This document shows positions 1-64,000 of a stretch of 64,000 nucleotides of DNA, one piece after another. The stretch comes from Sporocytophaga myxococcoides DSM 11118 (GTDB taxonomy: Bacteria; Bacteroidota; Bacteroidia; Cytophagales; Cytophagaceae): the NCBI RefSeq assembly GCF_000426725.1, contig NZ_AUFX01000006.1, forward strand, positions 434,001-498,000, in the 5' to 3' direction. The notes under the pieces are model-generated. The model saw only the letters and a program-made list of their open reading frames with translations. It searched no databases and was not told where the DNA came from. A program made the translations under genes and the position numbers. Numbering within the stretch: the stretch's first letter is position 1; each line of letters starts with the position of its first letter.

Positions 1-1575
1 CTTTCCTAACTTATGGTACTTAATCAATGCATTAAGGTGTCCAGATGTTGAACCTCCTCCATTATCAATGAGTATAAATAATTTGCCATTGAAAGCATTA
101 GTTGCTGGACCTATAGGAGCTTTAAGCTTATCATAGTATGGATGTGCTTTATCAAAATATTTAATAGGCTTATTGATGAGATAAGAAAGCAAATAAGATG
201 AACAATAAGGATCACCGCCTCCAATACCTCTGTGGTCAAAGATCAGATTACTTATATTTTTTTCTTTAATCTTTTGAAAATAGTCATCAACAAAAGCTTT
301 GAAATAATCCAGCCTATCGTAATAAACAAAAGACTTGATAGTTATAACTGCCGTATTCTTATCCTCCAATATAGAAAAACAAAGATTGGCATCAAGGCAC
401 TTTGTACTATCATATAACTTATTTTCAACAACTTTAAAATCGGCAATAGTAAAAGAACATACTTTTGCTTCTTCCCTTTTAAAAGCTTTATACTTCAGAA
501 TATACTTATCATAAGCTCCATAATACAGGGCATAAAAATAGCTGAATGAATTATTCAGATACCATAGTTTACCGCTTTTATTATAACCATCCGCAGGAAT
601 GTTATTATATATTGTTGAATAAATTTCAGATACAGGTTTACCATTTATTTCTATAATTTCTGCCCCTGGTGTTAACTCTGGAACGAGTTCATTTGATTTA
701 ACCACATACATTCTTTCATTTTCAAAATAAACATTTAATGGAAAGAATGAGGACGCAGGCAATATCGAAAGCCTTCTATCGATTAATAAAGTATGACTGC
801 ATCCTACCTTTGCCACAACAGGGCTACAAATCGAATAGAATTCTGTAAGGTTTAATGAATCCTTAATTTTATTAAACTGAAGATGACTCAGCTTCTCGAA
901 CTCTTTCTTAGAAGTAAATTCATTTGGGGCAGGATGAGATTTCAAGTAAGAGATCATTTCTAAATAGTCACTTTGCAGTTGATTTTTTGAATAAACGAGA
1001 GGTTTACTTTCTTTAATAGACTTCAAGCCCTCGGCTAGTGTATCTCCTGCTTGATTAAAAAATAATACATTTAAATCATCAAACCATGCTGTGCCAGTGC
1101 AGTTGCTTAAGAAGCAAAAAACTTTGATCTGACTCGCGCCTTTTAAGATCTCGTAGCTGTTTTTGTAGTAAGTCCATTCTGTACTCCCCTTTTGTTGCCC
1201 GACAGGGCTTACTTCTCCTTTAGCTAATTGTCCGTATTCATCTTGAATTTCCAATGCTATACTAGCTTTCCAATAAGGGGAGAATCCCTGGATTACATTT
1301 TCAGTTTTCATCCATCCGGAAACTTCTACCCTGCTTATTCCTTGTGGAAAAGCTATTATTTGATAAGCCCCGCTAAATTTCGGTGTAACTTGAGAAACTT
1401 TTAATGCAAAAGTACCGCTGTGCACAATTTCCGTTTGATAATCTCCTGCATTTAAAATTGCCCATTCATTGTAATTATTTTCAAAGCCTGGATCTTTTAA
1501 AACGTTTTTAGATTGAGAGAACGCTGTTATAGAAAGGGTAACAGTTGACAGAAATAGAAATATTCTTTTCATCAT
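1..1575 (-). CDS. Secreted S41-family peptidase, C-terminus cut by window edge
   Basis: The frame is open from an ATG pair at 1575/1572 to base 1, giving the first 525 residues. A signal peptide comes first (MMKRIFLFLSTVTLS..., cleavage near Ser-Gln at 21-22). Residues about 23-165 look like a jelly-roll carbohydrate-binding-type domain (DPGFENNYNEW at the start, TAWFDDLNV at the end). The rest resembles the tail-specific/C-terminal processing protease fold: NLIFDHRGIGGG, then FILIDNGGGSTSGH close to the edge, where Ser511 is the likely nucleophile. Known S41 enzymes cleave proteins in the periplasm or outside the cell; the substrate here is unknown. The start overlaps the end of the small ORF at 1572-1691 (stop TGA inside the ATGATG), so translation may be coupled. 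The family call is by motif; the true C-terminus lies outside the window. Confidence 0.75.
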   Translation of the reverse strand, partial: MMKRIFLFLSTVTLSITAFSQSKNVLKDPGFENNYNEWAILNAGDYQTEIVHSGTFALKVSQVTPKFSGAYQIIAFPQGISRVEVSGWMKTENVIQGFSPYWKASIALEIQDEYGQLAKGEVSPVGQQKGSTEWTYYKNSYEILKGASQIKVFCFLSNCTGTAWFDDLNVLFFNQAGDTLAEGLKSIKESKPLVYSKNQLQSDYLEMISYLKSHPAPNEFTSKKEFEKLSHLQFNKIKDSLNLTEFYSICSPVVAKVGCSHTLLIDRRLSILPASSFFPLNVYFENERMYVVKSNELVPELTPGAEIIEINGKPVSEIYSTIYNNIPADGYNKSGKLWYLNNSFSYFYALYYGAYDKYILKYKAFKREEAKVCSFTIADFKVVENKLYDSTKCLDANLCFSILEDKNTAVITIKSFVYYDRLDYFKAFVDDYFQKIKEKNISNLIFDHRGIGGGDPYCSSYLLSYLINKPIKYFDKAHPYYDKLKAPIGPATNAFNGKLFILIDNGGGSTSGHLNALIKYHKLGK

Positions 1576-1691
1576 AAAAGATATCTGCTTTTAAAATCAT
1601 CTAGTGAATAATTTGTGCCAACCCAAATTCCCGCCAATAGGGTAACTATAAAGAATAAAGTAATGAAAATTAATATTATCCTCCAATTCAT
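1572..1691 (-). CDS. Small single-pass membrane protein, 39 aa
   Basis: This ORF begins with ATG at 1691 (MNWRIILIFITLFF...) and ends with TGA at 1574-1572, overlapping the start codons of the S41 peptidase. Residues 4-25 form one strongly hydrophobic membrane segment, followed by a short polar tail (SLDDFKSRYLL). I recognise no family. The reasons to believe it are the continuous hydrophobic-polar layout, the fit between its stop codon and the next start, and its position 31 bases after the shifted frame of the gene upstream. It could act with the peptidase, or simply be a leader ORF. No homology evidence is available from sequence alone. Confidence 0.5.
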   Translation of the reverse strand: MNWRIILIFITLFFIVTLLAGIWVGTNYSLDDFKSRYLL

Positions 1692-1721
1692 CTTATTCTT
1701 CGTTATCTATCTCCCAATTTT

Positions 1722-2068
1722 TCAAGTCATCCACTGGTCTTGGAAGCGGCCTTCCAGCCATTCTAACATATCATACGGAGTAAACTCTTTATTTCTGGAT
1801 TCTATTATCCAGGATAAGCAGAAGGTCCTCCATTCATATATGGAGGTGGAGAGACTGGATAAAAAGAAGTTGGCATTGGCTGTTCAATCGATACATAATT
1901 TACGATATGCTCCAGTTCCTGAACTACATTCCAGGCCAAATCATGTTTAATGTCCATTTTAAATTTAACCCACCAATTGCCATCATCATAAACACCAGTA
2001 GCAATATGTCCTTCTATAGATGGAATTCTTTTTATAAAATTGATTAAGCTATTATTGTTGTGGTTCAT
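1722..2068 (-). pseudogene. Frameshifted small conserved-type gene
   Basis: The first frame starts at ATG 2068 (MNHNNNSLINFIKR...; a GTG at 2083 is possible) and runs to a TAA at 1805-1807. It reads like a compact soluble protein with WWVKFKMDI, AWNVVQELEHIVNYVS and PVSPPPYMNGGP, then ends abruptly in PSAYPG. A different frame of the same strand, opening at about 1823, continues for 33 codons with protein-like composition (LSWIIES, YDMLEWLEGRFQDQW) to a TGA at 1722-1724. The two halves look like one protein of about 115 residues split by a small indel near 1812-1823. This may be a real inactivating mutation or a base-calling error. I recall the PPPYLNGGP pattern from uncharacterised bacterial proteins but cannot name a function. 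Confidence 0.6.
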
Positions 2069-2096
2069 ATAATTTACGCCCACCGGTGATTAATAT

Positions 2097-2540
2097 TTAG
2101 AATTCTGCAATCTGCTTTAAATGATATTCCATATGCTCAACATAGTCATTGAATAAAAATTCTATGGTGTAGTTTTCGGTCCCTCCAGTATTACACTTTT
2201 TTGTTAAATGTTCTTCTGGAATTATCTTAAGTAATTCCAGGATATGTCGGTTATAAACCTTCCAGAATTCAACTAATTGTGCTTTTTCAAATTTGTTATA
2301 ATAGCTATGTTTATTCCACCCGTCCTGGTCATAAGAGATTAAAGGAATACTTTCAAATTGACTACGAACAAACCGTTGATGATTATTCGTTGCGCTATCA
2401 ATTAAGTGCCCTAATATTTCCTGCTTGCTCCATTTGTTAGGATTTAATTTTGTTTTAAATGCTTCATCATTCGTTGCATTCAGCTTCGACGGGATCACAT
2501 CAATTAAATATTGAAGCCTGTTTAACTTTTCTTGTACCAT
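2097..2540 (-). CDS. DinB/YfiT-like four-helix metal-binding protein
   Basis: The 147-residue protein matches the DinB-like superfamily, four-helix bundles that bind a divalent metal through three histidines. His45 (in LGHLIDSA), His136 and His140 (in VEHMEYHL) are placed as that triad. Length and helix-rich composition fit the family. Members act as thiol-dependent transferases or damage-inducible hydrolases, or have unknown roles; nothing here fixes the substrate. It lies alone in a run of unrelated minus-strand genes, 28 bases upstream of the frameshifted gene, so co-transcription is possible. Confidence 0.75.
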   Translation of the reverse strand: MVQEKLNRLQYLIDVIPSKLNATNDEAFKTKLNPNKWSKQEILGHLIDSATNNHQRFVRSQFESIPLISYDQDGWNKHSYYNKFEKAQLVEFWKVYNRHILELLKIIPEEHLTKKCNTGGTENYTIEFLFNDYVEHMEYHLKQIAEF

Positions 2541-2594
2541 AAAACTTATCTTAAATGAATGCTTTATTAATCCTGCAAGCTTTTGACAAAACTG

Positions 2595-3143
2595 TTAGCG
2601 GCTCGGTTTTTTGTTCAAAAATTCAGCTCTATCAATTTTATACCAATTATGCTTAACGCCGTCGAGGTCAAACTTTTCAACAAACCTGAGTCCAACCTTT
2701 TTCAATACATTATCTGAACCAGTATTATTGCAATCAGCCCGTGCATAAACCTCGTCAGCATTAAGCTTATTAAAGGCATACTCCAATGAAGCATAAGCAG
2801 TTTCTGTCGCAATACCTTGCCCCCAAAATCTTTTTATCAACCTGTAACCAAGATCATAATAGTTGATATGCTTGTTAATTTCTTCAGTTACCAATTCAAG
2901 TCCTGTCCAGCCGATAAAGTCATTAGTATTTTTATCAATGATTGCCCAGCGCCCCACTCCAGTGTCAATGTATTGTTGCCTGACAAAATTAATCACATCA
3001 ATAATCTTCTCTTTTTCGGCTATGGTACTATTCCCTAAATATTTATGCACTTCAGGATCGGAATGAAGTTCATACATCCCATCATTATCTGTTGGAAGTA
3101 TTTCTCTTATAATAAATCTTTCAGTTTCAATTAATATTTTCAT
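2595..3143 (-). CDS. GNAT-family N-acetyltransferase (RimJ/RimL type)
   Basis: The 182-residue protein starts with the typical ETERFIIREILPTD strand-helix entry of RimJ/RimL-like GNAT enzymes. It has the acetyl-CoA pyrophosphate loop at about residue 108 (FWGQGIATEA-like), followed by the helix and the conserved N-T-G-S-x-N-V-L-K-K-V-G-L segment near the C-terminus. Such enzymes move acetyl from acetyl-CoA to an amine on a protein N-terminus, antibiotic or small molecule; the acceptor is not predictable. The stop codon (TAA) is 54 bases before the DinB-like gene. Confidence 0.82.
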   Translation of the reverse strand: MKILIETERFIIREILPTDNDGMYELHSDPEVHKYLGNSTIAEKEKIIDVINFVRQQYIDTGVGRWAIIDKNTNDFIGWTGLELVTEEINKHINYYDLGYRLIKRFWGQGIATETAYASLEYAFNKLNADEVYARADCNNTGSDNVLKKVGLRFVEKFDLDGVKHNWYKIDRAEFLNKKPSR

Positions 3144-3194
3144 TATAGTAATTGTTATTATTGATATTTATAATTCCTCATCCTTTACCAAACC

Positions 3195-3632
3195 TCACTG
3201 CTGGCTATCTTCACCATTTTTAAAATTATAATATTTATCAAACAACTTTAATTCTTCTTTCCTTTTGATTGAAGGACTCGTCAATCTGTTAAATTTATCA
3301 AAACCAATACCTGCTATGGTAATCCCATAAGAGCCATCCTCATGCAATTGGGATTTAATATTATCAATATTAGACTGGAGCAAGTCTAATTCATTTAAAC
3401 CAATGCATTTATGTTCAACTATATTATCCTTTTCACGATTCCTATCAGAATACACATTGCTTTCAATTAACCGGGTAATTTCAGAGTAAGCCACTTCCGG
3501 ATTTTCAAATTGAAATAATTCGATTAAGATGAAAAACGATTCATCTAAAAGAATTCCATTTGAATCCATTACAGTTTCTTTCATTAGCAAGTTGGCAACA
3601 TATAAATTCCAATCTTTATGATAGTACGTCAT
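3195..3632 (-). CDS. Hypothetical cytosolic protein, 145 aa
   Basis: No signal peptide or membrane segment is seen. The N-terminus (DWNLYVANLLMKETVMDSNG...LLDESFFILIE) alternates like beta strands of small DUF4288-type proteins that start with a W-Y-V-x-L-L pattern, but the resemblance is weak and I do not assign the family. The C-terminal half is charged and lysine-rich. It is solitary between a small membrane protein and the GNAT gene. Confidence 0.6.
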   Translation of the reverse strand: MTYYHKDWNLYVANLLMKETVMDSNGILLDESFFILIELFQFENPEVAYSEITRLIESNVYSDRNREKDNIVEHKCIGLNELDLLQSNIDNIKSQLHEDGSYGITIAGIGFDKFNRLTSPSIKRKEELKLFDKYYNFKNGEDSQQ

Positions 3633-3706
3633 TGGTTAAAGATTCAGTCAATTACAAAAAAATCATTAGCAATATAGAAATTAATAAAAACTTTTTACAT
3701 TCAGGT

Positions 3707-3910
3707 TTACTTATTCTTATCTCTGTTAAATAATCCAAGTGTCAAGAGTCCTGATCCAAATAGGATTGAGCCTGCAACAAATGGAAATCCAGCCCCAACT
3801 AAGTCTTCCATCCTTCCAGACCAAAGAAAGGGAAAACAAAAAAGCATTCCAAAAAGTCCCGCTAACATTGTAATAACTGCCAATTTATTGATCATTGATT
3901 TATCTATCAT
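3707..3910 (-). CDS. Small two-helix membrane protein, 67 aa
   Basis: Two hydrophobic segments are evident, about residues 9-29 and 41-60, joined by a short loop (WSGRMEDLVGAG) and ending in a charged tail (NRDKNK). The Gly-rich second helix (FVAGSILFGSGLLTLGLF) is typical of small inner-membrane proteins of unknown role. The start ATG at 3910 is preferred because it gives a short positively charged N-terminus; ATG at 3895 is an alternative. Function unknown. Confidence 0.55.
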   Translation of the reverse strand: MIDKSMINKLAVITMLAGLFGMLFCFPFLWSGRMEDLVGAGFPFVAGSILFGSGLLTLGLFNRDKNK

Positions 3911-3978
3911 TATTTAAAATATTTAAACTTACCTTTAACAAAATAGACAACATATAATTTGTTGTTCTCCCTGTCCAA

Positions 3979-4010
3979 TAGTAAATAGGGACGCCGAAGG
4001 CATTTACTAT
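3979..4010. other. Inverted repeat over the end of the 4007-4693 gene
   Basis: ATAGTAAAT (3979-3987) pairs with ATTTACTAT (4002-4010), enclosing a small GCC-GAA-GGC hairpin. It covers the stop codon. No T-run follows on either strand, so it is a poor intrinsic terminator; it may stabilise the 3' end of the mRNA. Confidence 0.35.
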
Positions 4011-4693
4011 CTTTCATCAAACTGTAAATCCTTTTTTTTCATTGCTGCTTCCCAATCATATGGAAATATCGCATTGTTATCGTCCATCATTTTCTTCATC
4101 AGAGCTTTTACATGATTTTGAATTGATGTTGGAAGATCGTAAAATGCGCTATCCACTTGTGTTTTTCTTTCCGGGTCAAGACTGCTGTTTTGATGTCGTA
4201 ATGCTCTTTTGGTTCCCTTATAATATGTCAGGATCTTTATACGACCATCCTCAGTTCCATTACTTCCTGATGTCCCATAAATGACAATTGGGTCTACAAG
4301 TCCATCATTATCTATATCAGAAAGTGAGACGTATTTCGTCCAAAACCAAATAGACATTTCTTCAGAATTAGCGTTTCCCTCTTTCAATTTATGATCATTA
4401 AATGTCCAATCTGTTTTAAGTTGTCCATTATCCACCTTTAAACATATACCTTGTATGGAATCATTTTTGGGGTTGCCATTTTCATTATGACCATTCTCTG
4501 CTAAAACCAGGAAATGTTTACCTGCATGGTCACTATATTCATATACTCTAAAGAGAGGGAATTTGATATTCAATTTATTCTTAATATTTGCGGTAAATAT
4601 AGAATCAACTTCTTTGTTTGTAAGAACTTTTGTTTGCCCGAATCCAACAAGATTGCAAACAAGAAACGAAACGACTAAAAGTATTTTTTTCAT
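4007..4693 (-). CDS. Secreted protein, M949_RS01915-type family
   Basis: The 228-residue protein has a signal peptide (MKKILLVVSFLVCNLVGFGQ, cleavage before or after Gln20). The mature part carries a calcium-binding-like DIDNDGLVDP motif at about 125-134, followed by SNGTEDGRIKILTYYKG. This layout is that of a Bacteroidota family catalogued as M949_RS01915 family surface polysaccharide biosynthesis protein; that name is weakly founded, so I would treat the role as unknown. The protein is probably periplasmic or surface-located. It stands alone, with no genes of polysaccharide synthesis nearby. Confidence 0.65.
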   Translation of the reverse strand: MKKILLVVSFLVCNLVGFGQTKVLTNKEVDSIFTANIKNKLNIKFPLFRVYEYSDHAGKHFLVLAENGHNENGNPKNDSIQGICLKVDNGQLKTDWTFNDHKLKEGNANSEEMSIWFWTKYVSLSDIDNDGLVDPIVIYGTSGSNGTEDGRIKILTYYKGTKRALRHQNSSLDPERKTQVDSAFYDLPTSIQNHVKALMKKMMDDNNAIFPYDWEAAMKKKDLQFDER

Positions 4694-4770
4694 CTTATTA
4701 TAAACTAAGCCTGCTTCATACAGGCGACTTAAAGTTAAACATAGCTGAGAACCATTCTTACAATTCTATC

Positions 4771-4784
4771 AGCACATGCTGACA
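4771..4784. repeat. Short perfect hairpin in intergenic spacer
   Basis: TCAGCACATGCTGA forms a 6-bp stem with a 2-base core between the 4007-4693 gene and the 4794-5342 gene. A second small hairpin (CCTG...CAGG) lies near 4709-4724. Neither is followed by a T-run. They could be remains of recombination or regulatory sites; I see no further support. Confidence 0.3.
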
Positions 4785-4793
4785 CTTACGCCT

Positions 4794-5342
4794 TTATTTA
4801 ATATTAAAATCAACTAAAATATTCTTCTTTGATAATCTATGTGAAAAATCATCAAGTGTTTTCTCAGTAAAATTTTCATCATAAGCATCAATATCTAATC
4901 CATTACAATAATAGGTTCTTCTTTTTCCCTCTGAATTTATTTGAATATAATTATGCCCAAATTGAATGAAGACTATTAAAAAATCTGACCATTTACCCGT
5001 GTCGATTTTTACCTTTTGTATACTTTCAATTTTATAACAATGGAAATTCCTAAATGGGAAATTAGGATTAATCACCACCAATACATCTTCAGTTAGTATA
5101 AAGCTATTGTTACGATACGCAGAAATTAAATACCCTAACACCAAGTACCCCGGCAAATAGAACCAATATTCCAGAAATGAAAGAGTTACAGGAAGACTTA
5201 ATACAAGTAGATAAAGAGTAAAAAACAGCCAGATTGATAATGGACTATAAAATACTTCATAGTTCTTGTACCCATGCTTTGCTGCAATCTTGTCAACTCT
5301 CTTATCCCTTATTTTAGCTGAAAAACCAATTAACGTCATCAA
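4794..5342 (-). CDS. Membrane protein with PH-like C-terminal part, 182 aa
   Basis: A soluble N-terminal stretch of about 35 residues precedes two hydrophobic segments (about 34-54 and 60-79). The remaining 100 residues are beta-rich (SFILTEDVLVVINPNFPFRNFHCY, then SIQKVKIDTGKWSDFLIVFIQ), similar in layout to bacterial PH-domain membrane proteins (bPH type). That resemblance is structural guesswork from hydrophobicity, not a motif match. No function can be assigned. The start sits 18 bases from the VOC remnant at 5361-5456. Confidence 0.55.
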   Translation of the reverse strand: MMTLIGFSAKIRDKRVDKIAAKHGYKNYEVFYSPLSIWLFFTLYLLVLSLPVTLSFLEYWFYLPGYLVLGYLISAYRNNSFILTEDVLVVINPNFPFRNFHCYKIESIQKVKIDTGKWSDFLIVFIQFGHNYIQINSEGKRRTYYCNGLDIDAYDENFTEKTLDDFSHRLSKKNILVDFNIK

Positions 5343-5360
5343 TCAATTATAAATAGTAAG

Positions 5361-5456
5361 TTAGGTTTTGATATCATTAAACCTCATTTGTTCGACATAA
5401 AATTTTTCTGTTTCAGCAAGATTGTCTTTTAAAATTTCAACCTCCAATAGTTTCAA
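5361..5456 (-). pseudogene. Remnant of a glyoxalase/VOC-family gene (N-terminal fragment)
   Basis: Reading from TTG at 5456, the strand encodes 31 codons, KLLEVEILKDNLAETEKFY followed by VEQMRFNDIKT, then TAA at 5361-5363. This is the typical opening of vicinal-oxygen-chelate proteins (strand, then the DNLxETxxFYxxxLGF helix). The rest of the domain, about 90 residues, is missing because the next gene begins 18 bases later. It is best read as a truncated gene left behind by a rearrangement. Confidence 0.6.
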
Positions 5457-5531
5457 AAATTCAATAAATAATCAAGGTTATTGTAGGCATTTAATTGGAT
5501 GAACTAAAATCTTAACCTGATCGGTATAATT

Positions 5532-5909
5532 TTAAAATAATTCAGCATACTTGGATTTTAAACATTCAAAAATTTCATCCGGCAAGTGAGTCAGGTTTGC
5601 TCGTTTTTCTAAACAAATCGAAACATGTCCGAATGAAGTTTCTTTGATCAGTTGATAGAAATTCCCATATGCTATAATTATAAATCGAAGTCCTCCGCAA
5701 TCAATATTGCCGCGTTGTCTTGCAGCAGTCAAAAGTACAGGATTTACTAATAATTCCTCATATCTATCTGTATCAGCTGACGAGTTATCAGAAAGAGAAC
5801 TGCGTTGCTTTGAATTCAATTCGTTCTGATTATAGATAGCTACATACCTGACTTCACTATAAGTGTCCAGAAGTTCATCAATAATTATGGAGTAATTCAT
5901 GTGTTTCAA
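5532..5909 (-). CDS. Hypothetical cytosolic protein, 125 aa
   Basis: There is no signal peptide or membrane segment. Residues 55-80 (LLVNPVLLTAARQRGNIDCGG followed by LRFIIIAYGNFYQLI) and GHVSICLEKRA at about 95 suggest a small alpha/beta domain with the general feel of roadblock/LC7-like or profilin-like regulatory proteins. I recall similar uncharacterised bacterial proteins sharing the RQRGNIDCGGL segment. Function is unknown. The start may be Met1 (5909) or Met4 (5900). Confidence 0.6.
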   Translation of the reverse strand: MKHMNYSIIIDELLDTYSEVRYVAIYNQNELNSKQRSSLSDNSSADTDRYEELLVNPVLLTAARQRGNIDCGGLRFIIIAYGNFYQLIKETSFGHVSICLEKRANLTHLPDEIFECLKSKYAELF

Positions 5910-6030
5910 AAAAGTTATTCAATAAATATTATCAACCTCAAAACTTCTATAAAGAAATAAGAAAAATGGTTATGAGGATGATAGGTGGTGGCATTTCAAA
6001 ATGCTTATTTTTCTATATGAGCTAAAAATA

Positions 6031-6064
6031 AATAAAAAAGTGTGGCGAATAAAGCACCACACTT
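6031..6064 (-). terminator. Intrinsic terminator after the small lipoprotein gene
   Basis: On the minus strand, AAGTGTGG (6064-6057) and CCACACTT (6045-6038) form an 8-bp stem with an 11-base loop, followed by a T-rich run TTTTTATT. It lies about 50 bases beyond the stop of the lipoprotein at 6116-6346. Confidence 0.75.
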
Positions 6065-6115
6065 AAAATTTACTGCGTATCTATATCTTCGCTTAAATTT
6101 CCAATCAACTGAATT

Positions 6116-6346
6116 TTATTTTTTCTTTTTCTGCCCTGGAGCATTTGAATTATTTGAAGGAGGACCACCCGCTTTTTTTTGTTGGCCTGGGGCATATGCT
6201 TTAGCTGATTTTGCTCCTGTATACTTTTTCATTTGTCCAGGTGGAACTTTGCCATTGGGTTTTGTCAAAACAACAGTGGTTGTAGTGCATGAATTTAATA
6301 AAAACAACATTCCAATAAGACTAAATAATATTTTTCCACTTTTCAT
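6116..6346 (-). CDS. Small lipoprotein, Pro/Gly/Lys-rich, 76 aa
   Basis: A lipoprotein signal peptide ends in the lipobox LLNSC, with Cys20 as the lipidated residue. The mature 57 residues are polar and low in complexity: TKPNGKVPPGQMKKYTG, then two APGQ-KK motifs (AYAPGQQKK and NAPGQKKKK). Small lipoproteins with repeated PPGQ/APGQ-K motifs are common in Bacteroidota, and their role is not known to me. The very basic tail could contact nucleic acid, lipid A or polysaccharide; this is speculation. The gene has its own terminator. Confidence 0.7.
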   Translation of the reverse strand: MKSGKILFSLIGMLFLLNSCTTTTVVLTKPNGKVPPGQMKKYTGAKSAKAYAPGQQKKAGGPPSNNSNAPGQKKKK

Positions 6347-6515
6347 AAAGAAACACTCTAATGATATTTTATCATTAAACGTGCGATAAAATAAAATCTT
6401 ATCTTGTCACCCATAGACTTAATTCTTAGTGAGCCAATTAAATAGGCGCAGGGAGCACATTATATTATCAAACTAACGTTATTGATGGATTCAAATGCCT
6501 GCCTCCTAAAAAATA

Positions 6516-6830
6516 TCATTTTTGACTTAAGGTCATTAGAGTACAATAATAAATTAAATATAATGAAACAGTAGCAGCCCAAATCCGAAGAATTGTCAAG
6601 ATAATATTTACAAATAGGTTTTCTTTCTTTTGGTAAGAATTATAGAAAAAATATATTAAGATAAGAGTTGACAAGGATATGAGGGATAAGAAAACAACAA
6701 AATATTCATTCGGGTCAGCATTCTGCCTATTAATAATCCAATGAAGCGTGACAAGTGCTCCTAGCCCAATGAATCCATTAACAAACTTTATAAATTCTAT
6801 AAATTTATTTCGAAGACCATATAATAACAT
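6516..6830 (-). CDS. Hypothetical membrane protein, 104 aa, three helices
   Basis: Three hydrophobic stretches are seen, at about residues 18-32, 45-66 and 75-98, separated by short polar loops (NRQNADPNEYF, NSYQKKENLF). It has no recognised motif and no signal peptide. It is solitary, with about 170 empty bases downstream. The composition is compatible with a real inner-membrane protein. Confidence 0.5.
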   Translation of the reverse strand: MLLYGLRNKFIEFIKFVNGFIGLGALVTLHWIINRQNADPNEYFVVFLSLISLSTLILIYFFYNSYQKKENLFVNIILTILRIWAATVSLYLIYYCTLMTLSQK

Positions 6831-6957
6831 ATTGTAAAATGATAAGATATATCGGTAAAAATCTTACAGTAATTATATAAAAATAAACAAAAAAGTGTAG
6901 TCTTTAAAGAGCTGAGCCGCAATTATCAGCATTAACTTGCAATTAATTAACCCAGTG

Positions 6958-7404
6958 TTATTTGTAATTAAAATCATTTGCGTCCTTTATCGGAAACATA
7001 ATCATTTTATCGCACTGAAAATCTTTATTACCTAATTTTAATATATTATGCGATTTAAGATCTTTGTTGATGAGGCAAATGTACAATCTGTCACCATCCT
7101 TTATATTTTTAAATATGGATGGATCAAAACGTTCATTAAAATCAGAAAGATCGTAAGCAACAATCTTATTCAATATTTTACCTCTCCTTGTTATGAACAT
7201 CCTTATATCCAAATTTTCCAGTGTGTCATTTCCTGTAGGACGTATCTCTAATATAACCTCAGCATTCAGATGTATTGTATCCTGAGGATCAGCCCTAACA
7301 CCATCAATAAATACTTCAGAGCTTATATTATATTTATCCTGTGATTGTACTTGGATAGTAGCACAAAGCAAAAATGGAATTAGCAAAAACTTATTTTTTT
7401 TCAT
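6958..7404 (-). CDS. Secreted hypothetical protein
   Basis: Starting at Met 7404 gives a clean signal peptide (MKKNKFLLIPFLLCATIQVQSQ); an upstream in-frame ATG at 7425 would add seven residues and is less likely. The mature part of about 125 residues begins DKYNISSEVFIDGVRADPQDT and is beta-rich, with alternating charged strands. No family is recognised. It may be an extracytoplasmic Ig-like domain protein. Confidence 0.55.
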   Translation of the reverse strand: MKKNKFLLIPFLLCATIQVQSQDKYNISSEVFIDGVRADPQDTIHLNAEVILEIRPTGNDTLENLDIRMFITRRGKILNKIVAYDLSDFNERFDPSIFKNIKDGDRLYICLINKDLKSHNILKLGNKDFQCDKMIMFPIKDANDFNYK

Positions 7405-7553
7405 TGTATTTAAATTCTCAAACAATATGGGTTATTGTTGCATAGAAGTCTTCAAGCGCTTTTCTATCAACACGAATAGAGTGAGACTTAAAAGCACACA
7501 CCTAAAGTTTTTTATATCACCCTACACTGGAAGTCCTAATGTGATTTATCTTT

Positions 7554-8051
7554 TTATTGTTTATTTCTCAGTTCCAGATACATTGAAACTGCTCTCCATT
7601 GCTTATTATTAATTGAAATGATATCCTCCCAATTGTCACGAATATAAAATCCAGCTTTTTTATAGCAATTAATCGCATTTACATTCCAATCATAAACGAT
7701 CAATTCAATAACATTACTTTCTGATGCTTGACTTATTTGATCTATCATTCCTCTAACTATATTAAGCCCTATTCCCTTATTCCGACTTTCTTTTTGCCCA
7801 ATCAGAATTCGGCTTAGTCTTGGAATTTTATTAGTATAGTTTAATTCGCAATGTCCTATATATTCACCAGACTCAGTTAATTTTATTTTTAGTGGTTTCC
7901 TATCTTTTGAATTGACATATTCATCTAATTGAGACTTTGTAAGAGGGTAAGAAAAATATGGCCCTGCAAATTGCATTAAATCTTCTTCGTTTTCTATCCA
8001 GGATATTAAACGGTCAAAATCATCTGGTGTAAATGGTTCGAATGTAATCAT
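7554..8051 (-). CDS. GNAT-family N-acetyltransferase
   Basis: The 165-residue protein has the GNAT order: an ITFEPFTPDDFDRLISWI entry helix, beta strands with YIGHCELNY, the acetyl-CoA loop QKESRNKGIG at residues 86-95, and the final VNAINCYKKAGF strand-helix near 135-146. The acceptor substrate is unknown. It is not closely similar to the other GNAT at 2595-3143, so it is unlikely to be a recent duplicate. Confidence 0.82.
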   Translation of the reverse strand: MITFEPFTPDDFDRLISWIENEEDLMQFAGPYFSYPLTKSQLDEYVNSKDRKPLKIKLTESGEYIGHCELNYTNKIPRLSRILIGQKESRNKGIGLNIVRGMIDQISQASESNVIELIVYDWNVNAINCYKKAGFYIRDNWEDIISINNKQWRAVSMYLELRNKQ

Positions 8052-8141
8052 AGATTATAATTAAATACAATGGAAAGAAGTGCCTTGAGATGCTTCTTTT
8101 CAATCATTCCCCTATACTCTATTATTGGTGTAAAGGGGGAT

Positions 8142-9959
8142 TTAATACTCTTCATTTTCGTATTCTGTATATTTCCATGTATTCTCAAAAAGAACTTTTT
8201 TACTCCTGAATGTTAGCTTCTGAAGTCCTTTGTCAAAAATCGTAGAAACAGAGTCCCAATATATCTTTTGATCTGTTGGGTTATAAACAAAATGATAAAT
8301 TTTTCTACCATATATACTTTGTCTCATTTCATCATTTTTAAATGCTGAATAAGATGTAATCAAAATACCTGAATCATCAAGAAAAATATTTACTCTAGGT
8401 TCATCGTCACCTATAAAATGGTCATTAACTTTAAACAGCTGGAGAGAGTCATTGCTGGTGCCCAAACCCACTCCAATTTTAGTTTTGTAAATATACTTTT
8501 CATATCCATCGGAGTCTTTTTTGATTCTTTCCATTCTTACCTGAAAAACAACATCGTCAATATTGTCCTTATTTATATCACCGAATTTATATTGGATAAG
8601 TCTGTATTTAGGAAACTCACGTTCAATTAACTTTTTTAACTCCAAATGTTTAGATGGCACCTCAACGAGCTTATCTCCATTATAACTCAATATGGAAATA
8701 AGATAATAATCAAGTGCATCAGCATAATTTAGTTCACAATCATCTGCGGGCACAATATCAATCATTTCGGATGAATAGGAATGCTGAATCACTTTGCCTG
8801 GAATTCCATGCTGATATGAAGGAAAAATATGCACTACCCCTTCGCTTAGCGGACCATCACCAACACCGCCATTAGAACAGAAAAGCTTAAGCTCTTTACC
8901 ATTCCAAAGATAGTATACATCTCCTCCCCACTCTCCGCAACCATGTGCTATAGATTCTATTGCCACGAAATCATTTCCTGGACCAAATCCTAAATCGCCA
9001 AAAGAATGAAGTGTTTCATCATAGATATCGTAATTTAACATTACATGATTAACTATGCTTCCCTTATTTAAAACAAACAAAGCATTATGGCTTAAGAGAT
9101 AAGAAGTACTTTCATCATCATTATCTCGAATTTGTTGTTTGGGACTGGATATTGAACTTCCCCAAACATATCCTACTTTTCCTTTCCATTTTATTTTGAA
9201 CCAATAGCCTTCCTCCTTATTAACTGTATCTAACTTTGCTAGTTTTTCAATTTCTTCTACTAAAGTATATTTCGGTAATTGTCCTATTGTTTTAGAAGAT
9301 ACACTTGGTAAGGCTCTTAAATTCACTTTATCACGGTTGATTATAGAGCCTAAGGAATCTTTTATCTCTTCTCGGGAAGATAGATGATCAGCATTAATAT
9401 TTTCTTTGTCGCATCGGCCTGCTTTGCTCACCATTATCCCATCAAATGAATACATTAAATCTGAATCACTTAACTTAAAGTAAAGATTGTTTCTTTCTGC
9501 GGAAAGAGGTTGTATTGGATAGATATGAGAATATAGACTATAAGGCTTATCTGGATATGCACCTGCGATAATCAAGCTGTCACCTGCAAATATTTTATAT
9601 GATAATCCTTTAGAATCATTTTTAACCAGTAATCTATTTCCATTAATATGACTGAAAGTATTATTAGCAAGATTTATCCCCCAAACATATCCGGAAATAC
9701 CATTGTAGAGTATCGGCATCCAGTAAGCAATAGTTCCACTGATCGTATCGACTTTATAAGTTTTACTGCAAATAATTACTTCTGTTCCTTGCTTTAAGGT
9801 TGCTATTATTTTAGCATTTGGTGAAGGACTTTCTCTCACATTCGCTTCTCCTGAATACACAACTTTTCTATCATTTCTTGAATAAAGTTGACCGTAAATG
9901 GATGAATGAAAGAATAGAATGATTAAAATGATAAAGGTTTTTCTATATAGTATCCGCAT
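8142..9959 (-). CDS. Secreted protein with two bacterial SH3 domains
   Basis: The 605-residue protein has a signal peptide (MRILYRKTFIILIILFFHSSIYG). It carries two SH3b-type domains: about residues 33-98 (ANVRESPSPNAKIIATLKQG... ISGYVWG) and about 205-275 (VNLRALPSVSSKTIGQLPK... VGYVWGSS). The middle region (300-430) is Gly/Asp-rich with HGCGEWGGDVYYLWNG. Near 470 an FG-GAP-like DINKDNIDDVVF motif occurs. SH3b domains often bind cell-wall peptides; here the protein is probably periplasmic or surface-exposed. Its enzymatic activity, if any, is unknown. It has no operon partner. Confidence 0.7.
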   Translation of the reverse strand: MRILYRKTFIILIILFFHSSIYGQLYSRNDRKVVYSGEANVRESPSPNAKIIATLKQGTEVIICSKTYKVDTISGTIAYWMPILYNGISGYVWGINLANNTFSHINGNRLLVKNDSKGLSYKIFAGDSLIIAGAYPDKPYSLYSHIYPIQPLSAERNNLYFKLSDSDLMYSFDGIMVSKAGRCDKENINADHLSSREEIKDSLGSIINRDKVNLRALPSVSSKTIGQLPKYTLVEEIEKLAKLDTVNKEEGYWFKIKWKGKVGYVWGSSISSPKQQIRDNDDESTSYLLSHNALFVLNKGSIVNHVMLNYDIYDETLHSFGDLGFGPGNDFVAIESIAHGCGEWGGDVYYLWNGKELKLFCSNGGVGDGPLSEGVVHIFPSYQHGIPGKVIQHSYSSEMIDIVPADDCELNYADALDYYLISILSYNGDKLVEVPSKHLELKKLIEREFPKYRLIQYKFGDINKDNIDDVVFQVRMERIKKDSDGYEKYIYKTKIGVGLGTSNDSLQLFKVNDHFIGDDEPRVNIFLDDSGILITSYSAFKNDEMRQSIYGRKIYHFVYNPTDQKIYWDSVSTIFDKGLQKLTFRSKKVLFENTWKYTEYENEEY

Positions 9960-10131
9960 TTTGCAAGAGACGTAATTATTAATTTGTAAAAAAGCAATTA
10001 TTGAAATTCAGTTATTGACCATAACGTTTAGAGTATGGCATTGACTGATTTTATAAATGCTACAATGACCAATCTTATGAAAGATAACAATTTTGGATCA
10101 AACCAAACCTAAAAATGACTTAAAGCTTTTG

Positions 10132-10374
10132 TTAAACGCTGGACTTTTTCTTCCATCTGCCTTTATAAAAGGCATCTAAGACATTGACGTTCAGGACAGC
10201 TTTATATATAAAAGGAACATTGTTGTAAAGATGTCTTAATGACAATGGAATTAATGCATAGTCAAATTGCCAAAACTTAAACTTGTCGTTTTTCCTTAGC
10301 CTATCAAACTTCTCTCCGTCTTGGGCTGATGTAAACAGCTGTTCATTTAATTCATCCAATGTTATGCATAACAT
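10132..10374 (-). CDS. Hypothetical protein or gene fragment, 80 aa
   Basis: An ATG at 10374 opens an 80-codon ORF with plausible protein composition (FWQFDYALIPLSLRHLYNNV, then a basic end KGRWKKKSSV). It lies 9 bases downstream of the stop of the LuxR-like remnant, on the same strand, and could have been its operon partner. I recognise no family. Given the decay next to it, it may itself be a fragment. Confidence 0.4.
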   Translation of the reverse strand: MLCITLDELNEQLFTSAQDGEKFDRLRKNDKFKFWQFDYALIPLSLRHLYNNVPFIYKAVLNVNVLDAFYKGRWKKKSSV

Positions 10375-10383
10375 CAGTGCTAA

Positions 10384-10680
10384 TTATAAAAATCCATAAA
10401 CTATCGACTTGGAAAGCAATTCGATGATATTTTTTGCATCCACCTTCTTAAGCATATCCTTCCTGTGATTGTAGACAGTATGTTCACTTATATTAAGTAT
10501 ACAACTGATTTCAGTGCTTGATTTTCCCTATTTGATTAAGTCAAAAATTTCCCTCTCTCTGGGACCGCCTTGCAATTTAAACTTAATTGTTCATTTTTGA
10601 ATGATAAGTTTTTGAGACACTAAAGGTCTGGTCACATTTGATACCGTGATCACACAAAAAAAGGGTTGCCATTCCCGGCA
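10384..10680 (-). pseudogene. Remnant of a LuxR/NarL-type HTH regulator
   Basis: The minus strand encodes a recognisable LuxR-type DNA-binding domain: PREREIFDLIK, a TAG stop at 10530-10528, then GKSSTEISCILNISEHTVYN, NHRKDMLKKV and a normal end at TAA 10386-10384. The TAG stands where the family often has Gln or Glu (a C-to-T change of CAG would give it). Further upstream the frame has a TGA near 10593-10591, and the preceding segment (VITVSNVTRPLVSQKL) seems to run into the protease terminator. The N-terminal sensor part is gone. It therefore cannot make a full regulator. Confidence 0.65.
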
Positions 10681-10685
10681 ACCCT
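10656..10685 (-). terminator. Intrinsic terminator of M4 protease copy 1
   Basis: On the minus strand, GGGTTGCC (10685-10678 region) pairs with GGCAACCC (10670-10663 region) around a short loop and is followed by seven T. It sits 27 bases past the stop of the 10712-13762 gene. The same structure follows the second copy of the protease. Confidence 0.85.
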
Positions 10686-10711
10686 CTTCATTCATTTAAC
10701 TAAAATGAAAT

Positions 10712-13700
10712 TTAATATTTAATAACTGTTTTTGTTCTGGAAACGTTTCCGTCGTTACACTTCAACACATAGAATCCAGGAGTAAGTTCTGTAGAAATCG
10801 AATAACTTGCACCTGTTACAAGGTTTTTGTCGGTATAAACCACTGATCCCATAGAATTTATCAGTTCAACTGAATAAGTTTTTCCTGCAGCAAAATCTGC
10901 CCTGAAAGTAAGTTCATTGCTAAACGGATTAGGATAAGCAGCAATTCCGTTTTCTGCAATTCCCGCTCCTTCTAATGGCATATCAAGATTATACATACGT
11001 GTATTGACCGTTGTACATGTTCCAACAATAGCTGTAGGATTGTTAGCAGTATTTGATGGACTTGATCCTCTGTAGCCACTGTTTAAAGGAAGTGTTGGAG
11101 TAGGAGCAATTCTGTCATTAATTGTTTCTACTGTGCCAGTCTCATCAAAAGGGTAATATGCAACAAGATTTGCTTCACTTCCATATAAACCTCTATTCAT
11201 ATACTTCTGAATTTCGGCCTGTGTTCTCGCAGATTTCCAGATACGAAGTTCTTTGATGGAACCATTAAATGCGTTCATTACCTGAGGTGACTGGTTCGCA
11301 TCGTAATATCCACCAATCATAGTGACATTCACTCCATTGCCTGTAGGTCCAAAGTCTCTCCATATTGGCTCGGTATTAAGCAGAACACCGTCAAGATACA
11401 TTCTGGTGTCAGTTGAGTTTTTTACAACTGCGATATGATGACATTTATTATCTCTCAGATTTGTAGCTATTCCAGCTATTGCATTACCTGATCTGAAAGA
11501 AACATAATCATCACAGGTTGGACAGGTAGCTCTGTTGGTCCAGAATTCTGCAGAACCAGTACCATTTTGACCATCACCATAATTTCCCAACAGTGACTCT
11601 GCCTGTCCGCCATAGCTAGCAAGTGGAGCCGAAGGGTTTGATTTGATGATAATCTCATACGTAAAGTCTCCAAGACCCAGTCCCATTTTCGAATGAGCAG
11701 GAATTAACGCAACGTCATCTGTTCCATCAAAGGACAGGCCGTTTGGAGAAAGTGGTTTAGGATAAGCATCACAAGTCGTTGCATTAGCTACAGCATCAAG
11801 CACTGTGATAGACTTTGAGAGAGATACGCAGACATCTCCGGTAAACTCGTTTACAGAGATTGTTCTTGCACCTGGAGTTGTACCGTTAAAATTAATTGTG
11901 ATTGAGTTTGTTCCTGAACCACTCACAACATTGGTATTTGGAGGCAATGTCCAGGTATATGTTGATCCAACATGAGCTGTTATAGCAAAGGTAGCATTTG
12001 TCTGATAAGGACATACTGAAACCGGACCTGTGATAGTATTATCAGGATTTGCACCTACGCCTACTGCATACCATGCTTTTGCAACCTGTAAAGCTTCGTT
12101 TGAGCACTGTCCATAAAGCTCTTCAGCTGCAAGTATTGTAAACTGACGCGCCTGAGCATAATTAGTAGTTGGACTAAAATGATAAACAAGGGCTCTGTAG
12201 GCAATTTGAGCAGCTTTGTCACGAGTAATAGAAGTTACAGAGTATGCATTGCTAATATCATTTGTACCGGAACCACCGTTTGCAAGCAGGTAAAACCAAT
12301 AGTTTGCAACACCACTGTTGGTATGTACACCACAGTAATCATTAGATGGGTCTGGTGTGCAAGTTGAAGTATTTACCCAGTATGTGCCTCCGTACGTATT
12401 CGGCTGACTTCTCAATTTTGGATTTGCCATTGAACGTAGCATGCCTGATGCCCATACCTCTTCGCCCATTATATAGTTACCAGATGGTTTAGCATAAAAT
12501 TCAAAATCAGTACCAAGTATATCGCTCCATGCCTCATTCAGTGCACCAGCCTCGCCTTGATATTCAAGTTTTGCACTATTTTCTGTAACACCGTGTGTAA
12601 ATTCATGGCCAATTATGTCCATTGAAGCAATAGCACCGACTGTTTGTGTGCCAGAATATCCATCACCACCATCACCGAATACCATCATACCTCCGCCAAA
12701 CCATGCAGCATTATCTGGATCGAGATAACCTGGAGCGTAGTTGTAATGAGCTACACCTGCAATTGATGAATTCTGATTGTCGTATCCATTACGGCCGTGA
12801 ATACACTTATAGTAATCATAAATTTTCCCAAGTCCGTAATGTACCTGAAAACCGATTTTATGGTGAAGATCGCTTGACCAGGTTGAGCCAGGAGTTTTTG
12901 AATAGTAACGCAGCTTACCTGCATTTTCATCAAAGAAAACTGTTTCTATTAACTGAGAACTTGTACCACATGTATTATTGCAGTCATTATAAAGTGCATC
13001 TATTGTTTGGAATGTGACCCCTTCGTCTTCAGTAATAGTAATCGTTTTATCATTGATTACTTTTGAATTTTCATATTTTGTCTGCACAGTTGGATTGCCG
13101 CACTTATGCTGTCTGCTGGTCTTTTTGACTATTGCGCCTGTCTTTGCATTAACATAAACATAATAACGGCCTCTTGCAGGAGCTTTCCCGAAAACATCAA
13201 CTTTCCATGTCAATACAGCTTGCTGAGCTGCATCAAATGTAATAATCAGTTTGGGTGCTTCAATCTTAAATTTTGCATCTGTAAATTCAGATGTTGACCC
13301 GATAGCAGAAAGCGAAAGTGTTTTTGCTTGAGCGGAAGTTGTAACAGGTGTAACATCAGTAAGTGTAGTGCTTTTGGTGAATACTGACGCTGATTTAACA
13401 AGACCACTTTTAATATGCGTTTTTACCACAGCATTTTCCACGTCAACTCCACTAATATTCTGGGTATACAAATTGTGTGTAAAGCCCTTACTATCTGTTT
13501 CTGTTTTAAGAAGCTTTAGCGCTGAGTTTGATGGACCGAGTAGATTAACTTTGCTGTTGAAATTGCTCAAAAAAGCAGTAGATGTCACAAGTGATGAAGT
13601 TTTAAATACCATCACCTGCGGGTTTGAACCAGGAACAATGTTTGTTGTATAGCTTGAATATACAGGATTACTATACTGGGCATGAAGTTCCGAGGCGCCC

Positions 13701-13762
13701 AACCCTCCGGAGAAAGCAAGCAACAACGCAAATGCTTTCTTTAAAAGTAATTTTCTGTTCAT
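10712..13762 (-). CDS. Thermolysin-family (M4) metalloprotease with LamG and T9SS sorting domain, copy 1
   Basis: The 1016-residue preproprotein has a signal peptide (to about 29) and an FTP/PepSY-type propeptide to about 215. The M4 catalytic domain has HEFTH at 386-390 (zinc ligands His386 and His390, catalytic Glu387) and the third ligand Glu410 in GALNEAWSD. The M4 C-terminal domain follows, with the active-site His in GVHTNSGVANYW. Then come a PKD/Ig-like domain (about 575-665), a LamG/concanavalin-like domain (about 680-890) and a C-terminal T9SS sorting domain (AYPNPFSNELTF ... GFYVLKCNDG). Such enzymes are secreted through the T9SS and digest extracellular protein. It is a paralog of the 16723-19773 gene, with equal length and the same order of domains. 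Confidence 0.93.
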   Translation of the reverse strand: MNRKLLLKKAFALLLAFSGGLGASELHAQYSNPVYSSYTTNIVPGSNPQVMVFKTSSLVTSTAFLSNFNSKVNLLGPSNSALKLLKTETDSKGFTHNLYTQNISGVDVENAVVKTHIKSGLVKSASVFTKSTTLTDVTPVTTSAQAKTLSLSAIGSTSEFTDAKFKIEAPKLIITFDAAQQAVLTWKVDVFGKAPARGRYYVYVNAKTGAIVKKTSRQHKCGNPTVQTKYENSKVINDKTITITEDEGVTFQTIDALYNDCNNTCGTSSQLIETVFFDENAGKLRYYSKTPGSTWSSDLHHKIGFQVHYGLGKIYDYYKCIHGRNGYDNQNSSIAGVAHYNYAPGYLDPDNAAWFGGGMMVFGDGGDGYSGTQTVGAIASMDIIGHEFTHGVTENSAKLEYQGEAGALNEAWSDILGTDFEFYAKPSGNYIMGEEVWASGMLRSMANPKLRSQPNTYGGTYWVNTSTCTPDPSNDYCGVHTNSGVANYWFYLLANGGSGTNDISNAYSVTSITRDKAAQIAYRALVYHFSPTTNYAQARQFTILAAEELYGQCSNEALQVAKAWYAVGVGANPDNTITGPVSVCPYQTNATFAITAHVGSTYTWTLPPNTNVVSGSGTNSITINFNGTTPGARTISVNEFTGDVCVSLSKSITVLDAVANATTCDAYPKPLSPNGLSFDGTDDVALIPAHSKMGLGLGDFTYEIIIKSNPSAPLASYGGQAESLLGNYGDGQNGTGSAEFWTNRATCPTCDDYVSFRSGNAIAGIATNLRDNKCHHIAVVKNSTDTRMYLDGVLLNTEPIWRDFGPTGNGVNVTMIGGYYDANQSPQVMNAFNGSIKELRIWKSARTQAEIQKYMNRGLYGSEANLVAYYPFDETGTVETINDRIAPTPTLPLNSGYRGSSPSNTANNPTAIVGTCTTVNTRMYNLDMPLEGAGIAENGIAAYPNPFSNELTFRADFAAGKTYSVELINSMGSVVYTDKNLVTGASYSISTELTPGFYVLKCNDGNVSRTKTVIKY

Positions 13763-14498
13763 AAATAATCGTTTAATTGTTTTATAAAAAAGTTTAAATA
13801 AAAACTCAAAGTTTTGTACCTCCAGTATTGATTAAAATATATACTGGCATTTTTGACTTTAAAAATTATCGGTTAGCTCACAGTGCAAATTCTATGAGAC
13901 CTCCCAAAATGGATAGCCATATAAGTATAATTAATCTATAGCAAAAATTTCCTTTCTTATATATTGCAATTCACCCACAGTTTGGCTATCTATTACAATC
14001 TAAAGGTATATCCTTGCTTCGCACTTCATTTGCGAACAGGAATTAAAATACCAATCCGTTATTTTTTCTTCCTAATTTTATAATGTTTGTTGGTTGATTT
14101 ATAAAAAAAGCCACCCCAAAAATATTCCCAAAAAGGTAATGAAGTCAATAGCCAATTTTGGTCATTTTTTTATAAATTCAACAATGCAGATATTGAATTA
14201 AAATAGCCATAAATTAAGGGCCGCAATAGCAACTGCAATCGGGATCCTCAGTCTATTATTGACAATAATTCGAAAATATATGAAAAGCAACTATAGAAGA
14301 TGGAATGAATAAGTTACTTGTAGCAAGAACTATGAATTTAAAAAAAATTAAATAACCCTATAGTTGGTATTGTGTGTATGTGTGTGGCACGTAACTAATG
14401 TACTAAGCATAACAATTAGCAGGTGTATTCAATTTAATTGTTTAAATTTTAACTAAAGGACATTTATAATAAATACAACTTACTGTTATACCCCAAAT
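13763..14498. other. Long non-coding region upstream of protease copy 1
   Basis: No convincing ORF is present on either strand. The first 300 or so bases next to the protease resemble the region upstream of copy 2 (shared GTTTAATTGTTTTATAAAA near the start codon and CATTTGCGAAC near 14028-14038), so regulatory DNA was duplicated with the gene. The remaining 400 bases are AT-rich and featureless to me. Confidence 0.55.
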
Positions 14499-15143
14499 TT
14501 ACCCAATCATTCCGGATCCGGATATATTGATCAGAAATATGATGAACAGTAAAAATAATGCACTAATCAATCCAAATAAAATTGAAATCCATAGAGGAAT
14601 TTTTGTTTTTATAAAAAAATTAACAATTGATAGTACGAAGACAAATATGGGGGTTATTATAAAGGAGCTCCACAAAATCCATTGAAAATAATGATCCCGA
14701 TCAATTTGATTCTTTACGATTAATGCAATTGAAGGGATTACAATAGTAAATGCTATCAACGAGTAATATGAAGATTCATAACCATAATATCTCCATATTA
14801 CTGAAAGTAAAATTGTCACTATAATTATACTTATGATTAATGCTACATTTCTCTTTGTCCTATGTTTAACATTCTCTATCTCCGGATTAATCCATTCAGA
14901 AGTTTTATTACCCAATGAATCATAAGCTATCCAATGCATTTGTTCGCCCTTATCAAAAAAAGATTCTTGTTCAATTTGATTATCGTACGAGTAAAATGTT
15001 TCTTTTGTCTTTAATCCATTGATATCGTATTCGATTTTTAGTTTTGAGGTATCACCTTGGTAGACGTATATTGTATCTTTTGTGGTTTGTCCGTACACTA
15101 TAGCAGAAATAAAAACAAGGAATAAAAGCACAAAACTTTTCAT
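14499..15143 (-). CDS. Secreted-then-membrane hypothetical protein
   Basis: Taking ATG 15143 as start gives a clean signal peptide (MKSFVLLFLVFISAIVYGQ), and the start then lies one base past the stop of the SUKH gene (TAA-A-ATG), so the two are probably co-transcribed; ATG 15155 or 15167 would overlap that gene. About 85 exported residues follow, with repeats of the MORN-like sort (IEYDINGLKTKETFYSYDNQ). Four hydrophobic segments then make up residues about 95-214. No family is recognised. Coupling to a SUKH gene could hint at an immunity-related role, but that is inference only. Confidence 0.6.
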   Translation of the reverse strand: MKSFVLLFLVFISAIVYGQTTKDTIYVYQGDTSKLKIEYDINGLKTKETFYSYDNQIEQESFFDKGEQMHWIAYDSLGNKTSEWINPEIENVKHRTKRNVALIISIIIVTILLSVIWRYYGYESSYYSLIAFTIVIPSIALIVKNQIDRDHYFQWILWSSFIITPIFVFVLSIVNFFIKTKIPLWISILFGLISALFLLFIIFLINISGSGMIG

Positions 15144-15144
15144 T

Positions 15145-16248
15145 TTATTTATCATCGACAATCCCAAGTTTTTGCTCTATTAATGCACTTCTTTTGAATG
15201 GCACATGCCCACTTGGCTTTCCGTTCTTTATCCACCAATTCTTATCATCAATTTCATATTGCAAATATTCATCATGTAAAACTTTTAATTTCTCTATCAT
15301 TGGCAAATCCGGACTTCCATCAACTTTTATTCCCTTTATTGACCAGTCCATCTCTATACCTAATTCCAGCAAGTCATGAATTAATTCATATTTCTTTTTA
15401 ATTTCATATTTAGCTGTTGATGTAAGATAGCTTTGCAATGGATATCTACCTTTGTAAATCTCGTTAATATCTAACCCCTTTTCTACAATTAAATATTTAA
15501 TGATTCCTGCATTATTTGCATACCGAAGAAGTCCATCTGTCTTACATCCTTGTTCAAGCAAATATTCCAGTTTCAATTTATCATGTACATACTTTTGTGG
15601 AATGTTAGGATAGCCGTCTTCTGGAGGTTGAATATCTCCAAGTACAGCAAAAACTTCTTTAAACCTATTGAATCCCAATGATGGATTGTTTGGAGTGTGA
15701 TATAAGTAATCCTGAAAAATTTTATTGCTTGAGTAATAATGTTTCGTCAACTGAAAATCAGGATCATATTCTTCTTCTGTCCACTTTGGCATGTCAAGAG
15801 AGTTAATGAATTCTGAGAAGGAATTTGTATTAACTTTAATGATCCCATCTCCGCCTGAATAATTTGCAAAGTATATCTGACCGAAATCTTCTGAATTTAG
15901 ATTCATAATATAAACTCCTCTTTCCCCTAAAGCAAATACCAGAAGATACTCATTGTTTAAGTTGAGTCGTTCAAAATCCTCCTTATCAATATCATGAAGT
16001 GTATATGTCATAGGATGTTCTTTCTGGATTATCACATCTCCAATACTAAAAAACCTATTGACAGGCCATAATTCAGAATTGTTTTCAGAGGATATGGTAG
16101 GACAATTCGGATATGGCACTCCACCATTATATTGAAGCAAAAAAACTTTGTAATCAGAAGGAAATTGAGCTTTCCAAACCTCTTCAGCCCTCTCAATCTC
16201 TTTAAGGTTTGTATCAAATTCCTCTTTAAATATTTTTATGTTTTTCAT
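15145..16248 (-). CDS. SUKH (SMI1/KNR4) domain protein with ankyrin-like tail
   Basis: Residues about 1-155 follow the SUKH superfamily layout: an E-x-x-W-x-x-x-F-P-x-D-Y-K-x-F-L-L-x-Y-N-G-G core at 23-43, FFSIGDV near 66, and a later beta strand with VFALGERGVYIMN and GIIKVNTNSFSEFINSL. SUKH proteins are known mainly as immunity proteins to contact-dependent or polymorphic toxins. Residues about 210-345 contain ankyrin-like helical pairs (LLRYANNAGIIKYLIVEKG, YELIHDLLELGIEMDW). No toxin gene is adjacent. It is probably in an operon with the membrane protein at 14499-15143. An orphan immunity or regulatory role is inferred. Confidence 0.75.
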   Translation of the reverse strand: MKNIKIFKEEFDTNLKEIERAEEVWKAQFPSDYKVFLLQYNGGVPYPNCPTISSENNSELWPVNRFFSIGDVIIQKEHPMTYTLHDIDKEDFERLNLNNEYLLVFALGERGVYIMNLNSEDFGQIYFANYSGGDGIIKVNTNSFSEFINSLDMPKWTEEEYDPDFQLTKHYYSSNKIFQDYLYHTPNNPSLGFNRFKEVFAVLGDIQPPEDGYPNIPQKYVHDKLKLEYLLEQGCKTDGLLRYANNAGIIKYLIVEKGLDINEIYKGRYPLQSYLTSTAKYEIKKKYELIHDLLELGIEMDWSIKGIKVDGSPDLPMIEKLKVLHDEYLQYEIDDKNWWIKNGKPSGHVPFKRSALIEQKLGIVDDK

Positions 16249-16408
16249 TTTCTAAATGACAGGTAATTTAAAACATTTCACTATCCACCCAGCCCTATCA
16301 GCAAAGCTTTTTAAAAATAAATAAAAAGAATGTAACCCAAAAAAATGCTCATCTAGGTACTTTATAATTGCCTGCATCTATTTCACTTTACACTATTACG
16401 TTTTACCT

Positions 16409-16627
16409 CTAATGTTTATATATAGGTATTTGACTATCTTCCCAGATACCTACCGGTACTACCCAGACTTCTGGAGCACAAGAAGAACCACCTTCCGATT
16501 TTCCCTTTTGATCAGAACCAAAATATACTGCTATATGATCTTCTGGAATTCCTTCATCTCCATAATGAGCTATAACAACAGCATTCAAGCCATCAATAGT
16601 TACAAAATCTCCTTTTTTAAAACTCAT
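16409..16627 (-). CDS. Small hypothetical protein, 72 aa
   Basis: The 72-residue ORF reads as a compact beta-rich domain: FKKGDFVTIDGLNAVVIAHY, then EDHIAVYFGSDQKGK and PEVWVVPVGIWEDS. The KGD-V-x-I-G-x-x-A-V-V opening resembles KOW/SH3-barrel small proteins. It has no signal peptide. No family name can be given. It lies directly downstream of the upstream accessory genes and about 50 bases from the terminator of protease copy 2. Confidence 0.55.
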   Translation of the reverse strand: MSFKKGDFVTIDGLNAVVIAHYGDEGIPEDHIAVYFGSDQKGKSEGGSSCAPEVWVVPVGIWEDSQIPIYKH

Positions 16628-16668
16628 ATTTTATGTTTGACTCGTTTGCCCTCATTTGGCAATAAACG

Positions 16669-16695
16669 AAAAAAGGGCTGCCAAGATGGCAACCC
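16669..16695 (-). terminator. Intrinsic terminator of M4 protease copy 2
   Basis: On the minus strand GGGTTGCCA (16695-16687) pairs with TGGCAGCCC (16683-16675) across a 3-base loop, followed by six T. It is homologous in place and sequence to the terminator of copy 1. Confidence 0.85.
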
Positions 16696-16722
16696 ACTTC
16701 ATTCACTTAATAGAAAAGAAAT

Positions 16723-19700
16723 TTAATTTTTTATTACTGTTTTTGTTCTGAAACCACTTCCGTCATTAAACTTTAGCACATAGTATCCCGGTGTAAGTTC
16801 AGCTTTGATGGAATAATTTGTTCCTGATACAAGATTTTTGTCTGTATAAACCACACTACCTAATGAATTTATCAGTTCAACTGAATAGATTTTTCCTGCT
16901 GAAAAATCTGCGCTAAAAGTAAGTTCATTGGTAAATGGATTAGGATAAGCCATTATTCCATTTTCAGTCGCTTCTGAACCTTCGAATGGCATATCAAAAT
17001 TATATTGACGCGTATTGACAGTTGTACATGTTCCTGCAATTGCTGTAGGATTGTAATCTGTATTTGAGGAACTTGATCCTCTGTATCCATTATTCAATGG
17101 CAGTGTTGGAGTAGGACTAACCTTGTCATTAATTGTTTCTCCTGTGCCTGTCTCATCAAAAGGATAATATGCAACCAAACCTGCTTCACTTCCATATAAA
17201 CCTCTGTTCATAAAATTCTGGATCTCAGTCTGTGTTCTGGCTGTATTCCATATACGAAGTTCTTTTATGGAACCATTAAATGCATTAAGTACATTAGGAT
17301 TACTTGTTGCACTATAATATCCGCCTACCTGCCAGTCGTTGGTAGCATTACCAGTCGGATTTGTATAATATGGAGATAATGGTTCAGTTGCCAGAAGTAC
17401 ACCATCCAAATACATTTTTGAATTAGTTGAGTTCTTTACAACAGCGATATGATGACATTTATTATCTCTCAGATTTGTTGATATACCGATATATGCATTT
17501 CCCGATCTGAAAGACACATAATCAGGACAAGTAGAACAAGTTGCTCTGTTGGTCCATAAATCTGCATATCCTACAGATGGATCCTCTTCCCATTTATAAG
17601 GGTTAGCTAATAGCCATTCAGCCTGCCCACCATAGGTTGCAAGTGGAGCAGAAGGATTTGATTTGATAATAATTTCATAAGTAAAGTCTCCGGTACCTAG
17701 TCCCATTTTAGCATGAGCAGGAATAACTGCAACATCATCAGTTCCATCGAAGGACAGACCGTTTGGCGAAAGTGGTTTCGGATAAGCATTACAAGTTGCT
17801 GCATTTGCTACTCCATCCAATACAGTGATCGTCTTTGTAACAGGTACGCAGACATCAACAGTAAACTCATTTACGGAGATTGTTCTTGCTCCCGGAGTTG
17901 TTCCGTTGAAATTTATAGTAATTGAATTAGTCCCAGAACCGGAAACAACGCTGGTATTTGGAGGCAATGCCCAGGTATATGTTGATCCAACATTGGCCGT
18001 TGTAGCAAAATTAACATTGGTCTGATATGGACATACGGATGTAGGACCTGTGATCGTATTAACTGGATTTGCACCTACACCAACAGCATACCAAGCTTTT
18101 GCAACCTGCAATGCCTCATTTGAGCATGGGCCGTAAAGATCTTCTGCAGCAAGTATGGTAAACTGGCGAGCCTGTGCATAGTTTGTATTTGGCGTAAAAT
18201 GATACACAAGAGCTCTATAAGCAATTTTAGCTGCAGCATCACGTGTGATAGATGATACTGAAAAAGCGTTGCCTAAATCGTTTGTTCCTGAACCACCGTT
18301 TGCAAGCAGATAAAACCAGTAGTTTGCAACACCGCTGTTTCCATGCACACCACAATAGTCATTGGCCGGACTTGGAGTACAGCTTGAAGTATTTTGCCAG
18401 TAAGTACCGCCATAAGTATCCGGCTGGCTTCTTGCATTAGGATTTGACATTGAACGCAGCATACCAGAAGCCCATACCTCTTCGCCCATTGTATAGTTAC
18501 CTGTTCCTTTTGCGTAAAATTCAAAATCAGTACCAAGTATATCGCTCCAAGCTTCATTCAGTGCCCCAGACTCTCCTTCATATAAAAGTCCTGCGGTATT
18601 TTCTGTAACACCATGTGTAAATTCATGACCTATTACATCCATCGAAGTAACAGAACCAACAGTTTGTGTTCCTGAGAATCCGTCTCCGCCATCACCAAAA
18701 ACCATTACACCACCACCAAGCCATGCAGCATTGTCCGGATCCAGGTTAACTCCATCCATTGAATTCCAATGAGCCACACCCAATAATGATGAGTTCGCAT
18801 TATCGAATCCATTACGGCTGTGAATACATTTATAATAATCATAAACTTTTCCAAGACCATAATGTATCTGAAAGCCGATTCTATGATGAAGATCGCTTGC
18901 CCAGCTTGTGCCTGTTGGCTTAGAGTAATAATAATTTAATCCTGTGGAATTATCATTGAATATGGTTTCAATTACCTGAGTACTGCTTCCGCACGTATTG
19001 CGACAGTCATCATATAATACATCAATACCTGACAATCCTGATGAAGGCGGAACCACATTGTCATTGATTGTTTTTGATCCGTCATATCTGGTCTGCACTG
19101 TTGGATTGCCGCATTTATGCTGTCTGCTGATCTTTTTAACTATTGCGCCTGTCTTTGCATTTACATAAACATAATAACGGCCTCTTGCAGGTGCATTTCC
19201 AAAAATATCTACCTTCCAGGCAAGCACATGTTGCTGTGCAGCATCAAGTGTAATGATAAGTTTCGGTGCTTCGATTTTAAATCTTGGATCTGTTATTTCT
19301 GATGTTGATCCTATAGCTGAAAGGGAAAGGGTTCTTGCCTGAGCGGAAGTTGTAACCGGGGTAACATCTGTAAGTGTAGTGCTTTTTGTAAATACTGACA
19401 CTGATTTAACAAGACCACTTTTAATATGTGTTTTTACCACAGCATTTTCCACGTCAACTCCAGCAATATTCTGGGTGTACAAATTATGTGTAAAACCTTT
19501 ACTATCAGTCTCTGTTTTAAGAAGTTTTAGCGCAGAATTTGATGGTCCTAGCAGATTAACTTTGCTGTTGAAATTGTTCACAAAAGCTGTAGATGTCACT
19601 AGTGAAGATGTTTTAAATACCATCACTTGCTGGCTAGAGCCCGGAACAATGTTTACAGTATAGCTTGAATATACGGGGTTGTTATACTGGGCCTGAAGCT

Positions 19701-19773
19701 CAGAGGTGGCCATCCCTCCTGAAAATGCCATAATTATTGCAATGGCTTTCCTAAAAAGTAATTTTCTGTTCAT
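16723..19773 (-). CDS. Thermolysin-family (M4) metalloprotease with LamG and T9SS sorting domain, copy 2
   Basis: This is a close paralog of the 10712-13762 protease, again 1016 residues. HEFTH lies at 383-387 (His383, His387, catalytic Glu384) with Glu407 as third zinc ligand, and the active-site His is in GVHGNSGVANYW. It has the same signal peptide, propeptide, M4, Ig-like, LamG and T9SS sorting domains (AYPNPFTNELTF ... GYYVLKFNDG). The copies differ most just before the catalytic domain (about 225-330) and at the start of LamG (WLLANPYKWEEDPS against SLLGNYGDGQNGTG), which could alter substrate or glycan binding. Secretion through the outer membrane by T9SS is expected. Confidence 0.93.
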   Translation of the reverse strand: MNRKLLFRKAIAIIMAFSGGMATSELQAQYNNPVYSSYTVNIVPGSSQQVMVFKTSSLVTSTAFVNNFNSKVNLLGPSNSALKLLKTETDSKGFTHNLYTQNIAGVDVENAVVKTHIKSGLVKSVSVFTKSTTLTDVTPVTTSAQARTLSLSAIGSTSEITDPRFKIEAPKLIITLDAAQQHVLAWKVDIFGNAPARGRYYVYVNAKTGAIVKKISRQHKCGNPTVQTRYDGSKTINDNVVPPSSGLSGIDVLYDDCRNTCGSSTQVIETIFNDNSTGLNYYYSKPTGTSWASDLHHRIGFQIHYGLGKVYDYYKCIHSRNGFDNANSSLLGVAHWNSMDGVNLDPDNAAWLGGGVMVFGDGGDGFSGTQTVGSVTSMDVIGHEFTHGVTENTAGLLYEGESGALNEAWSDILGTDFEFYAKGTGNYTMGEEVWASGMLRSMSNPNARSQPDTYGGTYWQNTSSCTPSPANDYCGVHGNSGVANYWFYLLANGGSGTNDLGNAFSVSSITRDAAAKIAYRALVYHFTPNTNYAQARQFTILAAEDLYGPCSNEALQVAKAWYAVGVGANPVNTITGPTSVCPYQTNVNFATTANVGSTYTWALPPNTSVVSGSGTNSITINFNGTTPGARTISVNEFTVDVCVPVTKTITVLDGVANAATCNAYPKPLSPNGLSFDGTDDVAVIPAHAKMGLGTGDFTYEIIIKSNPSAPLATYGGQAEWLLANPYKWEEDPSVGYADLWTNRATCSTCPDYVSFRSGNAYIGISTNLRDNKCHHIAVVKNSTNSKMYLDGVLLATEPLSPYYTNPTGNATNDWQVGGYYSATSNPNVLNAFNGSIKELRIWNTARTQTEIQNFMNRGLYGSEAGLVAYYPFDETGTGETINDKVSPTPTLPLNNGYRGSSSSNTDYNPTAIAGTCTTVNTRQYNFDMPFEGSEATENGIMAYPNPFTNELTFSADFSAGKIYSVELINSLGSVVYTDKNLVSGTNYSIKAELTPGYYVLKFNDGSGFRTKTVIKN

Positions 19774-20747
19774 GAATAATTGTTTAATTGTTTTATAAAA
19801 AAGTTAAAATAAAAGCACTAACAGTATTAATTAAAATATGATGTCACTTAAAGTGATTCTAAAAATTTATCGGATTAGACCTGCAATGCAATTCTTTGAT
19901 GAAACCGAAAATGGTTAGTTAGTTAAGAGCTTTAATCTTTACCCCTTTTCTAATGCATTGCATTTCGATCATCATTGAACTACTTATTGCAATTCAATGC
20001 TAAACTTGCACCTCGCATCTCATTTGCGAACTCAGTTAAATCATTAATCCAGATACCTTTTTCTTCATTATTTTAAAATGCTTGCTTGTTGATTACAAAA
20101 AGTAACTCTAAAAGTATTTCCGACCAACCGCCAAAACAAATAGACAATCAAGGCCTTTTATTATACAAACATAACAAATATATAGATATTAAAAACACCC
20201 TAATAAAGTTTTTTTTAGAAAAATCAATCACCAAAAACATGAACTTCATGTAGCAGAATTTGCTAGAGTTGAAAGATTAAAATAATGAACTATCCTACAA
20301 TGCTCAATCGCAGAAGAAAAAAACGAAGGCCTGCAACAGAGCAATAAACAGATATTTCAGGAGCTATAGGATGATTTAAAATTAATTGAGGGGTATGGTG
20401 GAAGGCAAAGTGGCAACAATGGTGGTTTATAATTCTACAGTGAAACGTGCCTATTGATCAACATACATATAAACAGGTTCATTAATTCGTTTTACTCGAA
20501 ATCCCGAAAATGACTATTAGATGATGACTACTTAATCAATATTATAAATGCATTATCTGTTAAATGAGGAGGAAAAATCATTGCACAAGAACAGAGTATG
20601 AATGTTAATATAATTGAAAAAATCTCATCTTTAAAGTTTACTATCGTTAAGGATATCAACAAATGAATGAGTAAGTAAGAGTTAAACCATTAATAGAAAT
20701 TAATAAAACTTTTGCCTTCTTTAAGTATAGGTAATAAGAACACGTTT
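19774..20747. other. Long region without intact gene, upstream of protease copy 2
   Basis: The part to about 20110 matches the upstream DNA of protease copy 1. Between 20221 and 20430 the plus strand has short protein-like stretches in changing frames (ELHVAEFARVERLK; then LQQSNKQIFQEL, stop, DDLKLIEGYGGRQSG), which may be an eroded coiled-coil gene. No intact ORF or RNA gene is visible. Confidence 0.4.
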
Positions 20748-21530
20748 TTACTTTAGTTTTTCAATTTCACCTAAGTAAAGTAATACTTCTTTCTCGACTT
20801 CATTTCTCAATTGTATTTCCTTATCATAAAGTTCATTCCTTAGCTGTTGATAAAGTGATACAGCGTTTTTTACACTTTCTAATAGTGAATGTTTATTATA
20901 ACTTGGAATTGTCTGCTTTAAATCAGCTAAATCCTTTTGCGATAAATCTTTTTCAACTTTCCTTACACCACGAGGTAAATTACCATTCTTAATATGCAAT
21001 AAAGGTCCAAATACAACCATTCTCAAAAAACCGAAAAAGTCATATGCTTCAAGATATTCTCCTCGTCCGATTTTAAGTAATACATAATGTATCCACGTCC
21101 AAAAACGATCTTCAATCCATTGATAGTCGGGATAAGGAAATTTGACAATAGAGGAATTTATAGCATTTTCAAGTAAACCTTCTTTATCAAGCAGCAGTGT
21201 TGGTGTTTCAATACGATAGTTAAACTCTTCAAGAGTTAAAAACTTAATATCAACATGTAGTAATGGATTTTTATATAGACAAATTAATAATCGCGGTTCT
21301 CCCACATGTTCTCCCGTAAATCCCGATATAAAGTCACCTATGCATTTTGCATAGTCGATCATTCTATTTTTATCCTGTGAAATTTTTTCTTTCGTAACTA
21401 GGATTAAATCCAGATCTGAAAACTCGTCAATGTCATTTGTTATCCATGAACCTGCAGCAGCCAATCCGATCACGTTTTCATCGGACTCTAAAACTTGTTT
21501 CGCTTTAATTGCAAAGTCCTTTTGTATCAT
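20748..21530 (-). CDS. Nucleotidyltransferase-domain protein, 260 aa
   Basis: The N-terminal half is a DNA polymerase beta-type nucleotidyltransferase: Gly27-Ser28 (AAAGSW) followed by Asp39 and Asp41 in EFSDLDLILV, with a third acidic residue Asp94 in LLHVDIKFL. This is the complete metal-binding set, so the enzyme should be active. The C-terminal half is helical (RFWTWIHYVLLKIGRGEYLEAYDFF), as in aminoglycoside adenylyltransferases and their many relatives of unknown substrate. It might modify an antibiotic, nucleotide or protein. It is not paired with a HEPN/MNT partner, so a toxin-antitoxin role is not supported. Confidence 0.75.
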   Translation of the reverse strand: MIQKDFAIKAKQVLESDENVIGLAAAGSWITNDIDEFSDLDLILVTKEKISQDKNRMIDYAKCIGDFISGFTGEHVGEPRLLICLYKNPLLHVDIKFLTLEEFNYRIETPTLLLDKEGLLENAINSSIVKFPYPDYQWIEDRFWTWIHYVLLKIGRGEYLEAYDFFGFLRMVVFGPLLHIKNGNLPRGVRKVEKDLSQKDLADLKQTIPSYNKHSLLESVKNAVSLYQQLRNELYDKEIQLRNEVEKEVLLYLGEIEKLK

Positions 21531-21655
21531 ATATTTTGAAGGTTGAAGTAATTATGTTGCAGTTAATTCACCTTGCACTGTGTTTCACTAGACGGAAACT
21601 TTTCACTGACATTGAATTTATCATCTTTTTCTATGCAAGTATCCAAAGATGTATA

Positions 21656-22498
21656 TTAAGTTGTTTTATAGATATACCATCCATTTCCAATTTCTCTTAC
21701 CATTATTAGTCTATTAGGATTTATTTTGGGTAAGTCTTTTTCATTTTCTATGTACATATACCCTACTTTATTATCAACCATTCCTCCAATTAAAAAATCT
21801 ATACTATTTCCATAGTCAGATTTGCCAGCACTAACAGAAGCGATGAAAAGCTTTCTATAATCAGACTTCAGATCTGCCCCAAGCTCAAAGTCTTTTTTGC
21901 CATTAAACCTTTCATCTTTGAGATTCTTTAAAAGAGCATCTTTAATCCGATCAAACTCTGATTGATTAGACAAAAAATGTTTTTCAATATTATCATCTAA
22001 TTCGATTATAAGTCTTGCATTACCGAGCATATAATCATAGTCTTCCTTTGACTTAAAAAGAACAAATTCACCTCTTTTGTTTTTTTTTGATTTCTTTATG
22101 ATCTCATCTATTTCTTCAGGCTTCATTTTTCCAAGTTCGATTACCATCTGTTCGATTATACCTGTCAAGGCAAGTCCTCTAAAAGCATTCATTTTCCAAA
22201 TGGAATCTTTCTCAAAATGCAAATACGTATCAAATCCTTTAGCTGTGGAGTCTAGAACTGTCATATTCACCACAGCTCTATCCTCAGTTTGCTGAAGTAA
22301 AGTAAATTTGGTAGTTGACTTTTCTTTTAAATCTTGCCCACTGGGCTTTCCATTATATTCACCAGTAATATACCTTTCTATATTTGGAAACTTCTTTTCA
22401 CCAAATATCTTTTTAGCTAATTCCATCGGCTCAAATGCTTGCCCACAAACTGATGAAACTGTAAAAAATAAAAATGTTATAAATGTTGTAATTCGCAT
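21656..22498 (-). CDS. Secreted hypothetical protein, 280 aa
   Basis: A signal peptide is present (MRITTFITFLFFTVSSVCGQ). The mature protein has a beta-rich first part (ERYITGEYNGKPSGQDLKEK, RAVVNMTVLDSTAKGFDTYL) and a Lys/Glu-rich helical middle (EEIDEIIKKSKKNKRGEF). The end is YMYIENEKDLPKINPNRLIM followed by VREIGNGWYIYKTT. No known domain is seen; it is likely periplasmic. It stands alone. Confidence 0.6.
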   Translation of the reverse strand: MRITTFITFLFFTVSSVCGQAFEPMELAKKIFGEKKFPNIERYITGEYNGKPSGQDLKEKSTTKFTLLQQTEDRAVVNMTVLDSTAKGFDTYLHFEKDSIWKMNAFRGLALTGIIEQMVIELGKMKPEEIDEIIKKSKKNKRGEFVLFKSKEDYDYMLGNARLIIELDDNIEKHFLSNQSEFDRIKDALLKNLKDERFNGKKDFELGADLKSDYRKLFIASVSAGKSDYGNSIDFLIGGMVDNKVGYMYIENEKDLPKINPNRLIMVREIGNGWYIYKTT

Positions 22499-22813
22499 AT
22501 TCTATAAATTGTTACTAATGCATAAAATATTGAAGAGGTTAAGTATGTTGAAAATTTCAAGGCAACTTAGTTCTAAAATTATAAAATAGACTAATATGAA
22601 AATTTGCTACCCGCAGCAATACCTTGGCTATAATTGCTGCCTGCAGCTTTTCTTTTTAAAACTCAAATCAAAAAAATAAACTAAAAATCATTATGCCTCA
22701 TTTAAGTGTTTATATATCATAAGAGTTACTCATTCTCTTATCATTCAGCTATACCAAGTTGATTTTTGCAGATAATCCTATTTGTCAAGTCTATGCGAAT
22801 CTAATTTATATAA
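22499..22813. other. Intergenic stretch with a single hairpin
   Basis: No ORF is supported. GCAGCAAT (22613-22620 region) can pair with ATTGCTGC (22634-22641 region), followed on the plus strand by a T-rich segment, but no plus-strand gene ends here. Otherwise I see nothing. Confidence 0.35.
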
Positions 22814-23362
22814 TCACACCATAGGATTTTCCTTCTTCCTCTTCTTATACAAATGCCAAAGCACTCCTATCAGCATTCCTGCAATGCCTCCCATGTAGCT
22901 GAAGTTGTGCATAGTTTCAACAGCTTTAAAAGATACAGGATCTGATATACCTTCAGGAAATGAAGAAATGTGGTGCGTTGAATTTATTCCGGTTAACAAT
23001 CCGGTTAGTCCGGAAAAAAAAGCAATGATCATTGTAACAAAATATGTTTGCAGCGTATGCTTGAACATATCTTTCTGATCTTTGTGCATAAAGCCTGTCA
23101 ATGCCAGTATTATTCCTAATAGGACTCCTACTTTCCAGGAGTTCTGAAAGCCAATAATCGCAGCTCCGATACGCTCATTTCCAGGCTTTGTCCAATTGGC
23201 CATATCCGCACCAAAAACCTGAGGAAATCTGAACTTTAGAAAAAATTCAGGAGAGACAGTATAAGATATCTGATCATGCATAGCTCCATAAAGACCCGCT
23301 ACAAGCGGGGCAATCATCAACAGAAACATCAGTATCAGAGGTTTCATATAGTAGTTATCCAT
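22814..23362 (-). CDS. Integral membrane protein, 182 aa
   Basis: Four hydrophobic segments are present: about residues 7-26 (LILMFLLMIAPLVAGLYGA), 75-92, 105-128 (TYFVTMIIAFFSGLTGLLTG) and 152-171. A periplasmic-type loop of about 45 residues (SPEFFLKFRFPQVFGADMAN) follows the first. The final part is a basic cytoplasmic tail (YKKRKKEN). The family is not recognised. It is 27 bases downstream of the M42 peptidase and likely co-transcribed with it; a functional link is not evident. Confidence 0.65.
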   Translation of the reverse strand: MDNYYMKPLILMFLLMIAPLVAGLYGAMHDQISYTVSPEFFLKFRFPQVFGADMANWTKPGNERIGAAIIGFQNSWKVGVLLGIILALTGFMHKDQKDMFKHTLQTYFVTMIIAFFSGLTGLLTGINSTHHISSFPEGISDPVSFKAVETMHNFSYMGGIAGMLIGVLWHLYKKRKKENPMV

Positions 23363-23389
23363 ACAGTCTCTCCTTTAATATTTATTAAT

Positions 23390-24460
23390 TTATTTTATAT
23401 ATCTGAAATCATGCCCAGCAGGTAACTGAAGCAGGAATTCATACATAAGATTGATTACATTTTCAACATCCTGCTTCGAAACCATTTCAACAGTAGTATG
23501 CATGTACTTCAATGGCAATGATATCAATGCAGAACAAACACCACTGTTGGAATAAGCAAATGCATCCGTATCCGTGCCTGTTGCTCTATATGCCGAAGCA
23601 CGCTGAAAAGGGATCCCTTTCTCTTCTGCAGTTTTGATAATCATTGAAAGAAGATTGTTTTGAACAGCAGGACCATAAGTAAGTACAGGGCCTTTTCCGC
23701 ATGACAAATCTCCGTTTTGTATTTTATTGTATGCAGGTGATTGCGTATCATGACAAACATCTGTTACAATGGCAACATCAGGATTAATTCTGTGAGCAAT
23801 CATCTCTGCACCACGTAGCCCGATTTCTTCCTGCACTGCATTTACAACATAAAGAGAATAAGGAAGCTGATTCCCGTTCTCCTTGATTCTTCTTGCAACT
23901 TCCGCAATCATAAAACCACCTATTCTATTATCCAGTGCTCTTCCTGCATAGAATTTATTATTCAACTCAGTGAAATCATCCTCAAAAGTTGCCACACAAC
24001 CGACATGCACTCCTAATGCTTCTACTTCTTCCTTAGACTCACAGCCAAGATCAAGAAAAAGATTTTTCATTGTCGGCGGTTTGTCGTTTTCATTATCTCT
24101 CACGTGAATGGCAGGCCATCCGAACACGCCCTTCACCACACCTTTAGAAGTGTGGATATTAACTCTCTTTGATGGAGCAATTGCATGATCAGACCCTCCG
24201 TTTTTTCTGAGATAGATATATCCGTCTTTTGTAATATAGTTTACAAACCAGGAGATCTCATCCGCGTGCGCCTCTATCACCACTTTATAAGGAGCTCCAG
24301 GATTAATAACCCCAACAACTGTCCCATAAGTATCTGTAAAATATTCATGAATGAATGGCTTGATATAATCCAGCCAAAGCTGCTGCCCCGTCCATTCGAA
24401 ACCTGTGGGAGAAGCATTGTTAAGATACTTCTCTAAAAATGTCCTGCTCTCTTGATTCAT
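23390..24460 (-). CDS. M42-family metallo-aminopeptidase
   Basis: The 356-residue enzyme has all metal-binding and catalytic positions of M42 (glutamyl aminopeptidase / tetrahedral aminopeptidase type): His65 and Asp67 (IEAHADEIS), bridging Asp177 (GRALDNRIGG), catalytic Glu211 with Glu212 (QEEIGLRGA), Asp234 (IVTDVCHD) and His321 (KYMHTTVE). These enzymes form cytosolic dodecameric cages that remove N-terminal residues from peptides. Older annotations call the family endoglucanase M (FrvX), which is misleading. Length is normal. Confidence 0.93.
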   Translation of the reverse strand: MNQESRTFLEKYLNNASPTGFEWTGQQLWLDYIKPFIHEYFTDTYGTVVGVINPGAPYKVVIEAHADEISWFVNYITKDGYIYLRKNGGSDHAIAPSKRVNIHTSKGVVKGVFGWPAIHVRDNENDKPPTMKNLFLDLGCESKEEVEALGVHVGCVATFEDDFTELNNKFYAGRALDNRIGGFMIAEVARRIKENGNQLPYSLYVVNAVQEEIGLRGAEMIAHRINPDVAIVTDVCHDTQSPAYNKIQNGDLSCGKGPVLTYGPAVQNNLLSMIIKTAEEKGIPFQRASAYRATGTDTDAFAYSNSGVCSALISLPLKYMHTTVEMVSKQDVENVINLMYEFLLQLPAGHDFRYIK

Positions 24461-24626
24461 AGTTTTATGTCTATAGTTACTCTTATGTCTTTTAAAGTTT
24501 TAACTAATAATATCGTTATAAAAAAAAATATCATTGTTGATCAATTCATTAGAGTTTATATTAAAGTAACTGATTATATTAACTAACAGGACTCTTCAAC
24601 TGCTAATGATTATTTGAGTTTAAAAT

Positions 24627-26177
24627 TTACAAAGGGATATTTCCGTGTTTTTTCTTTGGTCTTGCTACCGCCTTATTTTTGAGCATTTCGAAACCTGAAA
24701 TCAATTTTTTTCTGGTTTCCTCAGGCATGATTACTTCATCGATATAGCCCCTACTTGCTGCCAGATAAGGGTTTGCAAACTTATCCGTATATTCATCAAT
24801 TTTCTCCTGCAGCTTTGCTTCTGGATTTTCAGCCGATGCTATTTCTCTCTTAAAAATAATTTCAGCTGCTCCTTTTGCCCCCATTACTGCTATCTCAGCA
24901 GTAGGCCAGGCATAATTCAAATCAGCGCCAATGTGTTTTGAATTCATCACATCATAAGCTCCTCCATATGCTTTCCTTGTAATGACTGTTATTCTTGGAA
25001 CTGTTGCCTCTGAAAATGCATAAAGAAGTTTGGCTCCATTAGTAATGATAGCATTCCACTCCTGGTGCGTTCCAGGCAAAAAGCCAGACACATCTTCCAG
25101 CACAAGTAGAGGAATATTAAAGCAATCGCAGAAACGTACAAACCTTGCAGCTTTTGTACTTGAATTGATATCCAGCACACCAGCAAGCACTGAAGGCTGA
25201 TTCCCAACGATACCGATACTTCTGCCTGCCAGTCTTGCAAAACCCACAACAATGTTTTCTGCAAAATTCTTATGTACTTCAAAAAAAGATTCCTCATCTA
25301 CTATATGACTGATCACATCTCTCATATCATAAGGCTGATTGGGATTATCAGGAATGATTGAATTTAATGAAGGACGGAATTCGTTACTCGAATTGTAAGC
25401 ATATGAAGGTGCTTCTTCATCACAATTCTGCGGAATGTAGCTCAGTAATGTTTTGAGATAATCTATACATTCGATCTCATTGGCACAGGCGAAATGAGTC
25501 ACTCCACTCTTCACACTATGAGCAGAGGCTCCACCAAGCTCTTCGGCAGTTACATTTTCGTGTGTTACAGTTTTCACTACATTCGGCCCTGTGACAAACA
25601 TGTATGAAGTATTCTCCACCATCATGATAAAGTCCGTAATTGCGGGAGAGTATACAGCGCCTCCTGCACACGGTCCCATAATAGCAGAAATCTGTGGTAC
25701 CATTCCTGATGCAAGAGTGTTTTTATAAAAGATATCTGCATATCCTGCTAATGAAACAACTCCCTCCTGAATTCTCGCACCACCTGAATCATTAAGGCCG
25801 ATTAACGGAGCACCGTTTTTCATAGCGAGGTCCATTACCTTACAAATTTTTTCTGCGTGTGTCTCAGATAAAGAACCGCCAAATACAGTAAAGTCCTGAC
25901 TGAATACATACACCAGTCTTCCATTCACTTTTCCAAATCCAGTAACAACGCCATCACCCAGGTATTGCTCATTTTCCAGACCAAACTCTCTGCTTCTGTG
26001 CGTAACAAACTTTCCGGTTTCCTCGAAACTTCCTTCATCCAGCAGCAATCCAATTCTTTCTCTGGCAGTAAGTTTTCCCTTGGCATGCTGAGCATCATTA
26101 CGCTCTTTGCCCCCACCTTTTATTGCATCCTGATTTTTCTTCTCAAGAAGTTCAAATTTTTCTTTGGTTGTTTTCAT
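24627..26177 (-). CDS. pccB: Acyl-CoA (propionyl/methylmalonyl) carboxylase beta subunit
   Basis: The 516-residue protein is a full carboxyltransferase of the propionyl-CoA carboxylase type. It has the two crotonase-fold halves, with oxyanion-hole glycines in [12 protein letters not shown] (N-terminal half) and in [11 protein letters not shown] (C-terminal half), plus [16 protein letters not shown] and [12 protein letters not shown]. It transfers carboxyl from biotin to an acyl-CoA, most often propionyl-CoA to methylmalonyl-CoA, in the cytosol. No biotin carboxylase or biotin carrier gene is adjacent, so the other subunits must be encoded elsewhere. A role in methylmalonyl-CoA decarboxylase cannot be excluded by sequence alone. 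Confidence 0.92.
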
Positions 26178-26410
26178 TTAGTTCTAAAGATAAACTTAGA
26201 ATTCAAAATAACTTCTGAATCCATGAAAATATCAAATTTCTTCTTTCTTTGGGAGAAAGCAATCAAATTTCAACAAACATCCTGATATTCAAAATAGTAA
26301 AATTATAGCTTAAACATTTTTAAAAATCCACGCTTACATATATTGGTAAATTTCATTTTCCATCCCCAAAAACACGGGTAATTCCTTATCTTGTCAAGAT
26401 ATTTTTATTT

Positions 26411-27352
26411 ATGGCAACTAGAAAAATTGCGGTTATCGACCTGGGAACGAATACATTTCATCTGCTGATTATAGAGACGGAATCGGATGGATATAAAGTT
26501 CTTTTTAAGAAAAAAACTTCTGTAAAAATCGGACAGGGCGGAATAACCAAAGGAGTGATCAGTCCGGAAGCCTTTGAAAGAGCGTTTGCTACGCTTTCCG
26601 AATTCAGGAAAAAAATGGATGAATTTGGGGTAAATGAAATATTTGCCACTGGTACAAGTGCAGTAAGAAGTGCCAAAAATGGCGAAGATTTCATCCGGGA
26701 AATAAAAAACAGATTTAACATTTCTGTCCATGTCATCTCCGGGGAACGTGAAGCTGAACTAATTTATCATGGAGTTAAAAATGCGCTGAACCTTGGAACT
26801 GATACAAGCCTGATTATGGATATCGGAGGCGGCAGCGTGGAATTTATCATTTGCAATTCTGATAAGATTTTCTGGAAAGAGAGCTTTGAAATCGGAGCTC
26901 AAAGAATGCTAGACCTCTTCATTCCTTCCGATCCTATTCAAAAAGATCAGGTAAGTCAGGTTATAAATTATCTTGAAGAAAAATTACCTGCCCTAACAGC
27001 TGCTGTACAGAATTTTCAACCAGACCTGCTGGTAGGATCTTCCGGAACATTTGATACTCTTGCAGACATAGATTCTCTCAGAAAGGGGATTTCACTGAAT
27101 GATAAGCAAAAGGAATATGATTTGCCTCTCGATAGCTTCAGACAAACATTCCACGAGGTTCTGAAAAAAAACAGAGCTGAACGAATGGTTATACCCGGCA
27201 TGATAGATATGCGGGTAGATATGATTGTTGTAGCCTGTATACTCATTAACTATATAGTTGAGAAATATCAACTAGAAAAAATCCGTGTATCTGCGTATGC
27301 ACTGAAAGAAGGTGTCCTTGCGAAAGCAATTAACCATGAATCAATAAGCTGA
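26411..27352 (+). CDS. ppx: Ppx/GppA-family exopolyphosphatase/pppGpp phosphatase
   Basis: The 313-residue protein has the ASKHA-fold signature blocks: IDLGTNTFHLLI at 10-21, FATGTSAVRSAKNG near 80, VISGEREAELIY near 110, and DIGGGSVEFII near 137. It is the short form of about 300 residues that lacks the C-terminal helical domain of E. coli Ppx. Members split phosphate from polyphosphate or convert pppGpp to ppGpp; the sequence does not separate the two. It is monocistronic, facing away from pccB, and ends at a strong hairpin. Confidence 0.88.
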   Translation: MATRKIAVIDLGTNTFHLLIIETESDGYKVLFKKKTSVKIGQGGITKGVISPEAFERAFATLSEFRKKMDEFGVNEIFATGTSAVRSAKNGEDFIREIKNRFNISVHVISGEREAELIYHGVKNALNLGTDTSLIMDIGGGSVEFIICNSDKIFWKESFEIGAQRMLDLFIPSDPIQKDQVSQVINYLEEKLPALTAAVQNFQPDLLVGSSGTFDTLADIDSLRKGISLNDKQKEYDLPLDSFRQTFHEVLKKNRAERMVIPGMIDMRVDMIVVACILINYIVEKYQLEKIRVSAYALKEGVLAKAINHESIS

Positions 27353-27354
27353 AC

Positions 27355-27407
27355 GCATAAAGCTTAAAGTCGAAGGTGGTTATACCTTTCGTTTTTAAGC
27401 TTTATGC
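27355..27407. terminator. Hairpin terminator between ppx and the large surface protein
   Basis: GCATAAAGCTTAAA (27355-27368) pairs with TTTAAGCTTTATGC (27394-27407), with a second inner stem (CGAAGGT / ACCTTTCG). The two flanking genes converge on it, so it probably stops transcription from both sides. A T-rich stretch lies inside the plus-strand arm. Confidence 0.7.
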
Positions 27408-27419
27408 CGTGCCTCAAAA

Positions 27420-30400
27420 TCATCTCACCAAAGTTATCTGGTCCGCATAGCTAACATTTTCAATATTCACCTTAACCATATATACTCCATTTGTTACTGA
27501 CAAAGGAAGGAAGTTATTCCCATTTGCAAGGATCACATTCTGAAATGCACTTATCATCTTTCCTTTTAAATCGAACACTTCTACAAGAGCCGTTTTATCA
27601 GAATTTGCATTTGAGAATATGTTGAAGCCACCTGTTGTAGAACTGATATTCAAATCTGTTATTGCTTTAATCTGATCCACTCCCGTTACCACATTTGACC
27701 CCAATTGCAATTCAAAACGATCAGAAGCATCCGTTTTAAGCGCTGAAAAATTATAATCCTGACCTTCGATAGGGAATTGTACTCCAAGCTTTTTATCTAC
27801 CAGAACATAATTTAAAGAAGGATCACTATTAATCATACTGATAGTGTAAGTTCCATCTGCAGGGATTCCAACTGACACGGGTATTGCTGGATAAATATAT
27901 GGGGTTTCCAAACCATTAATAGAATATTTAACACCATCCACCACACTATAAATATTGGGAGTAGTTCCGCTATTCATCATCTTATAAGCATCAAATGATT
28001 TATCAAAAGTAGGAGTTGCCATATCATTCCATCTTATTATTGTTTCATCTGACAAATTATCACTCTTTATTTTAAGTCTTATAGATTGCTCAGCACCAAC
28101 TCTCCAAAAAGAAGCTTTCTTTTCCACCCTTGCATTATTATTGATACCAAGAGAAGCTGTACCACCTGTACCTGTAGTAGAGACGAAAAATGAGTTCATC
28201 GCAGGTATGTATTGAGTTGCACTATTGGTTCCAAAGCCTGAGACATAGGAAGCATAACCAGATACAACCGGATTCCAGTAATATACAGCATCATTAATAT
28301 TATTTTTCGTCCAACCCGATTGGTTATCCCAATCCAAAGCTGTAGGATAAGGATTTCCTATAAATAAGTATTTCTTCCCTGTATTGGGATACAGAGGTGT
28401 TGAATAAGTGGCATTATGAGAATATGATCCTGTAAAATCTACCACGGTTTGCGCAGGGAAAAACATGCTATAAGCTGAGTTCGGAGATAAAATCGTATTC
28501 ATATCCACAATTCCATCCCAGTTTTGGGTATCAAAGTTACTTTTGAACAACCTGGTTTTTCCATTACTTAAAACTACTGCATCATCAGCCAAATCGCTAG
28601 CTGCAACATTATCCAGAGGGCATGAGAAATAATGGGTTTTAATTGACTTAACAGCTCTGTAAACTGTCAGATTACCACTCACACTTCCATTATCTTCTGG
28701 ATTGTAGCCGATATTACCTCCATTATCTATATCTATCTGAACATTACCATTCGAATTAAGAGTACCTTTTACAAGCAACAATCGTCCGGTAATTGTCAAC
28801 GAACTCTGGATTTGTACTCCTGATGTATTATCTATAGTAAGGCCACTAACTGTAGACAATCCCTTGAACTTCTGCTCAACTGAACCTTTCATGGCAATAA
28901 CAGAACCGAAAACAGATTTAATATTCCCATTATTAAAAAGGTCACCATTTACATTGAGGGTATTGACTCCTATCGAAATAGTATCGTTGTTGATTAATGA
29001 TTTACAGTAAGAAGCCTTTGTCAATACTGGACTATGAAAATTGTTGGCAGGTATGGTGACATCATTTTCTTTTGTTGGCACAAATCCCTGATTCCAATTG
29101 GCTGCTGCAGACCAGTCATTATTCAAAGAACCTGTCCAGGTTAAATGGCATCCCTGATCTATAGAAATAGAGAGGCTATTAGATGTAGTCGCACATGAAT
29201 TGGATGCAATTACAGATATAGCCCCCGTTAATTCTTTAACATTTTCATAAGAAACCAGAATACTTTCTGTACCGGTCCCTGACGTTATTTCTGCACCTGC
29301 AGGAACTGACCATAGATAAGATGAAGCATTAGATACTACACCTATACTGTAAGATACGTTAACCTGACCTTTGCAAACTACAGAAGCACCTGATATTGCT
29401 CCAATAGCGCCGGGCCCCGGACTTATTCCAATTGCAAGACTTGAAGAGCCTCCATTACCACAAACATTTACAGGAGTTACGCTTATATTGCCAGGAGTAT
29501 TACCAAAAGTAACTGATATTGAATTAGAGCCTTGACCTGAATTTACAGCAGCACCAGAAGGAACTGTCCATGCGTAACTTGTAGCTCCCGACACTGGAGT
29601 TAAGCTATAAGATACGCCTACTACATTTGCACAAACAGTTGCAGGACCGCTAATAATTGCTGCTGCAGAAGGAGCTGCGTTCGTAACACCAATAGTTTTT
29701 GATGATGTTGCTCCATTAAAACATGCGTTCACGGGGGTTACAGATATGTTTCCACCTAAAGTACCCGCATTGACTGTTATGTTTGACGTTCCTGCCCCGG
29801 ATGAAACAGTTGCTCCCGAAGGCACCGACCATATATAACTTGTTGCACCAGAAACAGGAGAAATGCTATATAACAGACCAGTTGAATTTTTACAAACTTC
29901 ATCTGCCCCGGAAATAGTTCCAGCTGACAAAGGCTGAGTTATTACATTGACTGGTATACTGTTCCCTGTTCCGTTTCCGCATGCGTTAGTTGGAGTTACT
30001 GTTATATTGCCACTCGTTGATCCCATAGTTACTGTTATATTTCTTGTATTCGCGCCTGCTGTAATGGCAGCACCTGAAGGTAAAGTCCAGGTATAACCTG
30101 TTGAATTCGCTGATGCAGGAATACTGTAAGTCAGGCCACTTGCTCCGGCGCATACAGAAACAGATCCAGTGATTGCTCCGGCAGTAGCAGGAAAGGGATT
30201 GACCGACACCGGAAATGCAGCACTTACGGTTCCGCTACCACACGCGTTTGTCGGGGTGACCGTAACATTACCAGATACTGATCCAAGATTGATAGTGATT
30301 GAATTGGTGTTTAATCCTGAAGTAATCGTAGAACCAGAAGGAACAACCCAGTTATAACCTGTTGCATTTGATACAGCAGCGATGGAATACACAAGTCCGG

Positions 30401-33400
30401 TTGTACCTGCACAAGCAGAAGCTGGGCCGGAGATCGCACCTGCCGCAGAAGGCGTAGATGTTGAAACTGTTACAGTAACAGACGACGATGCCCCGTTTCC
30501 ACAAGTATTAACAGGAGTCACCTTAATAATTCCACTTATACTAGTACCTGTATAAGTCACAATAATAGATCTTGTTCCTGCACCAGAGGTAACAGTCACA
30601 CCTGAAGGAATGCTCCATGAATAACTTGTTGCACCTGTTACTGCGGGGATGCTGTACGCGACGTTTGTTTGTCCTCTGCAAACCCCTGATAGTCCGGAGA
30701 TGGCTCCAGCTGCTGAAGGTACATTATTTACAGTTACTGCAAGACTTCTGGCTGTCCCATTTCCGCAAGAGTTTACAGGTGTCACAGTAACATTACCTGA
30801 TGTTGACCCAAAAGTTAGTGTGATGGAATTTGTATTTGAGGTGGGTGAGGTAATTGAAGCACCTGCAGGAACTGTCCAGTTATAACTCGAAGCTCCAGAA
30901 ACTGCCGCTATAGTATATATAACGCCTGCCTGACCATTACACACAGTGGAAGTAGAAGTAGTAAATGTTCCTGCTGCTGAAGGCAGAGATGTTATTGCAA
31001 CTGCCTTTGATACAAGAGTCCCATTTCCGCATATATTCACAGGTGTCACAGATATATTACCTGAGTTTGTTCCAAAGTTTACAATAACTGATGACGTACC
31101 TGCACCTGATACAATACTTGCCCCCCAAGGCAAGGACCAGTTATAGCTTGTCGCATAGGAAACATCAGCAATACTATAAGCAACCCCTGTCTGGCTCGGG
31201 CAGAATGTAGCAGGCCCTGAGATGGTTCCTGTTCCGGCAGGGACAGGGTTCACATTCAATACAATAATATTAGACACATCACTGCCACCGCAACCATCTG
31301 TTGCTTGTCTTCTGAAATATTTTGTCTGAGTTAAAGAAGGTGAAGTATAAGTCGCATTTACAGCTCCGGAGATGTCAGACCATGGGCCAGCAGCAGCATT
31401 AGCACTCTGCCACTGGTAGGAAATGTAGCAACCTGAGGTTGCAGGAGTGACTACAGTAAATGTTGCTGGTACAGTTCCCTGACAAACAGTCTGATCCGCC
31501 GCAATAACTCCCGGAGTCAAAGACGCCGTACTGGTTAATGCAGTAAATGTTACAATGGCTTGTCCAAGTCCCAAGTAATTTTTGTATCTGAGTTCAACCG
31601 TTGAAGATGCACTCAGATTTCCTGTCCATGCGTTAGTATTTGTCCCGCTTCCAGTTCTGGAAGAAACAAGATTACCATTAACATATAAGAAGCCCGGATC
31701 ATCGGAAGTAAAATCTATCTGATATGTTCCTGTTGTAAATCCTTGCCTTTTAAATATTACTCCGTTTGAAGTAGCTCCAACCTGGCATCCTTGATAACCT
31801 AAAGCATAAGAAGGAGGATTAGACGAGCTATAAGCAGTGTTTGAATTGAACCCTGGATTCGCTGCGGAAATACCTGCGATCTGGAATGTACCTGAGTTAT
31901 TAATCCAACTTGTATTAGAGCTTGCAAATGCGCCGTTTCCAGTAGGATTTCCACTTCCGAAATCATAGACATATGCATTCCAGATATTGTTTCCAAACAC
32001 AGGGGTAGCACTAGATAAAGTTCCTACAGTTATTGAAATAATATTAGAATATGCAGATCCACTGCCACATGCATTAATTGCTTTTCTTCTGTAAGATGTA
32101 TTTGAAGTTATATTAGTCGGAGCATATGCAGGTGCAGTTGCCCCGGAAATTTCATTCCAACCTGATCCTGTATTAGCTTCCCATTGATAATTAATATAAC
32201 AATCACCACTTGCATTTGCCACAGAGGTAAATGGAGGCAAAGAATTTCCGGAACAAACAGTTGAAGAGTTGTTATTGGCAATTGTTCCTGGATCCATTAA
32301 GAGAGAAGGAGAAACAAGAGTTAAAGTTAATGTTCCATAACCAGAACCTCCAGCATTTTTGTACCTGAAATCTATTTTTGAATTTTCATCCAGAGTTCCT
32401 GTCCATACATTTGACACTGGTGTACAGCAGGAGGTTCTGCTATAAACAAGTGCGCCATTGATATACAAATATCCTGCATCATCTGAATTTAAATCAATCT
32501 GATATATCCCGGAAGGAAAACCTTGTCTTTTAAACTGAACACCATTTAATGTATTACCAGTCTGACAGCCTTCATAACCTGGGGCATAAGCAGGAGACGT
32601 AGTACTGCTGTAAAGAGAAGTCGATGTCAAAGAAAGATTATTAACCGAGAAATACCCCTTATAATCAGTCCAGTTGTTATCCTGAGTGGTGTATCCGGTT
32701 GTGGCAAAATCAAATACATAACCATTCCATTTATTGTCACCAAAAGTAGTATTGTTCAGTAATGAAGGAGTACCGACAGTTAGGGTCAGAACATTAGATG
32801 AAGCCACTGTTCCGCAAAGATCCGTTATATTTCTTCTATAAGAAGTTGTAACAGTAACATTAGCCGGAGCATAAACTAATCCTGTAGCACCCAATATGTC
32901 ACTCCATCCAGATCCGGTATTGATTTGCCATTGATAACCTGCAAAAGTACATCCTCCAGATGCAGAAGATGATGAAGTAAATGCAGGAGGCGTATCACCC
33001 GAACATATTACAGAAGAGGCACTGCTTGTAATAGTTCCCCCAACTAAAGTGGCAGGAGCCACTATGGTAAACTTCAGACTACCCAATGCATTCCCTTGAT
33101 TATTTTTATATCGATATTCAACAGTTGAATTCTCATCCAAAGACCCTGTCCATACATTGGTTATTACATTGCAGCAACCTACTCTACTATACACAAGACT
33201 TCCATTGACAAATAAAAAACCAGCATCATCAGAATTAAAATCGAGCTGATAAATTCCTGCAGGAAACCCTTTTCTTTTAAACTGTACACCACTCAAAGCA
33301 CTACTTGTCTGGCAACCTGCATATGAAGGGCCTGATGAAGGAACATAAGCTACAGTATAAAAATTAGTTGTATTAAAGCTCGGATCCAAAGCAGAAACGC

Positions 33401-34625
33401 CGGGATATACAAAATAACCTTTATAGTCTGTCCAGTTGTCATCAGCAGATGTATAACCTGTTAAGCTAAAATCATAAACATATCCATTCCATGTATTTAA
33501 TGGAAACACCGATGGATTACCTTGTTGCTGGGGAGAAATAGTAACAATGACGGTATTCGAATATTCTCTTCTGTTACAATTATAGTCTATGGCAACTCTT
33601 CTGTAGCAAGACGTTTGAGTTATACCAGCCTGAACATCATATGTAGCGCCAGTAGCTCCGGATATATCAGACCAGTTTCCGCTACAGTTTATATCCTCCT
33701 GCCACTGATAAGTCACAGAGCCGCATGCTCCAGAACCAGCTGTTATACTTGTAAATAACAGTGGATCACTTCCAGGACAAAGAGTTTGATTTCCTGAAAT
33801 AGACCCTGCTGAAAATGCCGGAGGCGTCGCTGGTACAAAACTAATTGCTCCGTTGGAACCACCGCCATTTTCAGTCCAACGGAATTCGAGCTGTGAGCTT
33901 GCATCCAGATTTCCGGTCCATACATTATTTACAAATGATGAACTATAAACTACTTTAGAATAAATTAATTGACCGTTCAGATATAAATAACATGCGTCAT
34001 CATTTAAAATATTCAATGAATATGTACCCGGAGTGAAGCCCTGCCTTTTATATATTACCGAATGATTATCATTAGGAACAGAACAGCCTTGATAGCCAGA
34101 AGCAGAAGAAGGTGAAAGAGCAGTGTTCCAGGAATTTCTTGAATCAAAATCCATTCCCGAGGCAGTATAAAATCCTGAATAGTTTGTCCAGTTGGTACTG
34201 GCATAGCAATATGCATTCCAGGAACCTACAGGAAACAATGCAGGGTTTCCTGCAGCCAGTATTGCGAATGACTGAACACTGCATCCTGTGGCAGATCCAC
34301 TTCCATTATAGGGAACGACTTTCCAATAGTATGAGCTGCCACAGTTAAGTGAGCCATTATAAGTATAGCTTGTATTGGTAACAGTTGCTCCATTGATCAG
34401 TTCATTTGCAGCAGTGGTCGTTCCTATGTAAATTCTATACCCACTTACTGTTCCGCTAGGAGCATTCCATGTAAGAGGAGTAAATGGATTTGCAAGTGTC
34501 CCTCCATTAGAGGGAAGCATTGCGGTTGTGCAATTGGGCACCTGTGCGAAAATTTGATGAGAGAGCAATACCAAAAAGAAGAGTGCTGAGACTCCTATTC
34601 TTGTTGAGGGGCAGTGGATCTTCAT
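27420..34625 (-). CDS. Giant modular surface protein with T9SS sorting domain, 2401 aa
   Basis: After a signal peptide (to about 27) comes a fibronectin-III-like domain (30-118). Residues about 128-1130 hold four copies of a PA14-like module (WNGYVYDF ... GCQ ... FKRQGF..G.YQIDFNSDDAGFLYVNG ... VWTGSLDENS), each followed by an Ig-like domain (YQWQ..SGWSDISGAT.. SYRR). Residues about 1131-1820 are eight tandem PKD/Ig-like repeats of about 85 residues (VCxGxxGVxYSI, SYxWxVPSGA, GNISVTPVNxCGNG). Residues 1822-2320 contain an unrecognised beta-rich region beginning LTWTGSLNNDWSAAANW. A T9SS type A sorting domain ends the protein. It should be exported and anchored or released at the surface; adhesion or polymer binding is inferred. 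No catalytic domain is seen. Confidence 0.88.
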   Translation of the reverse strand: MKIHCPSTRIGVSALFFLVLLSHQIFAQVPNCTTAMLPSNGGTLANPFTPLTWNAPSGTVSGYRIYIGTTTAANELINGATVTNTSYTYNGSLNCGSSYYWKVVPYNGSGSATGCSVQSFAILAAGNPALFPVGSWNAYCYASTNWTNYSGFYTASGMDFDSRNSWNTALSPSSASGYQGCSVPNDNHSVIYKRQGFTPGTYSLNILNDDACYLYLNGQLIYSKVVYSSSFVNNVWTGNLDASSQLEFRWTENGGGSNGAISFVPATPPAFSAGSISGNQTLCPGSDPLLFTSITAGSGACGSVTYQWQEDINCSGNWSDISGATGATYDVQAGITQTSCYRRVAIDYNCNRREYSNTVIVTISPQQQGNPSVFPLNTWNGYVYDFSLTGYTSADDNWTDYKGYFVYPGVSALDPSFNTTNFYTVAYVPSSGPSYAGCQTSSALSGVQFKRKGFPAGIYQLDFNSDDAGFLFVNGSLVYSRVGCCNVITNVWTGSLDENSTVEYRYKNNQGNALGSLKFTIVAPATLVGGTITSSASSVICSGDTPPAFTSSSSASGGCTFAGYQWQINTGSGWSDILGATGLVYAPANVTVTTSYRRNITDLCGTVASSNVLTLTVGTPSLLNNTTFGDNKWNGYVFDFATTGYTTQDNNWTDYKGYFSVNNLSLTSTSLYSSTTSPAYAPGYEGCQTGNTLNGVQFKRQGFPSGIYQIDLNSDDAGYLYINGALVYSRTSCCTPVSNVWTGTLDENSKIDFRYKNAGGSGYGTLTLTLVSPSLLMDPGTIANNNSSTVCSGNSLPPFTSVANASGDCYINYQWEANTGSGWNEISGATAPAYAPTNITSNTSYRRKAINACGSGSAYSNIISITVGTLSSATPVFGNNIWNAYVYDFGSGNPTGNGAFASSNTSWINNSGTFQIAGISAANPGFNSNTAYSSSNPPSYALGYQGCQVGATSNGVIFKRQGFTTGTYQIDFTSDDPGFLYVNGNLVSSRTGSGTNTNAWTGNLSASSTVELRYKNYLGLGQAIVTFTALTSTASLTPGVIAADQTVCQGTVPATFTVVTPATSGCYISYQWQSANAAAGPWSDISGAVNATYTSPSLTQTKYFRRQATDGCGGSDVSNIIVLNVNPVPAGTGTISGPATFCPSQTGVAYSIADVSYATSYNWSLPWGASIVSGAGTSSVIVNFGTNSGNISVTPVNICGNGTLVSKAVAITSLPSAAGTFTTSTSTVCNGQAGVIYTIAAVSGASSYNWTVPAGASITSPTSNTNSITLTFGSTSGNVTVTPVNSCGNGTARSLAVTVNNVPSAAGAISGLSGVCRGQTNVAYSIPAVTGATSYSWSIPSGVTVTSGAGTRSIIVTYTGTSISGIIKVTPVNTCGNGASSSVTVTVSTSTPSAAGAISGPASACAGTTGLVYSIAAVSNATGYNWVVPSGSTITSGLNTNSITINLGSVSGNVTVTPTNACGSGTVSAAFPVSVNPFPATAGAITGSVSVCAGASGLTYSIPASANSTGYTWTLPSGAAITAGANTRNITVTMGSTSGNITVTPTNACGNGTGNSIPVNVITQPLSAGTISGADEVCKNSTGLLYSISPVSGATSYIWSVPSGATVSSGAGTSNITVNAGTLGGNISVTPVNACFNGATSSKTIGVTNAAPSAAAIISGPATVCANVVGVSYSLTPVSGATSYAWTVPSGAAVNSGQGSNSISVTFGNTPGNISVTPVNVCGNGGSSSLAIGISPGPGAIGAISGASVVCKGQVNVSYSIGVVSNASSYLWSVPAGAEITSGTGTESILVSYENVKELTGAISVIASNSCATTSNSLSISIDQGCHLTWTGSLNNDWSAAANWNQGFVPTKENDVTIPANNFHSPVLTKASYCKSLINNDTISIGVNTLNVNGDLFNNGNIKSVFGSVIAMKGSVEQKFKGLSTVSGLTIDNTSGVQIQSSLTITGRLLLVKGTLNSNGNVQIDIDNGGNIGYNPEDNGSVSGNLTVYRAVKSIKTHYFSCPLDNVAASDLADDAVVLSNGKTRLFKSNFDTQNWDGIVDMNTILSPNSAYSMFFPAQTVVDFTGSYSHNATYSTPLYPNTGKKYLFIGNPYPTALDWDNQSGWTKNNINDAVYYWNPVVSGYASYVSGFGTNSATQYIPAMNSFFVSTTGTGGTASLGINNNARVEKKASFWRVGAEQSIRLKIKSDNLSDETIIRWNDMATPTFDKSFDAYKMMNSGTTPNIYSVVDGVKYSINGLETPYIYPAIPVSVGIPADGTYTISMINSDPSLNYVLVDKKLGVQFPIEGQDYNFSALKTDASDRFELQLGSNVVTGVDQIKAITDLNISSTTGGFNIFSNANSDKTALVEVFDLKGKMISAFQNVILANGNNFLPLSVTNGVYMVKVNIENVSYADQITLVR

Positions 34626-35193
34626 TTAATGAGTTGACTATGGATTCGTTTTACGCACCCACACAACTGCTCGTTTTTGCAGAGTTTTTCTACTAATCTT
34701 TCATATGTAATATATAATTGACAAATGCACTTTTGAAACATTACACCTATCGACAATAAAAGGTTAACCTCATATTAATCATTAATAGATACAGACTAAA
34801 CTCATTTTAACTATGTAATTAATCATAACTATTAAATTTATTCTAATCCCCACTTAATGTTTTTATAAAAATTTAACCTATTTCTATTTCGAAAATTAGG
34901 ACAAAATCTTAAGCCTGTAAAACCTTCATTCATCCAGAAAAACCCTTAGACCATCTACGAAAAATACCTTAGAAGCTATTCCAGCACCTCAAGAAGTACT
35001 TCCATCAATAATGTCTACCCAGGAATCATTTTATGCCTAATCGGAGGAATTAAACGACTACAGAGAATAGCAAAGATCGATTAGAAAAAAATATATATTC
35101 CTTTTAAGATTTTTCTTATCTAATTTTAGATTCACAATAAGTTTTAATTTTTTTAACGTATAAAAACCTGACAATTAAACATTTTTAAGACCA
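34626..35193. other. Divergent intergenic region, 568 bp
   Basis: This AT-rich region lies between two divergent genes and must hold both promoters. I see no clear TAnnTTTG box and no intact ORF. Nothing else stands out. Confidence 0.4.
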
Positions 35194-36897
35194 ATGAAAA
35201 AAATAATTTTACTTTACTTCCTTTTTATTTCAGTCATTTCAACAGCTCAGAAAATAGACCTAGACAAAGAATACATCAACATTAAATACATGGATTTACC
35301 GAAGTTCGGCGTGCTTAACGCGCTAAAAACTTATTCAGTAAATCTTTACTCTGATCCGGAATATCTTGGGAAACTTCAATTAAAAGATGCAGACATTGAA
35401 AATGCTGTATACCTCCAGGGATTTGAGTATGTAAAAGACCCACGCTCGGCAGACATAATACTTGATGTAATCATCGACAAGTATGAGACAATTTCGGAAT
35501 CCATCGAAAATACAACTTATGAATCAAAGGATGCACAAGGTAAATTAATTCAGCTGCAAGGGTATTATGTCTTATCAAATATGATAGCTCCCACATTCAT
35601 AAAGTTAACAGATAATACCAATGGCAAGCAGTTAGAAAATATTGGAATAGCAACAATAAACCAACCCTTAGTCCTTAAATCTCAAACTTTTACTACCAAG
35701 GAGGATGCCATCAACTATATCCAGAAAACGCTTCCGTCAAAACGGTATGATTATTTCATATCCACGTATAAAGCTCTTTTTAATAGTACATTCGCCAATA
35801 TCCGCACCAACTATTGCTTTCAGCCAATAAATGTGAATGATATCCTTTGGAGAGTAGACCTTAAAAAATCTCCTGAATATGCACCATTCAATGAAGAGCT
35901 AAATAAAACAACGGCAGCATTAAAAGCTATCACACATACACAATCGCTTGAAGCTACCAGAACAGCACTTGCTCCTTCTTTAAAATACTGGCAGAATAAT
36001 GCTTCCAAAATAGATGCTACTGACAAGAAAATGAGAAAGATCAAATATGCCTACCTTATTAACCTTGCGATCTCTCAATTCTGGCTTGAGCAGCTTGATG
36101 ACTGCGAGAAAACATGTAATGAGATCATTGCAAATGACTATGATGCTGGTGATGGGAAAAGAATCCTTTCTAATGTAACTTATTTGAAAAAATGTTTCGC
36201 AGCAAACAATACAGTTACGAGACACCTTGAAAGACCCGGAATGAATTCAACATTAAAGTTTCACCCAGCAGGGAACATTCTGGCAATCACCCGTCCGAAA
36301 CCAATGATACCAAGAGAGAAGCCTCCGATGGGTTATGTCGCGTTACCTGGTTACCTGATCGACTTTGACAACAACAGAATTGATGGAGAGCTTTGGATAT
36401 ATAATTTGGAAAGTGAAGAGAGCTTTATTTCTGAACACCATAAAGCCTTATTTGTAATGGACACCCCAGACGGGCAAAGGAAAATGAACATCACTGCTGA
36501 CAATACAAGTAAACTAGTTCTTAACAAAACAACTTTTGAATCTATAAAATATAGAAATCCATCATTAGGTTCTGAGCGTTATCAGCTATTCAGAGTAATG
36601 CATGAAAATGATAAAGTGAAAGTCTATAAACATTATGCCACTCCAATTCTTGATAACAACAATTATATGCCTTTTAAAATGAAAGAAGGGGCCAGTATTT
36701 GCCTCATGAAAAAGAGCGATCAGAAATTAGAGGTAATGGGACACTTACTCCCAAATAAAGTTGCAGACAATACTATTAAATTCTACAATGACTGTCCTGC
36801 ACTGAAAGGAAAAATTGAAGCGGGTGAATTCAAAAACATGCAGTCGATGACTACACAGATCAATGCTGCTAAGTTTTATGGGGAAAATTGTAAGTAA
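35194..36897 (+). CDS. Secreted protein of unknown function, 567 aa
   Basis: A signal peptide is present (MKKIILLYFLFISVISTAQ). The mature protein starts KIDLDKEYINIKYMDLPKFG with a lipid-free N-terminus. Residues 220-345 are helical with TPR-like spacing (KMRKIKYAYLINLAISQFWL and DDCEKTCNEIIANDY). The C-terminal part is a beta-rich domain ending in a Cys. No known family is recognised and no T9SS tail is present, so a periplasmic location is likely. It ends in a strong bidirectional terminator and has no operon partner. Confidence 0.7.
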   Translation: MKKIILLYFLFISVISTAQKIDLDKEYINIKYMDLPKFGVLNALKTYSVNLYSDPEYLGKLQLKDADIENAVYLQGFEYVKDPRSADIILDVIIDKYETISESIENTTYESKDAQGKLIQLQGYYVLSNMIAPTFIKLTDNTNGKQLENIGIATINQPLVLKSQTFTTKEDAINYIQKTLPSKRYDYFISTYKALFNSTFANIRTNYCFQPINVNDILWRVDLKKSPEYAPFNEELNKTTAALKAITHTQSLEATRTALAPSLKYWQNNASKIDATDKKMRKIKYAYLINLAISQFWLEQLDDCEKTCNEIIANDYDAGDGKRILSNVTYLKKCFAANNTVTRHLERPGMNSTLKFHPAGNILAITRPKPMIPREKPPMGYVALPGYLIDFDNNRIDGELWIYNLESEESFISEHHKALFVMDTPDGQRKMNITADNTSKLVLNKTTFESIKYRNPSLGSERYQLFRVMHENDKVKVYKHYATPILDNNNYMPFKMKEGASICLMKKSDQKLEVMGHLLPNKVADNTIKFYNDCPALKGKIEAGEFKNMQSMTTQINAAKFYGENCK

Positions 36898-36914
36898 TAT
36901 TCACTAACAATAAT

Positions 36915-36950
36915 AAAAAAGAGGTCAGAAACTTTTCTGACCTCTTTTTT
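36915..36950. terminator. Bidirectional intrinsic terminator
   Basis: AAAAAAGAGGTCAGAAA and TTTCTGACCTCTTTTTT form a near-perfect inverted repeat with A and T tracts on both sides. It serves the plus-strand gene ending at 36897 and the minus-strand gene ending at 36974, which converge here. Confidence 0.9.
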
Positions 36951-36973
36951 ATGTTAATTCTTATCAAAACAGG

Positions 36974-38596
36974 CTATAGCCCACCTACTGTCTTATTCTT
37001 AGGATACTTCACTGAATACTTGAATAACACTTTCTTTGTTTCTCCTGCTCCCAAGCTCAGTTTCCATTGAAGTTTACCATTGTCTTTGTTATAAATTGCT
37101 CCACCAGTATCTATCGCCTCCACCTCGATCTGACTGTTCTGAGAAACAGGAATCTGATCTTCTACAAGTATATCTATGCTCTCCTTCTTTGTATTTCTCA
37201 CTTCAATTTCAAAAGCATATTCTTCTTTTTTATTAGCTCCTATAAAGTTCTTCTTTGTGAAGTCTTTTATCTTATTTCTCTTTACAACTACCTTCTTATC
37301 TCTTCCCAATGAAAGAGCAAGAGTATCATTGGTGTTGTTAACATCAATGAAAGACTCACCGACAAAGGTTCCTTCAAAGAATATATTTGCATTGCCTGAT
37401 AACAAATTCAGTTCATCCCAATCGGTCACATGACCTACCAGAAATGCATCCTGATCTATCTTTGGAACAGCAGTATATTGATAACTTGCTTTTACTTCAT
37501 GACTTTGGATGTCTACAAGTTGAGGAGTATTTCCCGTAGGGATAGTATAAGGCAATGCTATATCAAATTCTACTGATGTGGCATTTTCAACAACAGTTGT
37601 GTAATTACTTACAGACATTGCAGGGGCGGGCGCTCCTGCAGCTTCCTCGCTTTCCCATGACATTGTTTTAGCTTCTTTTTTCTTATCATAGCTTTCTCCT
37701 TCACTTCGATATCTTGGAGATCTGACTACAGGTTTGGGCTCATAGAAATCAAGATACCAAGGATACAACTCCGGCTTTGCTCCGCCAAGAGTAGGATTGG
37801 AAGAAGACAGTTTAACCTTGACCTTATTCCAGTCTAAACCTGTGTTCTGATACACCTGAGCTTTATAGTTCAGCTGCACTGAGCCTTTAGTATCTTTTAC
37901 CCCTATATCATACAAAGGATACCAACCTGCATCTGCTACGACATATTGTAACTCAAGCTGAGCAATGCCTCCGGATTTAGAAGAAACCGAAATTGTAACT
38001 TTGCTTGTATTCTTATTCCTTTCATTAAAAAGATCATTGAATTGTCTTTGAAACCTGTCCGCTTTCTCCTGAATCACTTTTAGTTTTTCATCAATATCAA
38101 TAACCTCATTTTTAATTTCTTCAAGTCTCTCTCTGTAGAAATCTGCAACATCCTCCAATTGATCCGCAGTAATAGTATGCTGCTCTCCTTTCAGGCTTTG
38201 GTTTGCAAGAATCATTTGTTCTTCCTTTGCATACACATCATTCAAACTTCTCAGCTTTCTCGCTTCTTTCTGATAAAAACGAATCGAATCTTCCAGAGCG
38301 ATCATTTCTTTGCTCTTCTTCTGAGGATCTACAAAATTCAGTTCATGCTTTACTGCCATGATCACAAAATCACCTTTCCCCGAAACCTGAATACTTTGTT
38401 TGTCAATGCCCGCAGGAAGCCCGTCAATTAAGAGCTCATTAGAACCAGGGTCCAGCTGAGTATTTATAGAGCTCGTCACCTGAGCTTTATTAAGGAACAC
38501 TGTAACCTGTTTTATTTCCGCTTTCAGGTTTTTCTTATCCTCAGCAAAAGCCTGTAACTGTATAAGAATGCAGGCCACAATAAGAAGTCTTTTCAT
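36974..38596 (-). CDS. DUF4139 / MuiA-family secreted protein, paralog A
   Basis: The 540-residue protein has a signal peptide (MKRLLIVACILIQLQAFA), then a DUF4140-type N-terminal beta domain (IKQVTVFLNKAQVTSSI ... LLIDGLPAGID, about 27-105). A coiled-coil follows (about 110-190), then a large DUF4139 domain (about 205-540) with LQYVVADAGWYPLYDIGVKD and a C-terminal VKYPKNKTVGGL. The family is annotated mucoidy inhibitor MuiA in enterobacteria; its molecular function is not established. It is probably periplasmic. It is a close paralog of the protein at 38889-40538. Confidence 0.85.
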   Translation of the reverse strand: MKRLLIVACILIQLQAFAEDKKNLKAEIKQVTVFLNKAQVTSSINTQLDPGSNELLIDGLPAGIDKQSIQVSGKGDFVIMAVKHELNFVDPQKKSKEMIALEDSIRFYQKEARKLRSLNDVYAKEEQMILANQSLKGEQHTITADQLEDVADFYRERLEEIKNEVIDIDEKLKVIQEKADRFQRQFNDLFNERNKNTSKVTISVSSKSGGIAQLELQYVVADAGWYPLYDIGVKDTKGSVQLNYKAQVYQNTGLDWNKVKVKLSSSNPTLGGAKPELYPWYLDFYEPKPVVRSPRYRSEGESYDKKKEAKTMSWESEEAAGAPAPAMSVSNYTTVVENATSVEFDIALPYTIPTGNTPQLVDIQSHEVKASYQYTAVPKIDQDAFLVGHVTDWDELNLLSGNANIFFEGTFVGESFIDVNNTNDTLALSLGRDKKVVVKRNKIKDFTKKNFIGANKKEEYAFEIEVRNTKKESIDILVEDQIPVSQNSQIEVEAIDTGGAIYNKDNGKLQWKLSLGAGETKKVLFKYSVKYPKNKTVGGL

Positions 38597-38704
38597 ACTA
38601 ATTTGCTATTAATAACTATAAATTATTCAATGAATATCGGAAACTGATTTTAATACTTATAAAAATTAGGTATTAAATTCGCAAAGTGTAGCATTTCATT
38701 ATAA

Positions 38705-38838
38705 ACCTCACCCTCAATCCCTCTCCTGAAAGAGAGGGACTTTAATGTATATGTTATTAGCTCTATTTTTTAAAATCATATGATTTTTTCGCTGAACTGT
38801 TCCCTTCTCCTTCAGGAGAAGGGTTAGGGATGAGGTCC
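38705..38838. repeat. Inverted-repeat (MITE-like) element between the MuiA paralogs
   Basis: The left arm begins CCTCACCCTCAATCCC (from 38707) and holds its own hairpin (CCCTCTC/GAGAGGG). The right arm is the inverse: a hairpin CCCTTCTCC/GGAGAAGGG followed by TTAGGGATGAGG up to about 38836. The arms are imperfect inverted copies about 35 bases long, separated by about 58 AT-rich bases. Repeats opening CCTCAnCCC(T/C)nA-CCC(T/C)TCTCC are found dispersed in many bacterial genomes. There is no transposase inside. Confidence 0.7.
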
Positions 38839-38888
38839 ATTTACTATTATATGAGAGCTAGAATACCTAATCATAATATTTAAAACTC

Positions 38889-40538
38889 TTACAAACCGGA
38901 AACTATTTTATTTTTGGGATATTTCAATGCATATTTAAATAAAACTTTCTTTGTTTCTCCAGCCCCGATATTCAGCTTCCACTGAAGCTTTCCGCTAGCC
39001 TTATCAAAAATAGCTCCTCCTCCATCTATCAGCTCCACTTCGATCTGATTGTTTTGTGATACCGGAATCTGATCTTCAACCAGGACACTTATGCTTTCCT
39101 TCTTGGTATTTCTAACTTCAATTTCAAAAGCATGTTCTTCTTTCTTGTTCAGACCGATAAAGTTTTTCCTGGTAAATTCTTTTAGTTTATTTCTCTTAAC
39201 CACCACTTTGCTATCTCTTCCTAAAGAAAGCGACAATGTATCACTTGTGTTTTGTGCATCAATATATGATTCCCCGACAAAAGTACCTTCAAAGAATATA
39301 TTGGCATTTCCTGAGAGTAGATTCAGATTTTCCCAATTAGTCACATAAGCAATAAGAAATGCATCCTTGTCAAGCTTTGGCACAGAGATATATTCATAAT
39401 CTGCTTTTACTTCATGACTTTGAATGTCGACCAGTTGCGGATTATTTCCTGATAGGACTGTATAAGGCAAAGCAATGTCGAATTCTACAGATACTGTATT
39501 CTCTACAACAGAGGTAAAATCACTGATGGGTTGGGACAATGTATAGAAACTTTTTTGGGCAATGATTACCACTTCCTCTAAGCTCCGGTAAGCACTATCT
39601 GGAGATACCATTTCTTCTGATACTTCTTCATCTTTAGCAACTTCTGGTTCTAGAAACTCGGTCGTACTTACAGTAGGAGCTTCATAAAAGTTAAGATACC
39701 ATGAATTCAACTCAGGTTTGTTTACCCCTAAAGTAGGGTTTGAAGTAGAGAGCTTTAGCCTTACATTATTCCAATCCAGGCCGGTATTCTGATACACATG
39801 AGCTTTATAATTAACCTGAACAGGGCCTTTGGTATCTTTGACTCTTATATCATACAAAGGAGTCCAGCCGGCATCGTCTACTACATAAAGAAGCTCGAGT
39901 TGAACATTTCCAGCGGACTTAGCGGAAACGGAAATTGAAATTTTACTGGTATGCTTATTTCTTTCATTAAAAAGATCATCCAACTGTTGCTGAAAGCGTG
40001 TGGCCTTCTCATTAAGTTCATTTAATTTATCATCATTGTCTATCAAAGTAAAACGAATATCCTCCAGTCTTTCTCTATAAAAATCAGCAACATCCTCCAG
40101 TTGATCCGCTGTCATCGTTTGCTTTTCACCTTTTATAGCCTGGTTGGTCAGAATCATTTTTTCTTCTTTTAAAAGCGCATCACTCAGGCTTTTCGTCTTT
40201 CGAGCCAGTACTCTGTAAAAACGAACCGAATCTTCCAATGCGATCATTTCAGCACTTTTCTTCTGAGGATCAATGAAATTTAAGTCATGCTTAACAGACA
40301 TAATCACAAAGTCTCCTTTACAGGAAACCTGAATGCTTTGCTTGTCAATGCCAGCAGGGAGGCCATCTACAAGAAGCTCATTAGTTCCTTCTTCCAGATT
40401 GGTTTGAAGTATACTAGTCACCTGAGCCTTGTTCAAAAAAACAGTTACTTGTTTTATATCTGCTTTGAGATTCTTCTTATCATCTGCGAAAGCCTGAATC
40501 TGAGCAAGTAGTAAAATAAAAAGGCAAAGTCGTTTCAT
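38889..40538 (-). CDS. DUF4139 / MuiA-family secreted protein, paralog B
   Basis: Start Met 40538 gives a proper signal peptide (MKRLCLFILLLAQIQAFA); an upstream ATG at 40571 would put 11 residues before it. Domain order equals paralog A: DUF4140, coiled coil, DUF4139, ending ALKYPKNKIVSGL. Between the two halves of DUF4139 it has a longer acidic insert (LEPEVAKDEEVSEEMVSPD) with EEVVIIAQKSFY, absent from paralog A. The two genes are about 290 bases apart with a repeat element in between, so they may not share a transcript. The role is unknown. Confidence 0.85.
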   Translation of the reverse strand: MKRLCLFILLLAQIQAFADDKKNLKADIKQVTVFLNKAQVTSILQTNLEEGTNELLVDGLPAGIDKQSIQVSCKGDFVIMSVKHDLNFIDPQKKSAEMIALEDSVRFYRVLARKTKSLSDALLKEEKMILTNQAIKGEKQTMTADQLEDVADFYRERLEDIRFTLIDNDDKLNELNEKATRFQQQLDDLFNERNKHTSKISISVSAKSAGNVQLELLYVVDDAGWTPLYDIRVKDTKGPVQVNYKAHVYQNTGLDWNNVRLKLSTSNPTLGVNKPELNSWYLNFYEAPTVSTTEFLEPEVAKDEEVSEEMVSPDSAYRSLEEVVIIAQKSFYTLSQPISDFTSVVENTVSVEFDIALPYTVLSGNNPQLVDIQSHEVKADYEYISVPKLDKDAFLIAYVTNWENLNLLSGNANIFFEGTFVGESYIDAQNTSDTLSLSLGRDSKVVVKRNKLKEFTRKNFIGLNKKEEHAFEIEVRNTKKESISVLVEDQIPVSQNNQIEVELIDGGGAIFDKASGKLQWKLNIGAGETKKVLFKYALKYPKNKIVSGL

Positions 40539-40747
40539 GATTGGTATTGAGGTATTTAATAATTCGAACAAGATACTTTCTTATAAAAGTTAAATGTAAA
40601 GCTATTCAAAAGTTTCTACTAAAAGCAATTGATGTGCGCTCAAAGGCCAAACTAACAACTCTATTGAGCATCCAGTTAGTGGAGCTTAAAAATTTTTTAT
40701 AGATTTTTTTATATTAATTTGATAGTTTAGCAGACAAATTGAGCATT

Positions 40748-41812
40748 ATGTACGCCTACCATCATTTACTTTCCTTTACTGAAAATATTCTTAAAAAAAT
40801 GGGATGCCCAGAGTCTGACGCCAAACTGGGAGCTAAAGTTTTAGTATCTGCCGACCTTAGAGGTGTTGATTCTCATGGTGTAGCAAGACTTTCCGGATAT
40901 GTAAGACTTTGGGAAGCCGGTAGAATTAATGCAAACCCAAAACTTAAGATCGTTCATGAAACACCATCGACAGCAGTAGTAGATGGTGACAGAGGACTAG
41001 GCTTGGTGATTGCTCCCCAGGCTATGCAGATTGCCATGGAGAAAGCAGAAAAAGCCGGAACAGGATGGGTATCAGTAAAAAACTCCAACCACTTTGGTAT
41101 TGCAGGTTATCACGCCATGATGGGCTTGGAGAAAGACATGATAGGTATCGCAATGACAAATGCCAGTCCACTCGTAGCGCCTACGTTTTCGTTAGAAAGA
41201 TTATTGGGAACCAATCCCATAGCCGTTTCTATACCTGCAGACAAGCAACCTGCTTTTGTTGCCGACTTTGCTACTACAACTGCAGCCAATGGGAAACTTG
41301 AGATCCTGCAGAGAAAAAATCTAGAAGCTCCATACGGTTGGATCCAAAATAAAGAAGGAGCACAAAGCACTAACCCTCATGAGTTAAAAGATGGTGGTGC
41401 GCTACTACCACTGGGAGGGGACAGAGAACATGGCAGTCACAAAGGTTATTGTCTTGGTGCGATAGTTGACATTTTCTCGGCAGTATTTTCAGGAGCGAAT
41501 TATGGACCTTGGGTGCCTCCATTTGTTAGTTTCCTTGCACCACCTGCAGATCCTGTGGGAGAAGGTATAGGACATTTCTTTGGAGCAATGCGCATAGATG
41601 CCTGGAGACCAAAAGAAGAATTTAAATCACATATGGATAACTGGATCACACGATTCAGATCAGCAAAGGCAATAGAAGGAGAAAAAGTACTTATTCCAGG
41701 AGACCCTGAAAGAGAGATGGAAGCGAAGAGAATGGAAAAAGGAATTCCATTATTAGCTCCTGTTGAAAAGGATTTGAAAGAACTTGGAGCAAGGTTTGGG
41801 GTAGAGTTGTAA
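40748..41812 (+). CDS. Malate/L-lactate dehydrogenase family (Ldh_2) oxidoreductase
   Basis: The ATG at 40748 is preferred over the TTG at 40739. The 354-residue protein has the Ldh_2 family signature: ADLRGVDSHGVARLSGYV at the start, the catalytic-His block NSNHFGIAGYHAM, TNASPLVAPTFS and LLGTNPIAVSIPA (NAD(P)-binding part), and GDREHGSHKGYCLG. These enzymes reduce or oxidise 2-oxoacids such as malate, lactate, sulfolactate or ureidoglycolate with NAD(P); the substrate cannot be read from sequence. It is monocistronic; the 14-bp repeat hairpin follows at once. Confidence 0.88.
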   Translation: MYAYHHLLSFTENILKKMGCPESDAKLGAKVLVSADLRGVDSHGVARLSGYVRLWEAGRINANPKLKIVHETPSTAVVDGDRGLGLVIAPQAMQIAMEKAEKAGTGWVSVKNSNHFGIAGYHAMMGLEKDMIGIAMTNASPLVAPTFSLERLLGTNPIAVSIPADKQPAFVADFATTTAANGKLEILQRKNLEAPYGWIQNKEGAQSTNPHELKDGGALLPLGGDREHGSHKGYCLGAIVDIFSAVFSGANYGPWVPPFVSFLAPPADPVGEGIGHFFGAMRIDAWRPKEEFKSHMDNWITRFRSAKAIEGEKVLIPGDPEREMEAKRMEKGIPLLAPVEKDLKELGARFGVEL

Positions 41813-41815
41813 TAA

Positions 41816-41903
41816 AGTATTAAGTTATAAGTATTAAGTTATAAGTATTAAGTTGTAAGTTCTTACGTGGCTACTTATAACTTAATACTTATAACTTACA
41901 ACT
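41816..41903. repeat. Three 14-bp direct repeats plus inverted arm
   Basis: AGTATTAAGTTATA occurs three times in tandem (41816-41829, 41830-41843, 41844-41857 with one change), and after a 14-base spacer the inverted equivalent runs from about 41871 to 41903. The whole can fold into a long AT-rich hairpin between the convergent dehydrogenase and WG genes. It could act as a bidirectional terminator, or be a small mobile or palindromic repeat. Confidence 0.75.
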
Positions 41904-43897
41904 CATTTCACTTGCATCACTTCCAGCTTGCCCTTCTTTCCTGCAAAGAAATTTCCTGTTGCGGAATCATAAATCACTACATCATTCTCAATCGGCAACA
42001 CAATATTTTCATTATAGTCTAATACTCCCCAGAGACCGTCTTTCTTTACTTTTATCTTGTTATCACCCAGCTCTTCTATCTCATCATACTTAGGAGCAAG
42101 AGCCTCTTCACCGTTTTTATCTGCCAGACCTAGCTTATTGTCCTTATAAAGCAAATACCGATCGTATTTTGTTGACACGATCTTATCAAAATGAACACTA
42201 TGCAACTGCTTCCCTTCCTTGTTTATTAGGTTCCATTTTCCACCTTCTTTAACAATAGCGGAACCATTTTTAAAATCAGTTACAGATTCATAATATGGTT
42301 GAGCTTTCAGGACTTCTTTATTATCCAATACGCCCCATTTATCTCTTATCACAACCGGGACCATCCCCTCTGAGCAATCCCTTGCCTGGCCATACTGAGG
42401 CGAAATCCACATATTTCCTTCTCCATCAATGAAACCAAATTTCTTATTTACCACTACACGAAATAAACCATCTTTAAAAGGGTAAATTTTTTCGTACTTA
42501 TAGGTAAGTGGTACGGTAAAGCGGTTGCTCATATTGATTATCCCCCATTTCCTGCTCAGAGAAACAGGAATATATCCGTTGGGAGAAGGAGGCTGAATTG
42601 CATCATACTTTACAGGCACCAGTTCTTTTCCGGAAATATTTATAATACCGTATTTACCGGCTTTAGAAACAATCCAAAGGTCATTATTGATCTTCTCAAA
42701 AGTATCATAGGTGTTTTTGGGAACAATCCAACTAGCTTTCTGAGTAGCATCCACTTTGAGTATACCCTTTTTATAAAAAGAAAAATCTTCAGGTTCAACA
42801 ATGGTTTCGCCATCCTTTTTCAAGACAATCTTCTGATTAGAAACAGTCGTCACTTCTAGCAATCCATCAGGAGAAACAAAGACATCTCTGTATTTACAAG
42901 GTATTACCAACTCTCCCGTTTTATCTGCATATCCCCAAAGCGTCTTTTTTCTGACTGCGCAAAGGTTTTCAGAAGCAAAACCTGCTTCATCAAAGTCATG
43001 CTTACCAAGCAATTTTCCTTCATGATCATACAGCTGAAACTTATAGCCATCCCGTATTTTTTTACCAGCAATGATAAACGCTGATTCAACAATAATTTTA
43101 TCAAATAAAAATGGAAGTACTTCCTTTCCGCTAGTATTCACAGCTCCCCATTTATCCTTGAGTGCAGGAGCCACATTACCTTTGAAAGAGCCAATTTCTT
43201 CATATGCAGGATCCGTCAATACACTTCCATTCATAGCTACAAGTCCATAACTTCCAATAAGCGAGTAGATGAAAGTATTTCCAATTCCTGGTCTCAGCGA
43301 GTCAAATTCAAAACTTGCCACCACTTTATTCTTGGCATCTTTAATCTGCCAACTGTTTATTCTGTGCACCCGAAAGTTTTTACCATCAAGATACTGAATG
43401 TAGTTATAGCTGAAATTAACCGCCTGATTTCCGCTACCTTCAATGATCCCCCATTTACCTTTGTGCTGAACTATGATCCTTCCTTTATGAGAAAATCTGT
43501 AATTATTATATAGGCATTCTGTGATCTTCTTTCCGTCCTTCTTCAAAAACCCCCACAAGCCCTGATCATTCTTCACCGGAATGATATTCCTTGAGATATC
43601 TCCTATTTCTTTATATTGAAATGGTATTACTTCCTTCCCCTTCTTGTTAATCAATCCCGACTTACCGAATAAGCCAACATTTGCAAGCCCCTGCCTGAAT
43701 GGTTTATATACTGTATCATACTTATAATCTATAACAAGCTTTCCTTCCTCATCCACAAAGCCAAAGCGAATGCCTTCAGAAACCTTCTTTTTCACAGCAG
43801 CCAACCCTTCACTATATATCAGCGAAGACTTATCCTGTGCAATTGAAAAGGAAAAAGAAAGACAACAAATCAGTATGGCAAAAATTCTTATTGGCAT
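41903..43897 (-). CDS. WG-repeat secreted protein, 664 aa
   Basis: A signal peptide (MPIRIFAILICCLSFSFSIAQ) is followed by about a dozen WG-type repeats of 45-60 residues, each with a [KL]WG[FIVY] core: LWGFLKKDGKKI, KWGIIEGSG, KWGAVNTSGKEVL, LWGYADKTGELV, KYGIINISGKELV, KWGIINMSN, KFGFIDGEGN, KWGVLDNKE and LWGVLDYNENIV. WG repeats (KWGFID-type beta propeller-like units) are frequent in Bacteroidota and have no established biochemical role. It is 18 bases downstream of another WG protein and surely co-transcribed. Confidence 0.85.
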   Translation of the reverse strand: MPIRIFAILICCLSFSFSIAQDKSSLIYSEGLAAVKKKVSEGIRFGFVDEEGKLVIDYKYDTVYKPFRQGLANVGLFGKSGLINKKGKEVIPFQYKEIGDISRNIIPVKNDQGLWGFLKKDGKKITECLYNNYRFSHKGRIIVQHKGKWGIIEGSGNQAVNFSYNYIQYLDGKNFRVHRINSWQIKDAKNKVVASFEFDSLRPGIGNTFIYSLIGSYGLVAMNGSVLTDPAYEEIGSFKGNVAPALKDKWGAVNTSGKEVLPFLFDKIIVESAFIIAGKKIRDGYKFQLYDHEGKLLGKHDFDEAGFASENLCAVRKKTLWGYADKTGELVIPCKYRDVFVSPDGLLEVTTVSNQKIVLKKDGETIVEPEDFSFYKKGILKVDATQKASWIVPKNTYDTFEKINNDLWIVSKAGKYGIINISGKELVPVKYDAIQPPSPNGYIPVSLSRKWGIINMSNRFTVPLTYKYEKIYPFKDGLFRVVVNKKFGFIDGEGNMWISPQYGQARDCSEGMVPVVIRDKWGVLDNKEVLKAQPYYESVTDFKNGSAIVKEGGKWNLINKEGKQLHSVHFDKIVSTKYDRYLLYKDNKLGLADKNGEEALAPKYDEIEELGDNKIKVKKDGLWGVLDYNENIVLPIENDVVIYDSATGNFFAGKKGKLEVMQVK

Positions 43898-43915
43898 TTA
43901 GTAAGGAATATTCTG

Positions 43916-46048
43916 TTATTTTTTATCTGAAGTAAACTCCATAGATGTCTTCTCTTCCGGCTTTGGTTGCAGAAAGTATCTATTATTAATTTTATCGTAA
44001 GCTACATCTTCATATTCTAGAGGAATAGTAAAATTACCCGATTCATCAATAAATCCGGCTTTCCCATCCTTCTTTACTTCTATAATCCCATTTTCATAAT
44101 CCTTTAGCTGGTCATATCTTGGAACTATCAATTCCTTTCCATTAACATCAGCCAATCCCACTTTACCATTCTTAAAGACATTATATCGGCCTTTGCCGCA
44201 AACAGCGATTTCATTGTAGACGTTCCCGTTTATATCTTTTCCTGTAGAATCAATAAATTTCCACTTATTAGCACCAGTGGAAACTCTGGCAACTCCCTTC
44301 CTCATAGGTCGTACCTGAGGATAATAAGGCTGAACAGCTATGTTCTCATTTTTATCTACAAAGCCCCATTTTCCAAGCAACACAACAGCAGCATAACCAT
44401 CTGAGAAATTCTGATATTTAGGATACTTTGGAGCCACCCTGATGTTTCCATTTAAATCTATAAATCCATACAGCCCTTTCTTCTTAAATGCTGCATGTCC
44501 ATCTTCGAAAGGTCGTATTTCAGTTACATCGTCTTTAAAGCTGAACACAAATACACCCGAGCCATCTATCAGTCCGATATTTTTTCCTTTTCTTAAAAAG
44601 AAAAGGTCAAGAGTATCTGATACCGTCGCAAGTGAGTCATATATCGGTTCTGCTATTTCTTTCCCTTTGCTGTTGATCAACCCGATCTGACCTTTATAGT
44701 TCGTTACTTTTATAAATCCATTGGGAAATTTTTCATACGAAGCAAATTTGTATGGATTGAGATTACAAATAGTCTTCCTTTTTAAAGTACCGCTGCTATC
44801 CTTTTCTTCATTAGCTTCAATAAGCCCAATATTAAATAAATCAAGTTCACCTTTGCAGATTACCCATTGCTGGTCTGAATCTATAACTCCCATTTCTGGT
44901 TTATCGATGAATTTCATACCAGCTTCAAATAAGTCCCCTCTTTTATATCCTATAGAATCATATTCAAATGGAATAATAGTATAGCCGTTTAAATCTACTA
45001 CACCCCATTTGTCATTTTTATTTTTTACAGCAAAAGAAATACTATCGAGGACATGAATAGCTTTTTCATTTCTAAATATCACCTGCTTGCTATCTTTATT
45101 AAAAACTGATTCCCCATCCTTTGAATAGAGCTTCAACAAAGAGGCGTATTTTGTTTTCTCGATACTGTCAAATATTGCAGGCAGTATCACTTTTCCTGAG
45201 CTATCTATCAGTCCGAAAAGTTTTTCTCGCTTGACTATAAAATATCTTGGCTCCAGAATTTGGATGTCTGCATACACAGGAGGAGCAATAACCTCTTTAC
45301 CTTTTAAAATACCGACATATTCATTTCTAAAAAATCTGTTGAATCCTAGTTGAAAAGCTTGTAAACTGTCGGCGCGAATTGTGAACAATACCTTTCCATC
45401 CTCCATTATTTCCCAGACAGGGTATTTCTTTCCTTCGATTCCGGATTCCTTGATATTAATATGTTTCTGTTGAAATGGTAAAAGCAACTTACCATTCAGG
45501 TCAAAAACACCTTGCTCAGCTTCAATATTGGTCCCTGACACAAGATTTCCTTCTATTTTAAAATCTGAAAGCTTTTCAACATTTAAACGAATTCCTCCGG
45601 CATTGTAAAAATCAAAATAGCCACCCAGATTACAGGCAAACACAGCTTTTGAAATTCTGGCTATCGAATCATACTTCAGAGGAGCAACAACCTTTCCGTT
45701 CTCATCAATCACTCCCTTAATAACTTTAGAGCCTTCGTAATTACCTACTATAGCACAACCATTCTGAAAGGACTCAACCAGCACATGATATGCAGGAGCA
45801 ATAACAAACTTTCCTTTCTTATCAACAAAGCCAATTTGTTCCGCATCACTCGGGGATATGACTTTTATCGGTGTAAAATCATTATAAAGTTGAAGGATGG
45901 TTTCTTTTGGAAGTAAAAACTGGCCTTTCTTATTTAGGTCAAGTTTTTCTCTCTGAACGGTAATTAATGAATCACCACTTCCTGCCAGGACCATTGCCTG
46001 AGAGATTAGAGAGCACAATAGGAATAAAAATGGCTTTATTAAATTCAT
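43916..46048 (-). CDS. WG-repeat secreted protein, 710 aa
   Basis: A signal peptide (MNLIKPFLFLLCSLISQAMV) precedes a long series of WG-type repeats with diverged cores: IGFVDKKGKFV, LFGLIDSSGKVIL, KWGVVDLNGYTI, QIGLINSKGKEI, LYGFIDLNGNIR, KWGFVDKNENIA, KVGLADVNGKELI and KAGFIDESGNFT. It is first in the two-gene operon with 41903-43897. The C-terminus ends in a short charged tail with no T9SS sorting domain. Its role is unknown; it is presumably periplasmic or surface-located. Confidence 0.85.
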   Translation of the reverse strand: MNLIKPFLFLLCSLISQAMVLAGSGDSLITVQREKLDLNKKGQFLLPKETILQLYNDFTPIKVISPSDAEQIGFVDKKGKFVIAPAYHVLVESFQNGCAIVGNYEGSKVIKGVIDENGKVVAPLKYDSIARISKAVFACNLGGYFDFYNAGGIRLNVEKLSDFKIEGNLVSGTNIEAEQGVFDLNGKLLLPFQQKHINIKESGIEGKKYPVWEIMEDGKVLFTIRADSLQAFQLGFNRFFRNEYVGILKGKEVIAPPVYADIQILEPRYFIVKREKLFGLIDSSGKVILPAIFDSIEKTKYASLLKLYSKDGESVFNKDSKQVIFRNEKAIHVLDSISFAVKNKNDKWGVVDLNGYTIIPFEYDSIGYKRGDLFEAGMKFIDKPEMGVIDSDQQWVICKGELDLFNIGLIEANEEKDSSGTLKRKTICNLNPYKFASYEKFPNGFIKVTNYKGQIGLINSKGKEIAEPIYDSLATVSDTLDLFFLRKGKNIGLIDGSGVFVFSFKDDVTEIRPFEDGHAAFKKKGLYGFIDLNGNIRVAPKYPKYQNFSDGYAAVVLLGKWGFVDKNENIAVQPYYPQVRPMRKGVARVSTGANKWKFIDSTGKDINGNVYNEIAVCGKGRYNVFKNGKVGLADVNGKELIVPRYDQLKDYENGIIEVKKDGKAGFIDESGNFTIPLEYEDVAYDKINNRYFLQPKPEEKTSMEFTSDKK

Positions 46049-46065
46049 CTAAAGGGTAAAACTAT

Positions 46066-46094
46066 AAAAAAAGCAGGGAAGTTTGCCCTGCTTT
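46066..46094 (-). terminator. Intrinsic terminator after hemA
   Basis: On the minus strand AAAGCAGGG (46094-46086) pairs with CCCTGCTTT (46078-46070) and is followed by a T-rich tract. It is 27 bases beyond the hemA stop. Confidence 0.85.
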
Positions 46095-46120
46095 AGTTTT
46101 TAAACGAATATTTTAAACCC

Positions 46121-47407
46121 TTAGTTCTTTTCTTTTACTCTAAGCTCTTCAGGCTGCTGTTCCAGGTTAAAGAGATCGTTCAGAACATCCATCAGAGTTT
46201 CTGCTTCTCCTCTTTTACATGCAGCTTTTAACTGAAGTACCGGTAATTTGATTATTTTTTGCATCAGGCTTTTGGTAATCATCTCTACCTTTTTGCTTTC
46301 TTCGTCATTCAGTTGCTTCAAATACCTAGACATCTCTTCCTGACGGATCTGCTCCAATGCATTTTTCAATTTGTTGATGGTCGGAGAAACCACCATTTCC
46401 TTAGCCCAATCATTAAAGTCAAAGATACTTTCCGTGATAATCTCTCTTACCATCGGAATAGCATTGACTCTTTTATCCAGAGCTTCGTTAGCTCTGTTTT
46501 TGATATGATCTATGTTGTATACCAATACCCCTGGAATCTCTTCCACCTTACTCTCCACACTTCTTGGTACTGATATGTCAATAAAATATTTGTAAGATAA
46601 AATCTCCAGCTTGGCAACTTCTTCTTTTGTAAACAAAGGCTCATCTCTGAAAACAGAAGAAATAATTACATCCGCATCTTTTGCTGCCTCCCAAAGATTT
46701 TCGAATGGAATAACTTTAACTCCGCACTCTTTAGCAAGTTCTTCTGCTTTAGAATAGGTACGGTTGGTAATTGTGATATTTTTAAGTCCGGTCCCTGAAA
46801 AATTTCTGCAAACATCCGCTCCCATTTCTCCTAACCCGACGATCAGAACTTTGGGTTCTGCCAGCTCAGCAGCAAGTTCTTCCGCAAGCTCCACTGTAGC
46901 ATAACTTACAGAAGCTGCGCCATCTCTAAAAGGAGTAACCTGAACCACTTTTTTATTGGTAAAGAAAATGGTATGCATCAGTCTGTGCAAAAACGGACCA
47001 ACTACTCCCATATCTGCAGCCCATTGGTAGGCATGTTTTACCTGATTGGTAATCTGCATATCTCCCACAACCTGAGATTCCAGACCGATACTCACATTAA
47101 AAAGGTGACGAACAGCTTCAGAATGATCTTCAATAATCTGAAAATATTCGTAAAATTTTTCTCCGTCAGTAATTCCTTTCTGAAGAAAAGCCAGTTTTAT
47201 AATCTCCTTGCTAAAGTCTGAATTGGAAGAATAATAAATTTCAGTCCTGTTACAGGTAGAAAGAATTAATATTTCAGAAGCGTCAGTGAACTCTTTAAGG
47301 CTCAGCATCAGTTTCTTACACAAATCCTCATTTAAAGAGAGCAACTCTCTGACTTCCAGGGGAGCCGTTTTATAGGATAAACTAACCGCTTTAAAATTAC
47401 TAATCAT
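46121..47407 (-). CDS. hemA: Glutamyl-tRNA reductase
   Basis: The 428-residue enzyme reduces glutamyl-tRNA(Glu) to glutamate-1-semialdehyde, the first step of C5-pathway heme synthesis. The catalytic Cys52 lies in STCNRTEIYY, the NADPH-binding motif GLGEMGADVC is near 193, and the C-terminal dimerisation helix (LKNALEQIRQEEMSRYLKQL) is present. The N-terminal SYKTAPLEVREL opening is typical. It diverges from the sensor kinase gene at 47552. A TATTTTTG box on the minus strand at 47436-47429 may be its promoter. Confidence 0.95.
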   Translation of the reverse strand: MISNFKAVSLSYKTAPLEVRELLSLNEDLCKKLMLSLKEFTDASEILILSTCNRTEIYYSSNSDFSKEIIKLAFLQKGITDGEKFYEYFQIIEDHSEAVRHLFNVSIGLESQVVGDMQITNQVKHAYQWAADMGVVGPFLHRLMHTIFFTNKKVVQVTPFRDGAASVSYATVELAEELAAELAEPKVLIVGLGEMGADVCRNFSGTGLKNITITNRTYSKAEELAKECGVKVIPFENLWEAAKDADVIISSVFRDEPLFTKEEVAKLEILSYKYFIDISVPRSVESKVEEIPGVLVYNIDHIKNRANEALDKRVNAIPMVREIITESIFDFNDWAKEMVVSPTINKLKNALEQIRQEEMSRYLKQLNDEESKKVEMITKSLMQKIIKLPVLQLKAACKRGEAETLMDVLNDLFNLEQQPEELRVKEKN

Positions 47408-47428
47408 TCCTTTTGTACTGTGGGATTA

Positions 47429-47436
47429 CAAAAATA
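47429..47436 (-). promoter_or_regulatory. Candidate -7 box for hemA
   Basis: The minus strand reads TATTTTTG, matching the Bacteroidota TAnnTTTG consensus, 22 bases before the ATG. The expected TTTG box about 19 bases further upstream is not clear. Confidence 0.35.
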
Positions 47437-47539
47437 ACCTTTAAATTTCTAAATACGAAAGCTAATGTAAGAAAAAGGATATTTTAATTGTAGTAATATA
47501 AGTCAGAACAAAAATGTTCCTCTTTTTTTGGGAAAAAAG

Positions 47540-47547
47540 TATTTTTG
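47540..47547 (+). promoter_or_regulatory. Candidate -7 box for the sensor kinase
   Basis: TATTTTTG ends 5 bases before the ATG at 47552, matching TAnnTTTG. Transcription would then start at or next to the start codon, giving a leaderless message. No good upstream TTTG box at proper spacing is seen. Confidence 0.35.
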
Positions 47548-47551
47548 AAAA

Positions 47552-48748
47552 ATGGAATTTAATCAGTTAAGAACACTTGACATTTATCAGAACAGATCGA
47601 AATTCAAACTGATCATATTAATTATTGCTGTGGTTATTGGCGCAGCATCAATTTATTACACTCAAAGTCTTGTTAACAAATTGGCAGACAGAGAGAAAAA
47701 GCTGATTGACTTGTACGCGAAAGGACTTAAAACAGCTATCAACCCTGAAAATAGCGGAGGCTTAACCTTTCTTTTTCAGGAAATTATAGAAGCTAACAAT
47801 TCGGTGCCTGTTATTCTGACAGACGAGCATAAACTGCCTATTAGCGAAAAAAACCTATTTATTCCCAAAGGTCTTACCGAAGCAGAAAGGATAGCTTTCA
47901 TGAAGAAAGAAATTTCTGAAATGGAGAAAGAACATGAGCCAATTGTAGTAGAATTCGGCCCGGGGCTTAAAAATTACATATTCTACAAAAATTCATATTT
48001 ATTAACTCAGCTTGTTTATTATCCATTTATTCAGCTTACAGTAATTGCAATATTTGCAATCATCGCATATCTGGCCTTCAGCTATTCCAGAAATGCAGAA
48101 CAAAACAGGGTTTGGGTAGGACTAGCAAAGGAAACCGCACACCAACTGGGTACTCCTTTGTCCAGCTTAATGGCGTGGCTGGAATTATTGAAAAGTAACC
48201 CCAAATATGAGGGGGAAGAAGCTCTTATTGAGCTAGATAAAGATATAGTTCGCCTTGAAATGATTACTGCAAGGTTTTCTAATATAGGGTCAGTTCCTAC
48301 ATTGACCGATGAAAATGTATATCAGGCAGTTAAATTAAATATAGATTACTTAAAATCCAGAATTTCCAGTAAAGTCATATTCTCCATCATTTCAGATGTT
48401 GAAGTTTCTGCGACTGCAAAAATCAATAAACCACTCTTTGAATGGGTTATAGAAAATATCTGCAAAAATGCTACTGACGCTATGAATGGAATTGGAAGGA
48501 TTGACATCAGAATTTTAAGAATGAATGATGGAAAAATAGCTATTGATATTTCAGATACCGGGAAAGGTATCCCAAGATCAAAAGTTCAGGAAATTTTTAA
48601 ACCCGGATACACTACCAAAAAAAGGGGATGGGGTTTAGGCCTTACTCTGGTGAAACGAATAGTAGAAAATTACCATAACGGGAAAATATTTGTACTTTTT
48701 TCAGAACTAGGGAAAGGTACCACATTCAGAATTATTCTTAATTCCTGA
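47552..48748 (+). CDS. Orphan membrane sensor histidine kinase
   Basis: The 398-residue protein has two membrane segments (about 18-40 and 155-177) flanking a periplasmic sensor region of about 115 residues. The dimerisation/phosphoacceptor helix has His197 (KETAHQLGTPLSS), and the HATPase domain has ENICKNATDAM (N box), DISDTGKGI (G1) and KRGWGLGLTL (G2). It is a type of Bacteroidota kinase in which the H box reads HQLGTPLSS. No response regulator is adjacent, and the signal is unknown. Confidence 0.9.
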   Translation: MEFNQLRTLDIYQNRSKFKLIILIIAVVIGAASIYYTQSLVNKLADREKKLIDLYAKGLKTAINPENSGGLTFLFQEIIEANNSVPVILTDEHKLPISEKNLFIPKGLTEAERIAFMKKEISEMEKEHEPIVVEFGPGLKNYIFYKNSYLLTQLVYYPFIQLTVIAIFAIIAYLAFSYSRNAEQNRVWVGLAKETAHQLGTPLSSLMAWLELLKSNPKYEGEEALIELDKDIVRLEMITARFSNIGSVPTLTDENVYQAVKLNIDYLKSRISSKVIFSIISDVEVSATAKINKPLFEWVIENICKNATDAMNGIGRIDIRILRMNDGKIAIDISDTGKGIPRSKVQEIFKPGYTTKKRGWGLGLTLVKRIVENYHNGKIFVLFSELGKGTTFRIILNS

Positions 48749-48886
48749 CTACCACCTATTTCACTCTTCCCAAACATTTCGATCTATAATTACTTCTATT
48801 CAGTAAAAAAAGGACACTATTTAATTATAGTTGACTAAAAATTCGAAAGAACTACTGATGTTATGGATAAATAAAATATTGCTCAT

Positions 48887-48917
48887 TTTGGAATGATTAA
48901 ATAAACCAGTAGTTTTG
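48887..48917 (+). promoter_or_regulatory. Bacteroidota-type promoter of atpD
   Basis: TTTG at 48887-48890 and TAGTTTTG at 48910-48917 match the -33 TTTG and -7 TAnnTTTG elements, with a spacer of exactly 19 bases. The start of atpD is 46 bases downstream. This is the best promoter match in the window. Confidence 0.6.
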
Positions 48918-48956
48918 CACTCGCAAATTTAACCATACTTTACTTTAACAGCTTAA

Positions 48957-50468
<1,512 letters not shown>

Positions 50469-50481
50469 TTAATGAGGAAGT

Positions 50482-50509
50482 AGGAATGCTGGTTTAAAGT
50501 GGCATTCCT
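50482..50509 (+). terminator. Intercistronic hairpin between atpD and atpC
   Basis: AGGAATGC (50482-50489) pairs with GCATTCCT (50502-50509), followed by CTTTTCTTTC. It lies 14 bases past the atpD stop and 47 bases before the atpC start. It looks like a weak or partial terminator that could lower atpC expression relative to atpD. Confidence 0.55.
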
Positions 50510-50555
50510 CTTTTCTTTCAATATCCTCATTAAAATTCCACTATAAAACATTAGA

Positions 50556-50807
50556 ATGATGTTTCTAGAAATCATAACTCCTGACGAAAAGGTATTCAGC
50601 GGCGAAGTTGTCGCAGTGAACCTTCCCGGAACTGAGGGACCTTTTGAAGTACTTAACAACCACGCGGCGATCATCAGCACATTGGACAAAGGAAATGTTA
50701 AAATTTCCGAAAGCCATAATCAGGTGAAAAATGTTGTAATAGATGGTGGATTAGTAGAAGTACTTGACAATAAAATAATTGTACTGGCGGAAGCTATAAT
50801 TGGCTAA
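50556..50807 (+). CDS. atpC: ATP synthase F1 subunit epsilon
   Basis: The 83-residue protein is the N-terminal beta-sandwich domain of epsilon (MFLEIITPDEKVFSGEVVAV ... GPFEVLNNHAAIISTLDKG). The C-terminal two-helix inhibitory domain found in E. coli epsilon is absent, as in many Bacteroidota, so this subunit is unlikely to inhibit ATP hydrolysis by the helix-insertion mode. It ends near a strong terminator. Confidence 0.93.
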   Translation: MMFLEIITPDEKVFSGEVVAVNLPGTEGPFEVLNNHAAIISTLDKGNVKISESHNQVKNVVIDGGLVEVLDNKIIVLAEAIIG

Positions 50808-50822
50808 CCAATTATTAAACAT

Positions 50823-50857
50823 AAAAAAGGCAGACTCTAATTGAGCCTGCCTTTTTC
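50823..50857 (+). terminator. Intrinsic terminator after atpC
   Basis: AAAAGGCAG plus ACTC pairs with GAG plus CCTGCCTTTT across a short loop and is followed by TTCTTTTT. Confidence 0.85.
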
Positions 50858-51046
50858 TTTTTGCACCATTTTTAAATAAATAACCAAAATTTCTCCCTAT
50901 TCGTAAAATTGATTTTTCGGAGATTTTTAAGTAAAATCTGACTTTACAGATAAAATATCACTTTCAACGAAAATGAATAGTCAACATCCGTTAAATCCAA
51001 CTATTATTCATAACTTTATACTAGAATAATATTTCTGAATAAATAA

Positions 51047-51688
51047 ATGAAAAGGCTTTTATACCTTTTTGCACTTTTACTTCCCCTATCCTCTTTTTCA
51101 TCAGACTTTGAGAAAAGGCCCACTCATTACCGTTTTTTTAAGAATACTAAGACAGAAGAGAACCCCTTAAACGGTTTCAACATCAAACTTTCTCCTGCAT
51201 TTTTCTGGAACACTGTCTCATTAGAGCTAGAATATCCGTTAAGTAGTAAGTTCTCTTTGGGCATCAATCTTTTCGCAAAACTCGGGAGCACGGGAAGTGG
51301 TAAAAATAGTATAAAAGTAAAAGAAGAAAGTTTTCTGAAAGACGGCTACCTTGCGGAGGGGCTTTTCCGCTTTTACCCAAAAGCTATGGCTCCAGAAGGT
51401 ATATTCATTCAGGGAAGTTTAACATATGGCAATCTTATTTATTTTGATGGCAATACCCGTCCATATACATTACATAATCATTGGAGAAAACTTAAAAACG
51501 TAAACAGTAATGTACCTATTGAAAAGCCAAAACCTCTGGGTGGTGGCTTTGGCATCGGTTATCAAACAGTTATAATTCCGGAACACCTGATAGGGTGCCT
51601 TGTTCTTGGAATGCAAGTAAATAGTGACGCTGTAAACAAGACTTTTTTCTCAATTTACCTTGCTCCATCTCTGGGAATTAAATTTTAG
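51047..51688 (+). CDS. Predicted outer-membrane beta-barrel protein, 213 aa
   Basis: A signal peptide (MKRLLYLFALLLPLSSFSS) is followed by alternating amphipathic strands (FNIKLSPAFFWNTVSLELEY, KFSLGINLFAKLG, GIFIQGSLTYGNLIYF, GGGFGIGYQTVII). The C-terminus ends FSIYLAPSLGIKF with a terminal Phe, as expected for a BAM-inserted barrel. It resembles small Bacteroidota barrels of the DUF3575 kind. It lies 13 bases before the lipoprotein gene, and the two likely form an operon. Confidence 0.72.
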   Translation: MKRLLYLFALLLPLSSFSSDFEKRPTHYRFFKNTKTEENPLNGFNIKLSPAFFWNTVSLELEYPLSSKFSLGINLFAKLGSTGSGKNSIKVKEESFLKDGYLAEGLFRFYPKAMAPEGIFIQGSLTYGNLIYFDGNTRPYTLHNHWRKLKNVNSNVPIEKPKPLGGGFGIGYQTVIIPEHLIGCLVLGMQVNSDAVNKTFFSIYLAPSLGIKF

Positions 51689-51701
51689 CTAAATTTATAG
51701 C

Positions 51702-52097
51702 ATGAAACGTAAGTTATACATTTTCGCCCTGGCCCTGCCCTTACTTTTCTCCTGTAAAAAGGACGAAAACTATGCGGACCCGCGTCTGGTCGGAAAATGG
51801 ACTGATTTCAACACCTCTTATACATTCAGCGAGGATAAGACTTTCTATTCTCTTTATCTCAGAAGTGGAATGGGAAGCGACACTATTCTGGTAGACAGCA
51901 TCTTTGGGACTTATTCCGTGAACAAAAAAAAGAATGTCCTGAATTTCTCAATGCACGGTTATCGAAAAAAAGACAGCCTCAAAACAATCGTAATGGACAA
52001 CAGAAATATGCCTGCCTGGAATTATTCATTTGACAATGATTCTACTCTTACCTATCGCACAAGCACTGCTTATAGCAAATTATTCAAGAAAAAGTAG
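51702..52097 (+). CDS. Lipocalin-like lipoprotein, 131 aa
   Basis: A lipobox LLFSC places the lipidated Cys at residue 18. The mature part opens DPRLVGKWTDFNTSYTFSED and continues as beta strands (YSVNKKKNVLNFSMHGY, SFDNDSTLTYRTST), which is the lipocalin-like/DUF5004-style beta-barrel layout common in Bacteroidota lipoproteins. Function is unknown. It is directly downstream of the barrel protein. Confidence 0.7.
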   Translation: MKRKLYIFALALPLLFSCKKDENYADPRLVGKWTDFNTSYTFSEDKTFYSLYLRSGMGSDTILVDSIFGTYSVNKKKNVLNFSMHGYRKKDSLKTIVMDNRNMPAWNYSFDNDSTLTYRTSTAYSKLFKKK

Positions 52098-52140
52098 AGC
52101 ATTAATTAAATAGATTTCTTTACGTTTAGCAATATCAAAC

Positions 52141-52171
52141 AAAAAGCCCCTCGAATTCCGAAGGGCTTTTT
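52141..52171. terminator. Bidirectional intrinsic terminator
   Basis: AAAAAGCCCCTCG and CGAAGGGCTTTTT form a near-perfect inverted repeat with A/T tracts on both ends, between two convergent genes. Confidence 0.88.
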
Positions 52172-52197
52172 GTTTGATTAATAACGATTGTTAATAA

Positions 52198-52851
52198 TTA
52201 AAATGCAGCTCCGATTTTAAATCCGATCCTTACTCCAGGTCTTTGTCCATCTTCTTCCACCCCAATATATGAAGCTGCCTTTTTAGGATCTGTTATAATT
52301 CTTTTATTCTCATAAGTAACTGGCTGCAAAGTCCTTAATTTCATCTGAGGACCTATATAAAAATCCATAACAAAAACCTTTGCAAAAATAAATTGAAACC
52401 CTCCTAATACACCTCCTCCAGCTTCTGTATAACTGTATGTGGCATTATAGTCATTGTTAGGAGTTGTATTGTCATTAAATTCAACATCATATTTACCATA
52501 TCTTCCAAATGCTGAGATGTAAAATCCTTTAGGAGCTGCCCAGGTTGTGTTTGTTAAATAGTATTTAAGTTCTGGTACAACGGTATATCCTGAATAAATT
52601 TTTCGATCCTCAGATCTGGTATTATCATTATCTGTCCATGTAAGTCCATAACTATCTTGAATATGACGATAGCCGCCGGTAACCTGAAATGAAACCTTAT
52701 CATTAATCGCCCTTTCATAGGCCAAATTCAAGCTGGCAGCAAATAGTTCTGGGAAGCCTATTTTAAGAACATTCTTAGGATCAGCTTTTTGAGCAAAAGA
52801 ATTTACTACTGCAAAAAATAATAAGCTCAGAGTTAAAAGATTTTTTTTCAT
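52198..52851 (-). CDS. Outer-membrane beta-barrel protein (DUF3575-like), 217 aa
   Basis: A signal peptide (MKKNLLTLSLLFFAVVNSFA) precedes strands such as LKIGFPELFAASLNLAYERA, VSFQVTGGYRHIQDS, GFYISAFGRYGKYDVEF and VRIGFKIGAAF, with a terminal Phe. KIGFPELFAASLNLAYERAI is characteristic of small Bacteroidota barrels that open L-x-x-N-x-x-x-x-E-R. Its function is unknown. It is monocistronic. Confidence 0.78.
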   Translation of the reverse strand: MKKNLLTLSLLFFAVVNSFAQKADPKNVLKIGFPELFAASLNLAYERAINDKVSFQVTGGYRHIQDSYGLTWTDNDNTRSEDRKIYSGYTVVPELKYYLTNTTWAAPKGFYISAFGRYGKYDVEFNDNTTPNNDYNATYSYTEAGGGVLGGFQFIFAKVFVMDFYIGPQMKLRTLQPVTYENKRIITDPKKAASYIGVEEDGQRPGVRIGFKIGAAF

Positions 52852-52936
52852 CGTTTTAAAAGTTCTATACTACAAATATACGTTTAGCGACCGGATTTTC
52901 CTTTAAATAGGTATTTAAACTAGAAAAATTTACTTT

Positions 52937-52964
52937 TTTGATCAATGGGTTTTCCCCATCTTTG
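52937..52964 (+). promoter_or_regulatory. Candidate promoter of the ccm operon
   Basis: CATCTTTG at 52957-52964 differs by one base from TAnnTTTG, with TTTG at 52937-52940 upstream, but the 16-base spacer is short. The ATG of ccmB is 9 bases downstream. Confidence 0.3.
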
Positions 52965-52972
52965 CACACGAA

Positions 52973-53638
52973 ATGCTTGCCCAAATACTTGCCCTTATAA
53001 AAAAAGATCTCACTCTGGAATGGAGACAAAAATATGCCTTCGGAGGAATCTTGTTGTATGTTGGCGGCGCAATTTTTATATGCTACCTGAGTATTGGAGT
53101 CAGAACATCACAACTCTCTCCAGCTACCTGGAATGCAATATTCTGGATCATAATGCTTTTCATTTCAATAAATGCTGTATCTAAAAGCTTTTTCCAAGAA
53201 CGTCAACAAAGGTTTATTTATTATTACACCATAGCAAACCCACAGGCTTTCATAGTTTCCAAAATCATTTACAACGCTATTCTGATGATTTTGCTGGGAA
53301 TTATTGCATTCGCATTTTACGCCTTGGTAATGGAGAATAGAGTTGAAGATAATTTGTTGTTTATATTCAACATTTTGCTGGCTTCTCTATCATTCGCCTC
53401 TGCTCTTACAATGATCAGTGCAATAGCTGCAAAAGCCGGGAACAATGCCACTCTTATGGCCATTCTTGGTTTTCCTGTAATTCTACCTTTGTTACTACTT
53501 GTCATCAAAATTTCCAAAGCTGCAATTGACGGGCTGGATCGCTCGTTAAGTATTGATGAAATTGCAATTGTGCTTTCTATAAATGTAATTATAATAACTG
53601 TAACATATTTACTATTTCCTTACCTTTGGCGAAGCTGA
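52973..53638 (+). CDS. ccmB: Heme exporter/cytochrome c maturation protein CcmB
   Basis: The 221-residue protein begins LAQILALIKKDLTLEWRQKY, the CcmB cytoplasmic N-terminus, and has six membrane segments. LFISINAVSKSFFQERQQRF, IIYNAILMILLG and LGFPVILPLLLLV match conserved CcmB positions. CcmB is the membrane part of the CcmAB transporter that releases heme-loaded CcmE. The ATPase CcmA is not in this operon. It is first of five ccm genes. Confidence 0.9.
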   Translation: MLAQILALIKKDLTLEWRQKYAFGGILLYVGGAIFICYLSIGVRTSQLSPATWNAIFWIIMLFISINAVSKSFFQERQQRFIYYYTIANPQAFIVSKIIYNAILMILLGIIAFAFYALVMENRVEDNLLFIFNILLASLSFASALTMISAIAAKAGNNATLMAILGFPVILPLLLLVIKISKAAIDGLDRSLSIDEIAIVLSINVIIITVTYLLFPYLWRS

Positions 53639-53666
53639 AAAAGGTAATTTCGTAGATTTCGGCCTC

Positions 53667-54353
53667 ATGACAACAAATTCAAAAAAAAGTCCACTCAAAT
53701 GGTGGAAAATACTGACAATTATTCTCCTGTTCTATACACTGATTGCAGGTTTTTTATTTCCCGTACCGAGACTTCCAATCCTTAATGAATCTATACGAAA
53801 CTTGTATTTCCATGTTCCTATGTGGTTTGCAATGATCATTATGCTTGGGGTATCTGTGGTAAATGCCATATTGTACCTTTCCAAAGAAGACTGGAAACAT
53901 GATAAAACTGCTGTAGAAGCAGCCAATACTGGTATTGTATTCGGGATATTAGGAATTGTCACGGGTATGCTTTGGGCTAAATTTACCTGGGGCGAATCTT
54001 GGAGTGGCGATCCCAAGCAAAATGCATCTGCTATCGGGATTCTTATTTATCTCGCTTACTTTATTCTCAGAGGTTCGTTTTCAGATCTTGTAGAAAAAGC
54101 TAAAATCAGCGCTATATATAACATTCTTGCATATCCGGCATTCCTTGCTCTGATCTTCGTGCTTCCAAGACTAACAAGCTCTCTTCACCCTGGAAACGGC
54201 GGTAACCCGGGTTTCAATGCTTACGACCTGGACAACAAAATGAGACTGGTCTTCTACCCTGCCATTATTGGTTTTTCACTTTTAGGCTGGTGGATCACAA
54301 CTTTAAGAATACGCTTTAAAAATATCGAACACCTTATTAAGTGGGGGAATTAA
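53667..54353 (+). CDS. ccmC: Cytochrome c maturation protein CcmC
   Basis: The 228-residue protein has six membrane helices and the tryptophan-rich WWD-type region (AKFTWGESWSGDPKQNAS). Heme-ligand histidines are in NLYFHVPMWF and SSLHPGNGG. CcmC loads heme onto CcmE at the periplasmic face. It begins 28 bases after ccmB and ends 3 bases before the next start. Confidence 0.93.
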   Translation: MTTNSKKSPLKWWKILTIILLFYTLIAGFLFPVPRLPILNESIRNLYFHVPMWFAMIIMLGVSVVNAILYLSKEDWKHDKTAVEAANTGIVFGILGIVTGMLWAKFTWGESWSGDPKQNASAIGILIYLAYFILRGSFSDLVEKAKISAIYNILAYPAFLALIFVLPRLTSSLHPGNGGNPGFNAYDLDNKMRLVFYPAIIGFSLLGWWITTLRIRFKNIEHLIKWGN

Positions 54354-54356
54354 TCT

Positions 54357-54596
54357 ATGAAAAAATTGTTTTTTCTATTCGTCTTGTTGTTCTCTTTGAA
54401 TTTTGCTGCACCTGTACTTGCCCAGAATGCTACTTCTTCTGAAGAAGTGGAAATGGCTGATGCATTCAGAAAGGAAGGTAAAATTTATGTAGTAGTGGGA
54501 ACTTTTGTACTGATTCTTACAGGAATCATAGTCTACCTTGTAGTGCTGGACAGAAAATTAACCAGAATGGAAGACGAAATCGAGCATCAAAAATAA
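54357..54596 (+). CDS. ccmD: CcmD-like small membrane protein, 79 aa
   Basis: A hydrophobic N-terminal segment (possible signal, MKKLFFLFVLLFSLNFA) is followed by a second membrane helix (IYVVVGTFVLILTGIIVYLV) and a Lys/Glu tail (RKLTRMEDEIEHQK). The position between ccmC and ccmE, and the second helix followed by a charged tail, fit CcmD, which holds CcmC and CcmE together. This form is longer than the proteobacterial one because of the extra N-terminal part. Confidence 0.8.
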   Translation: MKKLFFLFVLLFSLNFAAPVLAQNATSSEEVEMADAFRKEGKIYVVVGTFVLILTGIIVYLVVLDRKLTRMEDEIEHQK

Positions 54597-54598
54597 CC

Positions 54599-55012
54599 AT
54601 GAAAAAGACTCACATTATAGGGCTCCTTGTTATCGCTATTTGTATCGGTGTTATTGTTTCAACGTCCGGAGATACAAGCGCCTACGTTACATTTAAGGAA
54701 GCATCCGAAATGGCAGCCGACGGAAATAAGAACAAAGTGCATGTAGTTGGCAAAGTAAAAAAAGACGCCAATGGCCAGTTAACAGACTTTTACTACAAAC
54801 CTGAAATGGATCCAAATTATTTTGCATTCAAACTGATTGACCAGAATAACGAGGAACAGGAAGTAGTATACCTCAACCCTAAACCACAGGATTTTGAAAG
54901 AGCTGAACAAATTGTGGTAATTGGCAGCACTCAGGATAAAATCTTCAAAGCAGATAAAATCCTTATGAAATGCCCTTCAAAATATGAAGAAAAAGAACTG
55001 AAGGCTAATTAA
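54599..55012 (+). CDS. ccmE: Heme chaperone CcmE, Cys-type
   Basis: The 137-residue protein has an N-terminal membrane anchor (THIIGLLVIAICIGVIVS) and an OB-fold domain (VHVVGKVKKDANGQLTDFYY ... FKLIDQN ... VVVIGS-type strands). The heme-binding site reads CPSKY (Cys125, Tyr129) where E. coli CcmE has HxxxY with a covalent His130. It is thus the CxxxY class of CcmE, known from some anaerobes, archaea and others. It delivers heme to CcmF. It is 2 bases after ccmD and 16 before ccmF. Confidence 0.92.
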   Translation: MKKTHIIGLLVIAICIGVIVSTSGDTSAYVTFKEASEMAADGNKNKVHVVGKVKKDANGQLTDFYYKPEMDPNYFAFKLIDQNNEEQEVVYLNPKPQDFERAEQIVVIGSTQDKIFKADKILMKCPSKYEEKELKAN

Positions 55013-55028
55013 TTAAACTATCGAATTC

Positions 55029-57584
55029 ATGCGTGCATATCTGGGCGACCTTGGCCACCTTTGCGTCATCATCTCATTTATATTTTCCATACTTGCTACC
55101 ATTTCTTTCGGAAAAGCAACAGTATCTATAGATGCACCTAAAAAAGATTCCTGGCTCAGATTTGCAAGAGGCATCTTTTTCATCCACTCACTGGCCGTAT
55201 TTGGTATAGTTGCAGCTTTATTTACCATAATAAGCCAGCATTACTACGAATACCACTATGCCTGGAGCCACTCTTCCAACAATCTTCCATCCGAATACAT
55301 GATTTCATGTTTCTGGGAAGGTCAGGAAGGAAGTTTTCTACTCTGGACCTTCTGGAATGTCCTACTTGGTTTAATTCTTATTAAAGTAAATAAAACCTGG
55401 GAAGCGCCAGTCATGACGATCTTCTGTCTTGTCCAGCTCTTCCTTTGTTCAATGATATTGGGAGTTGTTATCCCTGGACTTGATTTTAAAATTGGTAGTT
55501 CTCCATTTATTTTATTGAAAGATTATATGGGAGATATTCCTGTATATCAAATCAATCCGAATTTTATTCCTGAAGACGGCACTGGCTTAAACCCCCTATT
55601 GCAGAATTACTGGATGGTAATTCACCCTCCTACTTTATTCCTTGGCTTCGCTGCAACTCTTGTTCCTTTCGCATATTGTATGGCAGGTTTATGGCAAGGC
55701 AGATACAAAGAATGGATCAGACCAGCTTTTCCTTGGGCTCTATTCGCTGCAACAACTCTTGGTATTGGAATTTTGATGGGTGGTTATTGGGCATATGAAA
55801 CACTGAACTTTGGTGGTTACTGGAACTGGGACCCTGTAGAAAATGCTGTGTATGTACCATGGCTGGTATTGGTTGCAGCCATACATACCATGCTCATTTT
55901 CAAAAATAGTAATAAGTCTCTTCAGGCATCTGTAATTCTTATAACAGCACAGTTTATTCTGATACTTTATTCTACCTTCCTTACAAGAAGTGGAGTACTT
56001 GGTAACTCTTCTGTGCATTCATTTACAGACCTTGGACTTTCCGGACAGCTGTTGCTTTTCCTTTTTGCACTTATAATTGTAGCAGTAATCTTTATAATCG
56101 TTCGCTGGAAAAAGCTTGGAGGAGACGACAGTGAAGAAGTATCCGTTTACTCCCGCGAATTCTGGATATTTATTGGAGTAGTTGTATTCTGCCTGGCAGC
56201 TTTCCAGGTTCTTTACACAACCTCTATTCCTGTTTACAACAAATTCCTTGGCTGGATAGGCATAGAATCCAACATTGCCCCTCCTGCAGACCAAATTGAA
56301 CATTATTCCAAATTCCAAATCTGGGCAGGTATACTGATTGCTCTGATTTCGGCTATTGGTCAGTTTTTCTGGTGGAAAAAAATGGATAGCAAAAAGCTCT
56401 GGGAAGAAATCAGCATACCGGCTATCATTACTTTACTGGTTTCCAGTGCACTGATTTGTCTGACGATGATGAATAAAATCGACATCACTCCGACATATAT
56501 TCTGCTCTTTACAACTGCTCTTTTCTCAGTAATCAGCAATATTTCCATATTCATCAAAATAGTTAAAAACAACTATAAACTGACCGGAGGTGCAATCGCC
56601 CATATCGGTGTGGCCCTGATGTTATTCGGAATTCTGTTTTCATCAGGGTACTCAAAAGTCATTTCCCTTAACACTACCGGGTTGATTTATTCCAAAGAAG
56701 CAGGTAATGACTTCAACAGAGACAATATCCTTCTATGGAGAAATGAATGGAAAGAGATGAATGACTACAAGCTGAAATTCATCGGACCAAGACTTGAAGC
56801 AAAAGATTACCCGGGTTATATCAAAAAAGAGCACCTGATTCTGCTGGATGATAAATACAAGGCTCTTGCTAAAAAAACAATAGAACACGAAGGAAAAAAA
56901 TATTTTGACAAGGGAGATACAATAGAAATCTTTCCTGAAAATACATATTATGAAGTTTTAATAGCTAAAGCAAACGGTGATACTTTTACCCTATATCCAC
57001 GAGCGCAAGTCAACCCCACCATGGGACTCCTCGCATCGCCGGGCATAGAACACTTCTACGATAAAGATCTTTATGCACACGTTTCTTCCATTCCATCTCC
57101 TCAGGAAGAAAAAGAATGGTCTCCAACGGAAGAATATACCATTAAACCTGGAGATACCGTATTTATCAATGACTATGTAACAATACTTAATGAAGTTGAA
57201 AGAGTGAATTATGTACCGGGAATGCCGCTGGCGAAAGAAGACGCTGCAGTAATGGCTCACTTCCACGTACTTGACAGGGAGAAAAATCACAGCATTCACC
57301 CGATTTATATAATTAAGGTGAAAGAAGGTTTAGCCGGACAAATTCCGGATGTTAACGAAGACCTTGGGATCAAAATCAGCTTTCTTAATATTGACCCGAC
57401 TAAAGAGGTATTTACATTTGCAGTAAATACTACTCAGAAGGATTACATCATTTTGAAAGCAATTGAAAAACCTTTTATCAATATTCTTTGGATTGGAACT
57501 CTTGTTCTTGTAGCAGGAATGTTACTTGCTATGATCAGAAGATATCAGGAGTTTGCCAAAATGAGAGATAAAAACACCGAATAA
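55029..57584 (+). CDS. ccmF: Cytochrome c heme lyase subunit CcmF
   Basis: The 851-residue protein has about 14 membrane helices, the WWD region GGYWNWDPVENAVYVPWLV (262-280) and the periplasmic His block NYWMVIHPPTLFLGF. A long periplasmic C-terminal part of about 250 residues (from about 545) precedes the last helix (ILWIGTLVLVAGMLLAMI). It attaches heme to apocytochrome c, taking it from CcmE. No ccmG or ccmH lies nearby, so thioredoxin-like partners are encoded elsewhere or absent. Confidence 0.93.
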   Translation: MRAYLGDLGHLCVIISFIFSILATISFGKATVSIDAPKKDSWLRFARGIFFIHSLAVFGIVAALFTIISQHYYEYHYAWSHSSNNLPSEYMISCFWEGQEGSFLLWTFWNVLLGLILIKVNKTWEAPVMTIFCLVQLFLCSMILGVVIPGLDFKIGSSPFILLKDYMGDIPVYQINPNFIPEDGTGLNPLLQNYWMVIHPPTLFLGFAATLVPFAYCMAGLWQGRYKEWIRPAFPWALFAATTLGIGILMGGYWAYETLNFGGYWNWDPVENAVYVPWLVLVAAIHTMLIFKNSNKSLQASVILITAQFILILYSTFLTRSGVLGNSSVHSFTDLGLSGQLLLFLFALIIVAVIFIIVRWKKLGGDDSEEVSVYSREFWIFIGVVVFCLAAFQVLYTTSIPVYNKFLGWIGIESNIAPPADQIEHYSKFQIWAGILIALISAIGQFFWWKKMDSKKLWEEISIPAIITLLVSSALICLTMMNKIDITPTYILLFTTALFSVISNISIFIKIVKNNYKLTGGAIAHIGVALMLFGILFSSGYSKVISLNTTGLIYSKEAGNDFNRDNILLWRNEWKEMNDYKLKFIGPRLEAKDYPGYIKKEHLILLDDKYKALAKKTIEHEGKKYFDKGDTIEIFPENTYYEVLIAKANGDTFTLYPRAQVNPTMGLLASPGIEHFYDKDLYAHVSSIPSPQEEKEWSPTEEYTIKPGDTVFINDYVTILNEVERVNYVPGMPLAKEDAAVMAHFHVLDREKNHSIHPIYIIKVKEGLAGQIPDVNEDLGIKISFLNIDPTKEVFTFAVNTTQKDYIILKAIEKPFINILWIGTLVLVAGMLLAMIRRYQEFAKMRDKNTE

Positions 57585-57601
57585 TTTTTAAATCTGCGAG
57601 C

Positions 57602-58381
57602 ATGGGCTATAGAGTAACTATGATCGGTTCGGGCAATCTGGCCAGTCATCTGGCCCCTGCTCTTGAAAATGCCGGGCATTTTGTTAATGAAGTATATTCA
57701 AGAAGTTCCGCCTCGGCGAAAAGTTTGTGTAGCATGTTGTACAATGCTACTTGCGTCTCCAGCCTGGATTTCTCTGAAAGCAAATCTGCAATTTTTATCA
57801 TTGCTGTGAATGATGATGCCATAGAAGAAGTATCGGCTCAGATTACCCTTCCGCCAGATGGTATATTAATTCATACTTCTGGCACCAAATCAATATCAAT
57901 TTTATCTTGTTTCGGACATTTTGGGAGTCTCTATCCTCTGCAAACTTTTACCAAACGTAAAAAAGTTACCTGGGAAGAAATTCCGATTTTAACAGAAGGC
58001 TCCGACGAAGAAACAGCCAAACATATTTTAGCATTAGGAAAGAGTATCTCTGCGAAAGCATTTCAGGCTTCCGAAGAAAAAAGAAAGCTCATCCATCTTT
58101 CAGCAGTTTTCTCGGCAAACTTTGCAAATCATTTACTCTACATGTCAAAATCTATTCTGGATGAACATGACATAGACTTTACCATACTAAAGCCTTTGCT
58201 TTCTGAAACTCTGAAAAAAGCATTTGAAATAGATCCTATCAAGGCTCAAACAGGTCCTGCAGTAAGGAAGGATATTTCAACTATAAGAGATCATCTGAAA
58301 ATTCTTGACAATAAAGAAGATTTTAAGAAAATTTATAAAGACATTACTGAAAATATAATTAAAGTTCATTCACAATCTTAA
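57602..58381 (+). CDS. Rossmann-fold DUF2520 oxidoreductase-like protein
   Basis: The 259-residue protein begins with an NAD(P)-binding turn (VTMIGSGNLASHLAPALENA, Gly9-Ser-Gly11), then ILIHTSGTKSISIL and FGSLYPLQTFTKRK, and a helical C-terminal DUF2520 domain (HLSAVFSANFANHLLYMSK). The fold is that of ProC/6-phosphogluconate dehydrogenase relatives. The substrate is not known. It is 17 bases after ccmF and 4 before the HAD gene, so it may share their transcript. Confidence 0.85.
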   Translation: MGYRVTMIGSGNLASHLAPALENAGHFVNEVYSRSSASAKSLCSMLYNATCVSSLDFSESKSAIFIIAVNDDAIEEVSAQITLPPDGILIHTSGTKSISILSCFGHFGSLYPLQTFTKRKKVTWEEIPILTEGSDEETAKHILALGKSISAKAFQASEEKRKLIHLSAVFSANFANHLLYMSKSILDEHDIDFTILKPLLSETLKKAFEIDPIKAQTGPAVRKDISTIRDHLKILDNKEDFKKIYKDITENIIKVHSQS

Positions 58382-58385
58382 TTTC

Positions 58386-58898
58386 ATGGATAGTCAACAT
58401 TCTGATTTTTCAAAAATCAACACTTTTCTTTTTGATGTAGATGGAGTTCTCACGGACGGGAGCATTCAGGCTTTCTCTACCGGAGAACATGTTAGAAATT
58501 TTTTTATTAAAGATGGATATGCTATTGAAAAAGCACTTCAAAGCGGTTATAACATCATTATCATTACAGGAGGATTTGAAGAAGGAGTTGCCAAAAGGCT
58601 GAAATTCTTGGGAATAACAGACGTTTTCATGGGAGTAAAAGACAAACTTGCTGTATATAATGAATACCTGCATGATAAACATCTTGACAAAAGTTCCATT
58701 TTATACATGGGTGATGATCTTCCTGATCTTAAAATGCTTAAATTGGTAGGAATGCCAACCTGCCCGAACGATGCTGTGGGAGACATAAAAAATGTTTGCA
58801 CATACATTTCACCATACAATGGAGGACGCGGCGCTGTAAGAGATGTTATTGAACAAGTAATGAAAGCCCAGGGAAAATGGCTGATTGACCTTTGGTAA
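58386..58898 (+). CDS. kdsC: HAD-family phosphatase, KdsC-like
   Basis: The 170-residue, cap-less HAD phosphatase has DVDGVLTDGS (Asp17 nucleophile, Asp19), IIITGG (motif II Thr) and GDDLPDLKML (motif IV acids). This is the KDO-8-phosphate phosphatase layout, an enzyme of lipopolysaccharide inner-core synthesis that works as a tetramer. Other cap-less HAD enzymes with other sugar phosphates are possible. It is tightly packed, with 4 bases to the upstream gene and 11 to the downstream one. Confidence 0.85.
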   Translation: MDSQHSDFSKINTFLFDVDGVLTDGSIQAFSTGEHVRNFFIKDGYAIEKALQSGYNIIIITGGFEEGVAKRLKFLGITDVFMGVKDKLAVYNEYLHDKHLDKSSILYMGDDLPDLKMLKLVGMPTCPNDAVGDIKNVCTYISPYNGGRGAVRDVIEQVMKAQGKWLIDLW

Positions 58899-58909
58899 TA
58901 ACCTAATTT

Positions 58910-59788
58910 ATGCCAAGACCAGTAAAACTGCATTTAAAAACTTACTTCAAGGGGTTTATTAAACTCATTCGGTTTAATAATCTCCTTATCTTATTTTTTT
59001 CTCAGTTGTTTGTCTATTTTTTCCTTATTAAAGGTACTAAACCATTCAATATTTCATTCTTACTACTCACACTAGCAACAATTTGCATAGCTGCTGCCGG
59101 GTATATTATCAATGACTACTACGATATCAAAATTGACATCATCAATAAACCAGGAAGAGTTGTAATCGGGAGGATATTTAAAAGACGAACAGCGATGATC
59201 TTTCATTTTATGCTCAATGGAACCGGCATTATTGTGGGATTGATGATGGGGTTAAGATTAGGGGGTATTATTGCCTTTTGCAGTTTCCTGCTATGGTTAT
59301 ATTCAAACCAGTTAAAAAGACAACCACTTTCAGGAAATATAGCTATATCCTTTCTAACTGCACTATCAATTATGCTTGTTGGTATATTTGCTAAGGAGCG
59401 CTATATCTCTGTTCTTGTATATGCATTCTTTGCTTTTTTCATTTCCCTTATCAGGGAAATAGTAAAAGACATGGAAGATGTTAAAGGTGACGCAAATTTT
59501 GGCTGTAAAACATTACCCATTATATGGGGGATCCGAAAAACAAAATCATTTCTTTTTATCGTCGGAATACTTTTCATTGTCTCCTTAATAATAGGATACT
59601 TTTGGCTCCTGAGAGAGAATCCTTACAATGTATACTTTATCGGATACAACCTCTTTTTTGTCATTCTTCCCTTTTTTGTCTTCCTGATATACCTTTCCAA
59701 GGCAGATACGATTACAGATTTTAAGAAATTAAGTACTTTTTGTAAGGTAATAATGCTTACAGGAGTCCTAAGTATGCTTTTTGTCTAA
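58910..59788 (+). CDS. UbiA-family prenyltransferase
   Basis: The 292-residue protein has about eight membrane helices and two Asp-rich motifs: NDYYDIKID (Asn68-Asp76) and DMEDVKGD, with KTLPIIWG following. This is the UbiA superfamily. In Bacteroidota, such proteins near this cluster are often annotated geranylgeranylglycerol-phosphate geranylgeranyltransferase, but the acceptor cannot be read from sequence; polar lipids, quinones and heme are all possible. Confidence 0.85.
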   Translation: MPRPVKLHLKTYFKGFIKLIRFNNLLILFFSQLFVYFFLIKGTKPFNISFLLLTLATICIAAAGYIINDYYDIKIDIINKPGRVVIGRIFKRRTAMIFHFMLNGTGIIVGLMMGLRLGGIIAFCSFLLWLYSNQLKRQPLSGNIAISFLTALSIMLVGIFAKERYISVLVYAFFAFFISLIREIVKDMEDVKGDANFGCKTLPIIWGIRKTKSFLFIVGILFIVSLIIGYFWLLRENPYNVYFIGYNLFFVILPFFVFLIYLSKADTITDFKKLSTFCKVIMLTGVLSMLFV

Positions 59789-59797
59789 ATCTTATTA

Positions 59798-59805
59798 TAT
59801 ATTTG
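59798..59805 (+). promoter_or_regulatory. Candidate -7 box before purN
   Basis: TATATTTG matches TAnnTTTG and would place the transcription start near 59810, before a TTG start at 59829 but after the one at 59781. The matching -33 box is poor (TTTG at 59780-59783, spacer 14). Confidence 0.4.
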
Positions 59806-59828
59806 CATCCTTAAAATCAAAAAATCCC

Positions 59829-60419
59829 TTGCCCGTTAAAATTGCGATATTTTGTTCCGGCTCCGGTTCAAATGCACAAAAAATTATTGAATATTTTCAA
59901 GAGCACAAAAGTGCGGAAGTTGTATTGCTGCTCTCCAATAATAAAAATGCCTACGCTCTGGAGCGTGCAAAATCGCTTGGGGTTCCTACACGTGTGTTTG
60001 ACAAAGCACAATTTTCTCAATCACAGATAATAGTAAATGAGCTCAAAGAATTAGGGGTCAACTGGATTATTCTTGCTGGCTTTTTATGGCTCGTTCCTGA
60101 AAATCTCATTGAAGCTTATCCAAATTCAATAGTAAATATTCACCCTGCACTGCTTCCATCCTATGGAGGCAAAGGCATGTATGGCATGTATGTTCATGAG
60201 GCTGTGGTAAAGGCCAAAGAAAAAGAAAGCGGTATCAGTATACATATGGTTAACAAAGAATATGATAAAGGGACTATTGTATTCCAGGCCAAATGCTTTC
60301 TTACAGATGAAGACACGGCCGAAACTCTTGCAAAAAAAATACAAGCACTTGAGCACGAACACTTTCCTAAAGTAATCGATGCTCTTATTTGTTCAAAAAC
60401 ATATAATCCTATTTCCTGA
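59829..60419 (+). CDS. purN: Phosphoribosylglycinamide formyltransferase
   Basis: No ATG is available near the start. TTG at 59829 gives a normal opening (PVKIAIFCSGSGSNAQ), while TTG at 59781 would overlap the UbiA gene by 8 bases and add 16 unlikely residues. The enzyme uses 10-formyl-tetrahydrofolate in purine synthesis. The phosphate-binding GSGSN, the catalytic Asn-His pair in VNIHPALLPSYGGKG and the Asp in KEYDKGTIVFQ are all present. The C-terminus is of normal length. Confidence 0.92.
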   Translation: MPVKIAIFCSGSGSNAQKIIEYFQEHKSAEVVLLLSNNKNAYALERAKSLGVPTRVFDKAQFSQSQIIVNELKELGVNWIILAGFLWLVPENLIEAYPNSIVNIHPALLPSYGGKGMYGMYVHEAVVKAKEKESGISIHMVNKEYDKGTIVFQAKCFLTDEDTAETLAKKIQALEHEHFPKVIDALICSKTYNPIS

Positions 60420-60437
60420 AATTTTAAAAAGTAAATA

Positions 60438-61964
60438 ATGAATCCAAGAAAAATTAAATCTGCTCTTATATCAGTTTATTATAAAGACGGACTTGACAGA
60501 ATAGTTAAACTTCTTGACAAGCAAGGTGTTAAAATCTATTCCACTGGAGGCACTCAAAAATTCATTGAAGACCTGGGAATAAAAGTTACTCCTGTAGAAG
60601 ATCTGACTACCTATCCGTCAATTCTTGGAGGAAGGGTAAAAACACTTCACCCTAAAATTTTTGGTGGAATTCTTTTCAGAAGAGATTTTGAACAGGACCA
60701 GAAAGAAGTGGCTCAATATGATATTCCAAGCCTGGATCTTGTAATCGTAGATTTATATCCATTTGAAGAGACAGTTGCATCCGGAGCATCTGATGAAGAC
60801 ATTATTGAAAAAATTGACATAGGAGGAATTTCTTTAATAAGAGGTGCTGCTAAAAATTTCAAAGATGTTGTGATTGTTGCTTCAAAAGATCAATATCCTA
60901 TGCTTGAAAATATCCTTGTTGAAAGAAAAGGAGAAACAGATCTGAACGAAAGAAGACTTTTTGCAGGAAGAGCATTTGACATTTCTTCTCATTACGATAC
61001 TGCAATCTTTAATTATTTCTTCAGTGGAGAAGAAATAAAACATTTTAAGCAAAGTGTAAGAGACTTCCAGGTTCTTCGTTATGGAGAAAACCCTCATCAG
61101 GCAGGTGTGTTCTATGGCAAGCTTGATGATATGTTCGAAAAGCTGAACGGTAAGGAATTATCATATAACAACCTGCTGGATGTTGACGCCGCAGTAGGAT
61201 TGATTGATGAATTTGAAGGAACAACAACCTTTGCCATCCTAAAGCACAATAATGCTTGCGGTATCGCTACAGCAACCACTCCAAAAGAAGCATACCTGAA
61301 GGCTTTGGCTGCAGACCCTGTTTCTGCATTCGGAGGTGTAATCATCACTGGTTCCAAAATTGACTTGGCGACAGCAGAAGAGCTAAACAAGCTGTTCTTC
61401 GAAGTATTAATTGCTCCGGATTTTGAAAAAGATGCACTGGAATTGCTGACTTCGAAAAAAAATCGAATCTTATTAAGAAGAAAACCCGTTACACTCTCTT
61501 CAAGACAGTTTAAAACACTTCTTAACGGAGTAATAGAACAGGAAAAAGATTTAAAAAAGGAAACAGAGGAAGAACTAAAACCTGTAACCAATCGTTTTCC
61601 ATCCGACAAAGAAAAAAGAGCTTTGTTGTTTGCCAACAAAATCTGTAAACATACAAAATCCAATGCTATAGTATTGGCAGTTGACGGACAGATGATATCA
61701 AGCGGAGTAGGTCAGACTTCAAGAGTAGATGCCCTGAGACAGGCGATCGAAAAAGCCAAAAGTTTTGGATTCTCCCTTGAAGGTGCAGTAATGGCATCCG
61801 ACGCCTTCTTCCCTTTCCCTGACTGTGTTGAGATCGCTGACAAAGCAGGCATCAAAGCAGTAATACAACCGGGAGGGTCAATTAAAGATCAAGAGTCAAT
61901 AGACTATTGCAATGCACATGATATAGCCATGGTCCTAACTGGATTCAGGCATTTCAAGCACTAA
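60438..61964 (+). CDS. purH: Bifunctional AICAR transformylase/IMP cyclohydrolase
   Basis: The 508-residue protein has the N-terminal IMP cyclohydrolase domain (LISVYYKDGLDRIVKLL, STGGTQKFIEDLG, GGRVKTLHPKIFGGIL). It also has the C-terminal AICAR transformylase domain (LRYGENPHQAG, LKHNNACGIA with the Lys-His active-site pair, SDAFFPFPDCVE, GGSIKDQESIDYCN). It makes the last two steps to IMP. It starts 18 bases after purN. Confidence 0.96.
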   Translation: MNPRKIKSALISVYYKDGLDRIVKLLDKQGVKIYSTGGTQKFIEDLGIKVTPVEDLTTYPSILGGRVKTLHPKIFGGILFRRDFEQDQKEVAQYDIPSLDLVIVDLYPFEETVASGASDEDIIEKIDIGGISLIRGAAKNFKDVVIVASKDQYPMLENILVERKGETDLNERRLFAGRAFDISSHYDTAIFNYFFSGEEIKHFKQSVRDFQVLRYGENPHQAGVFYGKLDDMFEKLNGKELSYNNLLDVDAAVGLIDEFEGTTTFAILKHNNACGIATATTPKEAYLKALAADPVSAFGGVIITGSKIDLATAEELNKLFFEVLIAPDFEKDALELLTSKKNRILLRRKPVTLSSRQFKTLLNGVIEQEKDLKKETEEELKPVTNRFPSDKEKRALLFANKICKHTKSNAIVLAVDGQMISSGVGQTSRVDALRQAIEKAKSFGFSLEGAVMASDAFFPFPDCVEIADKAGIKAVIQPGGSIKDQESIDYCNAHDIAMVLTGFRHFKH

Positions 61965-62053
61965 AAATGAGTTTAATTTCTTTTGATTTAAAAACAAATT
62001 TGTAAATTTCACAGTATTAAAAGGATTAGTCTAAATCAGGATTTTTAATAAGC

Positions 62054-63079
62054 ATGGGATTATTTGATTTTTTCACCAGTGATATCGCAATTGACCTGGG
62101 AACAGCAAATACCTTAATCATCTATAAGGACAAAATTGTGGTTGATGAACCATCAATCATTGCCCTTGACAAGATTACAGGTAAGGTAAGAGCCATTGGC
62201 CGGGAAGCAATGCAAATGCATGAGAAGACTCATGAGAACATCAAAACCATTAGACCTCTAAAAGACGGTGTAATTGCAGACTTCCATGCTGCAGAGCACA
62301 TGATCAGGGGACTAATTAAGTTAATTGATGGAGGAAAAAGATTCTTCGGTGCATCTCACAGAATGGTCATTTGTATCCCGTCAGGAATCACTGAGGTAGA
62401 AAAAAGAGCTGTACGAGATTCTGCAGAACATGCAGGCGCAAAAGAAGTTTATATGATACACGAGCCGATCGCTGCCGCTATCGGTCTTGGAATCGATATC
62501 GAACAACCGGTAGGTTCTATGATTGTTGATATCGGTGGAGGAACAACTGAGATTGCAGTAATTGCACTTTCTGGTATCGTTTGTGAACAGTCGATAAGAG
62601 TTGCAGGTGACGTCTTTAACAAAGATATCCTTGACTATATGAGAAGACAGCACAACTTACTAATAGGTGAAAGATCTGCAGAAAGAGTAAAAATCGAAGT
62701 TGGCTCAGCACTGACAGAGCTGGACAATCCTCCTGAAGATTATGAAATCAGAGGAAGAGACCTGATGACAGGTATTCCGAAAATTATAAAAGTAACTTAT
62801 TCGGAAATTGCTTTTGCACTTGACAAATCAGTTTCTAAAATTGAAGAAGCAGTGCTGAAAGCTCTTGAAATTTCTCCCCCTGAGCTGAGCGCCGATATCT
62901 ATGATAATGGTATTCACCTTACTGGAGGAGGAGCTCTTCTTAGAGGACTGGATAAGAGACTGGCAATGAAAACCAAACTTCCGATACATGTAGCTGAAGA
63001 TCCACTTCGCGCTGTAGTAAGAGGGACCGGAATGGCCATAAAAGAATTTGATAAATACAGAGCAGTATTGATGACTTAA
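62054..63079 (+). CDS. mreB: Rod-shape determining actin homolog MreB
   Basis: The 341-residue actin-fold protein has the phosphate-1 loop AIDLGTANTLIIYKDK, the phosphate-2 block VDIGGGTTEIAVIAL and the adenosine site LTGGGALLRGLDKR. It forms membrane-bound filaments that guide lateral wall synthesis, indicating a rod-shaped cell. It is the first gene of mreBCD. A 90-base AT-rich leader separates it from purH. Confidence 0.97.
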   Translation: MGLFDFFTSDIAIDLGTANTLIIYKDKIVVDEPSIIALDKITGKVRAIGREAMQMHEKTHENIKTIRPLKDGVIADFHAAEHMIRGLIKLIDGGKRFFGASHRMVICIPSGITEVEKRAVRDSAEHAGAKEVYMIHEPIAAAIGLGIDIEQPVGSMIVDIGGGTTEIAVIALSGIVCEQSIRVAGDVFNKDILDYMRRQHNLLIGERSAERVKIEVGSALTELDNPPEDYEIRGRDLMTGIPKIIKVTYSEIAFALDKSVSKIEEAVLKALEISPPELSADIYDNGIHLTGGGALLRGLDKRLAMKTKLPIHVAEDPLRAVVRGTGMAIKEFDKYRAVLMT

Positions 63080-63086
63080 AATTTAA

Positions 63087-63926
63087 ATGCACAGGTTATT
63101 TCATTTTTTATACCAGTATAAGGCATTTCTTTTTTTTCTGATTCTCGAAGCCATATGTGTGTGGCTGATAATCAGAAACAACAGTTATCAAAGCGCATCC
63201 TATTTTAATACTTCAAATTACGTTGTTGGAGAAATTCTTCAGACCTCCAACAACGTAACTGAATATTTTAACCTCAAGGATGTAAACACTCAGCTTGCAG
63301 GAGAAAATGCAAGGCTGAAGCGACTACTTACCAAAGAGTATCAAAAAAAGGATTTTATTATTGGTAATAAGTCCGAATTTTTAAAAGCCAACCAGTACAA
63401 TTACATTCCGGCCAAAGTTGTAAATAATTCCACAAGCCGTTTTACAAATTATATCACGATAGACAAGGGTAGTCTCGACGGAATCAAACCTGGCATGGGA
63501 GTTATTGCTCAGGACGGAATTGTCGGCAAGGTTAAATCATGCACCGAAAATTTCTCAACAATTATTTCGTTACTACATGAGAAATGGAGTGTCTCGGCCA
63601 AAATCTCAGATGGAGAAATTGATGGAATTGTAAAGTGGCAAGGAATGGATCCTGCCATAGCAGATCTGCAATATGTAGGCAGACATCACCATTTCAAAAT
63701 TGGAGACAGTGTAGTTACTTCAGGCTACAATACCTTATTTCCTCCCGGAGCTTTGATAGGAAGAATTCAGGATTTCAAAATAGATCAGGGAAAACCATTT
63801 TATAAAATCAATGTTAAACTGGCGACAGACTTTACAACCCTGAAATACGTTTATATAATCGAAAATTACCTTAAAGCCGAAAAAGATTCTCTGGAAAGCC
63901 AGAGCAATTATTCATCTGACGAATGA
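63087..63926 (+). CDS. mreC: Rod-shape determining protein MreC
   Basis: The 279-residue protein has an N-terminal membrane anchor (FLFFLILEAICVWLIIR), a coiled coil of about 60-95 (NTQLAGENARLKRLLTKEYQ) and the periplasmic beta domains (YIPAKVVNNSTSRFTNYITI, GIVGKVKSC, VVTSGYNTLFPPGALIG). It links MreB to the elongation complex. It starts 7 bases after mreB and overlaps the next start (ATGA). Confidence 0.95.
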   Translation: MHRLFHFLYQYKAFLFFLILEAICVWLIIRNNSYQSASYFNTSNYVVGEILQTSNNVTEYFNLKDVNTQLAGENARLKRLLTKEYQKKDFIIGNKSEFLKANQYNYIPAKVVNNSTSRFTNYITIDKGSLDGIKPGMGVIAQDGIVGKVKSCTENFSTIISLLHEKWSVSAKISDGEIDGIVKWQGMDPAIADLQYVGRHHHFKIGDSVVTSGYNTLFPPGALIGRIQDFKIDQGKPFYKINVKLATDFTTLKYVYIIENYLKAEKDSLESQSNYSSDE

Positions 63927-64000
63927 GAAGCAGAACTATCTTAATGCCCATACTTCTGATTATCCTGTTTTGGGTATTACAAATATTGATATTCAGAAAT
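63923..64000 (+). CDS. mreD: MreD, N-terminal part, cut by window end
   Basis: ATG at 63923 overlaps the mreC stop by ATGA. The 26 visible codons (RTILMPILLIILFWVLQILI) form the first membrane helix. Position and hydrophobicity identify it as MreD, the small membrane protein of the elongation complex. The remainder lies outside the window. Confidence 0.8.
   Translation, partial: MRSRTILMPILLIILFWVLQILIFRN

Follow-up and report, generated by a model that had tools for sequence, protein, structure and literature searches.

Closest described systems

The closest described relatives of the locus presented here belong to System I*, which PMC3601427 characterizes by a cysteine-type CcmE and, often, by the lack of CcmH and CcmG. 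In the counts reported there, the motif CPSKY occurs in 25 of 36 bacterial genomes, and the holders named are delta-proteobacteria, Chloroflexi, and Firmicutes. By the same account, CcmH persists in about a third of the bacteria with System I*, so that a cysteine-type CcmE and the lack of CcmH have to be regarded as two distinct traits. A Desulfovibrio ccm operon without CcmG and CcmH was reported to function in E. coli, with heme bound covalently to its cysteine-type CcmE (PMC3601427), and in Methanosarcina, CcmABCEF were found to suffice, CcmE could be stained for heme, and a C120A mutant gave CcmE without heme (PMC9084895). The bond itself has been described in two ways, as covalent in the CcmE of D. 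desulfuricans (PMC3601427) and as non-covalent, through the cysteine, in that of D. vulgaris (PMC3884852).

The string "Bacteroid" is absent from the main text of PMC3601427, PMC9084895, PMC3884852, PMC4429474, and PMC6204919, and in the open-licence PMC literature up to 5 August 2026, a scope outside which most subscription journals lie, we found neither a treatment of CcmE or CcmF from Bacteroidota nor an experiment on them. Here, we describe a ccm operon from this phylum and propose, with a probability of about 0.8, that it specifies the membrane components of a System I* apparatus that is usual in the phylum, and in which a second copy of a CcmF domain may do the docking task of CcmH. The proposal draws on the gene content, the conserved cysteine, the displaced ccmA, the lack of detectable CcmH and ResB, the duplication within CcmF, and the association of this duplication with the lack of CcmH.

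The ccm operon and its surroundings

By the window, we mean the whole stretch of DNA that was analysed, 64,000 nucleotides long (G000:C4:434001-498000), from a genome of 6.34 Mb in 21 contigs that is 99.96% complete. Its ccm genes lie in the order ccmB-ccmC-ccmD-ccmE-ccmF, all on the plus strand, between 52973 and 57584 (Table 1). According to Pfam, the upstream neighbour (52198-52851, opposite strand) encodes a DUF3575 protein and the downstream neighbour, at 57602, a DUF2520/NAD-binding protein, and none of ccmA, ccmG, and ccmH was found among the genes adjoining the operon. An earlier note on this DNA had given ccmB, C, D, E, and F as the only genes of the operon, which the Pfam matches and the neighbouring genes confirm; its description of an operon lacking ccmA, ccmG, and ccmH is likewise right, but for ccmA it does not extend to the genome, where a likely copy lies on another contig.

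Table 1. Features of the ccm operon, with positions in the window
Feature	Position	Strand	Evidence
ccmB, heme exporter permease subunit, 221 aa	52973..53638	+	PF03379 E 2.7e-13, 50.3 bits, cut-off 24.9
ccmC, 228 aa	53667..54353	+	PF01578 E 4.3e-16; His49 and His174 (axial) retained
ccmD-like, 79 aa, CcmD_alt family	54357..54596	+	PF20077 E 1e-19
ccmE, 137 aa, Cys-type heme chaperone	54599..55012	+	PF03100 E 7.2e-14, 52.4 bits, cut-off 24.6
CPSKY motif of CcmE, Cys125 to Tyr129	54971..54985	+	sequence
ccmF, heme lyase, 851 aa	55029..57584	+	PF01578 E 3.1e-26; PF16327 E 3.2e-14
CcmF periplasmic beta domain copy 1, residues 526-685	56604..57083	+	hhalign
CcmF periplasmic beta domain copy 2, residues 697-790	57117..57398	+	hhalign

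Two of these proteins fall short of the corresponding NCBIfam models: CcmB reaches 19.8 bits with TIGR01190 (cut-off 156.2), and the CcmD-like protein, which has a hydrophobic stretch at its N-terminus as judged from the sequence, reaches 19.5 bits with TIGR04391 (cut-off 24). CcmC matches the E. coli CcmC of solved Ccm complexes (E 9.4e-6), and in an alignment restricted to proteins of 190-330 aa, both columns of its axial histidines hold H in all 90 rows. The tryptophan-rich motif of the window CcmC is WGESWSGDP and lacks the Trp that precedes Asp in WGTWWVWDA of E. coli. This Trp of the WWD motif is absent from the 20 same-class motif forms listed and is kept in 63 of the 64 forms listed for loci outside the class (for example, WGSFWNWDP). 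Among genomes of the same order, ccmE is accompanied by ccmD only in three loci (L089, L097, and L100) and stands alone in a fourth (L090), with no other ccm genes detected within about 8 kb.

A predicted second copy of the periplasmic domain in CcmF

The CcmF of the window carries a WGGYWNWDPVEN-type motif and matches the CcmF of T. thermophilus (6zmq) at E 8.8e-37. Its AlphaFold2 model, with a mean pLDDT of 84.6, aligns with that structure at Z 35.7 and rmsd 2.8 across 568 residues; residues 543-815 are predicted to be beta-rich, with parts there below pLDDT 50, and Foldseek and VIA-align comparisons of the whole protein are dominated by the membrane part. For the CcmF structure alignment, the window protein was combined with 61 CcmF of named loci, each 740 aa or longer. 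For the comparison of residues and loop lengths, we used 94 relatives, that is, the loci that remained out of 100 when CcmF of less than 700 aa were set aside: 14 same-order loci, 18 of L143-L162, and 62 named loci, among which at least one genome occurs twice (L151, L201) and two loci are titled Bradyrhizobiaceae (L188) and Caldithrix (L241). His199, His286, His330, and His525 are conserved as H in every one of the 94 relatives, and the 12 sequences from outside likewise have H at these positions.

The last periplasmic loop, which runs from His525 to Pro815 before the last helix, has 289 residues in the window protein and 222-373 in the 94 relatives (median 236). When the relatives' loop was compared by hhalign with a profile built on nine short loops, one of them from Iamia, two tandem matches were obtained, the first spanning columns 1-160 at a probability of 98.0 (E 2.9e-13) and the second spanning columns 172-265 at a probability of 88.4 (E 2.8e-6). 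The first copy has internal insertions, and its first residues are part of the preceding membrane helix. The C half alone matches the standard loop with a probability of 93.3 and a score of 39.8, compared with at most 12.5 for 60 column-shuffled controls and 15.3 for the reversed one, while the N half matches the C half with a score of 34.2 (probability 79.5), compared with at most 15.4 for shuffled and 14.3 for reversed profiles. The off-diagonal match of the loop profile with itself (37-163 with 173-263) is weaker, with probabilities of 46.2 and 43.0. Judged by these profile comparisons, the extra length of the CcmF loop is a second tandem copy of the standard loop domain and, as far as the open-licence literature shows, an undescribed variant. 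The earlier note makes no reference to this enlargement of CcmF.

CcmE gave no match to copy 2 (probability 0.2), and the match of its residues 7-61 to copy 1 (28.4) is probably due to a membrane helix. In addition to the doubled loop and apart from it, the CcmF of three loci (L176, L178, and L179) have about 100 extra residues before the position of His525.

Loop length and the absence of CcmH

The same loop measures 115-121 residues in 13 plasmid-borne systems with a Pfam-confirmed CcmH. Eight of these have a CcmE that was read as HxxxY (E. coli, Cupriavidus, Ruegeria, Sinorhizobium, Methylophaga, Vitreoscilla, and two Pseudonocardia), the stretches of three carry no annotated CcmE (Phaeobacter, Psychrobacter, and Roseovarius), and the remaining two, Metabacillus and Cytobacillus, combine CcmH with a CPSKY CcmE and yet have a loop of 117 residues. 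From the CcmH of the 13 systems, a profile was derived that recovers its own members at E 1e-42 or better and finds nothing at E <= 1 in the ccm loci of the 94 relatives, in three haloarchaeal stretches, or in two isolated ones, the search of the relatives covering the ccm loci only. The two isolated stretches are plasmid ccmF genes of Iamia (loop of 114 aa) and Nitratireductor (117 aa), which have short loops and no CcmH in the stretch seen; CcmH may lie elsewhere in these cases. The three haloarchaeal CcmF have loops of 225-236 residues, and a profile of these loops, made from three sequences only, matches the Bacteroidota loop with a probability of just 2.3, so the haloarchaeal enlargement looks separate. 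Desulfovibrio ccm loci were also sought among plasmids, where the only matches were from Rhizobium, Sinorhizobium, and Methylobacterium (E 3e-3 to 5e-2), and in viral_contigs, where none was found; Bacteroidota-type CcmE were likewise not found in viral_contigs.

Enlargement of the loop is thus associated with the absence of CcmH and not with cysteine or histidine in CcmE, although the 94 relatives belong mostly to one phylum, so that very few independent events underlie the association. The strongest alternative to our proposal is that the window encodes an ordinary System I* in which the doubled domain of CcmF is an elaboration specific to the lineage, with no connection to the missing CcmH, since the ABCDEF core works without CcmH anyway. 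The function of the Desulfovibrio operon in E. coli without CcmG and CcmH (PMC3601427) and the sufficiency of CcmABCEF in Methanosarcina (PMC9084895) both speak for it, as do the concentration of the 94 long-loop CcmF mostly in a single phylum and the two isolated plasmid CcmF, whose loops are short with CcmH not in sight. It sits less well with the division by loop length between the 13 CcmH-bearing systems and the 94 relatives plus three haloarchaea, a division that holds with cysteine-type CcmE too, as Metabacillus and Cytobacillus illustrate. Weighing these points, we place such an elaboration a little below even odds.

CcmH, CcmG, and ResB in the genome and the phylum

The earlier note had suggested that ccmA, ccmG, and ccmH be located in the genome; apart from the likely ccmA discussed below, a genome-wide profile search found no CcmH (best E 6.61), and the search for CcmG with TIGR00385 gave eight TlpA/DsbE-like matches, none of which is over the curated cut-off or lies at the operon. 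ResB, which marks System II, was not detected in the genome at E <= 1, and we therefore rejected System II as the maturation route. With PF13442, 11 cytochrome c matches were obtained, nine of them over the cut-off, which suggests that these proteins are the likely substrates of the maturation system.

For comparison, we used a sample of 395 genomes that we infer to be Bacteroidota in the wide sense, with class names assigned in the same way. Matches to CcmH exceed the cut-off in four of these genomes, none of them in the class of the window, and fall below it in seven more, two of which are in the same order as the source genome. The four matches over the cut-off, at L133-L136 (26-31 bits, one family), were not counted as ccm CcmH; they are membrane-anchored CxCGxC proteins, mostly with a zinc-ribbon-like N-terminal stretch, and may be distant relatives of CcmH. 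More broadly, the proteins at L133-L140 and L142, from phylum genomes belonging to two families, are membrane-anchored and possibly related to CcmH, with one or two CcmH-like CxCGxC...KYGG modules and, in most cases, a zinc-ribbon-like N-terminus.

It could be argued from the eight TlpA/DsbE-like matches, and from the CcmH-like CxCGxC proteins in some genomes of the phylum, that the role of CcmH is filled by an unrelated protein encoded elsewhere, such as a TlpA/DsbE-like thioredoxin, in which case CcmF need not compensate for anything. We consider this unlikely, given that none of the eight either reaches the CcmG cut-off or adjoins the operon, and that CcmH matches over the cut-off are confined to so few genomes of the phylum, all outside the window's class.

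A likely ccmA on another contig

A genome-wide search for ccmA points to a gene at C5:91892-92512. Of the 54 ABC ATPases that TIGR01189 matches in the genome, none exceeds its cut-off; the candidate (G000:C5:91892-92512, 207 aa) scores 94.5 bits, compared with a cut-off of 131.6. In a comparison of models, a bacteriocin-export ABC model gives 99.4 bits on this protein and two CcmA models give 96.4 and 95.0, all under cut-off. Because the CcmA models remain under cut-off and the bacteriocin-export model scores slightly higher, the assignment rests on synteny elsewhere and on co-occurrence. The gene sits right behind fabZ and lpxA, both of which are over their NCBIfam cut-offs. Across five loci including that of the source genome, lpxA is also just upstream in two (L107 and L120), one gene further away in a third (L104), and absent from the stretch of the last (L113).

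When the candidate was searched in the 395 phylum genomes, 200 had a match at E <= 1e-25. At least 21 genomes outside the window's class have CcmE and this best match on one strand, no more than about 2.5 kb apart. For two of the matches listed (G259 and G377), the distance to CcmE is 3-6 kb and the strands are opposite. Ten of the 21 genomes, picked for this adjacency, were fetched, and all ten show the order ccmA-B-C-(D)-E, with ccmF next in eight of them by tblastn. Within the window's class, which comprises 98 genomes by a hand count, CcmE is present in 44, the same 44 have ccmA at E <= 1e-25, and no genome has one without the other. A motif scan found no ABC gene beside ccmB in 20 same-order loci, over 12-16 kb around ccmE, in several of which ccmB, ccmC, or ccmF was also not found near ccmE. 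The co-occurrence with CcmE throughout the class, together with the synteny outside it, thus indicates that ccmA has probably moved and not been lost, and the gene on contig C5 is likely CcmA. With this assignment, which depends on co-occurrence and on gene order in genomes outside the class, the core proteins CcmA, B, C, D, E, and F are all encoded in the genome.

The cysteine at the heme-binding place of CcmE

The C-terminus of the window CcmE reads ...ILMKCPSKYEEKELKAN, with KCPSKYEEK followed by a short tail; the codon of Cys125 (tgc) occupies 54971-54973 and that of Tyr129 (tat) 54983-54985. The protein therefore has CxxxY instead of the HxxxY of classical System I. In profile alignments, its KCPSKY aligns with KHDENY of E. 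coli CcmE (1sr3, 8ce8) and its KCP with KCP of D. vulgaris CcmE (2kct). Thus, the sequence and the profile alignments bear out what the earlier note had seen, a cysteine in place of the heme-binding histidine with the tyrosine kept, and its description of a variant System I was equally sound. Since the CPSKY CcmE matches the published System I*, of which it is a member, this part of the finding is already known and not new. The NCBIfam CcmE models match the window protein, all below cut-off. Its AlphaFold2 model has a mean pLDDT of 85.7, and Foldseek retrieves the CcmE structures 8ce8_E, 1lm0, 1j6q, 2kct, and 1sr3 at E 1.2e-3 to 1.0e-2, none below 0.001. An odd OB-like match was seen in a nuclear pore protein, Nup160 of D. 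discoideum (PDB 9hcj chain R0, residues 1565-1650), which matches the CcmE profile at E 5.8e-7, better than the solved CcmE structures, and is also the top Foldseek match of the CcmE model.

Pfam detects CcmE in 253 of the 395 phylum genomes, and a KCPSKY-type DNA pattern is present in 249 of these, the pattern being counted per genome, with its position at CcmE not checked each time and the lists compared by hand. The four remaining genomes were read directly and show RCPSKY, QCPSKY, KCPSRY, and KCPSRY, all with cysteine. The pattern also occurs in 22 of the 142 genomes without a CcmE match; in two of these 22 (G253 and G391), the apparent absence was a Pfam miss, as the CcmE profile reveals a cysteine-type CcmE at E 1.6e-30 and 2.5e-26. 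Cysteine occupies the position in 80 of 80 aligned proteins (80 loci from 69 genomes, 11 of them represented twice). A larger alignment, which shares 21 proteins with the former set, likewise has cysteine in 121 of 121. However, 80 of the 121 come from named loci that were chosen by the KCPSKY pattern, so these 80 prove nothing about cysteine versus histidine. CPSKY is invariant in two alignments, one CcmE structure alignment took 47 of the 80 named CcmE together with the window, and none of the phylum CcmE sequences read is of the histidine type. The cysteine is therefore a phylum-wide trait, neither chance nor error. Outside the phylum, the CcmE of three haloarchaeal plasmids (L268:12919-13344, L274:10998-11369, and L275:1096-1551) contain no CxxxY, have no HxxxY at the usual place, and read ...VRAHEG...; archaeal CcmE are said to carry CXXXY universally (2022, PMC9084895).

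The expectation of the earlier note that heme is held via the cysteine agrees with the published behaviour of such CcmE (PMC9084895, PMC3601427), and by analogy the window protein would bind it in the same way. Cys125 might nevertheless be an iron ligand only, with no covalent bond to heme, as reported for the D. vulgaris protein (PMC3884852), and because of that report a covalent bond in the window CcmE is not certain. The covalent heme of D. desulfuricans CcmE and the heme-stained CcmE of Methanosarcina (PMC9084895) make the non-covalent version rather doubtful. A second CcmE with histidine, which the earlier note had named as the finding that would speak against its claim, was not found in the source genome, where a single match is over the cut-off (the window ccmE) and the second best (E 0.54, below the cut-off) lies inside a 507-aa frame. 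That the window CcmE is a degenerate paralogue, with cytochromes made by another CcmE or by System II, is hinted at by its moderate Pfam score of 52 bits and is very improbable in view of this single CcmE over the cut-off, the phylum-wide cysteine, and the lack of ResB.

Proposed mechanism and meaning

By analogy with published work on relatives, from which the roles of the Ccm proteins and the heme on Cys125 are taken, CcmC with CcmD would load heme on periplasmic CcmE via Cys125, with Tyr129 as the likely iron ligand, and CcmA, encoded behind fabZ-lpxA, would energise the release step together with CcmB. CcmF would then take the heme and attach it to the CXXCH of apocytochromes, and its copy 2 may assume, inside CcmF, the docking task that CcmH has elsewhere. 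The replacement of CcmH by copy 2 is suggested by the association described above, with few independent lineages behind it. It is also conceivable, if on the unlikely side, that in Bacteroidota and their sister classes a duplication of the CcmF domain took the place of CcmH, so that copy 2 receives the apocytochrome or holo-CcmE and CcmF alone serves as a cytochrome c synthetase. In that case, haloarchaeal CcmF would have reached the same size by a different insertion, and the solution would thus have arisen more than once.

The doubled domain offers a concrete and removable candidate for a CcmH stand-in, and a large bacterial group becomes a test case for the handover of heme to cytochromes without CcmH. 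Furthermore, the data part two traits that are often named together, namely the cysteine-type CcmE and the loss of CcmH.

Comparison with known systems

The system of the window resembles that of Desulfovibrio (the D. desulfuricans operon and D. vulgaris 2kct) in having cysteine for histidine in CcmE and no CcmH; according to the review, Desulfovibrio System I* also lacks CcmG (PMC3601427). Set apart from what the review describes for Desulfovibrio are the position of the likely ccmA away from the operon and the doubled CcmF loop. With the CcmABCEF of Methanosarcina, it shares a CXXXY CcmE and a maturation route for which CcmH is not needed there (PMC9084895), whereas Methanosarcina has no CcmD and a CcmF split in two, and the window has a CcmD-like protein and one enlarged CcmF. 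The plasmid-borne cysteine-type systems of Metabacillus and Cytobacillus likewise have a CPSKY CcmE; unlike the window, they possess CcmH (PF03918, 64-69 bits) and the short CcmF loop of 117 residues. Finally, the window shares with classical System I (E. coli ccmABCDEFGH) the CcmABCDEF core and the retained histidine ligands of CcmF and CcmC, but differs from it in that E. coli has a KHDENY CcmE, CcmG (DsbE), CcmH, and a CcmF loop of 116 residues.
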